From NCBI RefSeq assembly GCF_002795825.1, contig NZ_CP018800.1:620001-684000 (forward strand): a DNA stretch of 64,000 nucleotides, in the 5' to 3' direction. Below are positions 1 to 64,000 of the stretch, piece after piece. The translations under genes and the position numbers were made by a program. This stretch comes from Mariprofundus ferrinatatus (GTDB taxonomy: Bacteria; Pseudomonadota; Zetaproteobacteria; Mariprofundales; Mariprofundaceae). Every line of letters begins with the position of its first letter. The first letter of the stretch is position 1. The notes below the pieces were generated by a model. The model ran no database searches. It saw nothing but the letters and a program-made list of their open reading frames with translations, and was not told the DNA's origin.

Positions 1-1
1 C

Positions 2-1645
2 TACTGTACCGATATTGCCAAGATCGTTCAGGCGCCGATCCTGCATGTGAACGGAGATGACCCTGAGGCGTGCTGCCTGGCTGCAGAGATCGCAGTGGAG
101 TATCGCAACACCTTTCATGAAGATATCGTCATCGACCTGATCTGCTATCGCAGACATGGTCATAATGAGGCCGATGCGCCCGAGGTGACGCAGCCAGAGA
201 TGTATCGCCGTATTGGTGAGCATCCGACCGTGGGCACGTTGTATCGCGACAGGCTGATCAGGGACCATATCCTCAGCAACCAGGATTGCGATGAGATGAT
301 AGCAGGTTACCGTGACAATCTGGAGACGGTGCGCCGGGCCAACAACCGCCGGGCGCCCAGTCCGGCTAACAGTCTGCAGGGTCGCTGGGAAGGTTTTGTC
401 TTCGAAGGGGCTGAGGAGCCTGATACAGCAGTCAATGCCGACCTTCTTTCCGATCTGGCTCGCCGGGTGCATCGCCTGCCGTCAGGGTTTTCACTGCACC
501 CCAAGGTGGAGGCAATCTACGAAAACCGCATTGAGATGATGGATGGCAAACAGCCGGTGGACTGGGGTTGTGGAGAAACAATGGCTTATGCCACGCTTGT
601 GCATGAGGGTGGCTGGGTAAGGCTGACCGGCGAGGATTCCGGACGCAGTACCTTCTTCCATCGCCATGCAGTTGTTTACGATCAGAACAACGGCAAATCG
701 ATGATTCCGCTCAGGCAGGTGGAGAACGGGCCGCTCTCCCATTTCATCGTGGTCGATTCGATGCTCTCCGAAATGGCGGTGATGGGTTACGAATACGGTT
801 ATAGCGTGGCAGAGCCTCGTGCGCTGGTTATCTGGGAGGCACAGTACGGAGACTTTACCAATATCGGCCAGGTGGTGGTGGACCAGTTTATCGCGGCGGG
901 AGAGACCAAGTGGAGCCGCATGTCGGGCCTGGTGCTCTGGCTTCCGCACGGATACGAGGGGCAGGGTGCCGAGCACTCGTCGGCGCGTCTGGAACGATTC
1001 CTGCAGCTCTGTGCCGAGAACAATATGCAGGTGGTCTATCCGACTACGCCGGCGCAGCTCTTTCATCTGTTCAGGCGGCAGCTGATGAGCCGGGTGCGCA
1101 AGCCACTGATCATGATGGGGCCGAAGAGTATGCTGCGCAACAAACTCTCCTTCTCGCCATTTGCTGATTTCACCGATGGGGCATTCCTGCCGGTGATGGG
1201 GGAGCGCCATCTTGCTACCGCAACCCCGCGCCGTGTCATCTTCTGTTCAGGCAAGGTCTATTACGACCTGCTCGCTGAACGCCAGAAACGTGAGATCGAG
1301 GATGTCGTGCTGTTGCGCATCGAGCGTCTCTATCCGTTCCCGGCAGATGAGCTGCGTGCGGAGATTGATCGTTACGCGGATACCCATGAGATATTCTGGG
1401 TGCAGGAGGAGCCGGCCAACCAGGGCGCATGGCTCTTTGTAAACAGTCCGATCCGGCAACTGCTGCTGCCCAACCAGAAGATTTTCGGTGTTACCCGACC
1501 TGAGTCGGCAGCACCTGCCGTAGGTTCGGCCAAACGGCACAAACAGGAGCTGGAGGCGCTGCTCAATGCCGCCTTCGCGGAGGGTGTCGACGGATGCCTG
1601 GCCGACAGACACAGGTTTGATGCACCTTATGAAGGGAGTAAGTGA
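2..1645 (+). CDS. sucA: 2-oxoglutarate dehydrogenase E1 component (5' truncated)
   Basis: This is the C-terminal 547 residues of the thiamine-diphosphate E1 subunit, which decarboxylates 2-oxoglutarate in the TCA cycle and passes the succinyl group to the E2 lipoyl arm. The reading frame is open from base 2, so the gene begins outside the window; the family is usually about 930 residues. The first residues ([20 protein letters not shown]) match the conserved SucA region just before the cofactor fold, followed by [17 protein letters not shown]. The C-terminal half shows the transketolase-like pyrimidine domain ([35 protein letters not shown]). Its stop overlaps the sucB start by one base (TGATG), which suggests translational coupling. 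Confidence 0.97.
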
Positions 1646-2784
1646 TGGAAATTGAGATCAAGGTACCCAGTCTCGGAGAGTCGGAGACCGAAGCGACACT
1701 GATCGCATGGCTGAAGCAGGAGGGTGAAGCGGTGGCGGTTGATGACGTGCTGGCCGAGATCGAGAGCGACAAAATCACCATGGAGATCACCGCTCTCGAT
1801 GCCGGCGTGTTGACCCGGCTGTTGAAAAAGTCTGATGATGTTGTCGCACCCGGCGAGGTGATCGGATATATCGATGACAGCGCACAACCATCAGCAACAA
1901 CACCTCTGTCTGCTCAGCCCGAAGCAGTTGCAGAAGCTGAAGTCGAAGCGGCACCGCTTCAGCAGCCGGAACCGGAAGTGAAACCTGCTGTTAACGAAAG
2001 AGTAGCCGCTGAAGAGCCGGTCGAAGCTGAACCTGACATTGTTGCACCGGCCTCCAGGCCAGCGCCCATGCTTTCCGGAGAGGGGAGGCATCAGGAGCGG
2101 GTTCCGATGACCAGATTGCGACGCAGAATTGCCGAGCGTTTGAAGAGTGCACAGAACACAGCCGCGATGCTCACCACCTTCAATGAGGTGAATCTGCAGG
2201 CTGTGATGGATCTGCGCAGCCGATATGGTGCCGCTTTTCAGGAGAAGCACGGCGTCAAACTCGGGTTTATGTCCTTTTTTGTGCAGGCGGTTTGTCATGC
2301 GGCTTCGAAGTATCCGGCACTCAACGCCTATATTGAAGGTGACGAAATCGTTTATCACGATTATGTCGATGTCGGTATTGCGGTGAGCAGTGACAAGGGG
2401 CTGGTGGTGCCGGTATTGCGCAATGCACATCGCTTAAGCCTCGCCGAGATCGAGAAGGGAATTCTCAATCTCTCCGGCAGGGTACGAAGTGGCGGCCTGT
2501 CCCCGGATGATCTCAAGGGGGGGACCTTCTCGATCACCAATGGCGGCATCTTCGGCTCGATGCTCTCCACGCCGATCCTCAATCCGCCGCAGAGCGGCAT
2601 TCTCGGCATGCACAATATCATGAAGCGGCCCGTGGTGGAGAATGACACCATCGTGATCCGGCCAATGATGTATCTGGCGCTCTCCTACGACCATCGTCTG
2701 ATCGACGGTGCCGATGCGGTACGTTTTCTGGTGAGCGTAAAAGAGGCGCTCGAATTCCCGGCCAGCCTGAATCTCGATATCTGA
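1645..2784 (+). CDS. sucB: Dihydrolipoyllysine succinyltransferase E2, apparently without an E3-binding domain
   Basis: E2 core of the 2-oxoglutarate dehydrogenase complex. The ATG at 1645 overlaps the sucA stop and follows a GAAGGGAG ribosome site; an in-frame GTG one codon earlier is less likely. An N-terminal lipoyl domain (about 1-80) carries lysine 43 in [10 protein letters not shown] Pro/Glu/Ala-rich linker (about 80-145) leads to the catalytic acyltransferase domain, which has [26 protein letters not shown] and the active-site [10 protein letters not shown] cannot find the peripheral subunit-binding domain normally present between lipoyl and catalytic domains in bacterial E2. The protein (379 aa) is correspondingly shorter than E. 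coli SucB (about 405). No lpd gene follows. Confidence 0.95.
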
Positions 2785-2787
2785 ACC

Positions 2788-3252
2788 ATGGATAGAGAGC
2801 GGCTGGCGCTGCTGCAGTCGATGCCGGTATTTGGCGGTATCAGCGATGATGCGCTCGCTTTCCTGCTGGAGCATTCAGCGTTACGCAATTTCGCTGCGGG
2901 AGCGCAGATTTTCCGCGAGGGGGATCCCGCCTCTTCGATGTTCGTAGTTGAGCGCGGCAGTGTCGATGTTCAGAAAATGGTGGATGGAGAGTGGCACAAG
3001 ATCAGGGAGCTGGGACAGGGAGATTGCTTTGGCGAGATGGCGCTGCTCGACCTTTATCCGCGCAGCGCATCGGTTTTCGCCACAGGTTCCTGCACCCTGA
3101 TCGAGATCAGCCAGAAGAGCCTCTTCGGCCTCTACAGCGAGAATCTCGAGCAGTTCACCATCATCCAGATGAATATCGGGCGCGAAATCAGTCGTCGCCT
3201 GCGCCTGACCGACGAGCAGCTGTTCCAGTGCGAATCGAAGCCGCCCTCCTGA
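2788..3252 (+). CDS. Stand-alone cyclic nucleotide-binding domain protein
   Basis: A 154-residue protein that is almost entirely one cNMP-binding/CRP-type sensor fold. It shows the beta-roll pattern (FREGDPASSMFVVERGSVDV) and the phosphate-binding cassette region (LGQGDCFGEMALLDLYPRSA), where GEMAL and the PRSA arginine are typical cyclic-nucleotide contacts. The C-terminal helix ends without a helix-turn-helix, so it is not a Crp-type regulator; it could act as a partner or sensor subunit. It lies 3 bp after sucB and 1 bp before the next gene, so it is probably co-transcribed with sucAB. No strong ribosome site precedes the ATG. The ligand is unknown. Confidence 0.85.
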   Translation: MDRERLALLQSMPVFGGISDDALAFLLEHSALRNFAAGAQIFREGDPASSMFVVERGSVDVQKMVDGEWHKIRELGQGDCFGEMALLDLYPRSASVFATGSCTLIEISQKSLFGLYSENLEQFTIIQMNIGREISRRLRLTDEQLFQCESKPPS

Positions 3253-3253
3253 G

Positions 3254-4207
3254 ATGAATCAGAAATCGCTGTTCGGCCTGCTGCAGTCCGGGTTTATCTT
3301 CTGGGTGCTGGCCGGTGGCATCTGGGGCTGGAGCTTTCCCGACAGTGCGGCAGCTGGTGCCGGTTGGATCAGCGAAGCACTGATGCTGATTATGCTCGGC
3401 ATGGGATTGACGCTTAAGCTTTCCGACATCAGGGCCCTGCGTCATGCCGGACGCCCGCTGCTGCTGGGTGTCTCATTGCAGTACCTGGTGATGCCGGTGG
3501 CGGCGTGGGCTATTGCTACGGCACTGCACCTGTCGCCGATGCTGGCACTTGGTGTGATCCTGGTCGGTTGCTGTCCCGGAGGTACAGCATCAAACGTGGT
3601 GGCATGGCTGGCACGCGGCGATGTGGCGCTCTCGGTTGCCATGACCTCTCTCTCCACGCTGTTGGCGCCCATCATGACACCGCTGTGGATCTGGATGCTC
3701 GCATCCACCTGGCTTGATATTGATCCGGCAGCCCTGTTTTTCAGTGTGGTGCAGATTGTGCTGCTACCTGTTGCCGCAGGCATTGCCCTCCGATCTGTCT
3801 GGAAACCGGATAAAATTCTGCTCAGCGGAATATTCCCGCTGCTTGCCATGCTCACCATTGCCTGGATTGTCGGCGTGGTGGTGGGGATTAATGTCGACCG
3901 CCTGCACGATGTTGCAACACCACTTCTGCTCTCGGTCGTGCTTCTCAATGTGACAGGATTGTTGCTTGGCAGGATCGTTATGCTGCGTATGGGGTACAAG
4001 CGGAGGCAGGCGCGAACCGTAGCGATCGAGGTAGGGATGCAGAATTCGGGGCTGGCAGTGGCACTGGCCATAGCCCACTTCTCACCGGAGGCCGCGCTGG
4101 CTGGGGCTCTGTTCAGCCTCTGGCACAATGTTTCAGGCGCACTATTGGCCGACTACTGGAGACGATCCGGAGGGAAAACAAAACAGGGCGACCTCACCCA
4201 TATCTGA
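3254..4207 (+). CDS. BASS-family (bile acid:sodium symporter-like) transporter
   Basis: A 317-residue polytopic inner-membrane protein with about nine or ten hydrophobic segments and the family signature around VGCCPGGTASNVVAWLARGD, matching the substrate/Na+ site of the bile acid:Na+ symporter fold. A second signature, EVGMQNSGLAVALA, lies near the C-terminal end, as in BASS/YocS proteins. Family members move organic anions such as pantoate, pyruvate or bile acids with sodium. The substrate here cannot be told from sequence. The start lies one base after the cNMP-domain gene stop, so both are likely translated from one message. The next gene (htpG) is convergent. Confidence 0.9.
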   Translation: MNQKSLFGLLQSGFIFWVLAGGIWGWSFPDSAAAGAGWISEALMLIMLGMGLTLKLSDIRALRHAGRPLLLGVSLQYLVMPVAAWAIATALHLSPMLALGVILVGCCPGGTASNVVAWLARGDVALSVAMTSLSTLLAPIMTPLWIWMLASTWLDIDPAALFFSVVQIVLLPVAAGIALRSVWKPDKILLSGIFPLLAMLTIAWIVGVVVGINVDRLHDVATPLLLSVVLLNVTGLLLGRIVMLRMGYKRRQARTVAIEVGMQNSGLAVALAIAHFSPEAALAGALFSLWHNVSGALLADYWRRSGGKTKQGDLTHI

Positions 4208-4296
4208 CCGTACTGACTGCAGCGCTGATCAGGTATCGAGGGGAGGGGGGATGAGGCCGCCCCGATTGCTTACTTCATCAAGTTTCCTTTGCCGGT

Positions 4297-6192
4297 TTAT
4301 TTAACCAGCAGGGCGTTGATCCTGCGTACGAATCCGGCCGGATCCTCCGGCAGGGCACCCTCGGCAAGAACCGCCTGGTCGAAGAGAATCGATGCAAAAT
4401 CCTCGATCTTCTCTTTCGAACGCATCTTGGTCAGCCGCTGGATCAGTTCATGTTCCGGATTGACCTCAAGGATAGGTTTCACATCCGGCACATTCTGGCC
4501 AGCCTGTTTAAGGATACGCTCCAGGTTGTTGCTGATATCGAAGCTGTCGGAGATCAGGCATGCCGGTGATTCGGTAAGACGGTCAGAGATGCGCACATCC
4601 TTCACCTTCTCGCCCAGTGCCTCCTTGATCTTCTCAACTGCAGGGGCTGCAGCCTTCGCCTTCTCCGCGTGCTCTTTCTTCTCCTCTTCGGCATTTTCAC
4701 CGATATTCGAGAGGTCAAGTTCACCCTTGGCGATCGACTGCAGCTTCTTGCCGTCGAACTCGGTCAGGTGCGTTGTGAGCCACTCGTCGATGCGGTCGTG
4801 CAGAAGTACCACCTCGATGCCCTTCTTGCGGAACACTTCAAGGTGTGGGCTGTGCTTGGCGGCAGCCAGTGACTCGGCGGTGATGTAGTAGATGGTATCC
4901 TGACCCTCTCGCATGCGGCCGACATAATCGGCCAGCGATACGCTCTGCTTATCCGATTCCGTGGTGGCAAAGCGAAGCAGGGAAGCGATTTTGTCGCGGT
5001 TGGCGTGATCCTCGATCACACCCTCTTTCAGGCAGGGGCCGAACTCATTCCAGAAGGTGGCATAATTGTCACCCTCCTCGGCATTGGCCATCTCCTCTAG
5101 CATGCCGAGCACGCGCTTGGTCGCACCCTTCTTCATTGCATCCATGGCAGGACTCTTCTGCAGGATTTCACGTGATACGTTAAGTGGCAGGTCGTTGGTG
5201 TCAATCACGCCGCGCACAAAGCGCAGGTAACGCGGCAGCAGTTCTTCAGTCGCCTCCATGATGAATACGCGGCGCACGTAGAGTTTGACGCCGTGCTTCG
5301 CTTCAACCTGCCAGAGGTCGAACGGGGCACGCTTGGGAAGGTAGAGAAGCAGCGTGTATTCGTATTTGCCTTCAAGGCGCTGGTGCATGCGTGCCAGTGG
5401 ATCCTCGAAATCGTGGCCGACATGTTTGTAGAAGTTGTTGTACTCCTCGTCTGTAAGCTCAGATTTCGGGCGCGTCCAGAGCGCCGATGCCTGGTTCACT
5501 GTTTCCACCTGGGCCGGTTTCACCTCTTCGCCCTCATCGCCGCTCACGGCAGTTCCCATCATGCGGATCGGGAAGGGGATATGGTCGGCATATTTGTGCA
5601 CAATCGATTTGATCTTCCAGTCATCGAGGTAATCGGTTGCTTCATCGCGCAGATGCAGCGTGATCTCGGTGCCGCGCTCGATCTTCTCGACTGTTTCAAT
5701 GGCGTATTCACCGTCGCCCTTCGACTCCCAGAGCACGCCGTGCTCTTTTTCAAGACCGGCGCGACGGGTTTTCAGGGTGACCCGGTCGGCCACGAGGAAA
5801 GATGAGTAGAAGCCGACGCCGAACTGGCCGATCAGGTGCGCATCTTTCTCCTGGTCTCCGGAAAGCTGGCCGAAGAACTCCTTGGTACCGGAGCGGGCGA
5901 TGGTTCCGATATTGGCAATTACCTCATCCTTGTTCATGCCGATGCCGTTATCACGGATGGTGATGGTCTTGGCATCCTTGTCGATAGCGATGAATACATG
6001 CAGGTCGGAATCGCCTTCGAAGAGCGCGTCGTCCGTAGTCGCCTCAAAGCGAAGTTTATCTGCGGCGTCGGAAGCGTTGGAGATCAGCTCGCGCAGGAAT
6101 ATCTCCTTGTTGGAGTAGAGCGAGTGGATCATCAGATCCAGCAGCTGTTTAACCTCGGTCTGAAAGGCGCGTGTCTCTTTTGTTGCAGTCAT
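4297..6192 (-). CDS. htpG: Molecular chaperone HtpG (Hsp90 family)
   Basis: Cytosolic dimeric ATP-dependent chaperone of 631 residues, the usual bacterial length. The N-terminal GHKL ATPase domain has its three hallmarks: LISNASDAADKLRFEA, IRDNGIGMNKDE and GQFGVGFYSSFLVAD. The middle domain has RGVIDTNDLPLNVSREILQ, containing the conserved catalytic-loop arginine. The C-terminal dimerisation region is present. The ATG follows an AGGAGAATCC ribosome site. It lies 56 bp downstream of the DNA glycosylase gene on the same strand and may share its transcript. I saw no convincing heat-shock promoter in that short gap. Confidence 0.98.
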   Translation of the reverse strand: MTATKETRAFQTEVKQLLDLMIHSLYSNKEIFLRELISNASDAADKLRFEATTDDALFEGDSDLHVFIAIDKDAKTITIRDNGIGMNKDEVIANIGTIARSGTKEFFGQLSGDQEKDAHLIGQFGVGFYSSFLVADRVTLKTRRAGLEKEHGVLWESKGDGEYAIETVEKIERGTEITLHLRDEATDYLDDWKIKSIVHKYADHIPFPIRMMGTAVSGDEGEEVKPAQVETVNQASALWTRPKSELTDEEYNNFYKHVGHDFEDPLARMHQRLEGKYEYTLLLYLPKRAPFDLWQVEAKHGVKLYVRRVFIMEATEELLPRYLRFVRGVIDTNDLPLNVSREILQKSPAMDAMKKGATKRVLGMLEEMANAEEGDNYATFWNEFGPCLKEGVIEDHANRDKIASLLRFATTESDKQSVSLADYVGRMREGQDTIYYITAESLAAAKHSPHLEVFRKKGIEVVLLHDRIDEWLTTHLTEFDGKKLQSIAKGELDLSNIGENAEEEKKEHAEKAKAAAPAVEKIKEALGEKVKDVRISDRLTESPACLISDSFDISNNLERILKQAGQNVPDVKPILEVNPEHELIQRLTKMRSKEKIEDFASILFDQAVLAEGALPEDPAGFVRRINALLVK

Positions 6193-6248
6193 GGATTCTC
6201 CTCAAACAGTGTAATAAAAATTGGTGAGTTGATTAGATGGGGTCTGCC

Positions 6249-6764
6249 TCAGGCGATTTCAAGGGCCTGGCGAACAATTTTCCATGATTCCAGTTTTTGT
6301 TCCCGCCTTATCGAAGCATTGGCGGGGCTGGTCGATGGCAGCAGCTGCCGCTCGATATCGTGTAACGGTGCCGGCAATCGTGGCAGAACAAGCCGCCGGA
6401 AGAGTTCTTCCGCCTTGCGCCCGTTGAAGAAGATGACACGGATATGGGGGTGCGCAGCCAGGAAGGTGGCAAAATCGTTAGCGACCACCGATTCCATCTC
6501 AATTGCGCTATCGAGGCTGCCAGGGCGCACGCACTGGTATGCTACATCCCAGAGTGCAATGCCATTCGCGCGCAGACTTTCCAACCGGGCTTCGTAGGCA
6601 AGCGAGGGATCAAAGCCGAACAGCTCACCCATAATTGGCCAGAATCCATTCTGTGGGTGGGCGTAATATTGAGCCGCTGCCAGCGATTTCCTGCTCGGCA
6701 TTGAGCCCAGAATCAGCACCTTTGCATCGCGGTTTGCGGAATATGGGAATCCGGTTTCAGTCAT
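6249..6764 (-). CDS. DNA-deoxyinosine (hypoxanthine) glycosylase, UDG superfamily family 6
   Basis: A 171-residue base-excision repair enzyme of the uracil-DNA glycosylase fold. Visible motifs are VLILGSMPSRKSL (motif 1 region), HPQNGFWPIMGELFG, GIALWDVAYQCVRPGS, IRVIFFNGRKAEELF and the C-terminal loop LLPSTSPANAS. These match the family assigned to hypoxanthine/deoxyinosine removal rather than classic Ung, which has GQDPYH. Length agrees with that family (about 160-175 aa). It would act on deaminated adenine in DNA. It lies upstream of htpG on the same strand. Confidence 0.85.
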   Translation of the reverse strand: MTETGFPYSANRDAKVLILGSMPSRKSLAAAQYYAHPQNGFWPIMGELFGFDPSLAYEARLESLRANGIALWDVAYQCVRPGSLDSAIEMESVVANDFATFLAAHPHIRVIFFNGRKAEELFRRLVLPRLPAPLHDIERQLLPSTSPANASIRREQKLESWKIVRQALEIA

Positions 6765-6906
6765 CCCCGAACCGTTTCACTGAATCATCTCTCCGGCAAG
6801 TGGCGACCGCTTGTCTAATCAGCCAGCCCAAGATCTGTTCGGGGATGCAGTATGAACTCGAAAAATATCTACGAGTGGCGGCTTCCGGCCAACTCCGGTC
6901 ATTCAA

Positions 6907-7122
6907 TCAGTCGAATTGTTTGGGGTTCGCTGCCCTGTAATAGAGGCAGCCGCAAAGCCTGCACGACTCCTTTTTCTCCATGCCGAGGAGTTCCTGCCTC
7001 ACCTCTTCAATCACATGATGATGACAGAGCGTTCCATCAATCTCCCAGCACTGAGGCCCGTCTGCCTTGCCGTACATGGGACACTCGGTCTGATTGCATC
7101 CAAAATAATCGTAGCAGCGCAT
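6907..7122 (-). CDS. Small two-CW domain cysteine-rich protein
   Basis: A 71-residue protein with nine cysteines, including NQTECPMYGKADGPQCWEID and SCRLCGCLYYRA. The spacing and the CW pair resemble the two-CW domain that I recall in small proteins and at the ends of some chemotaxis receptors and signalling proteins; it probably binds a metal or iron-sulphur group. The ATG is preceded by GCGGAGGTGCT, a good ribosome site. It is transcribed away from the structured non-coding region to its right. The function is unknown. Confidence 0.75.
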   Translation of the reverse strand: MRCYDYFGCNQTECPMYGKADGPQCWEIDGTLCHHHVIEEVRQELLGMEKKESCRLCGCLYYRAANPKQFD

Positions 7123-7354
7123 AGCACCTCCGCGGCATTACACACACTCCCCCGTACACTATAAATATAGTTCCTACTGCCTTATTTGTCGAACGTCCTA
7201 AGTTGGCCGTTCTAAGACGGTCAGAATGTAAGAGCGATAGTATCAACCCAGTGGTGCCCTGTTTTGTCCGGTACGGAGAGCCGGGCAGGGGGCAAACGGG
7301 AAAGCCGTCTGATAGAGTGAGAAAGGACGTCAATTTTAATTTGGCTGGAAAAGA

Positions 7355-7381
7355 AAAAGGGCCCCGGAAGGGGCCCTTTTA
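7355..7381. terminator. Intrinsic terminator, perfect 11-bp stem
   Basis: AAAAGGGCCCC and GGGGCCCTTTT (7355-7365/7370-7380) pair perfectly around a GGAA tetraloop. Because A- and T-runs flank it, it could act on either strand. No annotated + gene ends here, so it may end an unrecognised transcript starting after about 7180, or a leftward transcript from 7500. Confidence 0.8.
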
Positions 7382-7390
7382 TTTGAACTT

Positions 7391-7437
7391 TGTCCGGAGG
7401 AACTAAGGGAGGGAGGGGAGGGTGTCACCTCCGGACA
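7391..7437. repeat. 10-bp inverted repeat enclosing a G-quadruplex motif
   Basis: TGTCCGGAGG (7391-7400) is mirrored by CCTCCGGACA (7428-7437). Inside the 27-nt loop, at 7407-7422, are four G-runs of 3, 3, 4 and 3 separated by single A residues, a textbook intramolecular quadruplex sequence on the + strand. Confidence 0.85.
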
Positions 7438-7439
7438 TG

Positions 7440-7503
7440 GCAAACATTAGAGACTCCCGGTTAGAGGCTGGTTAATTGACAATGAAAACCTATTAATGTT
7501 TGC
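7440..7503. repeat. 10-bp inverted repeat overlapping a promoter
   Basis: GCAAACATTA (7440-7449) and TAATGTTTGC (7494-7503) are perfect inverse complements 44 bp apart. The right arm abuts the -10-like element of the downstream gene and could be half of an operator pair or a long stem. Confidence 0.6.
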
Positions 7504-7512
7504 TAATATAAT
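7501..7512 (+). promoter_or_regulatory. Putative extended -10 promoter
   Basis: TGCTAATAT (7501-7509) overlaps a TATAAT (7507-7512). TTGACA at 7476-7481 is too far away (22-25 bp) to be a normal -35, so this would work as an extended -10. It places the transcript start downstream of the ATG at 7496 and so argues for a later translation start. Confidence 0.4.
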
Positions 7513-7594
7513 AATCCACACTTGGTTGTTCCCATTTGCCTGTGCGCTGCATATGCTCCCGGCGGGTATCAATCTTAAGCAAGAGGTATACGGT

Positions 7595-8368
7595 GTGCAC
7601 CAACGTCTCATTGATCTGATAGGAAAGCGCAATCCGATCTTTGCAGGCAATATCGAGCGCGTGGGCCTGCTGCGAATTATTCCTGCAGCACTGGCCATGT
7701 ACCTGCTGATTCCCTTCTTTATTTTCCTGCATGTTGTCTGCCTGATGCTGCTCTACAATACGATGATTTGCCTGCTGCTCGGAGTGGAGCAGGTCAAGTT
7801 GCGCAACTACATCATCATCGATCGACACAAGCTTACGGGCCTCTCTTATACCGGGCGTTTCCACTGCATCTACTGCGGATATGCCAACGGTATCTGTGTT
7901 GCTTTCGGGGTGCTGCTGACCCAAATATCCAGCGTTTCCGGGCATGAGGGAGAGAAACGCGGACTCCTGCCATCAATCACCTATTTTGCTGCGGCATTTC
8001 TCACTGCAATGTCGATGTCTATTATCGTACTTATGTATAACGTGGTCATCGCCACTGCTCTCGGGCTGCACAGGCTTGGCATGAGCCAGGCGTATGACAA
8101 GATGGACGAGGGTGGTTTCGGTAATGGCTTTACCATCTTCGGCAGGGCAGGTTATTTGAGTCTGCGCTACCAGCAGGCATTAATACTGGTACTGGCCAAC
8201 ATCCTTGAGCAGATCGAATCGCAGTGGTGCCCCATCAAGCATCTCGACCGTGAGGGGGCCGTTTATCCCGAACACCACAAGTTCTTTGTCGAGCGCTGCG
8301 AGTTGTGCGAGCTCAAACGCATCCTCTCCTGCGAGGGCTCTGTCTCGCCGCGAAAGCCTAAGTATTAG
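7595..8368 (+). CDS. Membrane protein of unknown function with C-x2-C and WCPIKH motifs
   Basis: I do not recognise a named family with certainty. The 257-residue product has two long hydrophobic blocks (about 28-62 and 125-155) and two cysteine-bearing motifs: FHCIYCGYANG (C91, C94) and SQWCPIKH (C212), followed by ERCELC (C235, C238) and a YPEHHKFF segment. From memory, the CxYCxYANG plus WCPIKH combination occurs in widespread soluble proteins of unknown function in Proteobacteria, so this may be a membrane-bound relative, possibly metal-binding. I chose GTG at 7595 because AGAGG lies 8 bp upstream and the promoter-like element lies beyond the earlier ATG (7496). Another ATG at 7553 is possible. 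Confidence 0.7.
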   Translation: MHQRLIDLIGKRNPIFAGNIERVGLLRIIPAALAMYLLIPFFIFLHVVCLMLLYNTMICLLLGVEQVKLRNYIIIDRHKLTGLSYTGRFHCIYCGYANGICVAFGVLLTQISSVSGHEGEKRGLLPSITYFAAAFLTAMSMSIIVLMYNVVIATALGLHRLGMSQAYDKMDEGGFGNGFTIFGRAGYLSLRYQQALILVLANILEQIESQWCPIKHLDREGAVYPEHHKFFVERCELCELKRILSCEGSVSPRKPKY

Positions 8369-8378
8369 CACTTAAAGC

Positions 8379-8768
8379 TTACCAGCTGATTTTGACCTTG
8401 CGCTTGCCCCATTTGCGGGCGGCTTTGATATCGGTGCCCATGTAGATGTCGATCTTGCGTTTCCAGCGCTTGTGCATTTTGTCCTTGACCATGTAGTAGC
8501 CGGGAAGCCCCTCGATCTTTACCTTCGTGTTGTGCTTGAGCCCCATCTTGATCAGGTCGCGCGAGACGGCGATCACCCGCATGCCGGGCCTCAGTTTATC
8601 ACCCCAGGCACCGATGGCGGGGTTTCCGTGCGTTTGCGCCTTTACCGAGTTATAGGCGCTGGCTGTTACCTTCAGCGTATGTTTGCTGCCGGAACCGGAG
8701 TGGGCAACGCTGCAGCTGCCGAGAGAGACGAAAAGCAGCGCGAGAAATAGTTTCCTGAAATGCTTCAT
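8379..8768 (-). CDS. 3D-domain lipoprotein (RlpA/MltA-like double-psi barrel)
   Basis: A 129-residue exported lipoprotein. The signal peptide ends in a lipobox LGSC with lipidated C19. The rest matches the 3D domain named for its aspartates: VTASAYNSV, a central AWGDKLRPGMRVIAVSRDL, LPGYYMVKDKM, and IDIYMGTD. In MltA and related proteins this fold cuts or binds peptidoglycan. The open frame extends far upstream, but that part overlaps the FAD oxidoreductase gene in another frame, so the start is set at the ATG that opens the signal peptide. It is probably the last gene of the long leftward run. Confidence 0.85.
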   Translation of the reverse strand: MKHFRKLFLALLFVSLGSCSVAHSGSGSKHTLKVTASAYNSVKAQTHGNPAIGAWGDKLRPGMRVIAVSRDLIKMGLKHNTKVKIEGLPGYYMVKDKMHKRWKRKIDIYMGTDIKAARKWGKRKVKISW

Positions 8769-8796
8769 GCGGCCAACATTACCATGAGCAGGTTCC

Positions 8797-10410
8797 CTAT
8801 CTGTGATGCTGCGCAATAATGGCTTCTGCGGCCTTGAGCCCGTCAACAGCGGCACTGACGATGCCTCCGGCATAACCGGCACCTTCACCGACCGGATAGA
8901 GCCCTTTAAGCGTGATGCTCTGCATCTGAGCATCGCGGGTGATGCGAAGGGGTGAGCTGGTTCGGGTCTCTGAACCGAAAAGATTGGCCTCGATAGTGAC
9001 AAAGCCGCGCAGCTTGCGACCGAATGCCATGATCCCCTCTGCCAGCGGCTGGCTTAACCACTCCGGGAATATCTTCCTGAGGTCCGCCGGTACGGCAGCA
9101 GGCTTGAAGCGGGTGTCGGCAAGTTTGCCGGTCGGGCGATCGTTTACGAAATCGATCAGCCGCATGGCAGGCGCTGCATAGCTGTTGCCGGCAGCCCTGA
9201 AGGTGGCGGTTTCCAGCTCGCGCTGGAAGTGAATGCCCATCAGCGGATCCTGTTTATACCCATGCCGGCGGATATCATCGGGAGTCACCTGCACGACAAT
9301 GCCGGAGTTGGCCCATTTGCCCCCGCGCTTGGCGTTGCTCATGCCATTGACCGCCATGCCTCCTGCTTCGGTAGGCGAGGGTACGATGAGTCCACCCGGA
9401 CACATGCAGAAGCTGTAAACACCACGCTGATCGAGATAGTGGTCGGACACCTGATGGGTGAGCTTGTACTCCGCCGCCTCCAGCTTTTCATGGCCGGCAG
9501 CACGGCCGTACTGGCTATGGTTAATGATGCTCTGCGGGTGTTCAGCGCGCACGCCGACGGCGAACGATTTCGCTTCCATGGCAATACCCAGCTGCTGCAG
9601 CCGTTCAAAGGTGTCGCGTGCCGAGTGGCCGGTGGCAAGGATGACATGTTCGGCACTGATCTCTTCGCCTTGATGGGTTCGCACGCCGGTGACCTTGCCG
9701 TTTGCGAGCAGCAGATTGTCAACACGGGTCTCGAAGCGATAGTCGACGCCAAGGTCGAGCAGGTGGTGGCGCATGTTGCGCACGATGCGAACCAGTTTGT
9801 CGGTTCCCAGATGCGGGTGAGCATCGACAAGGATATCTTCACGCGCCCCAAAGCGAACAAAGGTGTGCAGCACCCAGCGAAGGTAGGGGTGTTTTATGCG
9901 GGTATAGAGCTTGCCGTCGGTATAGGTGCCGGCACCGCCTTCACCGAAGCAGATATTGCTCTCGGGATCCAGTTCACCGCGCGAACGCAGGCGCCCGATA
10001 TCACGCATGCGCGTCTCCACCGGCTTACCTCGTTCCAGCAGCGTCACCCTCAAACCTGATTCCGCCAGAGCAAGTGCGGCAAAGAGACCGGCAGGGCCTG
10101 CACCGATGACAACGACATGCTGGTTTGTGGATGCGGTTTTGCAGAATATCTCGGGCCTGACCGCCTCCAGTGAGCTCCGATCGATGCTGAACACCTGAGC
10201 AGGTAACTCGGCCGGCTCCCGGCTCAGTTCGACCTCATAGGTACAGACAAAATGGATGTGAGATTTTTTGCGCGCATCTACCGCGCGTCGGACGCATCGG
10301 CTGGCCAGCAACTCATCTTCATGGATGCCGAGGAGTGCTATCAGGCGTACTGCAACCGCACTCTTGCTTTCGTTCAGTTCAACCTTGAAGTTGTTGACGG
10401 CATATAACAC
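8797..10410 (-). CDS. FAD-dependent dehydrogenase, COG2509-type
   Basis: A 537-residue flavoprotein. A small N-terminal domain of about 90 residues precedes a Rossmann dinucleotide-binding motif (VVIGAGPAGLFAALALAE, about 99-116). Further features are ICFGEGGAGTYTDGKLYTR, the second glycine motif VILATGHSARDTFE, and a C-terminal VGEGAGYAGGIVSAAVDGL that closes over FAD. This matches the widespread uncharacterised dehydrogenases of COG2509; the physiological substrate is unknown. It starts with GTG and lacks a clear ribosome site. It lies 22 bp after panD and may be co-transcribed with the pantothenate genes. Confidence 0.9.
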   Translation of the reverse strand: MLYAVNNFKVELNESKSAVAVRLIALLGIHEDELLASRCVRRAVDARKKSHIHFVCTYEVELSREPAELPAQVFSIDRSSLEAVRPEIFCKTASTNQHVVVIGAGPAGLFAALALAESGLRVTLLERGKPVETRMRDIGRLRSRGELDPESNICFGEGGAGTYTDGKLYTRIKHPYLRWVLHTFVRFGAREDILVDAHPHLGTDKLVRIVRNMRHHLLDLGVDYRFETRVDNLLLANGKVTGVRTHQGEEISAEHVILATGHSARDTFERLQQLGIAMEAKSFAVGVRAEHPQSIINHSQYGRAAGHEKLEAAEYKLTHQVSDHYLDQRGVYSFCMCPGGLIVPSPTEAGGMAVNGMSNAKRGGKWANSGIVVQVTPDDIRRHGYKQDPLMGIHFQRELETATFRAAGNSYAAPAMRLIDFVNDRPTGKLADTRFKPAAVPADLRKIFPEWLSQPLAEGIMAFGRKLRGFVTIEANLFGSETRTSSPLRITRDAQMQSITLKGLYPVGEGAGYAGGIVSAAVDGLKAAEAIIAQHHR

Positions 10411-10431
10411 TGATGCGTTGGGTGATGCCGG

Positions 10432-10809
10432 TCAGGCCGCGGCGAGATGCCCGTGGCTGGTATGGCTGATGGCATTCTCCGCATCGACATAGACCAGCTT
10501 CGGCTTGAAATGTTCCGCTTCCTTGGCCTTCAATTCGGCATAGGTGCAGATGATCAACAGGTCGCCGGGATTCGCCTTGTGGGCAGCTGCACCATTGACA
10601 CCGATGGTGCCCGATCCGCGCGGGGCGGTGATCGCATAGGTGGTGAAACGCTCGCCATTGGCGATATTATAAATATGCAGCTGTTCAAAGGGGAGGATAT
10701 TGGCCTCATCCAGCAGATTCTGGTCGATGGCGCAGGAGCCTTCGTACTCCAGCTCAGCATGGGTCACCGTGGCACGGTGAATCTTCGATTTCAGCATGGT
10801 GAGTTTCAT
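10432..10809 (-). CDS. panD: Aspartate 1-decarboxylase
   Basis: Makes beta-alanine from aspartate for pantothenate synthesis. The 125-residue pro-enzyme has the self-cleavage site Gly24-Ser25 (EYEGSCAID); cleavage leaves the pyruvoyl group on Ser25. The conserved YNIANGERF and NGAAAH segments are present. The start overlaps the panC stop by 4 bp (ATGA), so panB, panC and panD form one coupled operon. Complete and normal in length. Confidence 0.97.
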
Positions 10810-11666
10810 AGGTTGTTCTCCATTCCAGCTACCGGGAGCGGCATATTATCGATCAGGCGTGCATTGCCAACCTTTGCGGCAATAAAAGCGCGTGCAGGCT
10901 GTCTGTTAAGCCTGCGTCTGTTTTTCAGAGAGGCGGCACTGCGAACCTCAAGGTATTCGGTTTTGATTCCGGCTTCGGCCAGAATTGATTCGGCAGTCGC
11001 CATCAGCATGTCGACACTTCTCTCGCCATCCGCCGCCACTTTCTGCATGGCAATCAGAGCCTGCGACAGGGCTGTTGCAGTCAGATGATCTGATTCTGAG
11101 AGATAGCGGTTACGGCTGCTCTTTGCCAGGCCGTTCATCTCGCGAATGGTCGGGCAACCGATAATCTCTACCGGCATCTGCAGATCACGTACCATACGGC
11201 GGATAATCGCCAGCTGCTGCCAGTCCTTCTCACCGAAGATGGCTATATCGGGCTGCACGATATTGAATAACAGGTTCACTACCGTAGCCACACCATCGAA
11301 GTGGCCAGGCCGTGACGCTCCGCAGAGGCAGTCGGAAAGCTTCTCCACCTTCAGGGTCACCCTGGGCCCACGCCTGGGATAGAGGGTGGCCGGATGGAAG
11401 ATATAATCGACGCCCTCTGCCTCGCAGAGTGAGGCATCTGCCTCGAAGGTACGTGGATATTTGTCGAGATCCTCGCCTGCACCGAACTGCAGCGGATTGA
11501 CGTAGATGCTTACCACGACGATATCCGCTTCATCTTTCGCCTTCCTTATCAGGCTCAGGTGCCCTTCGTGCAGGCAGCCCATGGTGGGTACGAAAGCGAT
11601 GGTTTTGCGGCCCCGGTATCGGGCCAGCTGGCGACGGATCTCGGCCGATGTGTGTGCGACTCTCAT
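10806..11666 (-). CDS. panC: Pantothenate synthetase (pantoate-beta-alanine ligase)
   Basis: Joins pantoate and beta-alanine with ATP. The 286-residue protein shows the HIGH-type nucleotide site ([16 protein letters not shown]), the pantoate-binding [20 protein letters not shown], and the KMSKS-like lid SSRNRYLS. It overlaps panB at its start and panD at its end by 4 bp each, consistent with translational coupling. No unusual features. Confidence 0.97.
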
Positions 11667-12451
11667 TTTGGAAAGTTTCCTGATTTGACGTCGGCTACCC
11701 AGCTGGAGATCGCATCACCCATTACCCTGCGAACATCGGCGTAGGCGGGCGCAAAGGGGGGATTGGATTCTGACAGGCCGACCAGGTCGTTGAATACCAG
11801 CACCTGGGCATCGCAGTTGACGCCGGCACCGATACCGACGGTGGGAATCGCTACGGATGCAGTTATCGATGAGGCAAGTTCAGCGGGTATATTCTCCAGG
11901 ACCAGCGCAACTGCGCCTGCATCAGTCACAGCCTTCGCATCGCGCAGGAGTTGCGATTGCTCATCCTTACTCTTGCCGCGTTTACCGTAGGAGCCGAACT
12001 TCTTCACCGACTGCGGGGTAAGTCCGATATGGGCAACAACCGCAATGCCGCGCTCAGCCAGAAAGCGGATGGTGTCAGCCATATGTGCGCCACCCTCGAT
12101 TTTCACTGCATCGCAGCCGCTCTGTTGCAGCACCGCCACGCTCGCATCGAACGCCTGCTCGGGTGATTTCTGGTAGCTGCCGAAGGGAAGATCGCAAACC
12201 ACCCACGCACTTTTTCTGCCGCGTACGACAGCTGCAGTGTGGTGGATCATCTGATCAAGTGTAACTGGGAGGGTGCTGTCAAAACCAAGAGAGACCATGC
12301 CGAGCGAATCGCCGACCAGCAGCACTTCGGCTCCGGCAGCTTCGGCTATGGCAGCTGAGGTGGCATCGAGCGCCGTCAGCCAAACTGTTTTCTCGTCACG
12401 CTGCTTGGCGCGCAAAAGCGTCGCTGCCGTGACCTGTGAGTTGTTTGTCAT
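11663..12451 (-). CDS. panB: 3-methyl-2-oxobutanoate hydroxymethyltransferase
   Basis: First step of pantoate synthesis: transfers a hydroxymethyl group from methylenetetrahydrofolate to 2-oxoisovalerate. The 262-residue TIM barrel has LVGDSLGMVSLGFDSTLPVT (Mg2+ ligand aspartate), VKIEGG, AHIGLTPQS and VPTVGIGAG. It is upstream of panC with a 4-bp overlap. The folate-dependent reaction gives a loose link to folK upstream in the same run. A 91-bp gap separates it from the GDPD gene. Confidence 0.97.
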   Translation of the reverse strand: MTNNSQVTAATLLRAKQRDEKTVWLTALDATSAAIAEAAGAEVLLVGDSLGMVSLGFDSTLPVTLDQMIHHTAAVVRGRKSAWVVCDLPFGSYQKSPEQAFDASVAVLQQSGCDAVKIEGGAHMADTIRFLAERGIAVVAHIGLTPQSVKKFGSYGKRGKSKDEQSQLLRDAKAVTDAGAVALVLENIPAELASSITASVAIPTVGIGAGVNCDAQVLVFNDLVGLSESNPPFAPAYADVRRVMGDAISSWVADVKSGNFPK

Positions 12452-12542
12452 CGCATTCCTTTCCGCTTCGGTCCCGTGGGTACCGTCTTTCAGGATCGGC
12501 GTATGTTAGGTTTTTGCAGGGGTTGAGGCAAACCGGCGCAGT

Positions 12543-13232
12543 TTACGGTTTTTTGTTGGTTGATGCGGCGCTGTATGACAGTTCGGCGATCAGACGGGAA
12601 AAGTGGTTCGTTTCGATCAGATCGACACCGTTTGCATGCAGTGCTGCCGCCTGCAGCGCATCGTTGACTGTATAGGCTGCAGTTCTCACCTTCCTGTCAG
12701 GCCAGTTACGAATTTGCTGCAACTGTTGCCAGGGGAAAAAGAGCCAGCCCAAGGTGACGTTGGGCGTACGCCCCCCCTCCATCACCCAACCAACCGGTGT
12801 ATGGAAGCTCAGGCTGCACGCCTCGACCAGCCTGGCAGACATGCTGATTGGAATGATTTGCTGCTGGAGTGAACCGGGAATCATCGCATGCAGAAATTTG
12901 GCAGCAGCGCCGGCAGACCTGCGCTTCAGAATAGGGGGCTTGATCTCAAGAAACAGCGTGATGTGCGGGGCTTTGCTGAGCCACGCAAGCAATGCCTCGA
13001 AGGTCGGGATATAGCCAGGAAGATCAGTCAGGACGAGCTCTGATATTTTCTCACTATCGATTCGGTTGTCATGACAGACCACCGGCACCATATCTCTGGT
13101 AAACTGGATATCACACTCGATATAACGGGCGCCTGCTTTTGCTGCCGCTTCGAACGCGGCGAGCGTGTTCTCGCATGCGGATTCCTGATCGCCGCGATGT
13201 GCTACGAGATAGCTTGCGGGATCGGAGGTCAC
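12543..13232 (-). CDS. Glycerophosphodiester phosphodiesterase family protein
   Basis: A 229-residue GDPD-type TIM barrel. The catalytic HRG and ENT signature is seen in VAHRGDQESACENTLAAFE (H12), followed by metal-ligand ARYIECDIQFT and VVCHDN. LFLEIKPP and the late AYTVNDA and GVDLIETNH segments are also typical. These enzymes hydrolyse glycerophosphodiesters to glycerol 3-phosphate and an alcohol. There is no signal peptide, so it should be cytosolic. It starts with GTG, 8 bp after the kinase gene. Confidence 0.9.
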   Translation of the reverse strand: MTSDPASYLVAHRGDQESACENTLAAFEAAAKAGARYIECDIQFTRDMVPVVCHDNRIDSEKISELVLTDLPGYIPTFEALLAWLSKAPHITLFLEIKPPILKRRSAGAAAKFLHAMIPGSLQQQIIPISMSARLVEACSLSFHTPVGWVMEGGRTPNVTLGWLFFPWQQLQQIRNWPDRKVRTAAYTVNDALQAAALHANGVDLIETNHFSRLIAELSYSAASTNKKP

Positions 13233-13240
13233 GGGGTCAC

Positions 13241-13912
13241 TCAGGCGTAGCTTGCCCAGAATTCGGTCTGCGACTGCATGTTGCCGATGCGTTTGATCAG
13301 CGCATCGACCGCCTCTTCACTGTCGGCAAAATTCATGCGGTCGGTCTGTACGACCAGCAGAGGCGTCTCCTGGTAGTGGAAAAAAAACTGGTCGTAGGCG
13401 GCAATCACCCGCTTCAGATAGTCGAACTGGATGCCGCGCTCGGTCGGCCGGTTGCGGCCACGGATACGATCCATGATAACGCGCGGATCGGATTGCAGGT
13501 AGATGACCAGGTCGGGCTTATGCAGGTCGACCGTAACCAGTTTGGCGACCTGCTCATAGAGCGCCAACTCCTCATCGGAGAGGGTGACCGTGGCGAAAAG
13601 GTGGTCCTTGGCAAAGATGTAGTCGCTGACGATGCCCTGCGTAAAGAGATCCTGCTGGTGCAGTGTCTGCCACTGCTTGAGGCGCGAAAAGAGGAAAGAG
13701 AGCTGGACGGAGAGGGCATGACGTGAGGGATCCTGATAGAAGAGCTCGATGAATGGGTTATCGTCAACCTGTTCAAAGAAGGTGGATGCCTCAAGCTTCT
13801 CGGCAAGCTTGCGGGTCAGTGTCGTTTTACCGACACCGATAGCGCCTTCGACAGCAATGTGACACTGATTCAGTGGCCTCCTGCCAAAGCGTCTCTCCAT
13901 CACTGTTACCAT
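13241..13912 (-). CDS. Deoxynucleoside kinase (dNK/dGK family)
   Basis: A 223-residue P-loop kinase that phosphorylates deoxynucleosides for salvage. The Walker A motif VEGAIGVGKTTL spans about 21-32. The family's FEQVDDNPFIELFYQDP and SVQLSFLFSRLKQW segments follow, with a lid arginine cluster IRGRNRPTERGI. The ATG at 13912 has a GGGGGAAG ribosome site and overlaps the folK stop by 7 bp. A folK-dNK neighbourhood occurs in other Proteobacteria. Substrate preference (dA, dG or dC) cannot be read from sequence. Confidence 0.92.
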   Translation of the reverse strand: MVTVMERRFGRRPLNQCHIAVEGAIGVGKTTLTRKLAEKLEASTFFEQVDDNPFIELFYQDPSRHALSVQLSFLFSRLKQWQTLHQQDLFTQGIVSDYIFAKDHLFATVTLSDEELALYEQVAKLVTVDLHKPDLVIYLQSDPRVIMDRIRGRNRPTERGIQFDYLKRVIAAYDQFFFHYQETPLLVVQTDRMNFADSEEAVDALIKRIGNMQSQTEFWASYA

Positions 13913-14403
13913 GCTTCCCCCCCGGGTAGCGGCGGCTCACCTGCTGCCATAATTTCCTGCAGGCGCTCGGCTGCCGTCTGTTTCAACTCTGGATGTTGCC
14001 ACTCCGGAGCCAGATCGCAAAGCGGTCTTAACACGAACTGGCGATCAAACATCAGCGGGTGCGGTACGGCGAGCTGTTCTGAATCGATTATCTCGCCGTT
14101 TATAGCGATGATATCGAGATCAAGGGTGCGTGCTCCCCACTGCTCACTGCGTACCCTGCCATGCCCGGTTTCGATTGCCTGCATCGCTTCCAGCAGGGGC
14201 AATGGCGCCAGTTCCGTTTCAAGGGAGACTACTGCATTGAGATAATCAGGCTGCCCTGCAGGCCCTACAGGCGGGGTGCGGTAGAGAAGGGATGAGGCCA
14301 CAACATGCGTCTGCGGCAATGCATCGATCTGATTGCGGGCCGAGATAAAAGCGTTTTTCACATCTCCGAGGTTGCCGCCGAATGCGATAAATGCGCGACT
14401 CAT
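13906..14403 (-). CDS. folK: Hydroxymethyl-dihydropterin pyrophosphokinase (HPPK)
   Basis: Catalyses the pyrophosphoryl transfer before the sulfonamide-target step of folate synthesis. The 165-residue protein has AFGGNLGDVKNAF at the N-terminus, the YRTPPVGP loop, and the signature GARTLDLDIIAINGE with the two Mg2+-binding aspartates. It overlaps the gamma-glutamyltransferase gene by 4 bp at its start and the kinase gene by 7 bp at its end. No folP or folB is in view. Confidence 0.96.
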   Translation of the reverse strand: MSRAFIAFGGNLGDVKNAFISARNQIDALPQTHVVASSLLYRTPPVGPAGQPDYLNAVVSLETELAPLPLLEAMQAIETGHGRVRSEQWGARTLDLDIIAINGEIIDSEQLAVPHPLMFDRQFVLRPLCDLAPEWQHPELKQTAAERLQEIMAAGEPPLPGGEAW

Positions 14404-15995
14404 GCGAAAGCTACAGCGCCGCCACGGCGCGGATCACCTGCTCCGTTCAGGCTGCCATTTGGCTTGCGGGTGATGGCGTTAACGCCTCCGAAGTAAACGC
14501 TCTGCCGTTTCCAGTCACGTAGTTTCCAGCCAAGTGACATCAGCAGGTGGCGTTCGTGATCATTAAGGAGTTCCGGTTCAATATCGAGTTCACCGCTCTC
14601 ATTATGGAGGCGCGGTGCATGTACAGCTGCTTCAATATCCTGATCGAGCAGGCGGTGACGCAGAAGCGCCTGCAGGATGGCACCACGCAGCCGGTTGGAG
14701 CCACCGCTGCCAAGTACCAGTGAAGGCTTGCCTTTTTCGATAAAGATTGAGGGTGCCATCATTGAGGAGAGTGTGGCGCCTCCCGGCAGGGCATGGAAAC
14801 CGAGCGGATTGATATCCTCTTCACCGAGCATGTTGTTCAGGTGAATGCCGGTGCCCGGCACGACAATACCTGCACCTTCACCGTTACTGCTGGTCAGTGA
14901 AACGGCCATGCCATGCTTGTCGATAACACTGATGTGGGTGGTGCTGCCGTGGCGGTTGTCCGGCTCTTTGATCACTTCGCTATCGAGGTTGCGCAGGCGG
15001 TTCCGGATCTTTGCAGCTGCTGCCTCGATATGGGCTTCATTGAGTATGCTGTCGCTGATATCGGACTCATGAACGCGCGAATCAAAGCCATTCTGGCGAA
15101 GCAGACTTGCCGATCTCATCCCTTCTGCAGCAAGAACCGGCCAGGGAAGCGAAGCTGTTTCCGGATGACGGTAAAGGCGGTCGAGCATGGTGGCGGCGAA
15201 GGCGATCAGCAGGCCGCCGGAAGAGGGGGGAGGATTGGTGATTAATCTTCCGCCAAACAGGTGAATACCGAGCGGTTTGCGAAGTTGAACCTGCCCGGAT
15301 CTCATATCATCCATGCAGAGCAGGCCGTACGGCGAGCAGGATTTGACGATTGCTTTCGCCAGATCGCCATGGGACATCTCTTCGATTCCGTCGATCGCGA
15401 GCATTTCCAGGGTATTGGCGAGTTCGGGATTGCGAAATGATTCCCCTTCACGCCACAGATCACCGGAGGTGTGAGAGGTATGCAGCGCTCTGCAGGATGG
15501 CGTGTCGGTTAAAATCGGCCTGAGAAGCGAGATGAATGAGGCCTGTAGAGCATTCAGGCGAACCCCGTTTCTCGCCGCATCAAGAGCCGGAGCCAGAACT
15601 TCGCGAAGCGGCAGTTTTCCGTTTTCACGATGTGCCCGGAACAGCATGGGCAGCAGGGAAGGCGTAGCGACCGAACCCTGGCCGATATGGAAGCTCTGCA
15701 CGGTATCACCGAAGTCGATCGGCACAGCTTTCAGTTCAGGCTCAACACCTGTCACTCTCTTGCCGGTTGGCATGCGTGCAAAACCATCGTAGAGAATCGA
15801 TCTGCCCGCTGCATCGGCAATTAACAGGAATCCGCCACCACCGGGTGCGGTGAGTGCCGGTTCCGCAATAAATGATGTGGCGATGGCGGCGACGGCTGCA
15901 TCAACCGCATTGCCGCCTGATCTCAGAATAGATGCACCTGTTTCTGCTGTGGCTGCATGGCCGGCTGCCACCATGCCCGTGCTGCAGTTGCTCAT
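14400..15995 (-). CDS. ggt: Gamma-glutamyltransferase family protein, no signal peptide
   Basis: A 531-residue Ntn-hydrolase. The autocleavage and nucleophile threonine lies in HGSTTHISVIDKHG (first Thr of TTH, about T352). LTAPGGGGF, TNPPPSSGG and GSGGSNRLRGA are also conserved. The real start is the ATG at 15995, which overlaps the SPOR gene stop by 4 bp; the upstream extension is shadow sequence. Unlike classic periplasmic GGT, the N-terminus (MSNCSTGMVAAGHAATAE) has no signal peptide, so it is predicted to be cytosolic. It could hydrolyse glutathione or another gamma-glutamyl compound. Confidence 0.93.
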   Translation of the reverse strand: MSNCSTGMVAAGHAATAETGASILRSGGNAVDAAVAAIATSFIAEPALTAPGGGGFLLIADAAGRSILYDGFARMPTGKRVTGVEPELKAVPIDFGDTVQSFHIGQGSVATPSLLPMLFRAHRENGKLPLREVLAPALDAARNGVRLNALQASFISLLRPILTDTPSCRALHTSHTSGDLWREGESFRNPELANTLEMLAIDGIEEMSHGDLAKAIVKSCSPYGLLCMDDMRSGQVQLRKPLGIHLFGGRLITNPPPSSGGLLIAFAATMLDRLYRHPETASLPWPVLAAEGMRSASLLRQNGFDSRVHESDISDSILNEAHIEAAAAKIRNRLRNLDSEVIKEPDNRHGSTTHISVIDKHGMAVSLTSSNGEGAGIVVPGTGIHLNNMLGEEDINPLGFHALPGGATLSSMMAPSIFIEKGKPSLVLGSGGSNRLRGAILQALLRHRLLDQDIEAAVHAPRLHNESGELDIEPELLNDHERHLLMSLGWKLRDWKRQSVYFGGVNAITRKPNGSLNGAGDPRRGGAVAFA

Positions 15996-16585
15996 GCGCC
16001 TTTCTGCTGGACGACAAAACCCTTGGTTTTCAGTTTTCTTTCGATCTCTTTCTGAAGCCGTTCTGCACTGCCCCGATCTTTTTCCGGTCCGGCCCATACT
16101 GCATGCAGGCCGCCCGGTTTGGGGGCGATCACCGCACTCCACCCCTGTAGCTTGAGCTGGTCTACAAGACCCTGCGCCCGCGGCCTCTCGCCGAAAGCAC
16201 CCATCTGGACGTAATAGCCTGCCGCGGGTGCAGACGGTTTGGTGGCGGGTTCGGCTTTGGAGGGAGCAGGTGTGGGCTTGGCAGGTGTTTTTTCCACAAC
16301 GGGTTTGGAGGGTGTAATGACTGCTTTGGGGGGGGTAATCTCTCTTGCGGTCTCAACCACCACGGCCTCAGCTTCATCCTCAATCGGCGGTGCGATCTGT
16401 TCGGCAATAATCTCTTCCATGCTTGCAGGCACAGCAGGCTCTTCACCTACACTCTCATGTTGAGGAAACTCAAAGAGATCGGGCTTGATTGCGGCGGTCA
16501 GGATAACCAGCAGGCAACAGCTGGCGACAATCCAGGCTGTACGATGCTCGGTCAGCGAAGCTTTCCAGTTGTTCTGTTCTGTCAT
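15992..16585 (-). CDS. SPOR-domain inner-membrane protein
   Basis: A 197-residue protein with a short cytosolic tail, one membrane segment (about 18-35, WIVASCCLLVILTAAIK), a Pro/Lys/Ala-rich periplasmic linker, and a C-terminal SPOR domain (GYYVQMGAFGERPRAQ onward). SPOR domains bind denuded glycan strands at the septum, so it probably acts at the division site, like DedD or FtsN. It is coupled to ggt by a 4-bp overlap, which is odd for a division protein. Confidence 0.9.
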   Translation of the reverse strand: MTEQNNWKASLTEHRTAWIVASCCLLVILTAAIKPDLFEFPQHESVGEEPAVPASMEEIIAEQIAPPIEDEAEAVVVETAREITPPKAVITPSKPVVEKTPAKPTPAPSKAEPATKPSAPAAGYYVQMGAFGERPRAQGLVDQLKLQGWSAVIAPKPGGLHAVWAGPEKDRGSAERLQKEIERKLKTKGFVVQQKGA

Positions 16586-16601
16586 ATCGGGCGTTCAGCA
16601 G

Positions 16602-16985
16602 TCAGTGAAACAGCTCATCCAGCTTGTCCGAGAAGCTGTTGTAGCGGAATGGCTTCTGCAGGATGTTGAACTTCTTATCGGGGAAACGGTCATGCAGATC
16701 TTCGGGATAGCCGGTGACAAACAGGATGCGCCCGAGGATGTCGGGATTAACCTGCTCAAGCGAACTGTAGATCTCATCGCCGGAGAGCTTCGGAATGCGC
16801 ACATCCAGCAGGATCAGTTGATACTCACCACCGTGGGTTGTCAGCTCAAAAAGGCTTTTCACAGGATCACTCATACTGGTAATGCTGCTCTGCATCCCTT
16901 TTTCGCTGACGTAGCGATTCAAAAATGCAGTCAGAATACTCTGAACACTGTCTTCATCATCGATTATGAGTGCTTTAATTTCCAT
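16602..16985 (-). CDS. Single-domain response regulator (CheY-like)
   Basis: A 127-residue stand-alone receiver domain. The acidic pocket is at D9, D10 and E11 (LIIDDED), with phospho-acceptor D61 (LLDVRIPKLSG), switch residue T91 (FVTGYP) and K111 (LQKPF). There is no output domain, so it must act by protein contact. Its kinase is not adjacent; it sits between an M23 peptidase gene and a SPOR protein gene, hinting at a link to cell-envelope or division control. Confidence 0.93.
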   Translation of the reverse strand: MEIKALIIDDEDSVQSILTAFLNRYVSEKGMQSSITSMSDPVKSLFELTTHGGEYQLILLDVRIPKLSGDEIYSSLEQVNPDILGRILFVTGYPEDLHDRFPDKKFNILQKPFRYNSFSDKLDELFH

Positions 16986-17019
16986 TTCCTTTCTCTCTTT
17001 CTCTTGGCATTACGAACCT

Positions 17020-17871
17020 TTACTGCTCAAAAGTCCCTTCCATGGGCTGGGATCGTTCATCTGAGTATAGCAGGCTTTGCGGATCCACGCGAGCCATCCT
17101 GAAGCGCACTCCCCAATGCAGATGTGGTCCGGTTGCCCGCCCGGTTGAGCCTACCTTGCCGATCATCTGGCGGGTCTCTACCCATTGCCCCTTTTCCACA
17201 TTTGCAGATTGCATGTGCGAAAAAACAGAGACTAAACCATTTCCGTGTCCGATGGCTACTGTGATGCCGTTAAGGTACATGTCGGAGACCATCAGGACCT
17301 TGCCTGCCAGCGGTGTTTCAATCGCAGTTCCGGCGGGTGCTGCAATATCGACCCCGGAGTGAGGGGAGCGCGGTTCACCGTTCACATATCGCTGTGCCCC
17401 GAAAGGTGTGGACTCGATCCCTTTTGTCGGCTTGCCGAACAGTCTGATTGCAGGGGCCGCATCCACTTTCTCGCTATAGGTCGCCTTCAACTCTTTTACC
17501 TCGCGCCGGATACGCTCAAGCGTTTTCGGGTCAAACTCGGCCATTTTTTTCTCCACCTGAATATGGGAGATGCGGAATTCACCATGGGTGACCGTCAGGC
17601 TGTCTCTGGAAACCACAGCTTTACCGTTCGACCACTCAATCGGGTAACGGGTCGGTTTTGTTTTCAGGTCGATGCCGATCCATCCCCTCCACTTGCCATT
17701 TTCAAGTTTTTTAACCGGCCACCTTTTACCGAAGCACCAGAGGCGAGGGTTTTCCGCATCAATAGTTGCCTCTACCGTCACCACTTCTCCCTGAACGGCC
17801 TGCCATGAAGCGGCCTGAGCCGTACCGCCCCAGCAGGCGATCATCAACAGGGTGTAGAACAATCGTTTCAT
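17020..17871 (-). CDS. Secreted M23 family metallopeptidase
   Basis: A 283-residue periplasmic protein with a signal peptide (about 1-20, ending in AQA). An N-terminal beta-rich region of about 120 residues precedes a C-terminal lysostaphin-type M23 domain. Zinc ligands are visible in PHSGVDIAAPAGT (H and D) and GPHLHWGVRF (HxH). These enzymes cut peptide cross-links in peptidoglycan, or act as activators if degenerate; here the ligands look intact. It overlaps the xseA stop by 4 bp. Confidence 0.93.
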   Translation of the reverse strand: MKRLFYTLLMIACWGGTAQAASWQAVQGEVVTVEATIDAENPRLWCFGKRWPVKKLENGKWRGWIGIDLKTKPTRYPIEWSNGKAVVSRDSLTVTHGEFRISHIQVEKKMAEFDPKTLERIRREVKELKATYSEKVDAAPAIRLFGKPTKGIESTPFGAQRYVNGEPRSPHSGVDIAAPAGTAIETPLAGKVLMVSDMYLNGITVAIGHGNGLVSVFSHMQSANVEKGQWVETRQMIGKVGSTGRATGPHLHWGVRFRMARVDPQSLLYSDERSQPMEGTFEQ

Positions 17872-19280
17872 GGTTTGATCCTCTTTACCGACTTCACTTT
17901 GGTTTCAGCGCTACCATCATGGAACTGAACATGCAGTGTGTCGCCGGCTGCAAGGTCGGATGTGGAGGTAATCAGTTTTCCATCAGCAGCAAAACTCATG
18001 CTATATCCTCGACGGAGTACGCCCGTTGGATCGAGTTCGGTGAGTTTGCCGCAGAGCAGCTCGAAACGGTGGCGTTTCTGCTCAATTCGGCGCGTTTCCA
18101 GCATCATCTCTCGTAGATGCCGGTCCAGTCGCAGCTTCTGTTGCCGGAGAATATCCTGCAACGACTGCCTCAGTTTAATGTTCAGGTTCGACCAGTCGCG
18201 ACGCTGCTGCTGTAGCCGTTCTCCCGGTTGCAGAGGGGCAAGCCGTTTTTCGATAGTACGCAGCGGTGAACGAAGGCGGTGGACACTGTGATACGCGACA
18301 TGAGAAAGGCGTGATCGCATCCGTTCGCCGGCATGGTGGCGGGTATCCATGTTGCGCTGCCATGCGGATCTCTCCCTTCTGCGCATTGATTCAAGGTCGC
18401 GGCGGGATCTGCTGAGCCGCTGTGAGAGCAGGCCGGCCAGTGATGCGAGCCTAGGCAGCCGTTCACGCAGCTCATCCCTGGATGGGCAGGCGATTTCGGC
18501 AGCATTGGAGGGGGTGGCGGCGCGCAGGTCTGCGGCAAAGTCGGCAAGTGTGGTGTCGATCTCATGGCCGATGCCGGAGATGATCGGGATCGGGCACTCC
18601 ACGACCGCATTCACCACCAACTCGTCGTTGAAACACCAGGTATCCTCAATGCTGCCGCCGCCGCGAACCAGCAGGATCAGGTCGGGCGGCGAAGCCATGG
18701 AGGTAAGCCGGGCAATGGCATTGGCAATGGTGGGTGGGGCACTGCTTCCCTGCACCAGGCATGGTGACAGGGTCATCTGCAGCCAGGCGGGGCGTGTGGC
18801 CAGTACTTTCTTCACATCCTCGAATGCGGCGGCGGTCGGTGAGGTGACGATGCCGATATGTTTGGGAAACTGGGGAGGTGAAAGTTTACGGTCCGTGTCG
18901 AACCAGCCGCGTGCAGCATACTCCTGTTTTCTCTTTTCAAACTCGGCAGCCAGGCGTCCTGCTCCTGCAGTTTTCACCTGTGTAACAACAAGCTGGTAGC
19001 TGCCGCGCGGTTCATAAACGCTGAGGTGGCCGGAGAAGATAAATTCCCCTCCCTCTTCAGGCAGGGTTTTCAGACGCAGGGCTGCAGAACGCCATACCAC
19101 GGCTGAGATTGCCGCATGGCTATCCTTGATGGTGAAATAGAGGTGGCCGGAAGCTGGGCGGGTAAGGCGCGAGACCTCGCCGCTCACTTCAATATGTGCG
19201 AAGCCCTGCTCCAGCATCTGTTTGATACGGGCGGTCAGTTCGGTGACTGAAAATACGGGACTCTCTGGAGATATTGGCAC
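17868..19280 (-). CDS. xseA: Exodeoxyribonuclease VII large subunit
   Basis: Catalytic subunit of the single-strand-specific nuclease ExoVII, 470 residues. The N-terminal OB-fold (FSVTELTARIKQML, HLYFTIKD) binds ssDNA. The catalytic core has GIVTSPTAAAFEDV, ARGGGS-like LVRGGGSIEDTW, and GIGHEIDTTLADFAAD. A long Arg-rich coiled coil (about 290-420) should recruit the small subunit. No xseB is visible nearby. The start is GTG with a poor ribosome site, so it could lie a few codons downstream. Confidence 0.95.
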   Translation of the reverse strand: MPISPESPVFSVTELTARIKQMLEQGFAHIEVSGEVSRLTRPASGHLYFTIKDSHAAISAVVWRSAALRLKTLPEEGGEFIFSGHLSVYEPRGSYQLVVTQVKTAGAGRLAAEFEKRKQEYAARGWFDTDRKLSPPQFPKHIGIVTSPTAAAFEDVKKVLATRPAWLQMTLSPCLVQGSSAPPTIANAIARLTSMASPPDLILLVRGGGSIEDTWCFNDELVVNAVVECPIPIISGIGHEIDTTLADFAADLRAATPSNAAEIACPSRDELRERLPRLASLAGLLSQRLSRSRRDLESMRRRERSAWQRNMDTRHHAGERMRSRLSHVAYHSVHRLRSPLRTIEKRLAPLQPGERLQQQRRDWSNLNIKLRQSLQDILRQQKLRLDRHLREMMLETRRIEQKRHRFELLCGKLTELDPTGVLRRGYSMSFAADGKLITSTSDLAAGDTLHVQFHDGSAETKVKSVKRIKP

Positions 19281-19332
19281 CCGGTTATTGTGTCGTCAGG
19301 GTGAGTGGGGTCAATATCTGATTGACCTGCCT

Positions 19333-19482
19333 TTATAGCTCCTCAAGCAGACGGTACGAAACAGACACGGTGTCACTTTCGCATGTATCCTTGGCGAGAC
19401 AGTCGAAGTCTGAGAATGATTCATCTACCGGCATAAAACGCTTTATGATCTGACAGAGGTCAATTTCATATTCCTCATACAT
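19333..19482 (-). CDS. 49-residue acidic protein of unknown function
   Basis: A small gene with a near-perfect ribosome site (AAGGAGGAGCCT directly before the ATG). The protein is acidic, with three cysteines (LCQIIKRF, DCLAKDTCESD) and no membrane segment. It lies between ppx and xseA on the same strand. I recognise no family. The good ribosome site and the position in a leftward gene run support it being real. An upstream 19-codon extension (to 19539) lacks a ribosome site. Confidence 0.6.
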   Translation of the reverse strand: MYEEYEIDLCQIIKRFMPVDESFSDFDCLAKDTCESDTVSVSYRLLEEL

Positions 19483-19620
19483 AGGCTCCTCCTTTATCCG
19501 GGAGATATGCTGGGGACGAATGTGTAATGGTGATGACATCTCTGTGGCAGGAGGGTGACAGCACTGCCAATGAATGTGAAAGAGCTGTCATTTGGCTGCT
19601 TTGTCGGGCAGGAGAATCTT

Positions 19621-21189
19621 TCAGCCTTGCGGCTGCAGAACCTCCTGAGCCAGATCGATATGCAGCTGAAGCCCGAATGCCTGTTCAAAATAGTCTGCCG
19701 TTTGTAATGCGGCCCAGCGTTCGAGCAGCATATCTCCTTTTCCTTCCATGTGCAGGGAGAGGGTCTCTTCCCCGATCTCCATCATCAGTGTGCTGATTCT
19801 GTTGCGACGTTCCTTGTTCAGCGCAATGGCCAGTCGAAGTATCGCACTGAGTTGCCACACCTTCAGCTGTGCGCTTTTGCTCAGTTCCGCGAAGCCGTTG
19901 TGCGTGTCTGAAGGGGCTGCCTTTCGCTGGTATCGAACCAGCTGAGTCAGCGTAGCCTTCTCGTTGTCGCTCAGCCCGAGAAGAGGGGCGACCGAGATCA
20001 GGTATGCGGCATGGTGGTGATGACCTCCGACGCGCACATACATGCCGATTTCATGGACAAGTGCTGCGATCTCCAAAAGCAGCCTGTCGCGGTGGTTCAG
20101 TGCATGCAGGTCACGGCTCTGATCAAAGAGTGTCAGTGCAAGATCTGCAACCTCTTTGGCATATTTGCGGTCGACATGGTATTTGCTTTTCAGGCTACGG
20201 GCCCAGGCAATCAGGTTGCGTCTCTGTGAATGGAATGTCTGGTCTTCTGAGTCGACCATATCGAGAACGATGCCATCAAGCAGGCTGGCATCGGGCATGA
20301 CCATCTCTTTGGCGCCGGATAGAAGCATGATCTCGTGGAATACCATGGCTGCGGGCAGGATCACATCAGCGCGGTCCGGCCTTAATCCATAATCCCGAAT
20401 GCGCTCCTCAAAGCTCAGCCTGGAGAGTTTTTTGATCAGCTTTTTCAGTTGTTTGCGGCTGATCGAGGTGGCTGATTCAGTGCTGAGTATCTGAAAAGCG
20501 AGCTCTCCGATGGCAGAAGCGTTGCCGCCGGTAGCCACACAGATATCGGCCTTACTGCGACCGATCTGTTCGCGGATTTTTTTGCGTGTGCCATCAAGGT
20601 ATTCTGAGAGCAGTGTGTTGAAGTCGCCCTCCTGACCAAGCATCTCCAGCAGGCGAACTGTACCGATTTTAAAGCTCTGTGCCGAAATGGCCTCACCATC
20701 ATCACAGAGGGTGACCTCAACGCTGCCGCCGCCCATATCAATAAGCACGGCAAGCTTGCTTGAGAGGTCAGCGCGCCGAGTGATGGAGTAGTGCACGAGG
20801 CGCGCCTCCTCCTCACCGCTGATCAGCTGCAGGTCGATATCGGTCTCTTCTCTGATCCGTTTGGCGAGCAGCTTGCCGTTTTTGGAATCACGCATGGCGC
20901 TCGTTGCCGTAGCACGGAACCTCTCTATATGGTGCTGGTCGAGAATTCGACGGAATTGACGGAATGCCTCAATGGCATCCTCCATCGTCTGTTCGCTGAA
21001 AACGCCACTGGTAAAGGCATCATGGCCGAGACGAACAGGTTCCCTGTAACGCTGAATCAGTGTAGCAGTGCCGCTTGAATCCTGCATGGCAATGCCCAGA
21101 CGCATGGCATTGGAACCGACATCGATGGCGGCTACCAGAGCACTATGTTCGGGCAACTCATTGTCTGCTATGAGGTTAATAATCTCCAT
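19621..21189 (-). CDS. ppx: Exopolyphosphatase, Ppx/GppA family
   Basis: Releases phosphate from the ends of polyphosphate and/or hydrolyses pppGpp. The 522-residue protein has the actin-like ATPase fold hallmarks: VAAIDVGSNAMRLGIA, RATATSAMRDSKNG, ISGEEEARL and the second phosphate loop VLIDMGGGSVEVTL. The C-terminal region carries an HD-like domain (HEIGMYVRVGGHHHHAAYLIS) as in long Ppx. It is divergent from the first PPK2 gene with about 170 bp between starts, so turnover and use of polyphosphate share one intergenic control region. I preferred the ATG at 21189 to the GTG two codons earlier. Confidence 0.94.
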   Translation of the reverse strand: MEIINLIADNELPEHSALVAAIDVGSNAMRLGIAMQDSSGTATLIQRYREPVRLGHDAFTSGVFSEQTMEDAIEAFRQFRRILDQHHIERFRATATSAMRDSKNGKLLAKRIREETDIDLQLISGEEEARLVHYSITRRADLSSKLAVLIDMGGGSVEVTLCDDGEAISAQSFKIGTVRLLEMLGQEGDFNTLLSEYLDGTRKKIREQIGRSKADICVATGGNASAIGELAFQILSTESATSISRKQLKKLIKKLSRLSFEERIRDYGLRPDRADVILPAAMVFHEIMLLSGAKEMVMPDASLLDGIVLDMVDSEDQTFHSQRRNLIAWARSLKSKYHVDRKYAKEVADLALTLFDQSRDLHALNHRDRLLLEIAALVHEIGMYVRVGGHHHHAAYLISVAPLLGLSDNEKATLTQLVRYQRKAAPSDTHNGFAELSKSAQLKVWQLSAILRLAIALNKERRNRISTLMMEIGEETLSLHMEGKGDMLLERWAALQTADYFEQAFGLQLHIDLAQEVLQPQG

Positions 21190-21358
21190 GAGCACATGCT
21201 GCCGTCATGGCAGGGAAATCGCCAAGGGATATTTTGGCTTTCCTGAATTCGATCTCCTCATGCGTGTCGCTTCCGCTGACTGTATGGAGGGTGTATCATC
21301 TAACCGATTTTTCGCGCTCTCTACGGTCGCGATTATTCCAGATGCAGGAGAGTGCATA

Positions 21359-22273
21359 ATGAATGTTGAGATAAACGCTACTGTTTCCCATGAGTCAGAA
21401 GAGGGAACGGGCGTAGATACCCTGACCAGATGTTACGATGGCCTGGTGAAGGAAAACGGGCTTAGCGACAGTAAGGTTGAGAAGATCATTACCGAGTACC
21501 TTCAGGAGGAGGAACTCAAGCCGTATCAGGCAGAGCTGATCAACCTTCAGCGTTATCTCGAAGAGACCAAGCAGCGCATGATTATCCTCTTTGAGGGCAG
21601 GGATGCGGCAGGCAAGGGAGGTACGATTCGCAGGGTTACACGCTATATGAACGAAAAACATTATCGCGTAATCGCACTCGGTAAGCCGACCGAAGAGCAG
21701 CGCACGCAGTGGTTTTTCCAGAAGTATGTCTCGCAGTTTCCGCGTGGTGGCGAGATCGTCATGTTCGACCGCAGTTGGTATAACCGTGCCATGGTGGAGC
21801 CGGTATTCGGGTTCTGCAGCGAGCAGGAGTACAACAACTTTATGAAAGGTGTGGTCGGTTTCGAGAAGGATCTGGTTCGTCAGGGTACGATTCTGGTAAA
21901 GATCTACTTCAGTGTGACCAAGGAGATGCAGCAAAAGCGATTTGAGCGCCGAAAGGACGATCCTTTGCGCCAGTGGAAGCTATCCGAGGTGGATGTGCAG
22001 GCGCAGGCGCGCTGGGATGATTTCGACAAAGTGAAGTATGAGATGCTCAGAAACACCCACACCAGTGCCGCACCGTGGACGCTTATCCGCTCTGCAGATA
22101 AGCATCTGGCCAGATTGAACTCAATCAAGGTAATTCTCAATGCGGTCGATTATGAGAAGGTGAATCAGGATATCGATTACGTGCCCGATGACAGTATAGT
22201 GATTTCGGGAGCCCGTGAAATCGAACTGATGCAGAAGGCGCAGCTGCGCTCTAAAGGGAAGAAAAAAGAGTGA
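21359..22273 (+). CDS. ppk2: Polyphosphate kinase 2 (paralog A)
   Basis: PPK2 of the P-loop kinase superfamily, 304 residues, class I single-domain type. It transfers phosphate between polyphosphate and nucleoside diphosphates. Walker A is FEGRDAAGKGGTIRR, Walker B is VMFDRSWYNRA, and the lid is RRKDDPLRQWKLS. The ATG at 21359 follows AGGAG by 8 bp; the open frame extends further upstream but without a ribosome site. The two other PPK2 genes downstream are close relatives along nearly their whole length, differing mostly in the first 30 residues. Confidence 0.95.
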   Translation: MNVEINATVSHESEEGTGVDTLTRCYDGLVKENGLSDSKVEKIITEYLQEEELKPYQAELINLQRYLEETKQRMIILFEGRDAAGKGGTIRRVTRYMNEKHYRVIALGKPTEEQRTQWFFQKYVSQFPRGGEIVMFDRSWYNRAMVEPVFGFCSEQEYNNFMKGVVGFEKDLVRQGTILVKIYFSVTKEMQQKRFERRKDDPLRQWKLSEVDVQAQARWDDFDKVKYEMLRNTHTSAAPWTLIRSADKHLARLNSIKVILNAVDYEKVNQDIDYVPDDSIVISGAREIELMQKAQLRSKGKKKE

Positions 22274-22382
22274 TGGCAGGGGCCTGGGTATAAGGGCGGC
22301 TTTTTCACCCTTTTCCGGTTTAATCGAGATCCAGTCTCGTATAAAACATCGTTTCTGATATTCCAAAGAGGCTTGCTTTGTG

Positions 22383-22388
22383 TATAAT
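22383..22388 (+). promoter_or_regulatory. -10 element upstream of PPK2 paralog B
   Basis: TATAAT inside TTTGTGTATAATGC, about 52 bp before the start codon. Nearly the same block precedes paralog C. I see no clear -35 and no PhoB box. Confidence 0.5.
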
Positions 22389-22439
22389 GCTACCCCCCTT
22401 TGACGAGGCTATTTCATCATAAGTTACGGAGAATCAGGC

Positions 22440-23351
22440 ATGAACACGACAGCACCACAGGAAGCTATCCAGAGTGAAGGATCACAGAAGGAGGCTATGT
22501 CGGGTTCACGATGTTTTGATGCGTTGGCCGATAAACACGCTCTGGATGATGAGAAAATCAAAAAGGTTCTGACCAAGTACCTTCAGGAGCAGGAGCTTAA
22601 GCCGTTCCAGGCTGAGTTGATCAACCTGCAGCGTTATCTCGAAGAGACCAGTCAGCGCATGATCATCCTCTTTGAGGGCAGGGATGCGGCAGGCAAGGGA
22701 GGCACGATCCGACGTGTCAGCCGCTACATGAATGAGAAACACTATCGCATTATTGCGCTTGGTAAGCCGACCGAGCATCAGCGTACACAGTGGTTTTTCC
22801 AGAAGTATGTTGAGCAGTTTCCGCGTGGCGGAGAGATCGCGATGTTTGATCGCAGCTGGTACAACAGGGCGATGGTTGAGCCGGTATTCGGTTTCTGCAC
22901 GGATACCGAATATAAAAATTTCATGAAGGGCGTGGTTGGATTCGAGAAAGATCTGGTTCGCCAGGGTACGATCCTGGTGAAGATCTATTTCAGTGTAACC
23001 AAGGAGATGCAGCAGAAACGTTTTGAGCGCCGAAAGGATGATCCGCTGCGGCAGTGGAAGCTCTCCGAGGTGGATGTGCAGGCGCAGGAGCGCTGGGACG
23101 ATTTTGATCATGTGAAGTATGAGATGCTCAGGCGCACCCATACCGCATCATCGCCCTGGACGGTGATTCGCTCTACCGATAAGCATCTGGCGCGGCTGAA
23201 TGCGATCAGGGTGATTCTCAACGCGGTGGATTATGAGAAGGTGAACAGGGAACTCGATTATGTGCCTGATGATAATGTGGTGATTTCCGGTGCCCGTGAG
23301 ATCGAACTGATGCAGAGAGATCGCCTGATTAAGGGTAAAAAGAGGGGTTGA
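22440..23351 (+). CDS. ppk2: Polyphosphate kinase 2 (paralog B)
   Basis: A 303-residue PPK2 with the same motif set as paralog A: GRDAAGKGGTIRR (Walker A), AMFDRSWYNRA (Walker B) and RRKDDPLRQWKLS (lid). The first 35 residues are divergent and look disordered. The ATG follows a GGAG ribosome site. A TATAAT box 52 bp upstream suggests its own promoter in addition to read-through from paralog A. Direction (ATP from polyphosphate or the reverse) and nucleotide preference cannot be fixed from sequence. Confidence 0.95.
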   Translation: MNTTAPQEAIQSEGSQKEAMSGSRCFDALADKHALDDEKIKKVLTKYLQEQELKPFQAELINLQRYLEETSQRMIILFEGRDAAGKGGTIRRVSRYMNEKHYRIIALGKPTEHQRTQWFFQKYVEQFPRGGEIAMFDRSWYNRAMVEPVFGFCTDTEYKNFMKGVVGFEKDLVRQGTILVKIYFSVTKEMQQKRFERRKDDPLRQWKLSEVDVQAQERWDDFDHVKYEMLRRTHTASSPWTVIRSTDKHLARLNAIRVILNAVDYEKVNRELDYVPDDNVVISGAREIELMQRDRLIKGKKRG

Positions 23352-23416
23352 AAAAAGCTCTTTGAACAAATCTTAGAGGGTGATTTTGGCCGCTCCTGCC
23401 TTATGTGGGGTGGGGG

Positions 23417-23460
23417 GTATTCATGGAAATCCCCATGAATACGGAGACCATGTGGGGATT
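23417..23460 (+). other. Two overlapping, mutually exclusive hairpins between PPK2 genes B and C
   Basis: GTATTCATGG (23417-23426) pairs with CCATGAATAC (23433-23442), a perfect 10-bp stem. Alternatively AATCCCCATG (23428-23437) pairs with CATGTGGGGATT (23449-23460) with one bulged T. The two stems share CCATG and so cannot form together. No U-run follows. Confidence 0.55.
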
Positions 23461-23515
23461 GAGTTTAAGTATCGGCCAGTATTAATATGCATATTCCATT
23501 GTGTGCTCTTTTGTG

Positions 23516-23521
23516 TATAAT
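23516..23521 (+). promoter_or_regulatory. -10 element upstream of PPK2 paralog C
   Basis: TATAAT in TTTTGTGTATAATGC, matching the block before paralog B, about 62 bp before the start codon. It implies a separate promoter downstream of the hairpins. Confidence 0.5.
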
Positions 23522-23583
23522 GCCCTGTCGTTTTGGCGATGAGCTTATGCCAGACGGAAATTATCTGAAAGGAGTAGAAAGAA

Positions 23584-24495
23584 ATGAATCGGTTGGCAAA
23601 CCCTGAGGTCACCCTGGATGAGGGCCCGGAGGTCATGCCGCAAGAAAACCCACGAAGCTATGAGTCCCTCATAGAAGCGCATGGACTAAGCGACAGTAAA
23701 GTAGAAAGCATCATCACCAAATATCTGCAGGAGAAAGAGCTCAAGCCGTATCAGGCAGAGTTGATCAAGCTTCAGCAGCATCTCGACAGAACTAAGCAGC
23801 GCATGATTATCCTTTTTGAAGGACGCGATGCCGCAGCCAAGGGTGGCACCATTCGCCGTGTTACCCGTTATATGAATGAAAAACATTATCGCATCATTGC
23901 CATGGGCAAACCAACAGAAGAGCAGCGTAGCCAGTGGTTTTTCCAGAAATACATATCGCAGTTTCCTCATGGTGGTGAGGTGGTTCTTTTCGACCGCAGT
24001 TGGTACAACCGCGCCATGGTCGAACCCGTGTTCGGTTTCTGCAGCCCGGAAGAGTATAAGCAGTTCATGCGCGGCGTTGTCGGTTTTGAGAAAGAGATCG
24101 TCCGCCAGGGTACCATTCTGGTGAAGATCTATTTCAGTGTTACCAAGGATGCCCAGAAGGATCGTTTTGATCGACGTAAGAATGATCCTTTAAGGCAGTG
24201 GAAGCTTTCCGAGGTGGATATGCAAGCGCAGGAGCGCTGGGACGATTTCACCAAAACCAAATATGAGATGCTTAAGCGCACCCACACCTCATCCGCACCG
24301 TGGACGGTGATCCGATCAATGGATAAGCACAAATGCAGGCTCAATGCTATCAAGGCCATCCTCAATTCTGTGGATTATGATGATTACAGTGAGGAACTTG
24401 ATTTTGTCCCGGATGACGGAGTGGTTATTTCCGGAGCAAGAGAGATTGAGTTGATGAACAAACAGCGGCTCAGGAGTGGAAAGTTTGTCGGCTGA
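23584..24495 (+). CDS. ppk2: Polyphosphate kinase 2 (paralog C, altered Walker A)
   Basis: A 303-residue PPK2, complete, with DRSWYNRA (Walker B) and a lid RRKNDPLRQWKLS. Its Walker A reads GRDAAAKGG: the glycine before the catalytic lysine (K86) is alanine 85, unlike GRDAAGKGG in paralogs A and B. It also has more substitutions elsewhere (VTKDAQKDRFDRRKN). The ATG follows AAAGGAG. It could have changed activity or nucleotide preference; whether other active PPK2 enzymes share this change I cannot check here. It is the last of the tandem set, with a Na+/phosphate carrier next. Confidence 0.94.
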   Translation: MNRLANPEVTLDEGPEVMPQENPRSYESLIEAHGLSDSKVESIITKYLQEKELKPYQAELIKLQQHLDRTKQRMIILFEGRDAAAKGGTIRRVTRYMNEKHYRIIAMGKPTEEQRSQWFFQKYISQFPHGGEVVLFDRSWYNRAMVEPVFGFCSPEEYKQFMRGVVGFEKEIVRQGTILVKIYFSVTKDAQKDRFDRRKNDPLRQWKLSEVDMQAQERWDDFTKTKYEMLKRTHTSSAPWTVIRSMDKHKCRLNAIKAILNSVDYDDYSEELDFVPDDGVVISGAREIELMNKQRLRSGKFVG

Positions 24496-24599
24496 TGTGG
24501 CTGACAGGTCGCTCTTCTGGAATCGGGAAGGGAGCAACTTTCCTTCTCGATATTTATGACAGAGTTCCAATATTTATATTAAAAAGGAATAACTAATTC

Positions 24600-26417
24600 G
24601 TGAAAGGAAATCTGGGTAAAATCATATTGCCAACCATCCTTCTGGTTCTGGCTTACGGCTTCTGGATCAGTCCGGATTTCAAGGAGATTGCTGCCGGTGT
24701 GGCCATCTTCCTGTTTGGCATGTTGGCCCTTGAAGAGGGGTTTAAGGCCTTTACCGGCGGCGTTCTCGAGAAGGTGCTCAAACGCACCACCGACAAGCTG
24801 TGGAAGAGCCTGAGCTTCGGTGTGCTGTCAACAACGATTATGCAGTCCAGCTCGCTGGTCTCAGTCATTACGATCTCATTCCTGGGGGCGGGGCTGATCG
24901 GGCTTGCTCAGGGTATTGGCATTATCTTCGGCGCCAATCTCGGCACGACAACAGGCGCCTGGCTGGTGGCAGGTTTCGGTCTGAAAGTGAAGATATCGGC
25001 CTACGCAATGCCGATGCTGGTCTTTGGTGTTATTCTGATATTCCAGAAATCCCGTCAGTTGAAAGGTGTTGGCTATATTCTGGCAGGTCTCGGTTTCCTT
25101 TTCCTCGGCATCCATCATATGAAGGAGGGATTTGAAACCTTCAAATCCGCCATCGATTTGGCCGAATATGCAGTGGCCGGTTATCCCGGTCTCTTCCTGT
25201 TCACGCTGATCGGTATTTTTGCTACCGTGGTGATGCAGTCGAGCCATGCCACACTGGTACTGATTATTACCGCACTCGCAGCACAGCAGATCTCCTATGA
25301 GAATGCGCTGGCACTGGCGATCGGTGCCAATGTAGGCACCACGATCACCGCTATTCTCGGATCACTTAGCTCCAATGAGCAGGGCAAACGACTTGCCGGA
25401 GCGCATCTGATATTTAATGTGGTTACAGGGTTGATCGCGATCATCTTTATCCACCAGTTTCTGGCCGCAGTGGATTTTGTTAGTGAGTCCGTCGGGATTG
25501 GGGCGGATGATTACACCCTGAAGCTGGCCGTATTCCATACGCTGTTTAATCTGGTCGGTGTTATGGTGATGATTCCGCTCATCAATCATCTGGTGAATTT
25601 CCTTGAAAGGTTCATCAAGTCCGAGCCAGACAGCTACGCGCAGCCGAAATATCTCAATGATTCAGCTATCGAGTTCGGTGACACTGCAATTGAGGCGCTG
25701 CGGATGGAGACTGCCCGTATCTACGACAAAGCAACCAAGGTGATTGCCAAGGGGTTGTCTCTGGATAAGGCGAAGATTCTATCTGGCGAAAAGTTGAAAC
25801 ATGTGATTAGAGCACATGATAAGGTCGTCAGTTACGATATTGAGGATGTCTACGAGCACGAAATCAAGAGCCTCTGCAGTGCTGTGCTCGATTTCTCCAA
25901 CAAGTTGAATGTCACAGAGCATCAGGCGAGGCGGGTCAGCCGTATCCGAATGGCCATCCAGTCGGTGCTGATTGCAATGAAGAACCTGAAACACCTGCAG
26001 AAAAATATGCTGAAGTATATCAATTCAGGGAATCCACATATCAGCGGTGAGTATAATCGTCTGCGGCAGCGAATTGCCAAGGCAATCCGGAGGCTGGAGA
26101 AGATCAGGAGTGATGAACATTCCAGTACCTCTATCCTTTCACTTGATGCTCTGAAGCTGACGCTTGAGAAGAATATGGGGCTGCTTCATGAGCGAATGGA
26201 TGAATTGATTCGTGAAGGGCATATCTCAGCGGAGATGGCAATTTCACTGATGAATGACAGCCACTACAGCTATAGTATCATTCATAACCTGATCCAGGTG
26301 AACCACAACTGCCTGAAGTCGGAAGAGATTGATCAGTCTGATGCAGAGCACATGATTGCCCTGAACAGGGAGGAGATCAGCTCCGTGTTAGCAGATAACC
26401 AGAATAGTGCGGAATGA
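24600..26417 (+). CDS. Na+/phosphate cotransporter with C-terminal PhoU-like domain (copy 1)
   Basis: A 605-residue inner-membrane protein of the NptA/YjbB Na+/Pi cotransporter family. The N-terminal half (about 1-335) has two inverted repeats, each with a QSS motif: IMQSSSLVSVITISFLG and VMQSSHATLVLIITALA, followed by GANLGTTTGAWL and GANVGTTITAIL. The C-terminal 250 residues are helical and PhoU-like. Start is GTG with AAGGA upstream. In the family, transport direction (uptake or export) varies, and the PhoU-like tail may gate it. The downstream gene begins 18 bp after the stop. A near-duplicate lies at 26.8 kb. Confidence 0.93.
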   Translation: MKGNLGKIILPTILLVLAYGFWISPDFKEIAAGVAIFLFGMLALEEGFKAFTGGVLEKVLKRTTDKLWKSLSFGVLSTTIMQSSSLVSVITISFLGAGLIGLAQGIGIIFGANLGTTTGAWLVAGFGLKVKISAYAMPMLVFGVILIFQKSRQLKGVGYILAGLGFLFLGIHHMKEGFETFKSAIDLAEYAVAGYPGLFLFTLIGIFATVVMQSSHATLVLIITALAAQQISYENALALAIGANVGTTITAILGSLSSNEQGKRLAGAHLIFNVVTGLIAIIFIHQFLAAVDFVSESVGIGADDYTLKLAVFHTLFNLVGVMVMIPLINHLVNFLERFIKSEPDSYAQPKYLNDSAIEFGDTAIEALRMETARIYDKATKVIAKGLSLDKAKILSGEKLKHVIRAHDKVVSYDIEDVYEHEIKSLCSAVLDFSNKLNVTEHQARRVSRIRMAIQSVLIAMKNLKHLQKNMLKYINSGNPHISGEYNRLRQRIAKAIRRLEKIRSDEHSSTSILSLDALKLTLEKNMGLLHERMDELIREGHISAEMAISLMNDSHYSYSIIHNLIQVNHNCLKSEEIDQSDAEHMIALNREEISSVLADNQNSAE

Positions 26418-26435
26418 GTGAAAGCAGGAGCGACA

Positions 26436-26708
26436 ATGGAATTTAATAAAGCATTGAAGAAGAAGTTGCTGAAGAAACTGAAGACCTATCTGAATGCCGA
26501 GGCTGATCAACTGCAGCAGGAAGATGAAGGACTCTCCAAGGTGCTGAAGAAGCTCAAGAAGAAAGAGAATCATCTCAAGGAGTTGATTGCTTCTGAAACT
26601 GATGCGGATGAGCGCGAGATGCTTGAACAGGAGCTTGATGTGGTTCATTCACAGCGTAAAAAGGGTATTACACTTCTCTCCACTGTGCGTGAAAGAAAGA
26701 ACAGATAA
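26436..26708 (+). CDS. Small charged coiled-coil protein (copy 1)
   Basis: A 90-residue, very Lys/Glu-rich helical protein (LKKKLLKKLKTYL, LSKVLKKLKKKENHLKELI) with heptad-like leucines and no cysteine, membrane segment or known domain. The ATG at 26436 follows GCAGGAGCGACA. It sits directly downstream of the cotransporter gene and is followed by a terminator. A recognisable paralog (KVLKKLKKKE... versus RVLKNLEERE...) follows the second cotransporter copy, so the pair is a repeated unit. Its role is unknown; a cytosolic partner of the PhoU-like tail is an inference. Confidence 0.75.
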   Translation: MEFNKALKKKLLKKLKTYLNAEADQLQQEDEGLSKVLKKLKKKENHLKELIASETDADEREMLEQELDVVHSQRKKGITLLSTVRERKNR

Positions 26709-26750
26709 ATCAGCACGCTCGACTGTCTCTAGGTTTCGTGGAATACACAT

Positions 26751-26781
26751 GGTGTCCGGATTTGCGGGCACCGTTTTTTTT
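26751..26781 (+). terminator. Intrinsic terminator after coiled-coil copy 1
   Basis: GGTGTCCG (26751-26758) pairs with CGGGCACC (26765-26772), with one G-U pair and a 6-nt loop, followed by G and eight T. It separates the two cotransporter units. Confidence 0.8.
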
Positions 26782-26811
26782 ACTGAGAATAATAGCTAAG
26801 GATATAAATAT

Positions 26812-28635
26812 ATGAGAAACACACTGCGGAAAGTGATCCTGCCTTCAATCATGCTGATTCTGGCTTACGGCTTCTGGATCAGTCCCGATTTTAAAGAGAT
26901 CTCTGCGGGCGTAGCCATATTTCTGTTTGGCATGCTGGCACTTGAGGAGGGATTCCGGGCCTTCACAGGCGGTGTGCTTGAGAAGATACTCAAGAAAAGT
27001 ACCAACAGGATGTGGAAGAGCCTGACGTTTGGTTTTACTGCAGCCACGGTGATGCAGTCGAGTTCGCTGGTCTCAGTGATTACGATCTCCTTTCTCAGTG
27101 TCGGACTGATCGGGCTCGTTGAGGGGCTTGGCATTGTGTTTGGTGCAAACGTGGGTACGACTACCGGCGCATGGCTGATTGCCGGCTTCGGCCTGAAGGT
27201 GAAGATATCGGCCTATGCCATGCCGATGCTGGTATTTGGTGTGATGCTTATTTTCCAGCGATCAAAGTCGTTGAAAGGAGCCGGGTATATTCTGGTTGGC
27301 CTGGGGTTCCTCTTCCTCGGCATCCACCATATGAAAGAGGGTTTTGAGGCCTTCCAGAACAGCATCGATCTGACAGCCTATGCGATGGACGGGATGGCAG
27401 GCATCCTGGTATTTACCCTGATTGGTATCGTTGCCACGATCATTATGCAGTCCAGCCATGCGACACTGGTGCTGATTATCACTGCCCTTTCGGTCAATCA
27501 GCTTACCTATGAAAATGCGCTGGCGCTGGCGATCGGCGCCAATGTTGGCACGACCATTACAGCCGTACTTGGCGCCCTTTCGTCAAATGTTGAAGGCAAA
27601 CGACTTGCATTGGCCGATGTGATTTTCAAGGTGGCTGCAGGTGTTGTGTTTATTATACTGATGCAACCGATTATCGGCATTGTTGATGCGATCGCTTCTG
27701 CGATTGGTCTGGCGGATAACGACTACACGCTGAAACTGGCAATTTTTCACACCATTTTTAATGTGGCTGGCGTCATCATCATGGTGCCGCTGATCGGGCG
27801 ACTGGTACAGCTGGTGAACACGATTTTCAAATCGGAGCCGGATCAGCACGCTCAACCAAAATACCTTAATGAGTCATCAATGGAGTTTGGTGATACAGCG
27901 CTTGAGGCGTTGCGAATGGAGACAGCCAGGATCTATGACAAGGCAACTGACATTATCGCCAAGGGGCTTTCACTGGAGAAGGATGATGTATTCTCCAGTA
28001 CCAAGCTGAAAACAGTTATCAGGGAACATGATAAGGCCGTAGATTTTGATATTGATGATGTCTATGAGCATGAGATCAGGTACCTTTGTGGAGCCATTCT
28101 GGATTATACCAACGGCCTCTCTTTTGATGCTGAAACATCGAGGCAGATTTCACGTATTCGCAAGGCCAATCAGTCGATACTGATCGCCTTGAAAGATGTG
28201 AAACATCTGCAGAAGAATATGTTGCAGTATATCGCTTCAGACAATCCTGCTATCGCAGGTGAGTACAATCGCCTTCGACAGCGTATTGCAAAAGTTCTGC
28301 GCCGGCTCGAGAGGATTCGGAACCAGGATCTATCGAGTGCATCCATCCTTTCACTTGATGCACTGAAGCTGACACTGGAAAAAAATGCCGGGCTGTTACA
28401 TCAGCGGCTTGATGAGCTGATTCGTGAAGGTGATGTTTCAGCAGAGATGGCGGTCTCGCTGATGACGGATAGCAACTACACCTACAGTATCATCCATAAC
28501 CTGATTGAGGTGAACCATAACTATCTGAAATCCGAAGAGAGTTCGCACAATGCAGCAGAGCATATGATTGCTTTGAATCGAGATGAAATTAACTCCGTAC
28601 TGTCCGGAAACCGCAGTGGAGATGAAAGAGAGTAG
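26812..28635 (+). CDS. Na+/phosphate cotransporter with C-terminal PhoU-like domain (copy 2)
   Basis: A 607-residue paralog of the 24.6-kb carrier, alike along its length, with the same QSS repeats (VMQSSSLVSVITISFL and IMQSSHATLVLIITAL), GANVGTTTGAWL and GANVGTTITAVL, and a PhoU-like tail (MEFGDTALEALRMETARIYDKAT). The ATG follows TAAGGATATAAATAT. It is separated from the first unit by a terminator, so it needs its own promoter, which I could not identify in the 30 bp left. A PhoB box lies just after its stop and serves the next small gene. Confidence 0.93.
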   Translation: MRNTLRKVILPSIMLILAYGFWISPDFKEISAGVAIFLFGMLALEEGFRAFTGGVLEKILKKSTNRMWKSLTFGFTAATVMQSSSLVSVITISFLSVGLIGLVEGLGIVFGANVGTTTGAWLIAGFGLKVKISAYAMPMLVFGVMLIFQRSKSLKGAGYILVGLGFLFLGIHHMKEGFEAFQNSIDLTAYAMDGMAGILVFTLIGIVATIIMQSSHATLVLIITALSVNQLTYENALALAIGANVGTTITAVLGALSSNVEGKRLALADVIFKVAAGVVFIILMQPIIGIVDAIASAIGLADNDYTLKLAIFHTIFNVAGVIIMVPLIGRLVQLVNTIFKSEPDQHAQPKYLNESSMEFGDTALEALRMETARIYDKATDIIAKGLSLEKDDVFSSTKLKTVIREHDKAVDFDIDDVYEHEIRYLCGAILDYTNGLSFDAETSRQISRIRKANQSILIALKDVKHLQKNMLQYIASDNPAIAGEYNRLRQRIAKVLRRLERIRNQDLSSASILSLDALKLTLEKNAGLLHQRLDELIREGDVSAEMAVSLMTDSNYTYSIIHNLIEVNHNYLKSEESSHNAAEHMIALNRDEINSVLSGNRSGDERE

Positions 28636-28658
28636 GTAATATTGCTGTTTCATTTTTT

Positions 28659-28692
28659 GCGTCACATAAATGTCATAATTGACTGTTAATAT
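28659..28692 (+). promoter_or_regulatory. PhoB box and -10 driving coiled-coil copy 2
   Basis: GCGTCAC-N4-ATGTCAT (28659-28676) has the 11-bp repeat spacing of PhoB half-sites, and TAATAT (28687-28692) begins after exactly 10 bp, as in PhoB-activated promoters. It lies 24 bp after the cotransporter stop, so the 85-residue gene can be induced on its own. Confidence 0.7.
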
Positions 28693-28756
28693 CCTCTTCC
28701 CACCTATAGTGGTCGACTCGTTCAGGCTGGAGATTGACCATAGAGAGGAGTTCAGG

Positions 28757-29014
28757 ATGAAGTTGAAAAAACTGTTGAAGCAACTCGAGTCACTTTTTGA
28801 TGCCGATAGGGAGCGACTGCAGGAGAAGGAGAAAGGACTGGTCCGGGTTCTGAAGAACCTTGAAGAGAGGGAGCGTAAGCTTGAAGTTAAGATCAGTGCT
28901 GAGATCGATGACGAGGAGCGAGAACTGCTTGGTCAGGAGTTAAGCATCGTACAATTGCAACGACAAAAAGGAGCCCTGCTCCTCACCAGGATCAGAGAAG
29001 GGAATAAGCAGTGA
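28757..29014 (+). CDS. Small charged coiled-coil protein (copy 2)
   Basis: An 85-residue paralog of the 26.4-kb small protein: a helix-forming, charged sequence (LKKLLKQLESLFDADRERL, GLVRVLKNLEERERKLEVK, ELLGQELSIVQLQRQKGALLL). The ATG at 28757 follows GAGGAG; 26 upstream codons of open frame cover the PhoB promoter and are not translated in this model. It has its own predicted PhoB-dependent promoter and a terminator, so it is expressed separately from the transporter under phosphate limitation. Family and function are unknown. Confidence 0.75.
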   Translation: MKLKKLLKQLESLFDADRERLQEKEKGLVRVLKNLEERERKLEVKISAEIDDEERELLGQELSIVQLQRQKGALLLTRIREGNKQ

Positions 29015-29045
29015 TTTGATCCGGCAACAGAGTAAATTTTGAGTG

Positions 29046-29075
29046 AAAGCGTCCGTAATTCCGGGCGCTTTTTTT
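29046..29075 (+). terminator. Intrinsic terminator after coiled-coil copy 2
   Basis: AAAGCGTCCG (29046-29055) and CGGGCGCTTT (29062-29071) pair with one G-U, 6-nt loop, then a run of T. Confidence 0.85.
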
Positions 29076-29139
29076 GTGCCATAATCAAGATGCGATGGAA
29101 GTGAGGATTCATGTCACATATGTCATGCCCATGCCTTAA

Positions 29140-29173
29140 ATGTCACATGAATGTCATAAATGAAATGTATAAT
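29140..29173 (+). promoter_or_regulatory. PhoB box and -10 of the DUF47-Pit operon
   Basis: ATGTCAC-N4-ATGTCAT (29140-29157), then TATAAT (29168-29173) after exactly 10 bp. A further pair of ATGTCA-type half-sites spaced 9 bp lies just upstream (29111-29126). This is the clearest PhoB promoter in the window. Confidence 0.85.
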
Positions 29174-29222
29174 GCAACGGTTTTTACGGAACAGGCCATG
29201 AGGCCAATTATTGGGAGTGAAT

Positions 29223-29903
29223 ATGGTTAGAAGAAGTCCGATTTCAAATATGTTTGCCGGCTCTCCGGTGAAACCGCTGCAGGAGCATATCAGCAAAGTT
29301 CACGAGGCTGTCAAAAAGCTTGAGCCTTTCTTTAAGGCTGTGATTGATAAAGATTACGATCAGGTCGCCGTTCTGGAGCGTGAGATTCACAGAATTGAGG
29401 TTGATGCGGATACCCTGAAGCATGAGCTGCGTATCAATCTGCCCAATTCTCTTTTTATGCCGATGCCGCGTGAGCGCATTCTGGACATTGTGACCCATCA
29501 GGATCATCTCGCTAATAGGGTCAAGGAAGTAACCAGCATGGTGAATGGCCGCAAGATGCAGGTTCCCGATGAGATAGCAGAGCTTCTGACGCAGTTTGTG
29601 CTTGTGAATATAGCGGCCTCCCGTCAGGCGAAAAGGATCGTCAATGAACTTGATGAACTGGTGGAGGTCGGTTTCCGTGGCCGCGAGGTGACCAGTGTTG
29701 AGGAGATGATCGATGAGCTGCATAAAATCGAATATGAGGCTGATAAAATTGGTACTCAGATCAATAATGCACTGTTTGTGATTGAGAAGAGTATGGATCC
29801 TGTTGATGCTGTTTTCCTGTACCGCATGGTCCGGGAACTTGGCGCTGTGGCAGATTCTGCGCAGCGTGTTGGTGCTCGACTCGAACTGTTGCTGGCACGA
29901 TAA
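29223..29903 (+). CDS. DUF47-family PhoU-like protein, Pit accessory
   Basis: A 226-residue all-helical protein of the DUF47/PhoU-like family (COG1392) commonly encoded next to Pit transporters. Typical features are the YDQVAVLEREIHRIEVDADTLK helix, INLPNSLFMPMPRERIL and the late HKIEYEADKIGTQI. It is thought to regulate or aid low-affinity phosphate transport at the inner membrane. The ATG at 29223 follows GGGAG; a TTG four codons earlier is the only other option. It is followed 12 bp later by pit and preceded by a strong PhoB promoter. Confidence 0.93.
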   Translation: MVRRSPISNMFAGSPVKPLQEHISKVHEAVKKLEPFFKAVIDKDYDQVAVLEREIHRIEVDADTLKHELRINLPNSLFMPMPRERILDIVTHQDHLANRVKEVTSMVNGRKMQVPDEIAELLTQFVLVNIAASRQAKRIVNELDELVEVGFRGREVTSVEEMIDELHKIEYEADKIGTQINNALFVIEKSMDPVDAVFLYRMVRELGAVADSAQRVGARLELLLAR

Positions 29904-29915
29904 GGGGAGAAAATC

Positions 29916-31181
29916 GTGGATATTCTTGTTGCAAATTCAACTTTATTAATTGGCATGGCCGTGGTATTCGGCCTATTCATGGCCTGGGGTATTGGTGCGA
30001 ATGATGTTGCCAATGCCATGGGAACATCGGTCGGCTCTGGTGCACTGACCTTCAAACAGGCAGTGATTATTGCTGCAATCTTTGAGTGTGCCGGTGCTGT
30101 TCTTGCGGGTGGTGAGGTTACCAAAACCATCCGTAAGGGAATTGTAGATGTTTCTTCACTGGGAACTACGCCTGAGCTTCTGGTTTACGGTATGCTGGCA
30201 TCCCTGCTTGCTGCCGGAATCTGGTTGCTGGTTGCAACCCGCATGGGCTGGCCGGTTTCCACCACGCACTCTATTGTCGGTGCCATCGTCGGTTTTGGTG
30301 CCGTCGGTATCGGTATGGAAGCGGTTATGTGGGGCAAGGTAGGTACCATTGCACTGAGCTGGGTGACCTCACCACTGATGGCTGGTGTGATCGCCTTTGC
30401 TCTGTTCAGGAGTCTTCAGAAACTGATTATCGATACCGAGGATCCGCTTGCCAATGCGAAGAAGTATGTGCCTTACTACATCTTCCTTGTTGGCTTCACC
30501 ATTGCTATGGTGACGATGCTCAAGGGTCTCAAGCATGTCGGTGTGAAACTGCCATTCGAGCAGGACCTTATCTATGCCGGACTCGTCGGAGTCATCGTTG
30601 CGCTGATCGGTACGGTGATGATCAAGCGTCTCAAGTTCACTGCCAAGGCTGATAAGAAGTTCCACTTTGCCAATATGGAGAAGATCTTCGGTGTATTGAT
30701 GATCTTTACAGCCATTGCGATGGCCTTCGCACACGGCTCCAACGATGTAGCCAACGCGATCGGTCCGGTAGCAGCTGTTGTGGGGATCGTAAGTAGCGCT
30801 GGTGAAATTGCATCCAAGTCGGCTACACCTGTATGGATTCTGCTGCTTGGTGGTGCTGGTATCGTCATAGGCGTTGCAACCTACGGTCACAAAGTGATTG
30901 CAACAGTCGGGTCGGGCATCAGTGAGTTGACTCCAAGTCGCGGTTTTGCCGCTACACTTGCTGCTGCGGCTACGGTTGTTGTGGCTTCAGGTACAGGCAT
31001 GCCGATCTCCACCACGCATACACTGGTAGGTGCCGTGATCGGTGTTGGTCTTGCCCGTGGTATCGGTGCACTGAATGTCGGTGTGATCCAGACGATTTTC
31101 CTGTCATGGATCATAACGCTTCCGGCAGGTGCGCTCCTGTCGATTCTGTTTTTCTTCTTCTTCAAAGGCGCATTTAGCTAA
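29916..31181 (+). CDS. pit: Inorganic phosphate transporter, PiT family
   Basis: A 421-residue polytopic symporter. The two PHO-4 half-repeats carry the phosphate signatures WGIGANDVANAMGTSVGSG and AHGSNDVANAIGPVAA. Members import phosphate, often as a metal-phosphate complex with H+ or Na+. The start is GTG with AGGGGAGAAAATC before it. It is the second gene of a PhoB-boxed operon with DUF47, whereas E. coli pitA is not a Pho-regulon gene. It ends at a bidirectional terminator facing phoU. Confidence 0.95.
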   Translation: MDILVANSTLLIGMAVVFGLFMAWGIGANDVANAMGTSVGSGALTFKQAVIIAAIFECAGAVLAGGEVTKTIRKGIVDVSSLGTTPELLVYGMLASLLAAGIWLLVATRMGWPVSTTHSIVGAIVGFGAVGIGMEAVMWGKVGTIALSWVTSPLMAGVIAFALFRSLQKLIIDTEDPLANAKKYVPYYIFLVGFTIAMVTMLKGLKHVGVKLPFEQDLIYAGLVGVIVALIGTVMIKRLKFTAKADKKFHFANMEKIFGVLMIFTAIAMAFAHGSNDVANAIGPVAAVVGIVSSAGEIASKSATPVWILLLGGAGIVIGVATYGHKVIATVGSGISELTPSRGFAATLAAAATVVVASGTGMPISTTHTLVGAVIGVGLARGIGALNVGVIQTIFLSWIITLPAGALLSILFFFFFKGAFS

Positions 31182-31202
31182 GAAGGGAAGTGAATATGAT
31201 GA

Positions 31203-31234
31203 AAAAAAGCAGGGGCCTATGCCCCTGCTTTTTT
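31203..31234. terminator. Bidirectional terminator between pit and phoU
   Basis: A perfect stem of A6-GCAGGGGC (31203-31216) and GCCCCTGC-T6 (31221-31234) with a CTAT loop, located between the convergent pit and phoU genes and functional for both. Confidence 0.9.
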
Positions 31235-31262
31235 ATTTGCAACTGCGGTCAGAAAGCGCCGG

Positions 31263-31973
31263 TCACACACCTTCATTCAGCCGGCCACTGACAATGGCGG
31301 CGGCGGTTTCATGATCGACATGACGAATGTCATGACCTTTAATCATGTAGATTACCATCTCGGCAATGTTGACTGCGTGGTCACCAATACGCTCAAGGTT
31401 TCTGGCAATGTTGGTGGAGAGCAGCCCTGCTGTGATCTGGCGCGGATCCTCCATCATGTAGGTCAGGTATTCGCGCTGCATCGATTTGAATTCAGCATCA
31501 ATCTTTTTATCTTTTTCAATGCAGGCTAAAGCTTCTACCAGATCGCGTCTGGCAAAGGCGTCCAGAGCATCATTTACCTGCTGAAGAACATGATCCGCGA
31601 GTGACTCAAGTGAAGATATCTGGATAACCGGATGCTCTTCGGTCTGCAGCATGTACTCTGCAATTCCCTCTGCTAAATCTCCCATACGCTCCAGATCGGT
31701 AACCACCTTGATGGTCGTCATGATCAGACGAAGGTCACTGGCAGCAGGCTGGCGCAGGGCAAGCATGGTCCTCGTCATCTCATCAATCTCGACCTCGAGC
31801 GCATTGATGGCATGGTCGCGTTCAATCACCTTATGGGCGCGTTTGGCGTCATGTTTTACCAGCGAGTTGATGGAGCGTCGTGTGGCCTTCTCGACCAGTC
31901 CGCCCATGGCCAGAATCTTGTTTTTCAGCTCGTTCAGTTCGTCTTCAAATCTTTTATTGGTATGCTCTTTCAT
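31263..31973 (-). CDS. phoU: Phosphate transport regulator PhoU
   Basis: A 236-residue protein of two PhoU three-helix repeats, with paired metal-cluster helices (TTIKVVTDLERMGDLAEGIAE and STNIARNLERIGDHAVNIAE). It represses PhoR kinase activity when phosphate is plentiful by contacting PstB and PhoR. The start is the ATG at 31973 with AAGGA upstream; the longer open frame overlaps pstB. It is the last gene of the pst operon, 10 bp after pstB. Confidence 0.96.
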   Translation of the reverse strand: MKEHTNKRFEDELNELKNKILAMGGLVEKATRRSINSLVKHDAKRAHKVIERDHAINALEVEIDEMTRTMLALRQPAASDLRLIMTTIKVVTDLERMGDLAEGIAEYMLQTEEHPVIQISSLESLADHVLQQVNDALDAFARRDLVEALACIEKDKKIDAEFKSMQREYLTYMMEDPRQITAGLLSTNIARNLERIGDHAVNIAEMVIYMIKGHDIRHVDHETAAAIVSGRLNEGV

Positions 31974-31983
31974 GATCAGTTCC

Positions 31984-32775
31984 TTATCCGAATCGTCCGG
32001 TAATATAATCTTCGGTCTGCTGGTTGGTCGGTGAGGTGAAGATGGTATGGGTGTCACCATACTCGACCAGATTACCAAGGTAGAAGTAGGCCGTATAGTC
32101 GGAGACGCGTGCGGCCTGCTGCATGTTGTGGGTGACGATTACAATCGTGTATTCGTCTTTAAGCTCATCGATCAGCTCCTCGATCTTGGCCGTTGCGATC
32201 GGATCGAGGGCGGAGCAGGGCTCATCCATGAGGATCACATCGGGCTGCACTGCGATGGTGCGGGCGATACAGAGGCGCTGCTGCTGTCCGCCTGAGAGGG
32301 CGGTGCCGGGCTGCTGCAGTTTATCCTTCACCTCATCCCAAATGCTGGCACGACGAAGGGCACTCTCTACCAGTGCATCCATCTCCTCTCCATCCTTGAC
32401 CATACCGTGGATGCGTGGCGCATAAGCGATGTTTTCATAGATACTTTTTGGGAAGGGGTTGGGCTTCTGGAAGACCATGCCGACATGGGTACGCAGATGC
32501 ACCACGTCGATGGCCGGATCATAGATATCCTGACCCTCGAGCAAGATTTCTCCCTCGACTCTGCAGTCGGGAATACGATCATTCATACGGTTGATGCAAC
32601 GAAGAAAGGTTGATTTTCCGCAGCCGGAGGGGCCGATAAATGAGGTCACCTTACCTTTCGGGATATCGAGATCGATGCCGTGCAGCGCCTCAAAATCACC
32701 ATACCATAGTTTCAGGTTTCGGACAGTCAGCTTGTTCTCCGGTCTGACCGGTTTTTTCGGGTTGAATGCGTTCAT
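31984..32775 (-). CDS. pstB: Phosphate ABC transporter ATP-binding protein
   Basis: A 263-residue ATPase of the high-affinity phosphate importer. Walker A is [11 protein letters not shown] (about 47-56), the ABC signature LSGGQQQR, Walker [17 protein letters not shown], and the switch histidine in [10 protein letters not shown]. The ATG follows GAGGAAATC. It lies 7 bp after pstA. Confidence 0.98.
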
Positions 32776-32782
32776 GATTTCC

Positions 32783-33958
32783 TCACCAGGTTCGTTCTGA
32801 ACGGCGCCTGAGCAGAACTGCCAGTGCGTTCAGAGAGAGTAGTACGGTCAACAGCACCATAATGCCGGCTGCAGTGCGCTCTTCGAATGCGCGCAGTGAT
32901 TCGCCTGACCATGTATAGATCTGAGCAGGCAGTACCGTGGTCGCCTGCATAATCGATTCGGCTGTATCGGGGATGTAGGCCATCATGCCGACAATCAGCA
33001 GCGGCGCTGTTTCGCCCATCGCCTGCGCCAGGCCGATAATCGAGCCGGTTAATATGCCGGGCATGGCCAGCGGCAGCACATGATGCAGTACCGTCTGCAG
33101 GCGCGAAGCCCCCAGCCCGTAAGCCGCTTCACGAATGGTCTCCGGAACAGCCCTGAGGGCGGCGCGGGTGGCAATGATAATCACCGGCAGCGTCATCAGT
33201 GCCAGTGTCAAGCCACCGACGAGCGCAGAAGATCGGGGTACGCCCATGAAATTGATAAAGATCGCAAGCCCCAGCAGTCCGTAAAGGATCGATGGAATGG
33301 CCGCCAGATTGTTAATATTGACCTCGATCAGCCGGGTGAAGCGGTTGTCGGTGGCAAACTCCTCGAGATAGATTGCCGTCATCACCCCCACAGGTACTGC
33401 CAGCAGCATGGTCAGAATCAATACCAGTACCGAACCGACTGCCGCAGCAAGAATGCCTGCATTTTCGGGAAGTTTTGAGTCTCCGGTGGTGAAGAAACCG
33501 CTGTTAAATCCAAGGCGCAGCAGTCCGTTCTGTTTCAGTTCATCTGCAAAGCGCTGATCTTTCTCCTTTAAGCGGTGCCCCTCGTTGCCTTTGAGATACT
33601 GGTCAACGCGACCGTCGGCGAGAACCCAGATCTTCTGTTTTTGTCCGATCAGTTCAGGGTTGTTTTGCAGCGTCAGCGGGATGGTTCTCAGCCAGGCGCG
33701 GCTGACCACCGATTTGTATTCGCGTGGTATCGCTTTATTGTAGTTGCTTGCCGCTGCCTGACTGTATTCGACCTCAACCAGTACCTCGGCCTGCTCGAAA
33801 GCGGGCAGCCCTTTGCTGATAATATCGACAAAGAAGAAGAGCAGGAATGCAAGTGCGAGCACCAATGCGCCGAGGCCATAGAGGCGGAAACGCTTATCGG
33901 CACGTTCGCGTTTTCGTTTGCGAGAGATCTGTATGTCGGTGAGCTGCATCTTATTCAT
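32783..33958 (-). CDS. pstA: Phosphate ABC transporter permease PstA, long form
   Basis: Inner-membrane permease subunit of 391 residues, well above the E. coli length of about 296. The N-terminal part has one membrane helix ([20 protein letters not shown]) and an extra periplasmic region of about 130 residues, resembling the DUF3333 extension of long PstA. The C-terminal half is a normal permease with the EAA loop ([22 protein letters not shown]). The ATG at 33958 overlaps the pstC stop by 8 bp; an ATG three codons later is also possible. Confidence 0.95.
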
Positions 33959-35195
33959 ACCTCTGCTTGAATTTTCTGACGACAATCGAGGAGACAATGT
34001 TCAGTGCCAGCGTGATGATCAGCAGGACAAGTCCCAGCGCGAAGGCTGAGAGGGTGAATGCCGAGTCGAACTCCTGGTCGCCTGTGAGTGCCTCAACGAT
34101 CTTCACCGTTACCGTGGTCATCCCCTCAAGAGGATTGAGTGTCAGGTTAGGCCTGAGGCCTGCCGCCATCACCACGATCATGGTCTCTCCGACCGCGCGA
34201 GATACCGCCAGAAGAAAGGCCGATACGATGCCAGGCATCGCCGCCGGAAGTACAATGTGGCGAATGGTTTCCGCCTTGGTGGTGCCAAGTGCGAGGGAAC
34301 CGTCGCGCAAGCTTTGCGGCACAGCCCGAATCACATCATCGGAGAGCGACGACATAAACGGGATAATCATAATTCCCATGATCAGGCCCGGGGTCAGTGC
34401 GTTGGTGAAATCTGCCTGAAGGCCGACGGCTTCAGCGGCTTTGACGATAAGCGGGCTGACGGTAATAGCGGCAAAGAAGCCGTAAACAACTGTGGGGATG
34501 CCGGCCAGAATCTCAAGCATTGGTTTGAGCCTGTTGCGCATCGCATCTGATGCATATTCAGACATATAGATGGCGGCAAAAAGGCCGATCGGTACGGCAA
34601 CAAACATGGCGATAGCGGTGATCATGAAAGTGCCGGCAAAGATCGGAACTGAACCGAATTCAGGAGGTGCTACGCCTGCGGTATCGCGCCCTGCGCCGAT
34701 CAGGAATGCGGTGTCGGGCTGCCAGGTGGTGCCGGTAACGAAGTCCCAGAATGAGATGACCTGAAAGAAGCGAACCGATTCAAAGATGACCGAGAGAACA
34801 ATACCGATGGTGGTCAATACCGAGATGGTGGCTGAGAGCAGGAGCATCAGGCTCATCATCTTCTCTACCCGCTGACGAGCCCGGAATTCAGGTTTGATCT
34901 GTTTCAGGGCAATGGCGAATCCGCCCACGCCAACAGCAAAGGCTGTGGCCAGAAGCATTGGCCCCGGGACGCTGATCAGGCCGATAATATGCGAGATGCT
35001 GAAGATCAGACCCACGGCCATGGCCGGAAGTGCAAGCCCAATAACGCCGTGCATGCCGTAGTAGCCGGGACGCGAATGCAGTCGTGCACCAAGCTTCTCT
35101 GCTGCAACGGCCCGGTTGCGGCTGATGATATAGGCCATGGCAGCCAGGGGCAGCAGGCCGGCGGCAAACCAGAAGAAGATGTCTGCAGTAGTCAT
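33951..35195 (-). CDS. pstC: Phosphate ABC transporter permease PstC, long form
   Basis: The second permease, 414 residues compared with about 319 in E. coli. An N-terminal extension with three or more membrane segments precedes a standard permease core (GTFMITAIAMFVAVPIGLFA) and EAA loop (QSLRDGSLALGTTKAETIRHI). The ATG at 35195 follows GGAGCCAACATCT; an earlier ATG (35210) has no ribosome site. It lies 134 bp downstream of pstS, after a large hairpin. Confidence 0.95.
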   Translation of the reverse strand: MTTADIFFWFAAGLLPLAAMAYIISRNRAVAAEKLGARLHSRPGYYGMHGVIGLALPAMAVGLIFSISHIIGLISVPGPMLLATAFAVGVGGFAIALKQIKPEFRARQRVEKMMSLMLLLSATISVLTTIGIVLSVIFESVRFFQVISFWDFVTGTTWQPDTAFLIGAGRDTAGVAPPEFGSVPIFAGTFMITAIAMFVAVPIGLFAAIYMSEYASDAMRNRLKPMLEILAGIPTVVYGFFAAITVSPLIVKAAEAVGLQADFTNALTPGLIMGIMIIPFMSSLSDDVIRAVPQSLRDGSLALGTTKAETIRHIVLPAAMPGIVSAFLLAVSRAVGETMIVVMAAGLRPNLTLNPLEGMTTVTVKIVEALTGDQEFDSAFTLSAFALGLVLLIITLALNIVSSIVVRKFKQRYE

Positions 35196-35286
35196 AGATG
35201 TTGGCTCCATTGAGTTTCGCGGGGCTTCAGTTGCATGGAAACAGGAACCGGAAAAACCGATCCCTGTTTCGAAATAACTGAAAAGG

Positions 35287-35322
35287 ATCTGATCCGGTCG
35301 GAAGTGCCCGACCGGATCAGAT
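35287..35322 (-). other. 15-bp intercistronic hairpin between pstS and pstC
   Basis: ATCTGATCCGGTCGG (35287-35301) and its exact inverse complement (35308-35322) with a 6-nt loop, starting 6 bp after the pstS stop and followed by CCTTTTC on the minus strand. The weak U-tract suggests a partial terminator or an mRNA 3'-end stabiliser that keeps PstS above PstCAB. Confidence 0.8.
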
Positions 35323-35328
35323 GATTTA

Positions 35329-36378
35329 TTACTTCTTCAGCGTGTCAGCGGTCATGCGTACCAGGTTTTTTACGTTGTTGCGGTAGGTCTCGCGCATCGC
35401 TTCAGGCAGTGGAATCAGGCCGATCTCAGAGAGCATTCCATCATCACCGATCATCTTTTCACTCATGAACAGGTTGGCGTAATCCATCATGCCATCGGCA
35501 TGTTTCTGATTGGCGTGCTTGATGTAGAAGTAGAGCGAACGGGAGAGCTTGTAGGAGCCGTCCTGAACGGTCTCAGGTGCCGGTGCAATGCCTTCGATGG
35601 TAGCTGCGCCGATGCGGTCTGCATTTTCCACCAGATAGCTGTAGCCGAAGATGCCCAACGCCTCGGTATCCTTGGTCAGCTTCTGCACGATCAGGTTGTC
35701 ATTCTCACCTGATGGAACATAGACGCCATCCTGACGGATCCCGTGGTACTTCTTGTACTTCTTGTTCTTGACCTTGTCTGCCTTGTAGAGGTTGGTGTAA
35801 ACATCCATCTTTTTGCAGACCCCTTTAAGGATCATATCCTCGAAAGCGTCACGGGTGCCGGAAGAGGTTGGTGGACCATACACGGTGATCTTACGGTGTG
35901 GGAATTTAGGGTTGATCTCATCCCAGTAGTGGTATGGGTTGGCAATAAGAGCGTTGCCCTCCTTGTTTGGAACCTCGGCAGCTACAGCCAGCATCATCTC
36001 TTTGCGGGTGATGTTGAATGCCGGTGCGCTCTTGGACTGTGCAATGGCCAGGCCATCGTAACCGATAACGGCTTCAGTGATATACTTGACGCCGTTCTCC
36101 TGACAGGTGGTGTACTCTTTATCCTTCATGCGACGTGATGCGTTGGTGAAGTCGGGGGTGTCGGAACCGTTGCCGGCGCAGAAGAGTTTCATGCCGCCGC
36201 CGGAGCCGGTGGACTCGACAACCGGGGTTTTCAGGTTGGTGGTGGCACCCAGCTCTTCAGCTACGTAGCTGGAGAAGGGATAAACCGTGGATGAGCCGAC
36301 GATATGGATCTGTTCGCCGGCCTGTGCTGCAGTGGCGCCGAGCAGGAACGCTGCGGTGGCCAAGATCATTTTTTTCAT
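35329..36378 (-). CDS. pstS: Periplasmic phosphate-binding protein
   Basis: A 349-residue secreted binding protein of the high-affinity phosphate importer. Signal peptide about 1-20 (MKKMILATAAFLLGATAAQA). The phosphate-binding loops IVGSSTVYPFSS, VESTGSGGGMKLFC and PPTSSGTRDAFEDMIL are clear. The start is the ATG opening the signal peptide; the longer open frame has no ribosome site and crosses PhoB-type boxes. AGGAG lies about 12 bp upstream, a little far. First gene of the pst-phoU operon. Confidence 0.97.
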   Translation of the reverse strand: MKKMILATAAFLLGATAAQAGEQIHIVGSSTVYPFSSYVAEELGATTNLKTPVVESTGSGGGMKLFCAGNGSDTPDFTNASRRMKDKEYTTCQENGVKYITEAVIGYDGLAIAQSKSAPAFNITRKEMMLAVAAEVPNKEGNALIANPYHYWDEINPKFPHRKITVYGPPTSSGTRDAFEDMILKGVCKKMDVYTNLYKADKVKNKKYKKYHGIRQDGVYVPSGENDNLIVQKLTKDTEALGIFGYSYLVENADRIGAATIEGIAPAPETVQDGSYKLSRSLYFYIKHANQKHADGMMDYANLFMSEKMIGDDGMLSEIGLIPLPEAMRETYRNNVKNLVRMTADTLKK

Positions 36379-36485
36379 TGTAATAATATGCTCCTGTTCT
36401 TGATAGAGGTCTGTACTGCTTGAAATCTGAAGAGATGCTTCAGCCTTTCGGTTTCTGATTACGAGGCAAAGGCTGGGGTTCATAT

Positions 36486-36559
36486 ATGTCAGATGTGTGA
36501 CAACGGGGAGCCGATGGCTGGGTGACACGAAAGCGACACAAATGTCACGCATATGTCAT
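36486..36559 (-). promoter_or_regulatory. Cluster of PhoB-type boxes upstream of pstS
   Basis: Three 7-4-7 repeats: 36486-36503 and 36522-36539 read toward pstS on the minus strand (TTGTCAC-N4-CTGACAT; GTGTCGC-N4-GTGTCAC), and 36542-36559 reads the other way (ATGTCAC-N4-ATGTCAT). I could not place a convincing -10 for pstS. Confidence 0.65.
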
Positions 36560-36590
36560 AATGCATTGTAACTACTTATTTTGTTTGTAT

Positions 36591-36617
36591 AAAAAGGCCG
36601 GGCAGATGCCCGGCCTT
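36591..36617 (-). terminator. Terminator of the first porin gene
   Basis: AAGGCCGGGC/GCCCGGCCTT (36594-36603/36608-36617), AGAT loop, then a T-run on the minus strand (36595-36591). Confidence 0.88.
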
Positions 36618-36648
36618 CTCCGTTTGCACTGACTTTCGAGGATTGTTA

Positions 36649-37788
36649 TTACAGTTTGATCTCGGAGTAGAGACCGTAACGGGTGTCCTTGTCAGTGACG
36701 GTGATGTTGCCGCCACGGTTCTTCAGCTTGGTTGAATCACCGACGAGTGCAAAGGTCACGTTCTTGATCGGGCTGTACTCCACGCCTACCACATAACGGT
36801 CTACCTTCTCCTTGGTTGCATTGGCAATGCCGCCGCTGGTGAACTGGTTCTTCAGGTTCTCGAAGCGACCGAAGACGCCGAACTGGTCAAACTTGGCCCA
36901 GCCCCACAGTGCATAACCGGTGGATTTCACCTCATCACTGTTCACAGCAGTCTTGAAAGAGGCACTTGCGTTACCGCCATGGGTGGTAGAGACGCCTGCG
37001 CCTTCCGCCTTATCCTTGTTGATCAGGTAGTTGCCGCCAATGCGGAATGTCTTGGTGCCGTAGGAGAGCATCGCCTGGGTCAGGCTGGACTTGACGGCAG
37101 CCGGGGCTACGCCGGTAACCGAGGTTTTGGAGCCGTGGTAGCCAGTCAGGTACTGCAGGTCGAAATCAAGACCCTTGATCGGGTGAATACCGATACGGCC
37201 GCTGTAGTCGGCACCGGCGGTGCGGGCACCGTTACCATAGCCTGAGCCGTTGGTGGCGGTCACGAAGTAGTCAACCATGCCGTCAGCAACCTTACCCTTC
37301 AGGCCAAGGCCGAGGTCGGCGGAGGTGTCGAACTTGTACTGGTCGGACATCACCTTGGCGACGTAGCGGTGTTTCCAGAGGCCCTGCTCATAGTCGATCC
37401 ACGGGGTGTGCGACTGGCCGAGGCGCAGTACGGCAGCCTTGCCGGCCAGCTTGCCCTCTACATAGGCGTACTTGAGGTAAACGTTCTGCTGCTTGCTCAG
37501 GGTGCTTTCATGGCCGATATCGGTAGTCAGACGCATCATCCAGTCGTTGTTGAAGTAGTACTTGGCAGTGAAGTAGGCGCGGTCTACGGCGAGGCCTGCG
37601 GTCTTGGTTTTAACGCTGTTGCCGGCAGTCACGCGGTCATCTGTCTGGTGGAAAGTGTTCAGATAGAACAGTGCTTCGAGTTTCAGTTTGCTTTCGCCGT
37701 CGTCGTATACATTCACACCGCCAGCGATAGCTGGAGTTGCGAAAGCTACCATTGCAGCTGCTGCAATTGTCTTCATTGATGCTTTCAA
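36649..37788 (-). CDS. Phosphate-selective porin O/P-like outer-membrane protein (copy 1)
   Basis: A 379-residue beta-barrel with a signal peptide (ending in TPAIAGG), alternating aromatic/hydrophobic strands and a C-terminal aromatic-containing strand (TRYGLYSEIKL). The N-terminal AYFTAKYYFNNDWMMRLTTD and LRLGQSHTPWIDYEQGLWKHRYV segments are the parts shared with copy 2. It resembles OprO/OprP-type porins that pass phosphate or polyphosphate. The start appears to be TTG, 6 bp after AGGAG, as in copy 2. A PhoB box and -10 precede it. The exact family was not tested. Confidence 0.85.
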   Translation of the reverse strand: MKASMKTIAAAAMVAFATPAIAGGVNVYDDGESKLKLEALFYLNTFHQTDDRVTAGNSVKTKTAGLAVDRAYFTAKYYFNNDWMMRLTTDIGHESTLSKQQNVYLKYAYVEGKLAGKAAVLRLGQSHTPWIDYEQGLWKHRYVAKVMSDQYKFDTSADLGLGLKGKVADGMVDYFVTATNGSGYGNGARTAGADYSGRIGIHPIKGLDFDLQYLTGYHGSKTSVTGVAPAAVKSSLTQAMLSYGTKTFRIGGNYLINKDKAEGAGVSTTHGGNASASFKTAVNSDEVKSTGYALWGWAKFDQFGVFGRFENLKNQFTSGGIANATKEKVDRYVVGVEYSPIKNVTFALVGDSTKLKNRGGNITVTDKDTRYGLYSEIKL

Positions 37789-37833
37789 TTTAATCTCCTG
37801 TTTGTTAAGTCCCGAATGATTGGGTTGCGGCGC

Positions 37834-37867
37834 AAACTAGGAGGGGTATGTGACAAATCTGTGGCAC
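37834..37867 (-). promoter_or_regulatory. PhoB box and -10 of porin copy 1
   Basis: On the minus strand GTGCCAC-N4-TTGTCAC (37867-37850), then TAGTTT (37839-37834) after 10 bp. Confidence 0.65.
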
Positions 37868-37885
37868 GAAGGGGGCTTGCAGCCC

Positions 37886-37903
37886 CTGTCATAGAATTGT
37901 CAT
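37886..37903 (+). promoter_or_regulatory. Near-consensus PhoB box, + orientation
   Basis: CTGTCAT-N4-TTGTCAT, the best match in the window to the E. coli Pho box, but it points away from porin copy 1 toward the end of porin copy 2, where no + gene starts. No -10 follows. It may be an auxiliary site for the porin 1 promoter 18 bp away. Confidence 0.7.
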
Positions 37904-37910
37904 AAACAAA

Positions 37911-37938
37911 AAAAAGGCCCGCGATAATGCGGGCCTTT
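37911..37938 (-). terminator. Terminator of the second porin gene
   Basis: AAAGGCCCGC/GCGGGCCTTT (37913-37922/37929-37938) with a 6-nt loop and T-run on the minus strand. Confidence 0.88.
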
Positions 37939-37960
37939 CAAGTTCCGGGTTACGGATGGG

Positions 37961-39091
37961 TTACAGCGACACCTCGGAGTAGAGACCGTAACGGAAATCC
38001 TTACGGGTGTTGGCAGTTACACCGCCGCGGTTGGTCAGCTTGTTGGCATCAGCTACAAGCGCAAACTTCACACCCTTGATCTCGGTGTACTCAATACCAG
38101 CCATGTAACGGGTCATCTTCTCTTTGCCGCCGGCATTGAGCTTGATGTTCATGTTCTCGTAACGACCGAAAACACCGAAGTTAGCAGGCAGGTTGACCCA
38201 GCCCCACAGACCGTAGGCGTTGCTCTTCACTTGGTCACCACTAACCAGGGTGTTGAAGGCGTAAGCGCTGCTGACTGCACCGCCATGGCTGATGGTGGCA
38301 GTTGTTGTGCCGACTGCCTTGTCCTTGTTGATAATATAGTTGCCTCCGATGCGGAAGTCGCTGGTGCCATAAGAGAGCATCGCCTGCATCAGGCTGGTCT
38401 TGATGCCTTTAGTGGTTGGAGAGACACGCGTGGCGCGACGGCCGTCACGGAACTGGAAGTCCATGGTCAGCCCTTTAACAGGATAGAGGCCAATGCGGGC
38501 ATTCAGGTCGAGGTGAGCGGTACGCTTGGCATCTGCATAGCCTGAACCGTTGGTTTCGGTGACGAAGTACTGAATCAGGCCGTCAGCCAGGGTGCCCTTC
38601 AGGCCGAGGCCGAGATCGAAGGAGTCATCGAACTTGTAGCGGTCGGTCATCACCTGAGAGACGTAGCGGTGTTTCCACAGGCCCTGCTCGTAGTCGATCC
38701 ACGGGGTGTGGGACTGGCCGACACGCAGCACGACTGCATCGTCAACCAGTTTTCCTTCAACGTAGGCAGCCTTCAGGAATACGTTCTGCTTCTTGCCGCC
38801 AAGGCTCTGGTCGTTACCAGCATCAAGCGTAATGCGCATCATCCAGTCATCGTTAAAGAAGTACTTGGCGGTGAAGTAGGCGCGGTCAACAGCCATACCA
38901 ATACTTTTAGTTGTTGTGGTACCTGCTGCAGTAGTCGTATCAGCTTTCTGATGGTAGGTGTTCAGGTACATAAGAGCTTCCAGCTTCAGCTTGCTCTCGC
39001 CTTCCTCGGCAACGGTAACTCCGCCGGCAAAGGCAGGAGTTGCAGCGGCAATCATTGCTGCTGCTGTAATCGTTTTAATAGTTGCTTTCAA
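37961..39091 (-). CDS. Phosphate-selective porin O/P-like outer-membrane protein (copy 2)
   Basis: A 376-residue paralog of the 36.6-kb porin with the same signal peptide pattern (KATIKTITAAAMIAAATPAFAGG), LRVGQSHTPWIDYEQGLWKHRYV, and C-terminal RYGLYSEVSL. Strand regions are alike while the mid-barrel loops differ. The next in-frame ATG would cut the signal peptide, so the start must be TTG, 6 bp after AGGAG. It has its own PhoB box, -10 and terminator, so both porins are separate phosphate-starvation genes. Confidence 0.85.
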   Translation of the reverse strand: MKATIKTITAAAMIAAATPAFAGGVTVAEEGESKLKLEALMYLNTYHQKADTTTAAGTTTTKSIGMAVDRAYFTAKYFFNDDWMMRITLDAGNDQSLGGKKQNVFLKAAYVEGKLVDDAVVLRVGQSHTPWIDYEQGLWKHRYVSQVMTDRYKFDDSFDLGLGLKGTLADGLIQYFVTETNGSGYADAKRTAHLDLNARIGLYPVKGLTMDFQFRDGRRATRVSPTTKGIKTSLMQAMLSYGTSDFRIGGNYIINKDKAVGTTTATISHGGAVSSAYAFNTLVSGDQVKSNAYGLWGWVNLPANFGVFGRYENMNIKLNAGGKEKMTRYMAGIEYTEIKGVKFALVADANKLTNRGGVTANTRKDFRYGLYSEVSL

Positions 39092-39149
39092 TGTTTTCTC
39101 CTGTGCAAATGTGCATCAATGTGATCCCCCCCTTGCGGAGTTGGGCGGC

Positions 39150-39183
39150 ATCCTAATTGCCTTATATGACATATCAATGACAT
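39150..39183 (-). promoter_or_regulatory. PhoB box and -10 of porin copy 2
   Basis: Minus-strand ATGTCAT-N4-ATGTCAT (39183-39166), a perfect direct repeat, then TAGGAT (39155-39150) after exactly 10 bp. Confidence 0.8.
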
Positions 39184-39208
39184 ATAAGTCATTTATGACA
39201 CTTTTTTC

Positions 39209-39242
39209 ATGTCACGACCCTGTCACAAAGGATTTTCATATT
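39209..39242 (+). promoter_or_regulatory. PhoB box and -10 of the cNMP-phoBR operon
   Basis: ATGTCAC-N4-CTGTCAC (39209-39226), then CATATT (39237-39242) after 10 bp. It is divergent from the porin copy 2 promoter with 25 bp between boxes, and predicts autoregulation by PhoB. Confidence 0.75.
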
Positions 39243-39279
39243 GTGCCTCACTAAACGATAACAAAGAGAGGACGTGTGA

Positions 39280-39792
39280 ATGAGCACACTTCAATTAAAC
39301 CATGCCTTTGAGGCATCGATTATTTCAAATTCTCAATATCGCCGGTTTCACGATCTGTCGGTCTGTAGTAAAATGAGCGAAGAGGATCGTATTGACCTCT
39401 TCGCCTGCTTCGACAGTTGCAGCTTCTCAGCAGGTACGACCATTTATGAGGCAGATAGCCCCTCCAGTCAGCTGATGTATCTGATTACCAAGGGTAAGGC
39501 ATCGGCATCGTTGTCCGGCAACAAGGTCTATTCACAGCTGAAAGAGGGGGATACGTTCGGCCTTTTCTCTTTCCTGGACCAGGGGCGCAGCCACGCTTCC
39601 ACGGTAACTGCCATTACCGACCTTGAAGTGCTCCGGATAGGGCGTGAGCAGTTCGATGTGATTACCCTCGAGGAACCGGAACTGGGCAACAGGATGCTAC
39701 ATTTCATGTTTCACCTGCTCTCCGATAAGGCACTCAGATTCGAGCATGAATATGCCACCATGCATGAATATGTAACGGCAGGGCGATACTGA
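39280..39792 (+). CDS. cNMP-binding domain protein encoded ahead of phoB
   Basis: A 170-residue protein. About 35 N-terminal residues precede a cNMP-binding/CRP-type sensor fold (CSFSAGTTIYEADSPSSQL, LKEGDTFGLFSFLDQGRSHAST, then a C-helix from about 120). No helix-turn-helix follows. The cassette GLFSFLDQGRSHA keeps an Arg-Ser but lacks the GEM glutamate typical of cAMP binders, so the ligand may differ or be absent. Its stop shares a base with the phoB start (TGATG), implying coupled translation with PhoBR. A protein-partner role in phosphate signalling is an inference. Confidence 0.8.
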   Translation: MSTLQLNHAFEASIISNSQYRRFHDLSVCSKMSEEDRIDLFACFDSCSFSAGTTIYEADSPSSQLMYLITKGKASASLSGNKVYSQLKEGDTFGLFSFLDQGRSHASTVTAITDLEVLRIGREQFDVITLEEPELGNRMLHFMFHLLSDKALRFEHEYATMHEYVTAGRY

Positions 39793-40547
39793 TGCTTGAG
39801 GTTGATGAGCACTCCTTTCAGTATCACGAGTTGATGGCTGATAAAGAGACATATAAAGCAGGGGCCGATATCCTGATTGTTGAGGATGATGAGTCGATTG
39901 CTCGACTGATGAACCTGCATCTGCAGGCAGCCGGATTCTCCACCTATAGCTGCTCAGATGGCAGCAGTGCACTGGATTGCATTCGTGATGGCAAATGGCG
40001 GTTGGTGGTTCTCGACCGTATGTTGCCTGGCGTAAGTGGCATGAAAGTGCTGCGTAAGATCAGGAAATCCGCAACCAATGCCACGATTCCGGTATTGATG
40101 GTAACTGCCCTCAGCCAGCCATCGGAGCGTGTGCATGGCCTGAATGAAGGGGCGGATGACTATCTTGCCAAGCCATTTGAGCCTGCCGAACTTATTGCCC
40201 GCGCCAAGGCGCTGTTGCGGCGCAACCGCTTTGTTGAGACAGGAAGTGTACGTAACAACCCGATTCAGCTTGATCCTGATACGCATGCGATGTTTGAAGG
40301 AGATCAGCGCATTGAACTGCGTCCGATGGAGTACAAACTGCTGAAAATCCTGATGGATAAACCCGGTAAAACCCGCAGCCGGGAATACCTTCTCGACCAT
40401 GTCTGGGGACGGGATGTTTTTGTTGAGGCCAGAACAGTGGATGTAACAGTGAAGCGGTTACGCAAGGCTTTGAAACAGATCGGCAGAAAAAAATGCATTG
40501 AAACTGTGCGCAGCATGGGTTATCGCTTTATCTCTCCCGCCGAATGA
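39792..40547 (+). CDS. phoB: Phosphate-regulon response regulator PhoB
   Basis: OmpR/PhoB-family regulator of 251 residues, about 20 longer at the N-terminus than usual. The receiver domain has LIVEDDE, phospho-acceptor D75 (VVLDRMLPG), MVTALS and YLAKPF. The winged-helix DNA-binding domain has LRPMEYKLLKILM, RTVDVTVKRLRKAL and a C-terminal RSMGYRF. Its box is present in front of its own operon. An internal ATG at 39834 would give a standard length, but TGATG coupling supports 39792. It overlaps phoR by 4 bp. Confidence 0.94.
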   Translation: MLEVDEHSFQYHELMADKETYKAGADILIVEDDESIARLMNLHLQAAGFSTYSCSDGSSALDCIRDGKWRLVVLDRMLPGVSGMKVLRKIRKSATNATIPVLMVTALSQPSERVHGLNEGADDYLAKPFEPAELIARAKALLRRNRFVETGSVRNNPIQLDPDTHAMFEGDQRIELRPMEYKLLKILMDKPGKTRSREYLLDHVWGRDVFVEARTVDVTVKRLRKALKQIGRKKCIETVRSMGYRFISPAE

Positions 40548-41716
40548 TTGCAGGACTTATCCTACTGATTATCGGAATAATTGCGGTCTGGGTTGTCTCA
40601 GCGCAACGAATGCGCAGTGAACTGGATGAATACAAGGCCGAGGTGGCTGCTTTAAAGGAGACCTCCGGAGGGTTACACGCATCTCTGATTGATCGCGGCA
40701 GGCGTCTTGATGTTCTCCTCGCATCGGTCAGTGAAGCGGTATTGCGTGTTGATTCCCTCGGCCGCGTGCTCTCGGCAAACCACAGGGCAACTGAACTGTT
40801 CAGAATAGACAGGGGGCCGGAGCTTCCACAGTCGATGCTCGTGTTTATACGCGATCCGGACTGGTACCGGGCATTTTCAAAAGCGTTGAAAGAGCAGCAG
40901 AATGAGATGCCGCTACCCGATATCGAAGCAGGCAACCGGGTTCTTGCACCAAGGCTCGCCTTTCTGGGTAGGGATCAGGCCTTGCTGCTTTGCATGGATG
41001 TGACAGAAAGGAACAGGCAGGAGAAACAGCAGCGACAGTTTCTCTCAAACCTGAAGCACGATCTGAAAACGCCGCTCACTTCGCTGCTTGGTTATGCACG
41101 CAGTCTTGAAAGCTTCGGGCATGATGCCGAGTTCAGGATGGAGGCATCCAAAGTGATTGCCGATGAGGCGAAGTATGTGAATCAGCTTCTCGACTCCCTG
41201 CTGACACTGGATCAGATCGAATTTGCGCACCGTCACGATATGATCGCTTCAGATCCGATAGCTGTATTCCACAGGGTAAAGGATCTGCTCGCACCGCGTT
41301 TGCTGGCCAGACAGCTTTCAGTTGAACTGAGTGCAGATGAAGCGATGAGGCCGGTACTGATTGCCGAGCACGATTTCGAAAGGGTGCTGATCAATGTCAT
41401 GGAGAATGCCCAGCGCTACTCCCCGGAAGGGAGCGTAATCCGTATCGAGATGTCGATGCTCGGAGAGAATGTTGTAATTTCGGTTGTGGATCAGGGCCCG
41501 GGCATTCCGGAAAAGGATATTCATCGGGTCACTGAACGTTTTTACCGGGTAGATCAGGCTCGAAGGCGATTGAAAGATGGAGGGCACGGGCTGGGATTGG
41601 CAATCGTCAAGGAGATGCTGGAGGTGCATGATGGCAAGCTGGAGCTGGCCAATATCGCTCCTCAAGGTCTCTCCGTGAAGATCACTCTGCCAACAGAGCC
41701 TGATAATGTGGAGTAG
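40544..41716 (+). CDS. phoR: Phosphate-regulon sensor histidine kinase PhoR
   Basis: A 390-residue inner-membrane kinase. One N-terminal membrane helix (about 3-20), no periplasmic domain, then a PAS domain (about 53-155), HisKA with phospho-acceptor H172 (NLKHDLKTPLTSL), and HATPase with the N box (NVMENAQRYSPEG), G1 box (VVDQGPGIP) and G2 box (GGHGLGLAIVKEM). The lack of a periplasmic sensor fits the PhoR/PstSCAB-PhoU mode of signalling. The stop abuts that of the convergent cyclase gene with no spacer. Confidence 0.94.
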   Translation: MIAGLILLIIGIIAVWVVSAQRMRSELDEYKAEVAALKETSGGLHASLIDRGRRLDVLLASVSEAVLRVDSLGRVLSANHRATELFRIDRGPELPQSMLVFIRDPDWYRAFSKALKEQQNEMPLPDIEAGNRVLAPRLAFLGRDQALLLCMDVTERNRQEKQQRQFLSNLKHDLKTPLTSLLGYARSLESFGHDAEFRMEASKVIADEAKYVNQLLDSLLTLDQIEFAHRHDMIASDPIAVFHRVKDLLAPRLLARQLSVELSADEAMRPVLIAEHDFERVLINVMENAQRYSPEGSVIRIEMSMLGENVVISVVDQGPGIPEKDIHRVTERFYRVDQARRRLKDGGHGLGLAIVKEMLEVHDGKLELANIAPQGLSVKITLPTEPDNVE

Positions 41717-43126
41717 TCAGAGGGCGTTATAAACCCTGTTGCGCCCCTCCTCTTTGGCCTTGTACATCGCATCATCCACCTTGATCAGCATCTGATCAAT
41801 CTCCTCCTGAAGCGTGGTGTATACACCGATGCTGACTGTGTAAGAGATCGTTTTATCTCCAGCTGTAACGCATTGGCACGATTCCATGCTGTTTCGGATA
41901 CGCTCTGCAATGACGGCCGCATCATTGTTTTCCGTATTCGGCATGACCACCAGAAACTCCTCGCCTCCATAACGCACGAGCATGTCGTAACTACGGGTTT
42001 CATGCAGCATATGCTCAACCATCTGTTGCAGTACCTTATCGCCAATCGAGTGGCCGTAATGATCGTTAATCTCTTTAAAATGATCGATATCCACCATAAG
42101 GATACTGGTGGGCGAATTCTCACGATTGGCGCGGGCGATGATTTTTGGCATTTCGAGAAGGAAGTGCTGGCGGTTGTTGGCTCCAGTCAAAGGGTCGGTA
42201 CGCCGTGAAAGATCCAGCTCTTCTGCCTTTTCACGTAGTGCCATCTGCTGGCGCTGGATGCGCTTTCTGGTTTCCGATAGTGAACGGCCAAGGATGCCGA
42301 TCTCATCATCCAGTTTATTGGGGAGAAGCTCCTCACTTTCGATCTCCAGACCTTTGGTGAATTCGATGATTTTTTTCATCGGGTTGGAAACAATGTGTCT
42401 TACCGTAAATGTCAGGCTGAAAGCGATAAGAATGTAGATGCCCAGAATGTAGCCTGCAAGGCGTATCTGTTGTTGTTCAATATGGGCCAGATAACTCTGT
42501 ATCGGAATCTCAACGCTGATGCCACCACGTACGTCGCCGACCTTATGGCCCTGGAACCCATGACAGGCCAGGCAACTCTCCTCGGTCTTCAACGGGGCCA
42601 TGTATCGGAAGAAGGGGGCGCTTCCGTTCTTGTATAATTTATGTGCCTCTGAATCCCCAGCCTCAAAGGATTTCAGTGCCATCCGTTCGAATTCATCCGG
42701 GGCATTATCTGGGTTGATCGGCGTGAGACTGGTAAGGTGATAGATGATGCCGTGTTCCGATCTGGAGAGTTCTGAAATTTCGCGTGCCATCCATGCCGGG
42801 TTTTTCAGGATCAGTTTGCGCCCCTTGCTATCTGTGATCTCCGGCTCAATGACAGGTCCTTTGCCCGATGAGGGGCCCGTTTTGTAGAGGTGGGGGTTGG
42901 CCTCCATTCCTGGCCTCTTGAATACATATACACCGCCCTGTCGGGCATTCCAGTGGCGGGCTATCTGCAACTGCTTGAAGAAACCTTCGGCCTCATGGTG
43001 GAGCATCTCATTGACATGCTGTTGCTCATATTTGTTCGCCAGAAAAAATACCAGCGCTGCAGCGATAGCCAGCACAATCAGAATCACAAGGTTGACCTTG
43101 GTGACGATGGAAAAGCCTTTTATCAT
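41717..43126 (-). CDS. Diguanylate cyclase with periplasmic haem-c (Tll0287/DUF3365-like) sensor
   Basis: A 469-residue inner-membrane enzyme that makes c-di-GMP. TM1 about 10-30; a periplasmic domain (31-220) with a haem-c motif CLACH (C185, C188, H189), as in DUF3365/Tll0287-type sensors; TM2 about 223-243; HAMP; and a GGDEF domain with GGEEF (387-391) and an upstream product-inhibition site RSYD. The haem suggests redox, O2 or NO sensing. Its stop lies directly against the phoR stop. No terminator fits between them, so the two messages must overlap antisense at their ends. Confidence 0.92.
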   Translation of the reverse strand: MIKGFSIVTKVNLVILIVLAIAAALVFFLANKYEQQHVNEMLHHEAEGFFKQLQIARHWNARQGGVYVFKRPGMEANPHLYKTGPSSGKGPVIEPEITDSKGRKLILKNPAWMAREISELSRSEHGIIYHLTSLTPINPDNAPDEFERMALKSFEAGDSEAHKLYKNGSAPFFRYMAPLKTEESCLACHGFQGHKVGDVRGGISVEIPIQSYLAHIEQQQIRLAGYILGIYILIAFSLTFTVRHIVSNPMKKIIEFTKGLEIESEELLPNKLDDEIGILGRSLSETRKRIQRQQMALREKAEELDLSRRTDPLTGANNRQHFLLEMPKIIARANRENSPTSILMVDIDHFKEINDHYGHSIGDKVLQQMVEHMLHETRSYDMLVRYGGEEFLVVMPNTENNDAAVIAERIRNSMESCQCVTAGDKTISYTVSIGVYTTLQEEIDQMLIKVDDAMYKAKEEGRNRVYNAL

Positions 43127-43183
43127 GCTATTAGTTTAGCACAGCAGAAGTGGTTTTGCCCTGTGTTTGGAAGCAGGTGGCGG

Positions 43184-43213
43184 CAAAGAAAACACCCCTT
43201 AATGGATGGGGTG
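43184..43213 (-). terminator. Terminator of the 39-residue gene
   Basis: CACCCC/GGGGTG (43193-43198/43208-43213) with a 9-nt loop and TTTTCTTTG on the minus strand. Confidence 0.6.
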
Positions 43214-43280
43214 GTGACCGATTCAGGGATCGGCCGCAGATGAGATAACGCGCCGTTCTGGGTGAGAAATAAAGAGGCGG

Positions 43281-43400
43281 TTACAGGGAGGCTACGAGGA
43301 CCATTGCCCCGGCAAGCGCAACTTCCAGGATCAGTGTCGACATATTGTTGTTATCATTGATCAGGTGGTTGAACTCTTTTTCAAATTCTTTGAATTGCAT
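43281..43400 (-). CDS. 39-residue single-span membrane peptide
   Basis: A short gene with a perfect Shine-Dalgarno (AGGAGG, 6 bp before the ATG). The product has a charged N-terminal half (MQFKEFEKEFNHL, then an Asn/Asp turn) and a hydrophobic C-terminal helix (TLILEVALAGAMVLVASL). It reads as a small inner-membrane peptide with the N-terminus in the cytosol. A terminator follows about 70 bp later, so it may form its own unit between the cyclase and the carbonic anhydrase genes. No family recognised. Confidence 0.65.
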   Translation of the reverse strand: MQFKEFEKEFNHLINDNNNMSTLILEVALAGAMVLVASL

Positions 43401-43502
43401 ATCAGCCTCCTAGGCCAATCAGACAATCAATATACAGTAACCGAGTAAAAAGGTCAAGTAATATCATTGTGGTTAAAATGCATTCAACGGCGATGGGTAT
43501 GC

Positions 43503-43536
43503 AAAGAAAAAGCCGCCTCCCGAAGGAGGCGGCTTT
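43503..43536 (-). terminator. Terminator of the carbonic anhydrase gene
   Basis: AAAGCCGCCTCC/GGAGGCGGCTTT, perfect 12-bp stem (43509-43520/43525-43536), CGAA loop, T-run on the minus strand. Confidence 0.9.
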
Positions 43537-43567
43537 AATATCCAGCCTGATATCAGCGAATCAGATC

Positions 43568-44449
43568 TTACTTGATTGCAGAGAGCAGATCCGGGTTCTG
43601 TACCAGGTTGCGAACACCGTGTGCATGGTCTTCATTGAAAACGTTGCCTTTGCACCATTTGCCAACGGAGTCGATGTTAACCTTGGCTACCTGAGGGCGA
43701 ACGCTCCAGGAAACCTGGTAAGGTGAACCCTTCTCGTTGTAGCCAGGGCCGGTGGTTGAGCCGGTGTACTGAACAGGAGTACCGGTGTTGCTTGGGATGC
43801 CGGTAGCCTGTGCGCCTTTACCCTTGCCTGAAATGGCAGTCAGCTTGCCGAAGTCGGCAGCCTTTTTATCGTTAACCAGTACGTAAACCTGAGTTTCAAC
43901 ACGCAGCTGCGGGTTGCCGATAGATTCGCTCAGGCATGAACCCAGTGTTGGCCCGGGGGTGATATCTGCAGTCGAGTGCACGTAGTGAACCTCGATGGTA
44001 TCGCCCGGGTAGAGGCTGCCGTGTGCGCTGGGGCAGATCTCATGACTAACAGGAGCCAGTTCAGCTTCGCTCAGCTGGCCGTTGTACTTGAAGCCGCTCA
44101 GGTAACCGTGGCCATCGCCGTTGCCAGCGTAAGTGGTGAACTCGCCACCCTTGTGCTCAGCATTCTTGTGGAAATGGATGTTGCACAGGTTCATCGCAGT
44201 GTGCGCAGGTGCAGCGCTGAAAACGCGGGCATTGTTGCCTGCAGCTGAGTCGATATCACGTGGTGACTGTGGACCGAAACCTGCGCCTTTGGTATTTTTG
44301 GCAAGTGCCGCGCGCTGAGCAGCGATTACATCGTCGCCAACCGGAGCGTGAGCCTCTGTTTTACCATGGCTGTCGTGGCCATGATCACTGGCGAAAGCCG
44401 GAGATGCCAGCATGAAGCCGGCAGCCATTGCAAGTGCAATGTGTTTCAT
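43568..44449 (-). CDS. Delta-class carbonic anhydrase, secreted
   Basis: A 293-residue protein with a signal peptide (MKHIALAMAAGFMLASPAFA), so it is periplasmic or exported. Its core matches the delta class first described in diatoms: NLCNIHFHKNAEHKGGEF (87-104), ICPSAHGSLYPGDTIEVHYV, the TPGPTLGSCLSES loop, and the later QVYVLVND and GKWCKGNVFNEDHAHG. It hydrates CO2 to bicarbonate; a periplasmic enzyme would feed inorganic carbon toward the cell, fitting an autotroph. It has its own terminator and is divergent from the next gene. Confidence 0.85.
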   Translation of the reverse strand: MKHIALAMAAGFMLASPAFASDHGHDSHGKTEAHAPVGDDVIAAQRAALAKNTKGAGFGPQSPRDIDSAAGNNARVFSAAPAHTAMNLCNIHFHKNAEHKGGEFTTYAGNGDGHGYLSGFKYNGQLSEAELAPVSHEICPSAHGSLYPGDTIEVHYVHSTADITPGPTLGSCLSESIGNPQLRVETQVYVLVNDKKAADFGKLTAISGKGKGAQATGIPSNTGTPVQYTGSTTGPGYNEKGSPYQVSWSVRPQVAKVNIDSVGKWCKGNVFNEDHAHGVRNLVQNPDLLSAIK

Positions 44450-44573
44450 AATTGTTTCCTCCCGAAATAAATAAATCGGCTGAATTGCCGATGAGGATGG
44501 AATATAGTACAGATCTTGTTATCTGCAAGCCGGATAAAAGTGAAAAAATTCCCCCCCCCTGTCAGGAGAGCGC

Positions 44574-45131
44574 ATGGATCAACGTGTTGAGCTGGTAAAA
44601 TATTATCACTGGCTTCGCCAGTATGGGTATAATGACTCCCACTCAGGGAATATCTCTGGCAGGGATGGCGGGATGTTCTGGGTGACGCCGACGGGCGCTT
44701 GCGCCGACACTTTGCAGGAACACCATTTAATCTCTTGTAGCCTTGATGGCGCACTGCCGGAGGGGGCGTCAGGCGATGCCAACCTGCACCGAGATATTTA
44801 CCGTCAAAACCCGAAGGCGCAGGCGATTATCCACTCCCACTGCCCGCATGCTGTTGCGCTGACACTGAACGGCGAGGATTTCGTGCCGCCCGATTTCGAG
44901 GGGCAGCTCTATTTCCCCAGGGTGCCTGTGATTACCGTACCCTATGCGACCTATTTCCAGGAGGCGGCCGCGAAAGTCGCCGCAACACTCAGGGATCATC
45001 CAATCTGCATCGTGCGCGGCCACGGCGTCTATGCCTGGGGCGAAACGCTCAACCTGGCTTATAAATGGAGTTGCTCACTGGAACTCTCCGCCAAAACTGC
45101 ATTTATAGCCCGTCAGGCAGGAACGATATGA
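44574..45131 (+). CDS. Class II aldolase/adducin-family protein
   Basis: A 185-residue zinc-dependent aldolase/epimerase-type fold. GNISGRD and zinc histidines H87 and H89 (IIHSHCPH) plus H150 (IVRGHGVYAWG) are intact. The position of the catalytic acid, usually S-x-E, reads S-G-D (D68), as in some epimerases. It could be an MtnB-like dehydratase, a sugar-phosphate aldolase or an epimerase; the context does not decide. Its end overlaps the SirB2-like gene by 4 bp. Confidence 0.85.
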   Translation: MDQRVELVKYYHWLRQYGYNDSHSGNISGRDGGMFWVTPTGACADTLQEHHLISCSLDGALPEGASGDANLHRDIYRQNPKAQAIIHSHCPHAVALTLNGEDFVPPDFEGQLYFPRVPVITVPYATYFQEAAAKVAATLRDHPICIVRGHGVYAWGETLNLAYKWSCSLELSAKTAFIARQAGTI

Positions 45132-45514
45132 TCTCTGTTCTTTTCCCGGTGCATACCGGTTGTGCGCTGATCTCTATCTCGCTGTTTGTATGGCGCGGTG
45201 TGATGATGTGGATCGGCAGGCCGTTGAAGGTGCGATTCTTCAGGCGGACGCTGCCGGACAGCGTCGATACCGTGTTTCTTTTCAGCGGTATCGGCATGGC
45301 ATTTATCCTCGGAATTTCACCGCTTGATTCCCACTGGCTGGCAGCCAAGATTGGCGGACTGCTGGCCTATATCCTGCTGGGAGCCGTAGCGCTGAAATAC
45401 GGGCGCAGAAGGGTAGTGAAACGAAGCTGTTTTGTTGCTGCGCTCTGCGTATTTGCATATGTCGTTGCTGTGGCGCGGACAACAAACGCTATGCCCTGGC
45501 AGGGATGGTTCTGA
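45128..45514 (+). CDS. SirB2-like inner-membrane protein
   Basis: A 128-residue protein with four membrane helices and the SirB2 pattern HTGCALISISLFVWRGVMMW at the N-terminus and SHWLAAKIGGLLAYILLG in the middle. SirB2 proteins are small membrane proteins of unclear role (named from Salmonella invasion regulation). The start is the ATG at 45128, overlapping the previous stop (ATGA); the longer frame is shadow. Confidence 0.85.
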   Translation: MISVLFPVHTGCALISISLFVWRGVMMWIGRPLKVRFFRRTLPDSVDTVFLFSGIGMAFILGISPLDSHWLAAKIGGLLAYILLGAVALKYGRRRVVKRSCFVAALCVFAYVVAVARTTNAMPWQGWF

Positions 45515-45539
45515 TTTTTTATACATAGGGGTGTGAATT

Positions 45540-46094
45540 ATGGCACTGGTTGCTTCAATACATGTAGATACCGGCTGGCAGATGCCGGACCTGAATCTGA
45601 AAAATGTGGATGGCGGGGAAGTGAATCTCAATTCATTGATCGGGGAGAAGGGGCTATTGGTCGCTTTTACCTGTAACCACTGCCCCTACGCAATTGCTGT
45701 ATGGCCACGATTGATCCGGCATGCCGCCACTCTGAAAAAGATGGGCATCAATACCGTGGCTGTGAACCCCAACATTCATCCGGATTATCCCGCTGACGGA
45801 GTGCCGGCGATGCAGGAGAAGATAACGGAGTGGGGCATCGATTTCCCCTATCTGGCTGATGATACACAGCAGGTTGCAAAGGCATTTGAGGCGCAGTGTA
45901 CGCCCGATCTCTACCTGTTCAGGGCTGATGGCAGGCTCTTTTACCATGGCCGTATTGATGATTACTGGAAGGACGAAGAGAAGGTGACCCGAGAGGAGCT
46001 GATTCCGGCGGCAGAGTTGCTCGCTGCTGACGAGAACCCTCCACAGCCGCAGCATCCGACTATCGGCTGTTCCATTAAATGGAAAGAGAGTTAA
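45540..46094 (+). CDS. Thioredoxin-like protein (AhpC/ResA fold) with CNHC motif
   Basis: A 184-residue cytosolic thioredoxin-fold protein. The redox motif is TCNHCPYA (C45 and C48), followed by WPRLI and the AhpC/TSA-type region (INTVAVNPNIHPDYPADG). The late GRIDDYWKDEEKVTR is typical of the small thioredoxin family often annotated as thioredoxin family protein. There is no signal peptide. It is followed by a periplasmic DsbC-like gene. Confidence 0.85.
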   Translation: MALVASIHVDTGWQMPDLNLKNVDGGEVNLNSLIGEKGLLVAFTCNHCPYAIAVWPRLIRHAATLKKMGINTVAVNPNIHPDYPADGVPAMQEKITEWGIDFPYLADDTQQVAKAFEAQCTPDLYLFRADGRLFYHGRIDDYWKDEEKVTREELIPAAELLAADENPPQPQHPTIGCSIKWKES

Positions 46095-46153
46095 TTCGAT
46101 TGAAATACGGAGCGACTGCAGGTGCACACCGACAGACATACAGGAGTCTATTG

Positions 46154-46870
46154 ATGAAAAAAGCAATCATGGTGATGATCACAATGATCTACTCAGGCCT
46201 GGCCATGGCAGATGGACCGGGTGTCGATAACAGCACTGCAGATGCAATCCGTCAGGCTCTCTCCAGAAGCACTGTTATCAATATCAACACAACTCCGATC
46301 GAGGGTGTTTATGAGCTTCAGATTGGAAACAGTATTGTCTATTCCGATGCGACCGGGCGTTACCTGATCGACGGCGGTAGTCTCCTCGATATCCAGGAGC
46401 AGAAAAACCTGACCCAATCGCGACTGGAATATATCAACCGGGTAGATTGGGATTCACTGCCGCTGGATAAGGCGATTGTCTCAGGAGATAAAAAAGCCAA
46501 ACAGAAAATAGCCGTGTTTACCGATCCGGACTGTCCCTATTGCAGGCATCTTGAGAAAACACTCCAGGAGTTGAAGGGGGTGAAGGTTTACACCTTCCTC
46601 TATCCGATCGAGAGCCTGCACCCCAAGGCCAGAGAGAAATCCGAGGCAATCTGGTGCAGCAGGGACCGGCACAAAATGCTGCAAAAGGTCATGCTGGAAA
46701 ATCACACGCCTGACGCTGCAACCTGCAAGACACCGGTTGAGGAGATCGCAGCGCTGGGCCAGAAACTGAATATCAACGGTACGCCAGCCATTATTGCGAC
46801 CGATGGCCGCCGCATGAACGGGGCGCCTAGAAGTGTCAAACAGCTCGAAGAGTGGCTGGCCAGTCACTAG
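46154..46870 (+). CDS. dsbC: Periplasmic disulfide isomerase DsbC-like
   Basis: A 238-residue secreted protein: signal peptide about 1-17 (ending in GLAMA), an N-terminal dimerisation domain (INTTPIEGVYELQIGNSIVYSDATGRY), a linker helix, and a C-terminal thioredoxin domain with FTDPDCPYCRHLEK (active CPYC) and the cis-Pro segment INGTPAIIATDG. It isomerises wrong disulfides in the periplasm. The ATG at 46154 follows AGGAG. Haem-c and multi-cysteine exported proteins nearby are possible clients. Confidence 0.93.
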   Translation: MKKAIMVMITMIYSGLAMADGPGVDNSTADAIRQALSRSTVININTTPIEGVYELQIGNSIVYSDATGRYLIDGGSLLDIQEQKNLTQSRLEYINRVDWDSLPLDKAIVSGDKKAKQKIAVFTDPDCPYCRHLEKTLQELKGVKVYTFLYPIESLHPKAREKSEAIWCSRDRHKMLQKVMLENHTPDAATCKTPVEEIAALGQKLNINGTPAIIATDGRRMNGAPRSVKQLEEWLASH

Positions 46871-46982
46871 AGAGATAGCCGGTCTGTTCTTTCCAGTGCG
46901 GCGGTTGATATGCGAATTTCAGGATTGCATTTCGAGGGTGTCGCCATAGTGTCACACACCTGTTTTTTGTGAGAGGGATGAT

Positions 46983-47465
46983 ATGCTGAATAAAGCGATT
47001 TTGATTGGAAATCTGGGTGCTGATCCGGAAACACGTTACACACAGGATGGCACCTGTGTCTGCAACCTGCGTCTGGCGACTACCGAGAAGTTCAAGAACC
47101 GCAGTGGTGAGACTCAGGAGAAGACCGAGTGGCACCGCGTTGTGCTCTGGGGACGCCTTGGCGAAATCGCCAATCAATATCTGACCAAAGGCGCCCGCGT
47201 CTATATTGAGGGCAAGATCGAAACCCGCAAATGGACCAACAAAGAGGGGCAGGATCAGTACACCACTGAAATTCGTGCCAACGAGATGAAGATGCTGGGC
47301 GGCGGTGCCGGCGCTACAGGTGGCGGTGCGCGATCCGGCGGCCAGTCACAGGGTGGCGGATTCCCTAGCCATGGCGGTGGCGGTTCTGCGCCAAAGGGCA
47401 ACGATCCCTTCGCCAGTGCACCGGACTTCGGTGATGTGCCGATCGACGACGATATTCCGTTTTAA
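46983..47465 (+). CDS. ssb: Single-stranded DNA-binding protein
   Basis: A 160-residue SSB: N-terminal OB-fold (LNKAILIGNLGADPETRYTQ, WHRVVLWGRLGEIANQYL, RVYIEGKIETRKW), a Gly/Ser/Gln-rich linker, and the acidic tip DDDIPF that recruits repair proteins. The ATG follows GAGAGGGATGAT. A terminator follows. Confidence 0.97.
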   Translation: MLNKAILIGNLGADPETRYTQDGTCVCNLRLATTEKFKNRSGETQEKTEWHRVVLWGRLGEIANQYLTKGARVYIEGKIETRKWTNKEGQDQYTTEIRANEMKMLGGGAGATGGGARSGGQSQGGGFPSHGGGGSAPKGNDPFASAPDFGDVPIDDDIPF

Positions 47466-47489
47466 GTTTCAGTATCTTTGAAACAGTGA

Positions 47490-47516
47490 AAAAGGGGCCC
47501 TTATCAGGCCCCTTTT
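47490..47516. terminator. Terminator between ssb and the convergent cyclase gene
   Basis: AAAAGGGGCC/GGCCCCTTTT (47490-47499/47507-47516), 7-nt loop, T-rich on both flanks. Confidence 0.88.
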
Positions 47517-47538
47517 ATTATGCTGAAAGGTTGGAGTC

Positions 47539-49395
47539 TCACTTCTTTCCGGGCACGCTAACCACCCTGTTCCTGCCGGACTCCTTGGCCTCATAGAGTG
47601 CCTTGTCGGCAATTTTCAGAATCTCTTCAATGGCAAGCTTTTGCGCATCCCCTGATACAGTGCAGACTCCCTGACTGATCGTATAACGGATTTCCGCCCC
47701 CTCATAGTCGAGAGGTGAGTTTTCGATTTCCTGGCGAAGCCTTTCTGCAATCTCACATGCCGACTCTGCTGAAGTCTCCAGCAGCAGGATGCCGAACTCT
47801 TCACCACCGAGCCTGCCGATGAGGTCTGTTTCACGCTTAAGGGCATTACAAATTCCTACCAGATGTCTGATTGCCTGATCGCCTGCATCATGGCCATAGG
47901 TATCGTTAACCTGTTTGAAATGGTCGATATCCAGCATGATCATGGCGATGGGGCGCTTATAACGACGGGCAACCTTGATGTCGTGGGTTCCCCGTTCGAG
48001 GAAATGGCGGCGGTTGAAGATGCCGGTCAGGCCGTCGGTAGTAGCCAGAAGATGTAGTTGCGCATTGGCCTTCTCAAGCTCAATAGTACGCTCCTCTACC
48101 TTCTGCTCCAGCTCCAGCTGATGCTTCTCCTGTACGACAATAATATGTTCCTGAGCTTGAATACGCTGTTGCTTTTCACTGTTGATCCGTTCACCCAGTG
48201 CCATCGACAGAAGGATAACCTCCAGTGCCATGCCAAGCGGGAGAACACCTTCGGCCAGGAATGTGCGGGGCAGAATCGCAAACTTCTCAAGAATGGCCAG
48301 GATGACAGCAACCAGGAAGGCTGCCCAGGCGATGGTGAAATAGCGTGCCATCACCTCACCCTTTCGCCACAGCATCACCCCCACATAGAGCGATGTTGTC
48401 GAGATGATGATGGTCATGGCCAGCGCCATCTGTACGACGATGTGGTAGGAGGTGAACGGAAGCGCTGCGAGCATACCCAGCAGCAGCAGAACCGCTGTGA
48501 CCAGCAGCTTTCCAACGCGGGGCGCATTTTTCGGAAGGTCGAGGAAATAATGTACAAATCGGCAGACAAAAACGCTTCCCATGCAGATAAATATGGCCAG
48601 GCCGTACTGCTGGAAACCGACCGCTTCCGGCCAGAGGAACTTGTAGCCCCAGCCGGTAAGGCCAGCGATAAACAGGCCGAACATCATTACATAGAGGACA
48701 TAGTAGATATAGGCCGGTTCAAACACCCTGAGATAGAGAAAGAGGTTATAGAGAATCAACGAGATTATGACACCAAAATAGATGCCGATAGCACTCATGA
48801 CCACTTCATCGCTGTCGTGAAAGGCGGTTTCACTCCACAGCTTCATCGGCACCTGCACCGAGCCTGCACTTTTTACGCGCAGATAGAGGGTAAGCGGCTT
48901 TTGCGCTTCTAGCGTGACCGGAAAGACGAAGCCCAGATGGTTCAAGGGACGGTCTTTGTAGAGTCTCAGGTCTCCAGTATGGAACTGCCGGATAAGGTGC
49001 CCTTTGGATAACAGGTAGAGTGAAACCTCATCCAGTAAAGGATGGCTTATATCAAGCAGGCGTTCCTCCGTTTTGTCGGCTGTTATGGTGAGGCGGAACC
49101 AGAAGGCCGAGTTACTGAAACCGAAGCTGGGAATGTCGGCAGAGTGCTTTTGCCATGTCTGTTCAGGCTCATTCAGAATTGTAGAGATTTCAAGAGTGCC
49201 ATCCCGATCCTCAAGGTACTCTACCCGGTCTCCCAGGGAGTAGATCGGTTCGCTTGCCTGCAGTTGCAGCGTTGCTGCTGCCTGAGCTTGGATCGAGATG
49301 AACAGCCCGGCAATAAGGCAGAGACACAGAAGTGCGGCTTTGCAGTAAAAAGCCGCATATCGGAATATCCTGAATGAAGGTGTGCGTCTGTCCAA
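47539..49395 (-). CDS. 7TM-DISM diguanylate cyclase
   Basis: A 618-residue membrane sensor. An N-terminal signal or TM segment is followed by a 7TMR-DISM extracellular domain (about 45-190, SAFWFRLTITADKTEERLL), seven membrane helices (about 200-390, IGIYFGVIISLILYNLFLYL), a short coiled coil (EEKHQLELEQKVEERTIE in part) and a GGDEF domain with GGEEF and the inhibitory site RETD five residues before it. The DISM domain probably senses a carbohydrate or related ligand. It is the second cyclase in 6 kb, differing only in the sensor. Confidence 0.93.
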   Translation of the reverse strand: MDRRTPSFRIFRYAAFYCKAALLCLCLIAGLFISIQAQAAATLQLQASEPIYSLGDRVEYLEDRDGTLEISTILNEPEQTWQKHSADIPSFGFSNSAFWFRLTITADKTEERLLDISHPLLDEVSLYLLSKGHLIRQFHTGDLRLYKDRPLNHLGFVFPVTLEAQKPLTLYLRVKSAGSVQVPMKLWSETAFHDSDEVVMSAIGIYFGVIISLILYNLFLYLRVFEPAYIYYVLYVMMFGLFIAGLTGWGYKFLWPEAVGFQQYGLAIFICMGSVFVCRFVHYFLDLPKNAPRVGKLLVTAVLLLLGMLAALPFTSYHIVVQMALAMTIIISTTSLYVGVMLWRKGEVMARYFTIAWAAFLVAVILAILEKFAILPRTFLAEGVLPLGMALEVILLSMALGERINSEKQQRIQAQEHIIVVQEKHQLELEQKVEERTIELEKANAQLHLLATTDGLTGIFNRRHFLERGTHDIKVARRYKRPIAMIMLDIDHFKQVNDTYGHDAGDQAIRHLVGICNALKRETDLIGRLGGEEFGILLLETSAESACEIAERLRQEIENSPLDYEGAEIRYTISQGVCTVSGDAQKLAIEEILKIADKALYEAKESGRNRVVSVPGKK

Positions 49396-49503
49396 TCTGT
49401 CAATCCTTTGACGAAATTTACTTCCTTAATATCTGCCAAAGCCTCTTTATACCTTGACGAAGCATACAATAACACTCTGACTCCGTCATTGTTGTCCTAA
49501 GAG

Positions 49504-50205
49504 TCAATGCTGGCTGAGTATCTCATCCAGCCAGTTGGTTACCATCTGTATACAGAAGCGCTGCATCGGCTTGAGATACCTCGATGTGTTTGCGTGGAGT
49601 TTCTCTGTGCCATCCGTACCGAGGCACTCACGCTCGCTTGCACCAAAATCGATCCATGAATCGATGATCTGTTCATGTACTTCGATATGGAACTGCAGAC
49701 CATACTGGTTGGGAGCCAGCCTGAAAGCCTGTGCAGGCACATCGGGATGGGTGGCAAGCAGGCACATTCGATCCGAAATGGAGAAGGTTTCTCCGTGCCA
49801 GTGAAAAATGGTCAACCCATCCGGCATGTCACCGAACAGCGGATCGGCTGCAGTGTCGAGCGTGCGATATACAGGATACCAGCCCAGTTCACGCACCGGT
49901 GACCTGTAAACCTCAGCGCCGGCTGCCTTTGCCATGATCTGGGCACCCAGGCAGATGCCGAGCATCGGCATCTCTGCTGCCAGCGCATCTTTGACCCATG
50001 CAAGTTCGGCCTTGATATAGTCGATCTCATCATTGGCCGACTGCGGGCCACCCATGATCACGACACCATCGAAGTGACTTGCATCAGGAAGTGTTTCTCC
50101 TCGGTTGAGGTTGATCGCACTCAGCAGATGGCCCGCTGCCATAATCGTTTCGCCGATCAGGGCGGAGGGTTCGATATCGAGATGTCGGATTACCAGAAAA
50201 TGCAT
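49504..50205 (-). CDS. Class I glutamine amidotransferase-like protein
   Basis: A 233-residue protein of the class I amidotransferase fold. The catalytic Cys is C85 (MLGICLGAQI), with H173 and E175 (LQFHIEVHE) completing the triad. The N-terminal part (VVIMGGPQSAND) fits GMP-synthase-like proteins of the GuaA N-terminal type. No synthetase partner is adjacent, so it may work alone as a glutaminase or gamma-glutamyl hydrolase. Divergent from the next gene. Confidence 0.9.
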   Translation of the reverse strand: MHFLVIRHLDIEPSALIGETIMAAGHLLSAINLNRGETLPDASHFDGVVIMGGPQSANDEIDYIKAELAWVKDALAAEMPMLGICLGAQIMAKAAGAEVYRSPVRELGWYPVYRTLDTAADPLFGDMPDGLTIFHWHGETFSISDRMCLLATHPDVPAQAFRLAPNQYGLQFHIEVHEQIIDSWIDFGASERECLGTDGTEKLHANTSRYLKPMQRFCIQMVTNWLDEILSQH

Positions 50206-50246
50206 GCTGCTAGCCTATTCGCTAGTCGTTGTGGTACAAGTCGCAC

Positions 50247-51194
50247 ATGGATATCGCACCTCTGATCGCCCGCGTAGCGCGTGGCAAATACGGTTCACAA
50301 CATCTTGGCCAGGATGAGGCGAAAGCTGTTTTTTCACAGCTGTTGCAGCCCGATGCGGATCAATTGCAACTCGGGGCTTTCCTTGTCGCACAGCGTATGA
50401 AAGGGGAGAGCAGCGCAGAGCTGGCCGGCTTTGTCGAGGCCGTGCGTTCATCTGTGAAAGGATTCGGCGAAGCCACGGCTCCCGAAAACAGTGTCGATCT
50501 CCCCTGTTATGCCGGCAAGCGAAGGGGAGGCCACGCCTATCTGGCCGCGGCCATCAAGATGCGCGATGCCGGAGTTCCCATCCTAGTGCATGGCATTGCG
50601 CATATTGAAGGCCGGGTAACGGCATGGCAGGTACTTCAAAGTGCAGGGGTGACACGTGCCAACACGCTGTCCGGGGCGGCTGATCTGTTGCGATCGGAAG
50701 GCATGGCCTATATCGACCTGGCGGAGCTGTCTCCTGATCTGTTCCGTATTTATAACCTGCGGCCGCGACTCGGAGTACGCTCGTTTGCCAACAGCGTGGC
50801 CCGCCTGCTTAATCCGCTTCGTTGCGCCGGACAGCTGAACGGTTTTTTTCACACCCCATATGGCGAGCTGATGGCCGGTGCCAATATGCTTCTGGACCAG
50901 AAACGATCACTTATCTTTATGGGGGCGGAAGGGGAGCCGGAGCTCTATGCCGATCGCCAGAAACTGATCGTAATGCAGCAGGGGGGAGACAGTTTCAGGG
51001 TGAGTTACGATGAGGAAGGGGGGCAGGCCTATCCTCGTGAGCCGATGACGTTATCGCTGTTAAAGCGGCAGAGTCTGACTATGCTTTCCGGAGCGTTTGA
51101 CAGGCGGGAAGCGGCCGTGGTCAGACGCATGTGCGAGGCGTTTGAGTGGGCGGCAGGCGAGTCGCTCGCCGCAGGCTGGAGTGAGGAGGTTTAG
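50247..51194 (+). CDS. YbiB/TrpD2-like glycosyltransferase-fold protein
   Basis: A 315-residue homologue of anthranilate phosphoribosyltransferase. It has the helical N-terminal domain (MDIAPLIARVARGKYGSQHL) and LPCYAGKRRGGHAYLAAAIK at the phosphate-binding loop. The loop deviates from the TrpD GTGGD motif, so anthranilate activity is doubtful. The TrpD2/YbiB family binds nucleic acid in E. coli and is linked to DNA damage. The start is the internal ATG at 50247. It is next to a DJ-1-type gene 1 bp away. Confidence 0.85.
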   Translation: MDIAPLIARVARGKYGSQHLGQDEAKAVFSQLLQPDADQLQLGAFLVAQRMKGESSAELAGFVEAVRSSVKGFGEATAPENSVDLPCYAGKRRGGHAYLAAAIKMRDAGVPILVHGIAHIEGRVTAWQVLQSAGVTRANTLSGAADLLRSEGMAYIDLAELSPDLFRIYNLRPRLGVRSFANSVARLLNPLRCAGQLNGFFHTPYGELMAGANMLLDQKRSLIFMGAEGEPELYADRQKLIVMQQGGDSFRVSYDEEGGQAYPREPMTLSLLKRQSLTMLSGAFDRREAAVVRRMCEAFEWAAGESLAAGWSEEV

Positions 51195-51195
51195 C

Positions 51196-51750
51196 ATGGC
51201 AAGAGTACTGGTCCCGTTTGCCACAGGTGTAGAAGAGGTCGAGTTTGTGGCGGTAGTCGATCTGCTTAGGCGTGCCGGCATTGAAGTGGTGACCGCCAGT
51301 CTGGATGGAAGGGGAGTCACCGGGCGCTCCAAAATTACCATTGCGGCCGATGCTGCACTGGCCGATGTAATGCATGACGGTTGGGATATGGTGGTGCTGC
51401 CGGGAGGGATGCCCAATGCACATCTGCTTCGTGACGATGGCAATGTTAAATCAGTGGTGGAACGCTTAAGAAGTGAACGAAAATCAATTGCGGCCATCTG
51501 TGCTGCCCCCACGGCGCTCGCTGCTTACGGCATCACCGACGGTATGCGGGTCACCTCTTTTCCCGGATGCAGGGGTGAGATGGAGCGGCTGCAACCATCC
51601 TCTGTCTATGTCGATGAGGCCGTGGTCGAGGATGACTTTCTCACCACCAGCCGCGGCGCCGGAACCGCAGTCGAGTTCGCACTTCGCCTGATTGCCAGGC
51701 TCTGCAACGAGTCAAAGTCGGAAGAGGTACGCCAGTCGATCGTCGCCTGA
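51196..51750 (+). CDS. DJ-1/PfpI family protein (YajL-like)
   Basis: A 184-residue DJ-1 fold. The nucleophile elbow has C102 (AAICAAPTALAAYG), a conserved acid near E14 (GVEEVEFVAVVDLLRRAG), and the PGGMPNAHLLRDD loop. Bacterial relatives (YajL, ThiJ) act in oxidative-stress or carbonyl repair; activity is debated. The start is the ATG at 51196 after a GAGGAGGT ribosome site, which overlaps the previous stop region. Confidence 0.92.
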   Translation: MARVLVPFATGVEEVEFVAVVDLLRRAGIEVVTASLDGRGVTGRSKITIAADAALADVMHDGWDMVVLPGGMPNAHLLRDDGNVKSVVERLRSERKSIAAICAAPTALAAYGITDGMRVTSFPGCRGEMERLQPSSVYVDEAVVEDDFLTTSRGAGTAVEFALRLIARLCNESKSEEVRQSIVA

Positions 51751-51762
51751 GTGCTTCTCCGT

Positions 51763-52083
51763 TTATGAAAGCGTGACGGCGGTGCCGCTGACGCTGACCA
51801 TCATCATGCTTCCATCCTTGCCGATGACCTCGTAATCGAGGTCGATGCCCACAATGGCGTTGGCGCCCAGCTCGCTGGCCCGCTGCTGCATCTCCTCTAA
51901 AGCAATTTCGCGTGCCCTGGCCAGTTCCTTCTCATAGGCGCCGGAGCGACCGCCTACGATATCGCGGATGCTGGCGAACATGTCGCGGAAGATGTTGGCT
52001 CCGAGGATCGCTTCGCCAACCACGATCCCTTTATAGTCTGTGATGTTTTTCCCCTGGATGGTGGGGGTGGTGCTTAACAGCAT
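51763..52083 (-). CDS. YbjQ family (UPF0145) protein
   Basis: A 106-residue member of the widespread YbjQ/DUF74 family: [47 protein letters not shown], and [13 protein letters not shown]. The family forms pentameric beta-barrels and has been annotated as heavy-metal-binding, but its function is not established. It is complete and ends close to the DJ-1 gene (convergent). Confidence 0.92.
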
Positions 52084-52193
52084 AGATACCTCCTGCGTAT
52101 TCTATCGTGCTTGCAGTTTCTACCACGACAATGCCATCAGGATGTCACCATGGACCTTATATTTGCCACAATTGGCCCAAGGAGGCGTTCAGG

Positions 52194-52283
52194 ATGGCAA
52201 AGTGGTTCGAACGTCTGCAGATTCTGGTCGGATTACTGATAATCGTTGCCCTGATGGTTGTCATGGAGCTTGTCAGCGCTTAA
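52194..52283 (+). CDS. 29-residue single-span membrane peptide
   Basis: A short gene with a strong Shine-Dalgarno (AAGGAGG, about 8 bp before the ATG). The product opens with MAKWFERLQ and continues as one hydrophobic helix to the C-terminus (ILVGLLIIVALMVVMELVSA). Its last 4 bp overlap the end of the convergent secreted-protein gene. No family is recognised. It is the second small membrane peptide in the window that lacks annotation by length. Confidence 0.6.
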   Translation: MAKWFERLQILVGLLIIVALMVVMELVSA

Positions 52284-52606
52284 AACAGGCCTTCGCCCTT
52301 GCGGTTAATCTTGGCGGTAACCCCTTCGCTGTTGCAGGAGAGATTGACCGTGGTCAGATCAAGCGGCAGAGATAGCGGCTTGCTGAGGTTCATGGTGCCG
52401 GAGAGTGATTTCACGCCGTCGGTTATGATTTCGTAGGGAATATTCGAGCAATCCCCCGATCCCTGGATGACGATACGCGCCATTTTACTTTCGCTGGAGA
52501 TTACCCCGGGTGTGCCGTGGTCGATCAGGTAGGCGTATTCGGTGGCGGAGGCTGTGCCAGAAGTCATAAACAGCGCTATTGCAGCGATAATGGATTTTTT
52601 CAGCAT
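52280..52606 (-). CDS. Secreted protein of unknown function, 108 aa
   Basis: A small exported protein: signal peptide about 1-21 (ending in TASA), then 87 residues with two cysteines (GDCSNIPYEI and NLSCNSEG) that could form one disulfide. No known domain is recognised. The start ATG follows an AAGGAGAATTCCC ribosome site. It may be periplasmic; the close DsbC gene could be relevant, though that is an inference. Confidence 0.75.
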   Translation of the reverse strand: MLKKSIIAAIALFMTSGTASATEYAYLIDHGTPGVISSESKMARIVIQGSGDCSNIPYEIITDGVKSLSGTMNLSKPLSLPLDLTTVNLSCNSEGVTAKINRKGEGLF

Positions 52607-52698
52607 GGGAATTCTCCTTGATGTTTTTTCGCATGCTACACAGAGAGGCGCTCATACCAAGTCAGTTTTATGTTGGCTAATCGTATTTGGGCCGTACC

Positions 52699-53409
52699 AT
52701 GCGCCGCATGCGATTGACACGTGAATTCAGGGATCAGTATATCCAGCACGAGATGCGTACTCATGGACGCAAAAACGGCTTTGTAACGGTTGGGCAGGAG
52801 GCGCGCCTGAGCAAATGGCTGCCGAGAATCGGTCTGCCGAAGGATAAACGGCTTGCTGATGCTGATCTTCCAGCTGCTGCACCGCTGGTGATGGAGATCG
52901 GTTTCGGCAATGGCGATTTTTTAGTGCACCTTGCCGCAACACATCCTGACTGGCTGCTGGTCGGTGTTGAAATCTACCTTCCCGGTGTCGCCAAGGCGGT
53001 ATGTCGCATGGATGATGCCGGATTTATTGAGCGTTGCCGGATCACCCAGCTGCCGGCGCAGTTTGTGCTGGAGCATCAGGTGGATGAGGCGCAGCTTGAT
53101 GGTATCTTTATCAATCATCCCGACCCATGGCCGAAAGTGCGCCACCATAAGCGGCGTATTATCCAGAAGGCGTTTGCCAAACTGATGGTGACCAGGCTGA
53201 AACCGGGAGGTTTTATCAAGCTGGCCACCGACAAGCCGGACCTCGCCGAGTGGATGCGCGACATTCTCGATGCCACGCCGGGGCTAACCAACGTGGCCGG
53301 TGTCGGTGGTTTTATCGAACGTGATGAGGATCGTCCGCATACCAAGTTCGAAGAGCGAGGTATTAAAGAGGGGCGTATCAGTCAGTTCCTGCACTACGTC
53401 AAGGCATAG
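52699..53409 (+). CDS. trmB: tRNA (guanine-46-N7)-methyltransferase
   Basis: A 236-residue SAM-dependent methyltransferase modifying G46 in the tRNA variable loop. Motif I is VMEIGFGNGDFLVHLA, followed by LLVGVEIYLPGVAKAV, and the family signature INHPDPWPKVRHHKRR. The C-terminal FEERGIKEGR is typical. The start is uncertain: TTG 52687, ATG 52699 and ATG 52708 are in frame and none has a strong ribosome site. Confidence 0.93.
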   Translation: MRRMRLTREFRDQYIQHEMRTHGRKNGFVTVGQEARLSKWLPRIGLPKDKRLADADLPAAAPLVMEIGFGNGDFLVHLAATHPDWLLVGVEIYLPGVAKAVCRMDDAGFIERCRITQLPAQFVLEHQVDEAQLDGIFINHPDPWPKVRHHKRRIIQKAFAKLMVTRLKPGGFIKLATDKPDLAEWMRDILDATPGLTNVAGVGGFIERDEDRPHTKFEERGIKEGRISQFLHYVKA

Positions 53410-53537
53410 GCCCTCTGGCCGGGCAGGTTGCGATATTCGCACCCTGTAGCGGAGAAAAAAATTCTTTCCCTCTCTTCTGTGGCGATTAACCTCGGCCTTA
53501 CCTGAGTGGTACTATTGAACCAGCAAGGAGTAAATCG

Positions 53538-53888
53538 ATGAAATATTTAACTGCAATTCTAGCAATGTTGTTCGCGCTCTCGGTGAATATCGCACCCGCC
53601 GCCGCCGATCCGGACAAACAGCGCTATGAGAAGAGCGAGAAGTATAAGAACAAGGAAAAACACGAAAGCAAGGACAAGGATAAAGAGCGCCGCAAAGACA
53701 AGGATGGTTACAAGGATCAGGAGCGCGACGATGATAAGGACAAGGATCGTGAGCGCAGCAGAGACAATGAGCGGGATCGTGACCATGTGCAGCAACCGAA
53801 AAAGGTACAGAACCATGTGGATCCAAAGAGCTTGCCAAAAGCGAAGACCCGCACAGATCCGGTCAAACACCCCTTCTTGAACAGATGA
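53538..53888 (+). CDS. Secreted, highly charged low-complexity protein
   Basis: A 116-residue protein: a signal peptide (about 1-23, ending in AAA) and a mature part dominated by Lys, Asp, Glu and Arg (KEKHESKDKDKERR, ERDDDKDKDRERSRDNERDR). It is almost certainly disordered in the periplasm or outside. The ATG follows CAAGGAG, and a strong terminator ends the unit, so it is expressed alone. A role in binding metal, phosphate or a surface is possible; nothing establishes it. Confidence 0.75.
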   Translation: MKYLTAILAMLFALSVNIAPAAADPDKQRYEKSEKYKNKEKHESKDKDKERRKDKDGYKDQERDDDKDKDRERSRDNERDRDHVQQPKKVQNHVDPKSLPKAKTRTDPVKHPFLNR

Positions 53889-53919
53889 TGTAATGTGCCT
53901 GATAAGTGCCATGCAGATT

Positions 53920-53945
53920 GGGCCCTCTTCGGAGGGCCCTTTTTG
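53920..53945 (+). terminator. Terminator with UUCG tetraloop
   Basis: GGGCCCTC (53920-53927), TTCG loop, GAGGGCCC (53932-53939), then TTTTTT. It follows the charged-protein gene. Confidence 0.92.
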
Positions 53946-53990
53946 TTAATACGGGGTGGCGTCCTTTTTCTTCGGGGTTAGACTCGCGCG

Positions 53991-55973
53991 ATGCGTTTTG
54001 AACTTGCCGGAGATTATGAGCCGAGCGGCGACCAGCCGCAGGCGATAGCCGAACTTGTTGCGGGCATTGAGGCCGGTAACAGACATCAGACTTTGCTGGG
54101 CGTCACCGGTTCCGGCAAGACCTACACCATGGCCTGCGTGATCGAGCGTACCCAGAAGCCGACCCTGATCATGGCCCCGAACAAGACGCTGGCCGCCCAG
54201 CTCTACGGCGAGTTCAAGCAGTTCTTTCCGAACAATGCGGTAGAATATTTCGTCTCCTACTACGACTACTACCAGCCTGAAGCCTATGTGCCGCAATCGG
54301 ATACCTACATCGAGAAGGACAGTTCAATCAACGAGCAGATAGACCGCATGCGTCATGCCGCTACGCGTGCACTTCTGGAGCGCGAGGATGTGATTATTGT
54401 CGCCTCCGTTTCCTGTATCTACGGTCTTGGCAGTCCCGAGGCGTATGCGGGTATGTTGCTCTACTTTGAGGTTGGAAGGGAGAGCGACCAGCGCGCAGCG
54501 GTGAATAAGCTCGTTGAGCTACAGTACCAGCGCAACGACACCGATTTTCATCGCGGCACATTTCGTCTGCGCGGGGATGTGCTCGAGGTGTTTCCTGCCC
54601 ATGCCGAGGATTTCGCCATACGCGTCGAGTTTTTTGGCGATGAGGTGGATGCCATATCCAGTTTTGATCCGCTGACAGGTCGTCGCATCGAGAGCCTGCA
54701 CAAGTACACCTTTTTCCCGAAAAGCCACTTTGTGACGCCGCGTGATCAGCTGGTCAGGGCGATGGATGCGATCAGGGATGAGCTGGCCGAGCGGTTGGCC
54801 GAGCTGCATGACAGGAACAAGCTTGTGGAGGCCCAAAGGCTTGAGCAGCGCACCATCTTCGATCTCGAAATGATTCAGGAGGTGGGTTACTGCACCGGAG
54901 TGGAGAACTACTCTCGCCATCTCACAGGACGCGCGCCCGGCGAGGCACCACCGACACTGCTCGACTATCTGCCCAACAATGCACTGGTGATGATTGATGA
55001 ATCACATGTCACGGTGCCGCAGATCGGAGGTATGTTCAAAGGCGACCGCTCGCGCAAGCAGACACTAGTCGATTTCGGGTTCCGACTTCCCTCGGCACTC
55101 GATAACAGGCCGCTGCAGTTCCATGAATTTGAGGCGGTGGTGCCGCAGGCAATTTACGTCTCTGCCACCCCAAGCAACTATGAACTTGAGAAGTGCGAAG
55201 GGGTTGTGGTTGAGCAGATTATCCGCCCTACAGGGCTCGTCGATCCGGAGATTGAAGTGCGTCCGGCCATCTCGCAGGTGGATGATTTCGTCTCTGCTGC
55301 GAACGGCGTTATCGGACGCGGTTTCAGGGTGCTGGCCACTTGCCTGACCAAGCGGATGGCCGAGGATCTTAGCGAGTACCTGAATAATCTCAGTATGAGG
55401 GTGCGCTACCTGCACTCCGACATCGATACAGTAGAGCGTATGGAGATCCTGCGCGACCTCAGGCTCGGTGCCTTTGATGTGCTGATTGGCATCAATCTGC
55501 TAAGGGAGGGGCTTGATCTGCCGGAGGTGGCGCTGGTGGCCGTCTTCGATGCCGACAAGGAGGGGTTCCTTCGCTCCGAACGCTCGCTCACCCAGACGAT
55601 CGGCAGGGCCGCGCGCAACAGTGAGGGTCGCGTCATCCTCTATGCGGATAAGATCACCGACTCGATGCGGCGGGCCATGCATGAAACGATGCGCAGGCGT
55701 GAAAAGCAGCTGGCCTACAACAGCAGGCACGGAATTACGCCGGAAACTGTAAAGTCCGAGATCAAGGATATTCTGGGCTCCGTTTATGAACTGGACTACG
55801 GACATATTCCGGAGGTGGCCGAGCCCGCTCCGGCGACTGAAGCCGAGAAACAGCATCGAATCAGTGAGCTTGAGCGGCTGATGACCGAAGCAGCCGCTGA
55901 TCTGCGTTTTGAGGATGCAGTAAAATATCGTGATGAACTGATGAAACTAAAGGAGCAACACAGCTATGGCTGA
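53991..55973 (+). CDS. uvrB: Excinuclease ABC subunit B
   Basis: A 660-residue nucleotide-excision repair helicase that loads on damaged DNA with UvrA and calls UvrC. Features are Walker A ([14 protein letters not shown]), the damage-verifying beta-hairpin ([21 protein letters not shown] region), the DEAD-type box MIDESH, motif [11 protein letters not shown], and a C-terminal UVR motif ([21 protein letters not shown]) for UvrC. The C-terminus overlaps the SNF2 gene by 8 bp. Confidence 0.98.
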
Positions 55974-58900
55974 GATGCCTGAGATTACAGAAGAGAAGAT
56001 CCGATGTTGGGTCGGTGAGGCGGCCGCCGAGAAGGGCGAAGAGCTCTTCGAGCAGGGCCGTATCAACGACTTCGACCTGAGTGAAGATGAATTGCATGTG
56101 GAAGCGAGTGTGCGCGGCGAAGATATTGCGCCATTTCAGGTGTGTGTCGACCTCTCAGCTGAGGATGGGATAACGAGCCGCTGCAACTGTCCAATGGGCG
56201 AGAGTTGCAGGCATGTGGCGGCAGTGCTGTTTGCCTGGATGGAGGAACTGGATGGTTTGACAGAAGAGGCTTCAATCCCTCCGGCTGTTCCATTTGCCTT
56301 CGGGCAGTGGCTGGGGGCACTTGAGAGTGTGAAGGAGGAGGGTTCACCCAGCAGCGAATATCAGGAGAGCATCAAACAGCGCCTGCTCTATATTCTTGAA
56401 CCGGATGGCGATCAGGATGTGCGCCTGCACTTTGTTACTGCAAGGCTTTTGAAATCAGGCGGTTATGGTAAGGCGGTAGCATATGAGGCTGCCAATATTC
56501 TTCAGTACAGCGCGCCGAAATATATTCTATCAATTGATGAAAAAATTCTCAGGGAGGTTGCGACTGATCGTTCACTCGCATCCCTGCGCGGCTACCGTAT
56601 CAAGGGAGAAGAGGGGCTAAGTATTCTCAAGCGCGCACTCTCCACAGGGCGCTGTCACTGGAAGGATAAGGATCAGCCGGCCATGAAACGCGGCGATAAG
56701 CGTGCAGGTGTTTGGCAGTGGAAGCTTAACCGGCGAGGTGACCAGCACCTCTCCCTGCATCTGGAAGATGATGAGGTGATCGTGCCAACCTCACCGCCAT
56801 GGTATATCGACTTCGAGCACCATTATTCAGGGCCGATTGAAACAGGGCAGCCATCAAGTGTGGCTGAGATTCTGCTGAATATGCCTGCCGTGGAGCTGGA
56901 CTGTGATGATGATGTGATGGCCAGGGTATCGGAACAGTTGCCCGCAGATGTGCCTGGACCGGTGCGCCTGATTCATGAGCAGCGGCGGGTGAGGCCGCTT
57001 CCTGTGATCAAGCTCTATACCAGAAAGCTGGCTCAGCGCTGGGGGTACCGTACCCCGGAGGCCTGTCATATTGCCGAACTGTGGTTTGATTACGATGGTA
57101 AAAAAACGCCCTGTCGATTCGATGCCGAAAGCATTCGCACGATTCGCGGAGAGCGCGTGATCGACTATCACCGGGACATGGAGGTTGAACGTCGGGCACG
57201 CGCGGCATTCGATATGGCCGGACTGATGCCGCTGACTGAGAACAGGTTGGCCGAATTGTTCGATTTTGAAGAGCATATGTTTACACTCGATGATGAAAAT
57301 TACTGGCCGGAATGGATGCTCTATGGTGTGCCGGAACTCGAAGCGAAGGGGTTTGTGGTCAATGTTGCCGATAATTTCGCCTTCCAGATAGAACATGCCA
57401 CCGGCTGGCAGCTTGATATCAACCAGAGCAGTTCCGGCAAGGCAGGTGGCCTGATGGGGCAGGCGAGCCTTACCGTCACCCTTGCCGATGGGGAAGAGGT
57501 TGATCTGATCTCTGCCATGGGGCGATGGGTAGGTAAACAGCCTGAACTGTTGAGTAAAGCGTCACTGGGAGAACTGAAGGGTAAAGATCAGGTGCCGCTG
57601 CCTCTGCCTGATGGACGCTTGCTCTCTGCGCCGGGCGAGATGGTGGCGAATATTCTCTGCTTTATGCTCGACGTGTTTGCCGGTGACAAGATCGAAACAG
57701 CGCAGCTCACTGCACCGCAGCTGCTGGCACTGGAAGAGAGTATCAGCAATGCCAGCGTGCCAGTGCAGATCAGCAGTAGTGCATGGCTAAAACATATGAG
57801 TCAGCTGGCGAACATCGAAACGATTCCCGAATGCGGCGTGCCGGATGGATTGAAGGCGGACCTGCGTGACTACCAGTTGGCAGGATTAAACTGGATGCAG
57901 TTTCTGCGTGAGATGCAGTTGGCTGGAATTCTTGCAGACGATATGGGACTCGGAAAAACGGTACAGGCGCTAGCCCATATTCTCAAAGAGAAGGAGGAGG
58001 GGCGGCTTGAGTCACCGGCACTGGTGATTGCGCCGACCAGCCTGATGCACAACTGGCGGCGCGAGGCTGCGAAATTCACCCCCGATCTTTCGGTGCTGGT
58101 GGTGCATGGCCCTACACGAGCCCAACACTTTGAGCAGCTGACCTCATATGACCTGGTTCTCACAACCTATCCGCTGCTGGCCCGCGATTTCGATGTGCTG
58201 GTGGAGCAGCCGTGGCATCTGCTGATTCTCGATGAGGCGCAGAATATCAAGAACCCTCGTGCCAAAGGCTCTCAACTGGTGCGAAAACTAAATGCCCATC
58301 ACAAGCTATGCATGACCGGCACCCCGATGGAAAACCATCTCGGAGAGTTGTGGGCGCAGTTTGATTTCCTCATGCCCGGTTACCTGCATGACCAGCGTGG
58401 CTTTTCGCGACTGTTCAGGAAACCGATAGAAATCCAGGGGGATATGGCAAGGCAGGAGGCGCTCAATGTACGCATTCGCCCCTTTATGCTGCGTCGCACC
58501 AAGGAACAGGTGGCATTGGAGTTGCCACCGAAGACAGAGATGATTCGCAGTATCGAGATCGAGGGTGCTCAGCGCGAACTCTATGAGAGTGTGCGACTGG
58601 CGATGCAGAAACGGGTGCGTGATGCCGTGGCATCGATGGGGCTGGCACAGAGTCAGATTGTTGTGCTCGATGCACTGTTGAAAATGCGGCAGGTCTGCTG
58701 TGATCCCCGTCTTGTGGCGGGTATCGGGCATGATGATGCCCCGCCTTCGGCGAAGCTTGAGATGCTGCTCGATATGTTGCCGGAGATGATCGAAGAGGGG
58801 CGCAAGGTGCTGCTCTTCTCCCAGTTTACCACCATGCTCGAGCTGATCGAGAAGGAGATGAAAAAGCGCAGGATCAAATATGTGAAGCTGACTGGCCAGA

Positions 58901-59262
58901 CGCGTGATCGGGAACAGCCGATCGAGGCATTCCAGAACGGCGAGGTGCCGCTTTTCCTGATCAGCCTGAAGGCTGGCGGCGTGGGTTTGAATCTGACTGC
59001 TGCCGATACCGTTATCCACTACGATCCATGGTGGAATCCCGCTGCCGAGGCGCAGGCGACGGATCGGGCACATCGAATCGGTCAGGATAAGGCGGTGTTT
59101 GTCTATAAGCTGATTACCGAAGGCACGGTAGAGGAGAAGATTCTCGAGCTGCAGGAGCGCAAGCGGCAGTTGGCTGAGGGTACGGTTCAGGCACGCGAAG
59201 GAGAGCAGAGGGCACTCTGGTCACCGCAGGATTTTGACAATCTCTTTTCGCCATTGGCATAA
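55966..59262 (+). CDS. SWIM-zinc-finger SNF2-family ATPase
   Basis: A 1098-residue protein. The N-terminal SWIM finger has C73, C75, C81 and H83 ([15 protein letters not shown]). A long middle region of unknown fold (about 130-630) precedes a SNF2/Swi2 ATPase core: [13 protein letters not shown] (Walker A), [10 protein letters not shown] (DExx), and C-terminal helicase motifs [24 protein letters not shown] and [10 protein letters not shown]. It is predicted to translocate on DNA or remodel protein-DNA complexes; the bacterial function is unsettled. It is coupled to uvrB by overlap, hinting at a repair link. Confidence 0.94.
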
Positions 59263-59360
59263 GGTGGGCTCCGGATTCATGCACATGCCGCCTTTCAACT
59301 CGACTTTGGCTCCGAATTTTCGTACCCTGCGCCGGGCTTAACAGTGAGGTGGTTTTAGCG

Positions 59361-60479
59361 ATGGCAAAGGCGATTCTGGCACTGGCGGACGGACGGGTTT
59401 TTCACGGCGAAGCATTCGGTGCGACGGGTAATACAGTCGGAGAAGTATGTTTCAATACGTCCATGACCGGCTATCAGGAAATTCTCACCGATCCATCATA
59501 TACCGATCAGATTATCACATTCACCTACCCTCATATAGGTAATGTTGGTGTTAACGATGCAGACATGGAGTCTGAAAGCATCTCGGTTCGAGGCTGCATC
59601 GTTCGCGCACCTTCCCGTATCACATCCAACTACCGTGCCGAAGGCGACCTCGACAGCTGGTTGCAGAAAAACGGTGTGGTCGGTATCTCCGGCATTGATA
59701 CCCGGTCTCTTGTCCGTCACCTGCGTGATAACGGCGCCCAGAATGGCGTCATTGCATCCGATGGCATGAGCGAGTCTGATGCAGTGGCGATGGCGAAGGC
59801 ATGGGAAGGGCTTGAGGGTCGTGACCTGTGCGGTCAGGTAAGTTGTGATGCGGCCAGTCAGTGGCAGCAGGGTGGCACCTATGATCTGGATGCGGCTGAG
59901 TTTACCTCTCCCGGTGCAGACAAGCATGTCGTTGCTTTCGATTTCGGCTGCAAACGCAATATTTTCCGCAAGCTGGCCGATCGGGGCCTTAATGTGACAA
60001 TTGTGCCGGCCCAGACATCTGCCTCTGAAATTCTTGCCATGAATCCTGACGGAATCTTCCTCTCCAACGGCCCGGGAGACCCTGCAGCGGTTGGCTATGC
60101 GGTTGAAGAGATCCGCAAGCTTTTGGACTCGGATGTGCCGATCTTCGGCATCTGCATGGGGCATCAGCTGTTAAGCCAGGCACTTGGCCTCTCCACCTTC
60201 AAACTGAAATTCGGCCACCGCGGTGGTAATCATCCGGTCAAGGATGAGACAACCGGTAAGATCGAGATAACCAGTCAGAACCACGGTTTTGCTGTGCGCG
60301 ACGATAATGTTCCGGCGAATGTCGAAATTACCCACCGCTCGCTCTTCGATGGCACGGTTGAGGGGTTGCGAGTGAAGGGCAAGCCGGTCTTTTCGGTGCA
60401 GTATCATCCGGAAGCGAGCCCCGGGCCACAGGATGCCGACTACCTGTTTGATCGTTTTGCTGAGGTTATTCGGGGCTGA
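59361..60479 (+). CDS. carA: Carbamoyl-phosphate synthase small subunit
   Basis: A 372-residue glutamine-hydrolysing subunit for carbamoyl phosphate (arginine and pyrimidines). An N-terminal CPSase small-chain domain ([31 protein letters not shown]) precedes a class I amidotransferase with the catalytic Cys in [15 protein letters not shown] and [11 protein letters not shown]. The ATG at 59361 is preferred to a GTG four codons earlier. carB does not follow; the next gene is convergent with a 14-bp overlap. Confidence 0.97.
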
Positions 60480-61116
60480 TATCGCCGTATAGTTCCCGGT
60501 AACGGATTTCGGGAATCAGCACAGGCATGATCACGCCACTCTCGCTGAGTTGCTTCCAGAGTTTTTCAGCAGCTGTTTTTTCTGCTGCCGGAAAGGTAAA
60601 TCGCCAGACCGGGATCGGAATGGTGCGCTGTTCGTAGCGAAATGGTTTTCCTGTTTCCTTGAGGCGGATCAGAAGCCCTTCGGCATAATGGCTCTGATAG
60701 AAGCGACCAAGTCCGGCAACGTAGATGCCCTCCTGCGATTTGATGACATCTGCCTGGATGCCGAGCCCCTTCCATATATTTCCGGCCTTCTCCGCCTCCT
60801 CATAGGTTGTGTAATGTCCCGGGTCATCGAATGCGTGCAGGGTAACATCCTCTTTTGTACGAAGTGTGAGCGGAGTCAGTCCCATTGCTTTTAGCTGGTT
60901 TTGCAGTGACCTTATGGCATCTTGCGTGAGCACACGCTGTGTGACGACCCGCCAGAGCCCGTCGGCATTATCCCTCTGAGCGCTGTTATCAGACAATGAC
61001 ACCGGTATGGTGATACGTACCGTGGGAGGCACAGGCGCTGGTGCAGGCCTCAGCCAGATCAGGGAAGCGGTGGCTGAAAGCAGAAGCAGGAGCGAGATCC
61101 GGACGGTTCTGTTCAT
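60466..61116 (-). CDS. SPOR-like membrane-anchored or exported protein
   Basis: A 216-residue protein with one N-terminal membrane or signal segment (about 6-22) and a Pro-rich linker. The rest looks like two SPOR-type repeats (around [19 protein letters not shown] to [12 protein letters not shown], and [21 protein letters not shown]). I assign SPOR only tentatively. The longer open frame (to 61770) is shadow of the protease gene. It overlaps the carA stop by 14 bp. Confidence 0.7.
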
Positions 61117-61242
61117 GGCATGGATACTACAGGCAATATAGAAAATTTCCCGATTGATCTGTGCGGGTGAATCGGGAGGTGAATTTCCCGGACATTTCTG
61201 GTCTACTGCCTGCTGCAAAGATGAGGGGGAAGCGGTAACAGT

Positions 61243-61896
61243 ATGGATATCGACGGGATTATTCAGAAAATCAGCATCTGGGCGTTGCCGGTGCTTCTTG
61301 CCATTATCCTGCATGAGGTGGCCCACGGCTGGGTAGCGGAGAAGCTTGGCGATAATACCGCCCGCTGGATGGGTCGCATTACGCTCAATCCGCTCAAACA
61401 TATTGATCCTGTCGGCACCGTGCTGATCCCGCTTGGACTCGTGATCATGGGCTCGCCATTTCTTTTCGGTTACGCCAAACCGGTGCCGATCGATTTCCGC
61501 AAGCTTAATAACCCCAAGCGGGACATGGTCTGGGTTGCACTGGCGGGTCCTGCCACCAACCTGATTCTGGCTCTTCTCTCTACCCTGATTCTGGCTCTTG
61601 TAGTGCAGCTGCCACATTCTCTGTTCTGGGTGATTGAGCCGCTGGCGCTGATGTGTCAGGCCTCGATAATCATCAACATGGTGCTCTGTATCTTCAACCT
61701 GCTGCCTCTGCCTCCACTCGATGGCGGTCGCATAGCGGTTGGACTTCTGCCTGGCCCGATGGCCTGGCAACTCTCTCGCATCGAGCCTTACGGTTTCCTG
61801 ATTGTGATCGTATTGTTGGTTTTAGGTGTACTGCAGAGCGTTATCGGCCCACTGATAATGGGCAGCTCCTTCTGGCTGATCAATCTGGTTTTATAA
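61243..61896 (+). CDS. Site-2 protease family membrane metallopeptidase (M50)
   Basis: A 217-residue polytopic protease. The zinc motif HEVAHG (H24, E25, H28) lies in the first membrane segment, and the third ligand is in LPPLDGGRIAVGL. LAGPATNLILAL and YAKPVPI loops are typical. It lacks the PDZ domain of RseP, so it belongs to the short M50 group. Substrate is unknown; the first TM helix would be cleaved in a regulated-proteolysis scheme. Confidence 0.93.
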   Translation: MDIDGIIQKISIWALPVLLAIILHEVAHGWVAEKLGDNTARWMGRITLNPLKHIDPVGTVLIPLGLVIMGSPFLFGYAKPVPIDFRKLNNPKRDMVWVALAGPATNLILALLSTLILALVVQLPHSLFWVIEPLALMCQASIIINMVLCIFNLLPLPPLDGGRIAVGLLPGPMAWQLSRIEPYGFLIVIVLLVLGVLQSVIGPLIMGSSFWLINLVL

Positions 61897-61960
61897 GTGT
61901 GAATTGAAAGTGCACTATCGATCAGGAACCATCTGTCCGATGGTGCTTCGGTTTGAATTA

Positions 61961-62299
61961 TTACCAGCCCTGAATTGAGCGAATACTATAAACCCTGATG
62001 GGTTTGGCGTTGGGGGTGCCGCCGCCTGCTGCTGCTTCATCAGCAGATTCAGAATGTTCGGTTTCTTCATCTACATGTGCACATGAACCAAGCGTATCAC
62101 CATGTGCCAGATGCGCTTGCACAGCTGATTCACCAACCTCAATGCTTTGCACGTTGTCAGGATTCCCTGGAGGCAGGTGGCACACTTTTACTTTTTCTGA
62201 ATGCCCTGCATAGGCACTACTGGATGCAAGCAGGATAATCGCTGCGGCAGAAAAGATGGCCGACATGAACCTGATGCTCTTTCTATTGGAGTTTGTCAT
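61961..62299 (-). CDS. Small secreted protein with a VCHLPPGNP-type motif
   Basis: A 112-residue protein with a signal peptide (about 1-31, ending in AYA). The mature core KVKVCHLPPGNPDNVQSIEV and ESAVQAHLAHGDTLGSC is a recurring extracellular module (CHxPPGN...HLAHGD..G.C) that I have seen in many secreted bacterial proteins, often repeated; here it appears once. The acidic C-terminus (HVDEETEHSESADE) is low complexity. It might bind metal through His and Cys. Function is unknown. Confidence 0.8.
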   Translation of the reverse strand: MTNSNRKSIRFMSAIFSAAAIILLASSSAYAGHSEKVKVCHLPPGNPDNVQSIEVGESAVQAHLAHGDTLGSCAHVDEETEHSESADEAAAGGGTPNAKPIRVYSIRSIQGW

Positions 62300-62504
62300 T
62301 TACGTTCTCCTTGGTAGGGAAGTCACTTCCAGTAACGGCAGGACAGTCGCTCATGATGGCGGCTGTTCAGGTCTCCAGATGTGTTCCAAGTCACTGTTTA
62401 TATGATCGTTTTTAAAGAGGAGTTGGTCAGGGGCTTACTTGCGGATCAACACCATGTAAGCTACACATAGGGTATAGCTTTTCCCGAGCGGCGAAGGAGT
62501 TCGT

Positions 62505-63833
62505 ATGGTGAAACGTGGGTCATCAAAGAGCAGTGTGACCGAGGTGGTTGTCGTGGCCGGTATCCGCACACCGATGGGAAAGGTCAGCGGCGCATTTGAT
62601 CAGCTCTCTGCGGTCGATCTGGGTGCCATGGCAGTTCGGGAGGTGCTTGCCCGCTCACCGGTAAAAAGTGATGACATCGATCAGGTGATTATCGGCAATG
62701 TGATCCAGCCCGCCGAAGCGGCCAATATCTCGCGGGTCATTGCCCTGACAGCCGGTATCCCGCGAAAAACACCTGCCCATACGGTTCACCGCAACTGCGC
62801 TTCGGGTATGCAGGCGGTCACCGATGCGGCGGAGAAGATCCAGGCGGGTCGTGCCGAAGTGGTGCTGGCTGGTGGCGTGGAGTCGATGACACATTCACCG
62901 CTGCTATTTCACGACCAGTTCCGGGCTGCCATGGCCAAGCTGTCCAGGGCGCGCAACCTGCAGCAGAAACTTGCCGCTTTTGCTGAGATAGCGAAATCAC
63001 CGCTGAAACCTCGCATTGCCCTGCTCGAAGGGCTCACCGATCCGACCGTCAAGATGGGTATGGGGCAGACCGCTGAACTGTTGGCGCGGGAATTTTCCAT
63101 TGCACGCGCCGAGCAGGATGCGTTCGCACTGCAGAGCCATCAACGGGCTGCGGCGGCATGGGATCGTGGCTGGTTCGACGATGAGGTGATGCATCTGTTC
63201 GCCCCGCCATCCTTTGCTTCCGTACACCGCGATGAAGGTATTCGTTCAGGCCAGAGTATGGAGGCGCTGGCCAGACTCAAACCTGTATTCGACAAGCCGC
63301 TCGGCACCGTGACTGCGGGCAACAGTTCACAGATTACCGATGGGGCGGCCATGCTGATTCTTGCCAGCCGCACGAAGGCAGAGGCTGAGGGTTGGCCGAT
63401 TTTGGGCTACCTGCACGACTGGGACTATACCGGTTGCGACCCTGAACGGATGGGTTTGGGACCGGTTTATGCCACGCATAAACTGCTATCCCGTTACAAC
63501 CTTTCAATCAGCGACCTGACACGCATGGAGATCAACGAGGCCTTTGCAGCTCAGGTACTCGCCTGTTTGAAGGCGATGGGATCCGACAGTTTTTGTCGTG
63601 AAAAACTGGGTATGAGCAAGGCGATGGGTGCTCCAGAGATGGACAGGCTCAATGTGAATGGCGGTGCCGTGGCTGTAGGTCACCCGGTTGGCATGAGCGG
63701 AGCACGCCTGGTGCTGACGCTGCTCAGGCAGCTGAAGAAGGATGCTGATGGCGGGCTGGGGGTGGCCACGTTATGCATTGGCGGCGGGCAGGGCGGAGCA
63801 GTTCTTGTCAGGAGTGAGCCATGGAAGTCGTAA
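62505..63833 (+). CDS. Thiolase (acetyl-CoA acyltransferase, FadI-like)
   Basis: A 442-residue thiolase. The nucleophile C98 is in TVHRNCASGMQAV; the catalytic His in VNGGAVAVGHPVGMSGAR and the second Cys in ATLCIGGGQGG are intact. It shortens 3-ketoacyl-CoA in beta-oxidation, or condenses acetyl-CoA. The next gene starts inside its last codons, encoding the probable hydratase/dehydrogenase partner (FadIJ arrangement). Start ATG after GGCGAAGGAG. Confidence 0.93.
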   Translation: MVKRGSSKSSVTEVVVVAGIRTPMGKVSGAFDQLSAVDLGAMAVREVLARSPVKSDDIDQVIIGNVIQPAEAANISRVIALTAGIPRKTPAHTVHRNCASGMQAVTDAAEKIQAGRAEVVLAGGVESMTHSPLLFHDQFRAAMAKLSRARNLQQKLAAFAEIAKSPLKPRIALLEGLTDPTVKMGMGQTAELLAREFSIARAEQDAFALQSHQRAAAAWDRGWFDDEVMHLFAPPSFASVHRDEGIRSGQSMEALARLKPVFDKPLGTVTAGNSSQITDGAAMLILASRTKAEAEGWPILGYLHDWDYTGCDPERMGLGPVYATHKLLSRYNLSISDLTRMEINEAFAAQVLACLKAMGSDSFCREKLGMSKAMGAPEMDRLNVNGGAVAVGHPVGMSGARLVLTLLRQLKKDADGGLGVATLCIGGGQGGAVLVRSEPWKS

Positions 63834-64000
63834 CCCTGATCCGGGAAGGAAACGAGGCACGCCTTAGTTTTGCGCGTTCGGACAAGTCGGTGAATGTGCT
63901 CGATGAGGCCTGCATCACTCAGCTTGAGGCGCATCTTGCGTCTCTTGAGAAAACGCCTCCGAAGGTGTTGGTGCTGGAGAGCAATATGCCTGGCTGTTTT
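63821..64000 (+). CDS. Enoyl-CoA hydratase / FadJ-like N-terminus (3' truncated)
   Basis: The first 60 residues of a crotonase-fold protein (MEVVTLIREGNEARLSFARS, VNVLDEACITQLEAHLASLE, then VLVLESN). The ATG lies after GGAGTGAGCC and overlaps the thiolase stop by 13 bp, as expected for a fadI-fadJ pair. The gene leaves the window, so the dehydrogenase domain cannot be confirmed. Confidence 0.8.
   Translation, partial: MEVVTLIREGNEARLSFARSDKSVNVLDEACITQLEAHLASLEKTPPKVLVLESNMPGCF

Follow-up and report, generated by a model that had tools for sequence, protein, structure and literature searches.

Small proteins that act on phosphate (Pi) transporters have a precedent in Escherichia coli, where MgtS regulates the Pi transporter PitA. 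MgtS is a short transmembrane peptide; the proteins considered here, designated CC, are charged helical hairpins. Three clades of accessory regulator have otherwise been distinguished, namely PhoU, PitR (DUF47) and the PhoU domain of NptA, all of them helical and each tied to one family of Pi transporters (PMC13170248). CC proteins are likewise tied to carriers, but are two-helix hairpins of 75-95 residues rather than repeats of the PhoU three-helix bundle, and come in addition to the PhoU-like tail of their carrier, not in its place. A small protein of the SCO1846 type, whose function is unknown, is encoded beside pitA in genomes lacking PitR (PMC13170248); it resembles CC in its size and in its position next to a Pi transporter, but is set apart by its description: its annotation is that of a membrane protein and its neighbour is PitA, whereas CC is charged and found beside Na/Pi carriers. 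Very small DUF1127 proteins, finally, act on PhoR and tune phosphate metabolism through protein-protein contact (PMC12501420). Unlike CC, which matches no Pfam family, they carry a known domain, are often shorter than 50 residues and target a sensor kinase.

Two Na+/Pi carriers, each followed by a small paralogous gene

The window analysed is a 64,000-nt stretch of Mariprofundus ferrinatatus DNA (NZ_CP018800.1, positions 620,001 to 684,000), and all coordinates below refer to it unless another contig is named. Two Na+/Pi carriers, NPT1 (24600..26417, plus strand, 605 aa; PF02690, 2e-49; NF037997, 6e-50) and NPT2 (26812..28635, plus strand, 607 aa; Pfam Na_Pi_cotrans, 2e-45), are 70% identical to one another. 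Both match PF02690 in two stretches and NF037997 above its cut-off, as expected of Na/Pi symporters, and carry the repeat motifs QSSS (residues 82-85) and QSSH (residues 213-216). The Na_Pi_cotrans region of NPT1 is followed by a PhoU-like C-terminal region; although this region of about 240 residues yielded no PhoU match in Pfam in either carrier, its counterpart in a close relative (the fusion described below), as modelled with low confidence, resembles PhoU (1t72, probability 0.99).

CC1 (26436..26708, plus strand, 90 aa) begins at an ATG at 26436, 18 nt past the TGA stop of NPT1 and preceded by an AGGAG Shine-Dalgarno sequence, and its stop codon ends at 26708. CC2 (28757..29014, plus strand, 85 aa) runs from an ATG at 28757 to a stop ending at 29014 and starts 121 nt past the stop codon of NPT2. 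The two proteins are 45% identical across an 85-residue alignment (E 4e-15), and the whole-genome search that gave this alignment found only these two loci in the 2.3-Mb genome. The two frames are thus real and recognisable paralogs, as an earlier note on this DNA had held. The same note had described each of them as directly following a PhoU-tailed carrier. The order of the genes agrees with that description, but CC2 cannot be regarded just as the downstream gene in an operon with its carrier, because the 121-nt gap ahead of it contains a Pho-box-like element. Retention of the pairing through duplication was likewise a fair reading, yet CC2, with its putative promoter, has diverged far more from CC1 (45% identity) than the carriers have from each other (70%).

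The element ahead of CC2 is a direct repeat (28659..28676, plus strand, with a third half-repeat extending to about 28690) that scored 13.9 (P=0.005 per 122-bp segment, the background being 122-bp stretches of the same window outside the cluster), the pattern weights having been chosen manually after the E. coli consensus, which makes Pho-box scores indicative only. Three relatives have the element at a conserved position, and a similar box was found by the same scan at 29140-29157, ahead of the DUF47-PiT genes. Further Pho-box-like repeats are clustered, in both orientations, at 19533-19602, in the interval separating the ppx-like gene from the next gene on the minus strand. Indicative as the scores are, CC2 may have a Pho-box-like promoter of its own, while CC1 appears to be co-transcribed with NPT1.

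These promoter arrangements bear on the possibility that CC is induced in Pi starvation to inhibit a carrier of the exporter type (YjbB-like), preventing Pi loss. YjbB, when overexpressed, promotes Pi export (Motomura 2011, as cited in PMC11850910 and PMC11389368), and the Pho-box-like promoter of CC2 would fit such a role. CC1, however, appears not to be separately induced, and we regard such an inhibitor as unlikely.

CC1 lies in frame with NPT1 across the single TGA (26391-26450), a layout that recurs in several relatives. Programmed read-through of this stop is not favoured, because CC1 has its own Shine-Dalgarno sequence and the family as a whole does not preserve the frame relation.

The pair lies in a larger phosphate cluster in the order ppx-like gene, three PPK2 genes, NPT1, CC1, NPT2, CC2, and then, outside the pair, DUF47 (a PitR-type regulator) and a PiT phosphate transporter (29223..31181, plus strand; PF01865, 2e-48; PF01384, 1.6e-116). 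Beyond these come phoU-pstBACS and two porin-like genes on the opposite strand, followed by phoB-phoR-like genes on the plus strand; the PPX, Pst, porin and PhoBR names were assigned by reading the sequences rather than by profile search. The three PPK2 genes stand in tandem directly upstream of NPT1 (21068-24495), and one to three PPK2 genes precede the carrier in several Mariprofundaceae.

The CC family and its predicted fold

Neither Pfam nor NCBIfam holds a model that matches CC, and searches of PHROGs and PDB sequences returned weak and inconsistent matches only, the best PHROG match (1e-4, to CC1 only) being of unknown function; the earlier remark that no family could be recognised therefore holds. 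No prior description of the family was found in the open literature searched or in these four resources. Among 25 CC members, PF01895 (the PhoU family) gave no match at E 0.01 in the Pfam search, which returned single weak and unrelated matches only. CC likewise matched neither PF01865 (PitR/DUF47), the neighbouring DUF47 gene encoding a separate protein, nor the DUF1127 profile among the Pfam families. With its two helices and no PhoU profile match, CC falls outside the PhoU family. The possibility that CC arose by duplication of part of the carrier's PhoU-like tail was also considered; MAFFT did align the two, but the idea was rejected because hhalign gave a probability of 0.2% for CC against the profile of the carrier including this tail.

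A profile built for the family scored CC1 at 107 bits and CC2 at 95 bits, both being in its training set. Held-out homologs from Alphaproteobacterial plasmids, annotated as 'hypothetical protein', scored 42-52 bits, versus at most 12.6 bits for 2,160 composition-matched shuffles of family members. Judged by these profile scores, the similarity that defines the family is not a chance one, its distant homologs standing far above the shuffles. Members share, besides a score well above the shuffles, adjacency to a Na/Pi carrier or another Pi-uptake gene, with one exception (L130, see below). A weak match interrupted by stops (G003, E=0.047) and another inside a 731-aa frame (G504) were treated as chance, and viral contigs contained no relatives of either the carrier or CC.

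AlphaFold predicts CC1 to be a two-helix hairpin (pLDDT 91.9; helices 5-53 and 57-89), and no membrane segment is predicted in CC. Foldseek searches with the hairpin returned generic coiled-coil hairpins, none with E below 0.1. The family is basic, with a median net charge of +8 and a median pI of 9.8. This charge and the PPK2 neighbours in Mariprofundaceae are the only hints that CC might bind polyphosphate. Taken further, CC might be a basic polyphosphate- or phosphate-sensing protein that is merely co-expressed with the carriers, its Lys-rich helices binding polyphosphate at the membrane, near carriers and PPK2, without touching the carrier. PPK2 genes do lie directly ahead of the pair in Mariprofundaceae, but are almost never nearby outside this family (1/20 regions), and CC members with no net charge or a negative one also occur (L110_7754, -2). 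The correlation between CC and a motif in the carrier's tail and a fused reading frame, both presented below, also point to the carrier protein as the partner, and we consider a purely polyphosphate-directed role improbable.

CC genes adjoin carriers and other phosphate uptake genes

To a search among the genomes of 61 relatives, in which 17 had a CC match and every strong match adjoined a carrier, the profile (A1, then A3) added homologs from other families and classes of Pseudomonadota. In the class of G155, 23 CC matches were obtained, and a carrier directly adjoined CC in 19 of the 20 regions inspected, the carrier being a divergent one in L129. Counting from the carrier side, NPT1-type carriers (44% identity or more) were present in 20 of the 274 genomes of this class; CC was found in 16 of these 20 versus 2 of the other 254 (Fisher p=2e-20), of which one is the genome of L129 and the other looks spurious. 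CC accompanied 3/4 NPT1-type carriers in the class of G240, and all three Rhodobacteraceae plasmid carriers (48-49% identity) had an 82-84-aa CC-profile protein within 100 nt downstream. These plasmid homologs were reached via the carrier search, tblastn of plasmids with CC1 alone having returned nothing. One Gammaproteobacteria MAG contig (L069) is a further named example of the family. More distant carriers (about 31-39% identity), including a third carrier in the M. ferrinatatus genome, had no CC in the cases inspected.

Not all CC genes follow this arrangement. Two Magnetococcus-like genomes (G045 and G051) have two CC copies each: the first follows an NPT1-like carrier (55-57% identity), and the second precedes a divergent one (26-28% identity). 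In the Magnetococcus-like genomes G054 and G064, CC lies directly in front of pstS, and in G057 CC genes, two of them in tandem, occupy the space between phoU and pstS, at contig ends that face each other. Since CC is thus found beside carriers, divergent carriers and pstS/phoU, its association is with Pi-uptake systems, mostly of the NPT1 clade, and in more than one gene order. CC genes ahead of pstS were seen at L033 6718-8139, L071 6471-7850 and L034 7778-9314, in Magnetococcus-like relatives without an NPT1-type carrier. The one homolog without a phosphate gene nearby (L130 5299-5562) has a Kef-like antiporter gene on one side and a response-regulator-like gene on the other. In G604, whose genome has five CC genes, an in-frame TAA divides one carrier gene into two ORFs (L121 5567-7390), and the CC neighbour of this carrier is intact.

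The CC genes beside pstS and phoU raise the question of whether CC could be a general adaptor of PhoU-like modules, whether carrier tail or Pst PhoU, linking Pi import to PhoR/PhoB much as PhoU links Pst to PhoR. Their occurrence in Magnetococcus-like genomes without an NPT1-type carrier, and the Pho-box-like promoter ahead of CC2, would fit such a role. Most CC-paired carriers, however, are not near phoBR, and we view a general adaptor as doubtful, if somewhat less so than the inducible inhibitor discussed above.

Spacing between carrier and CC is often less than 60 nt and the genes sometimes overlap, which is consistent with translational coupling. The distance matrices of carriers and CC proteins correlated with r=0.81, against a permuted maximum of 0.34, a value to which shared phylogeny contributes. 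Neutral linkage, in which a small ORF is inherited beside the carriers and is functionally unrelated to them, could draw on the short, low-complexity-like sequence of CC; the association nonetheless persists across several classes, in both gene orders, with different carrier subfamilies and on plasmids, with near absence elsewhere. Given the contingency tables, neutral linkage is close to refuted, and we assign it hardly any weight.

The functional partnership proposed in the earlier note is thus supported, nearly all homologs examined adjoining a Na/Pi carrier and the rest mostly pstS/phoU. Co-occurrence held whether one started from CC or from the carrier, and homologs scattered without carriers were not what was found. 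The genetic partnership of CC and carrier is as good as shown and, from the consistent adjacency over several Proteobacteria classes, CC almost certainly serves phosphate uptake as a dedicated accessory component.

A C-terminal motif of CC-paired carriers

Past the last PhoU-like helix, CC-paired carriers end in a short, conserved acidic segment that is mostly lost from carriers without CC. It reads AEHMIALNREEISSVL in NPT1 (26343..26390, plus strand) and AEHMIALNRDEINSVL in NPT2 (28555..28602, plus strand), and takes the forms REAEQAISLSDDELEAVM in Magnetococcus-like relatives, DAERALQLDDNELDEI in the class of G155 and EVERLLSLDEEELGEAV in Rhodobacteraceae. The motif was present in about 34/40 carriers with CC versus 1/10 without (Fisher 2e-5). 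These counts were made with a loose pattern that was defined once the sequences had been seen, with manual correction for overlapping genes missed by the script, and they include related sequences, so that independent events are few; independent losses number about three or four. Six Mariprofundus carriers without CC, forming one clade about 70% identical to NPT1, end early or have unrelated ends. In G580 a weak form of the motif persists in a carrier that has no CC beside it. In the plasmid and G240-class carriers, examined after the motif had been noticed, it was present in 5/5 of those with CC. A second subgroup of CC-paired carriers (L074, L126 10931-12718 and L133) shares another C-terminal ending, IKELGDEYE; the CC proteins of this subgroup are very divergent, and start and stop codons overlap.

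In the MAG of Mariprofundus sp. OFTM252 (L024/L065), carrier, tail motif and CC are joined in one 698-codon open frame. A TTG with GGAG ahead of it persists at the old CC start and is a possible internal start. The open frame could stem from a one-base indel in this single MAG, and the fusion is given modest weight. An AlphaFold model of this natural fusion, prepared with read-through rows from relatives, had a pLDDT of 57.3 (below 50 in the tail), a confidence too low for any carrier-CC interface to be read from it.

The motif is a strong lead to a candidate docking site for CC, although not proof of one. Binding of CC to the tail is suggested only indirectly, by the correlation of the motif with the presence of CC and by the one fused frame. 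Since the CC homologs adjacent to pstS and to divergent carriers have no tail motif nearby, tail docking cannot be the whole story.

Discussion

Our preferred reading, to which we lean only slightly, is that CC serves PhoU-tailed Na+/Pi carriers as a dedicated accessory subunit in the cytoplasm, docking on their C-terminal motif and modulating them. CC would fold as a basic two-helix hairpin, as predicted, and this conserved hairpin would dock beside the PhoU-like domain, on the acidic, helical segment AExxIALxxxEIxxVL with which the carrier chain terminates. Once docked, it may modulate the activity of the carrier, its direction, or its coupling to phosphate signalling. While the genetic association is observed, we infer physical binding, the binding site and the regulatory effect of CC. 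A bolder version, which we put forward tentatively, is that the unnamed family clamps the acidic tail motif and thereby sets the direction or activity of transport, that starvation-induced CC2 re-tunes it, and that the same hairpin serves Pst/PhoU in the Magnetococcus relatives.

The control, and even the direction of transport, of PhoU-tailed Na/Pi carriers of the NptA/YjbB type is unsettled, and CC and the tail motif provide a concrete handle on it, natural carriers with and without CC at about 70% identity being ready-made controls. For database curators, CC represents a real family where annotation reads 'hypothetical protein'. If the bolder version is true, CC would join PhoU, PitR and the PhoU domain of NptA as a further accessory regulator of phosphate import in bacteria.
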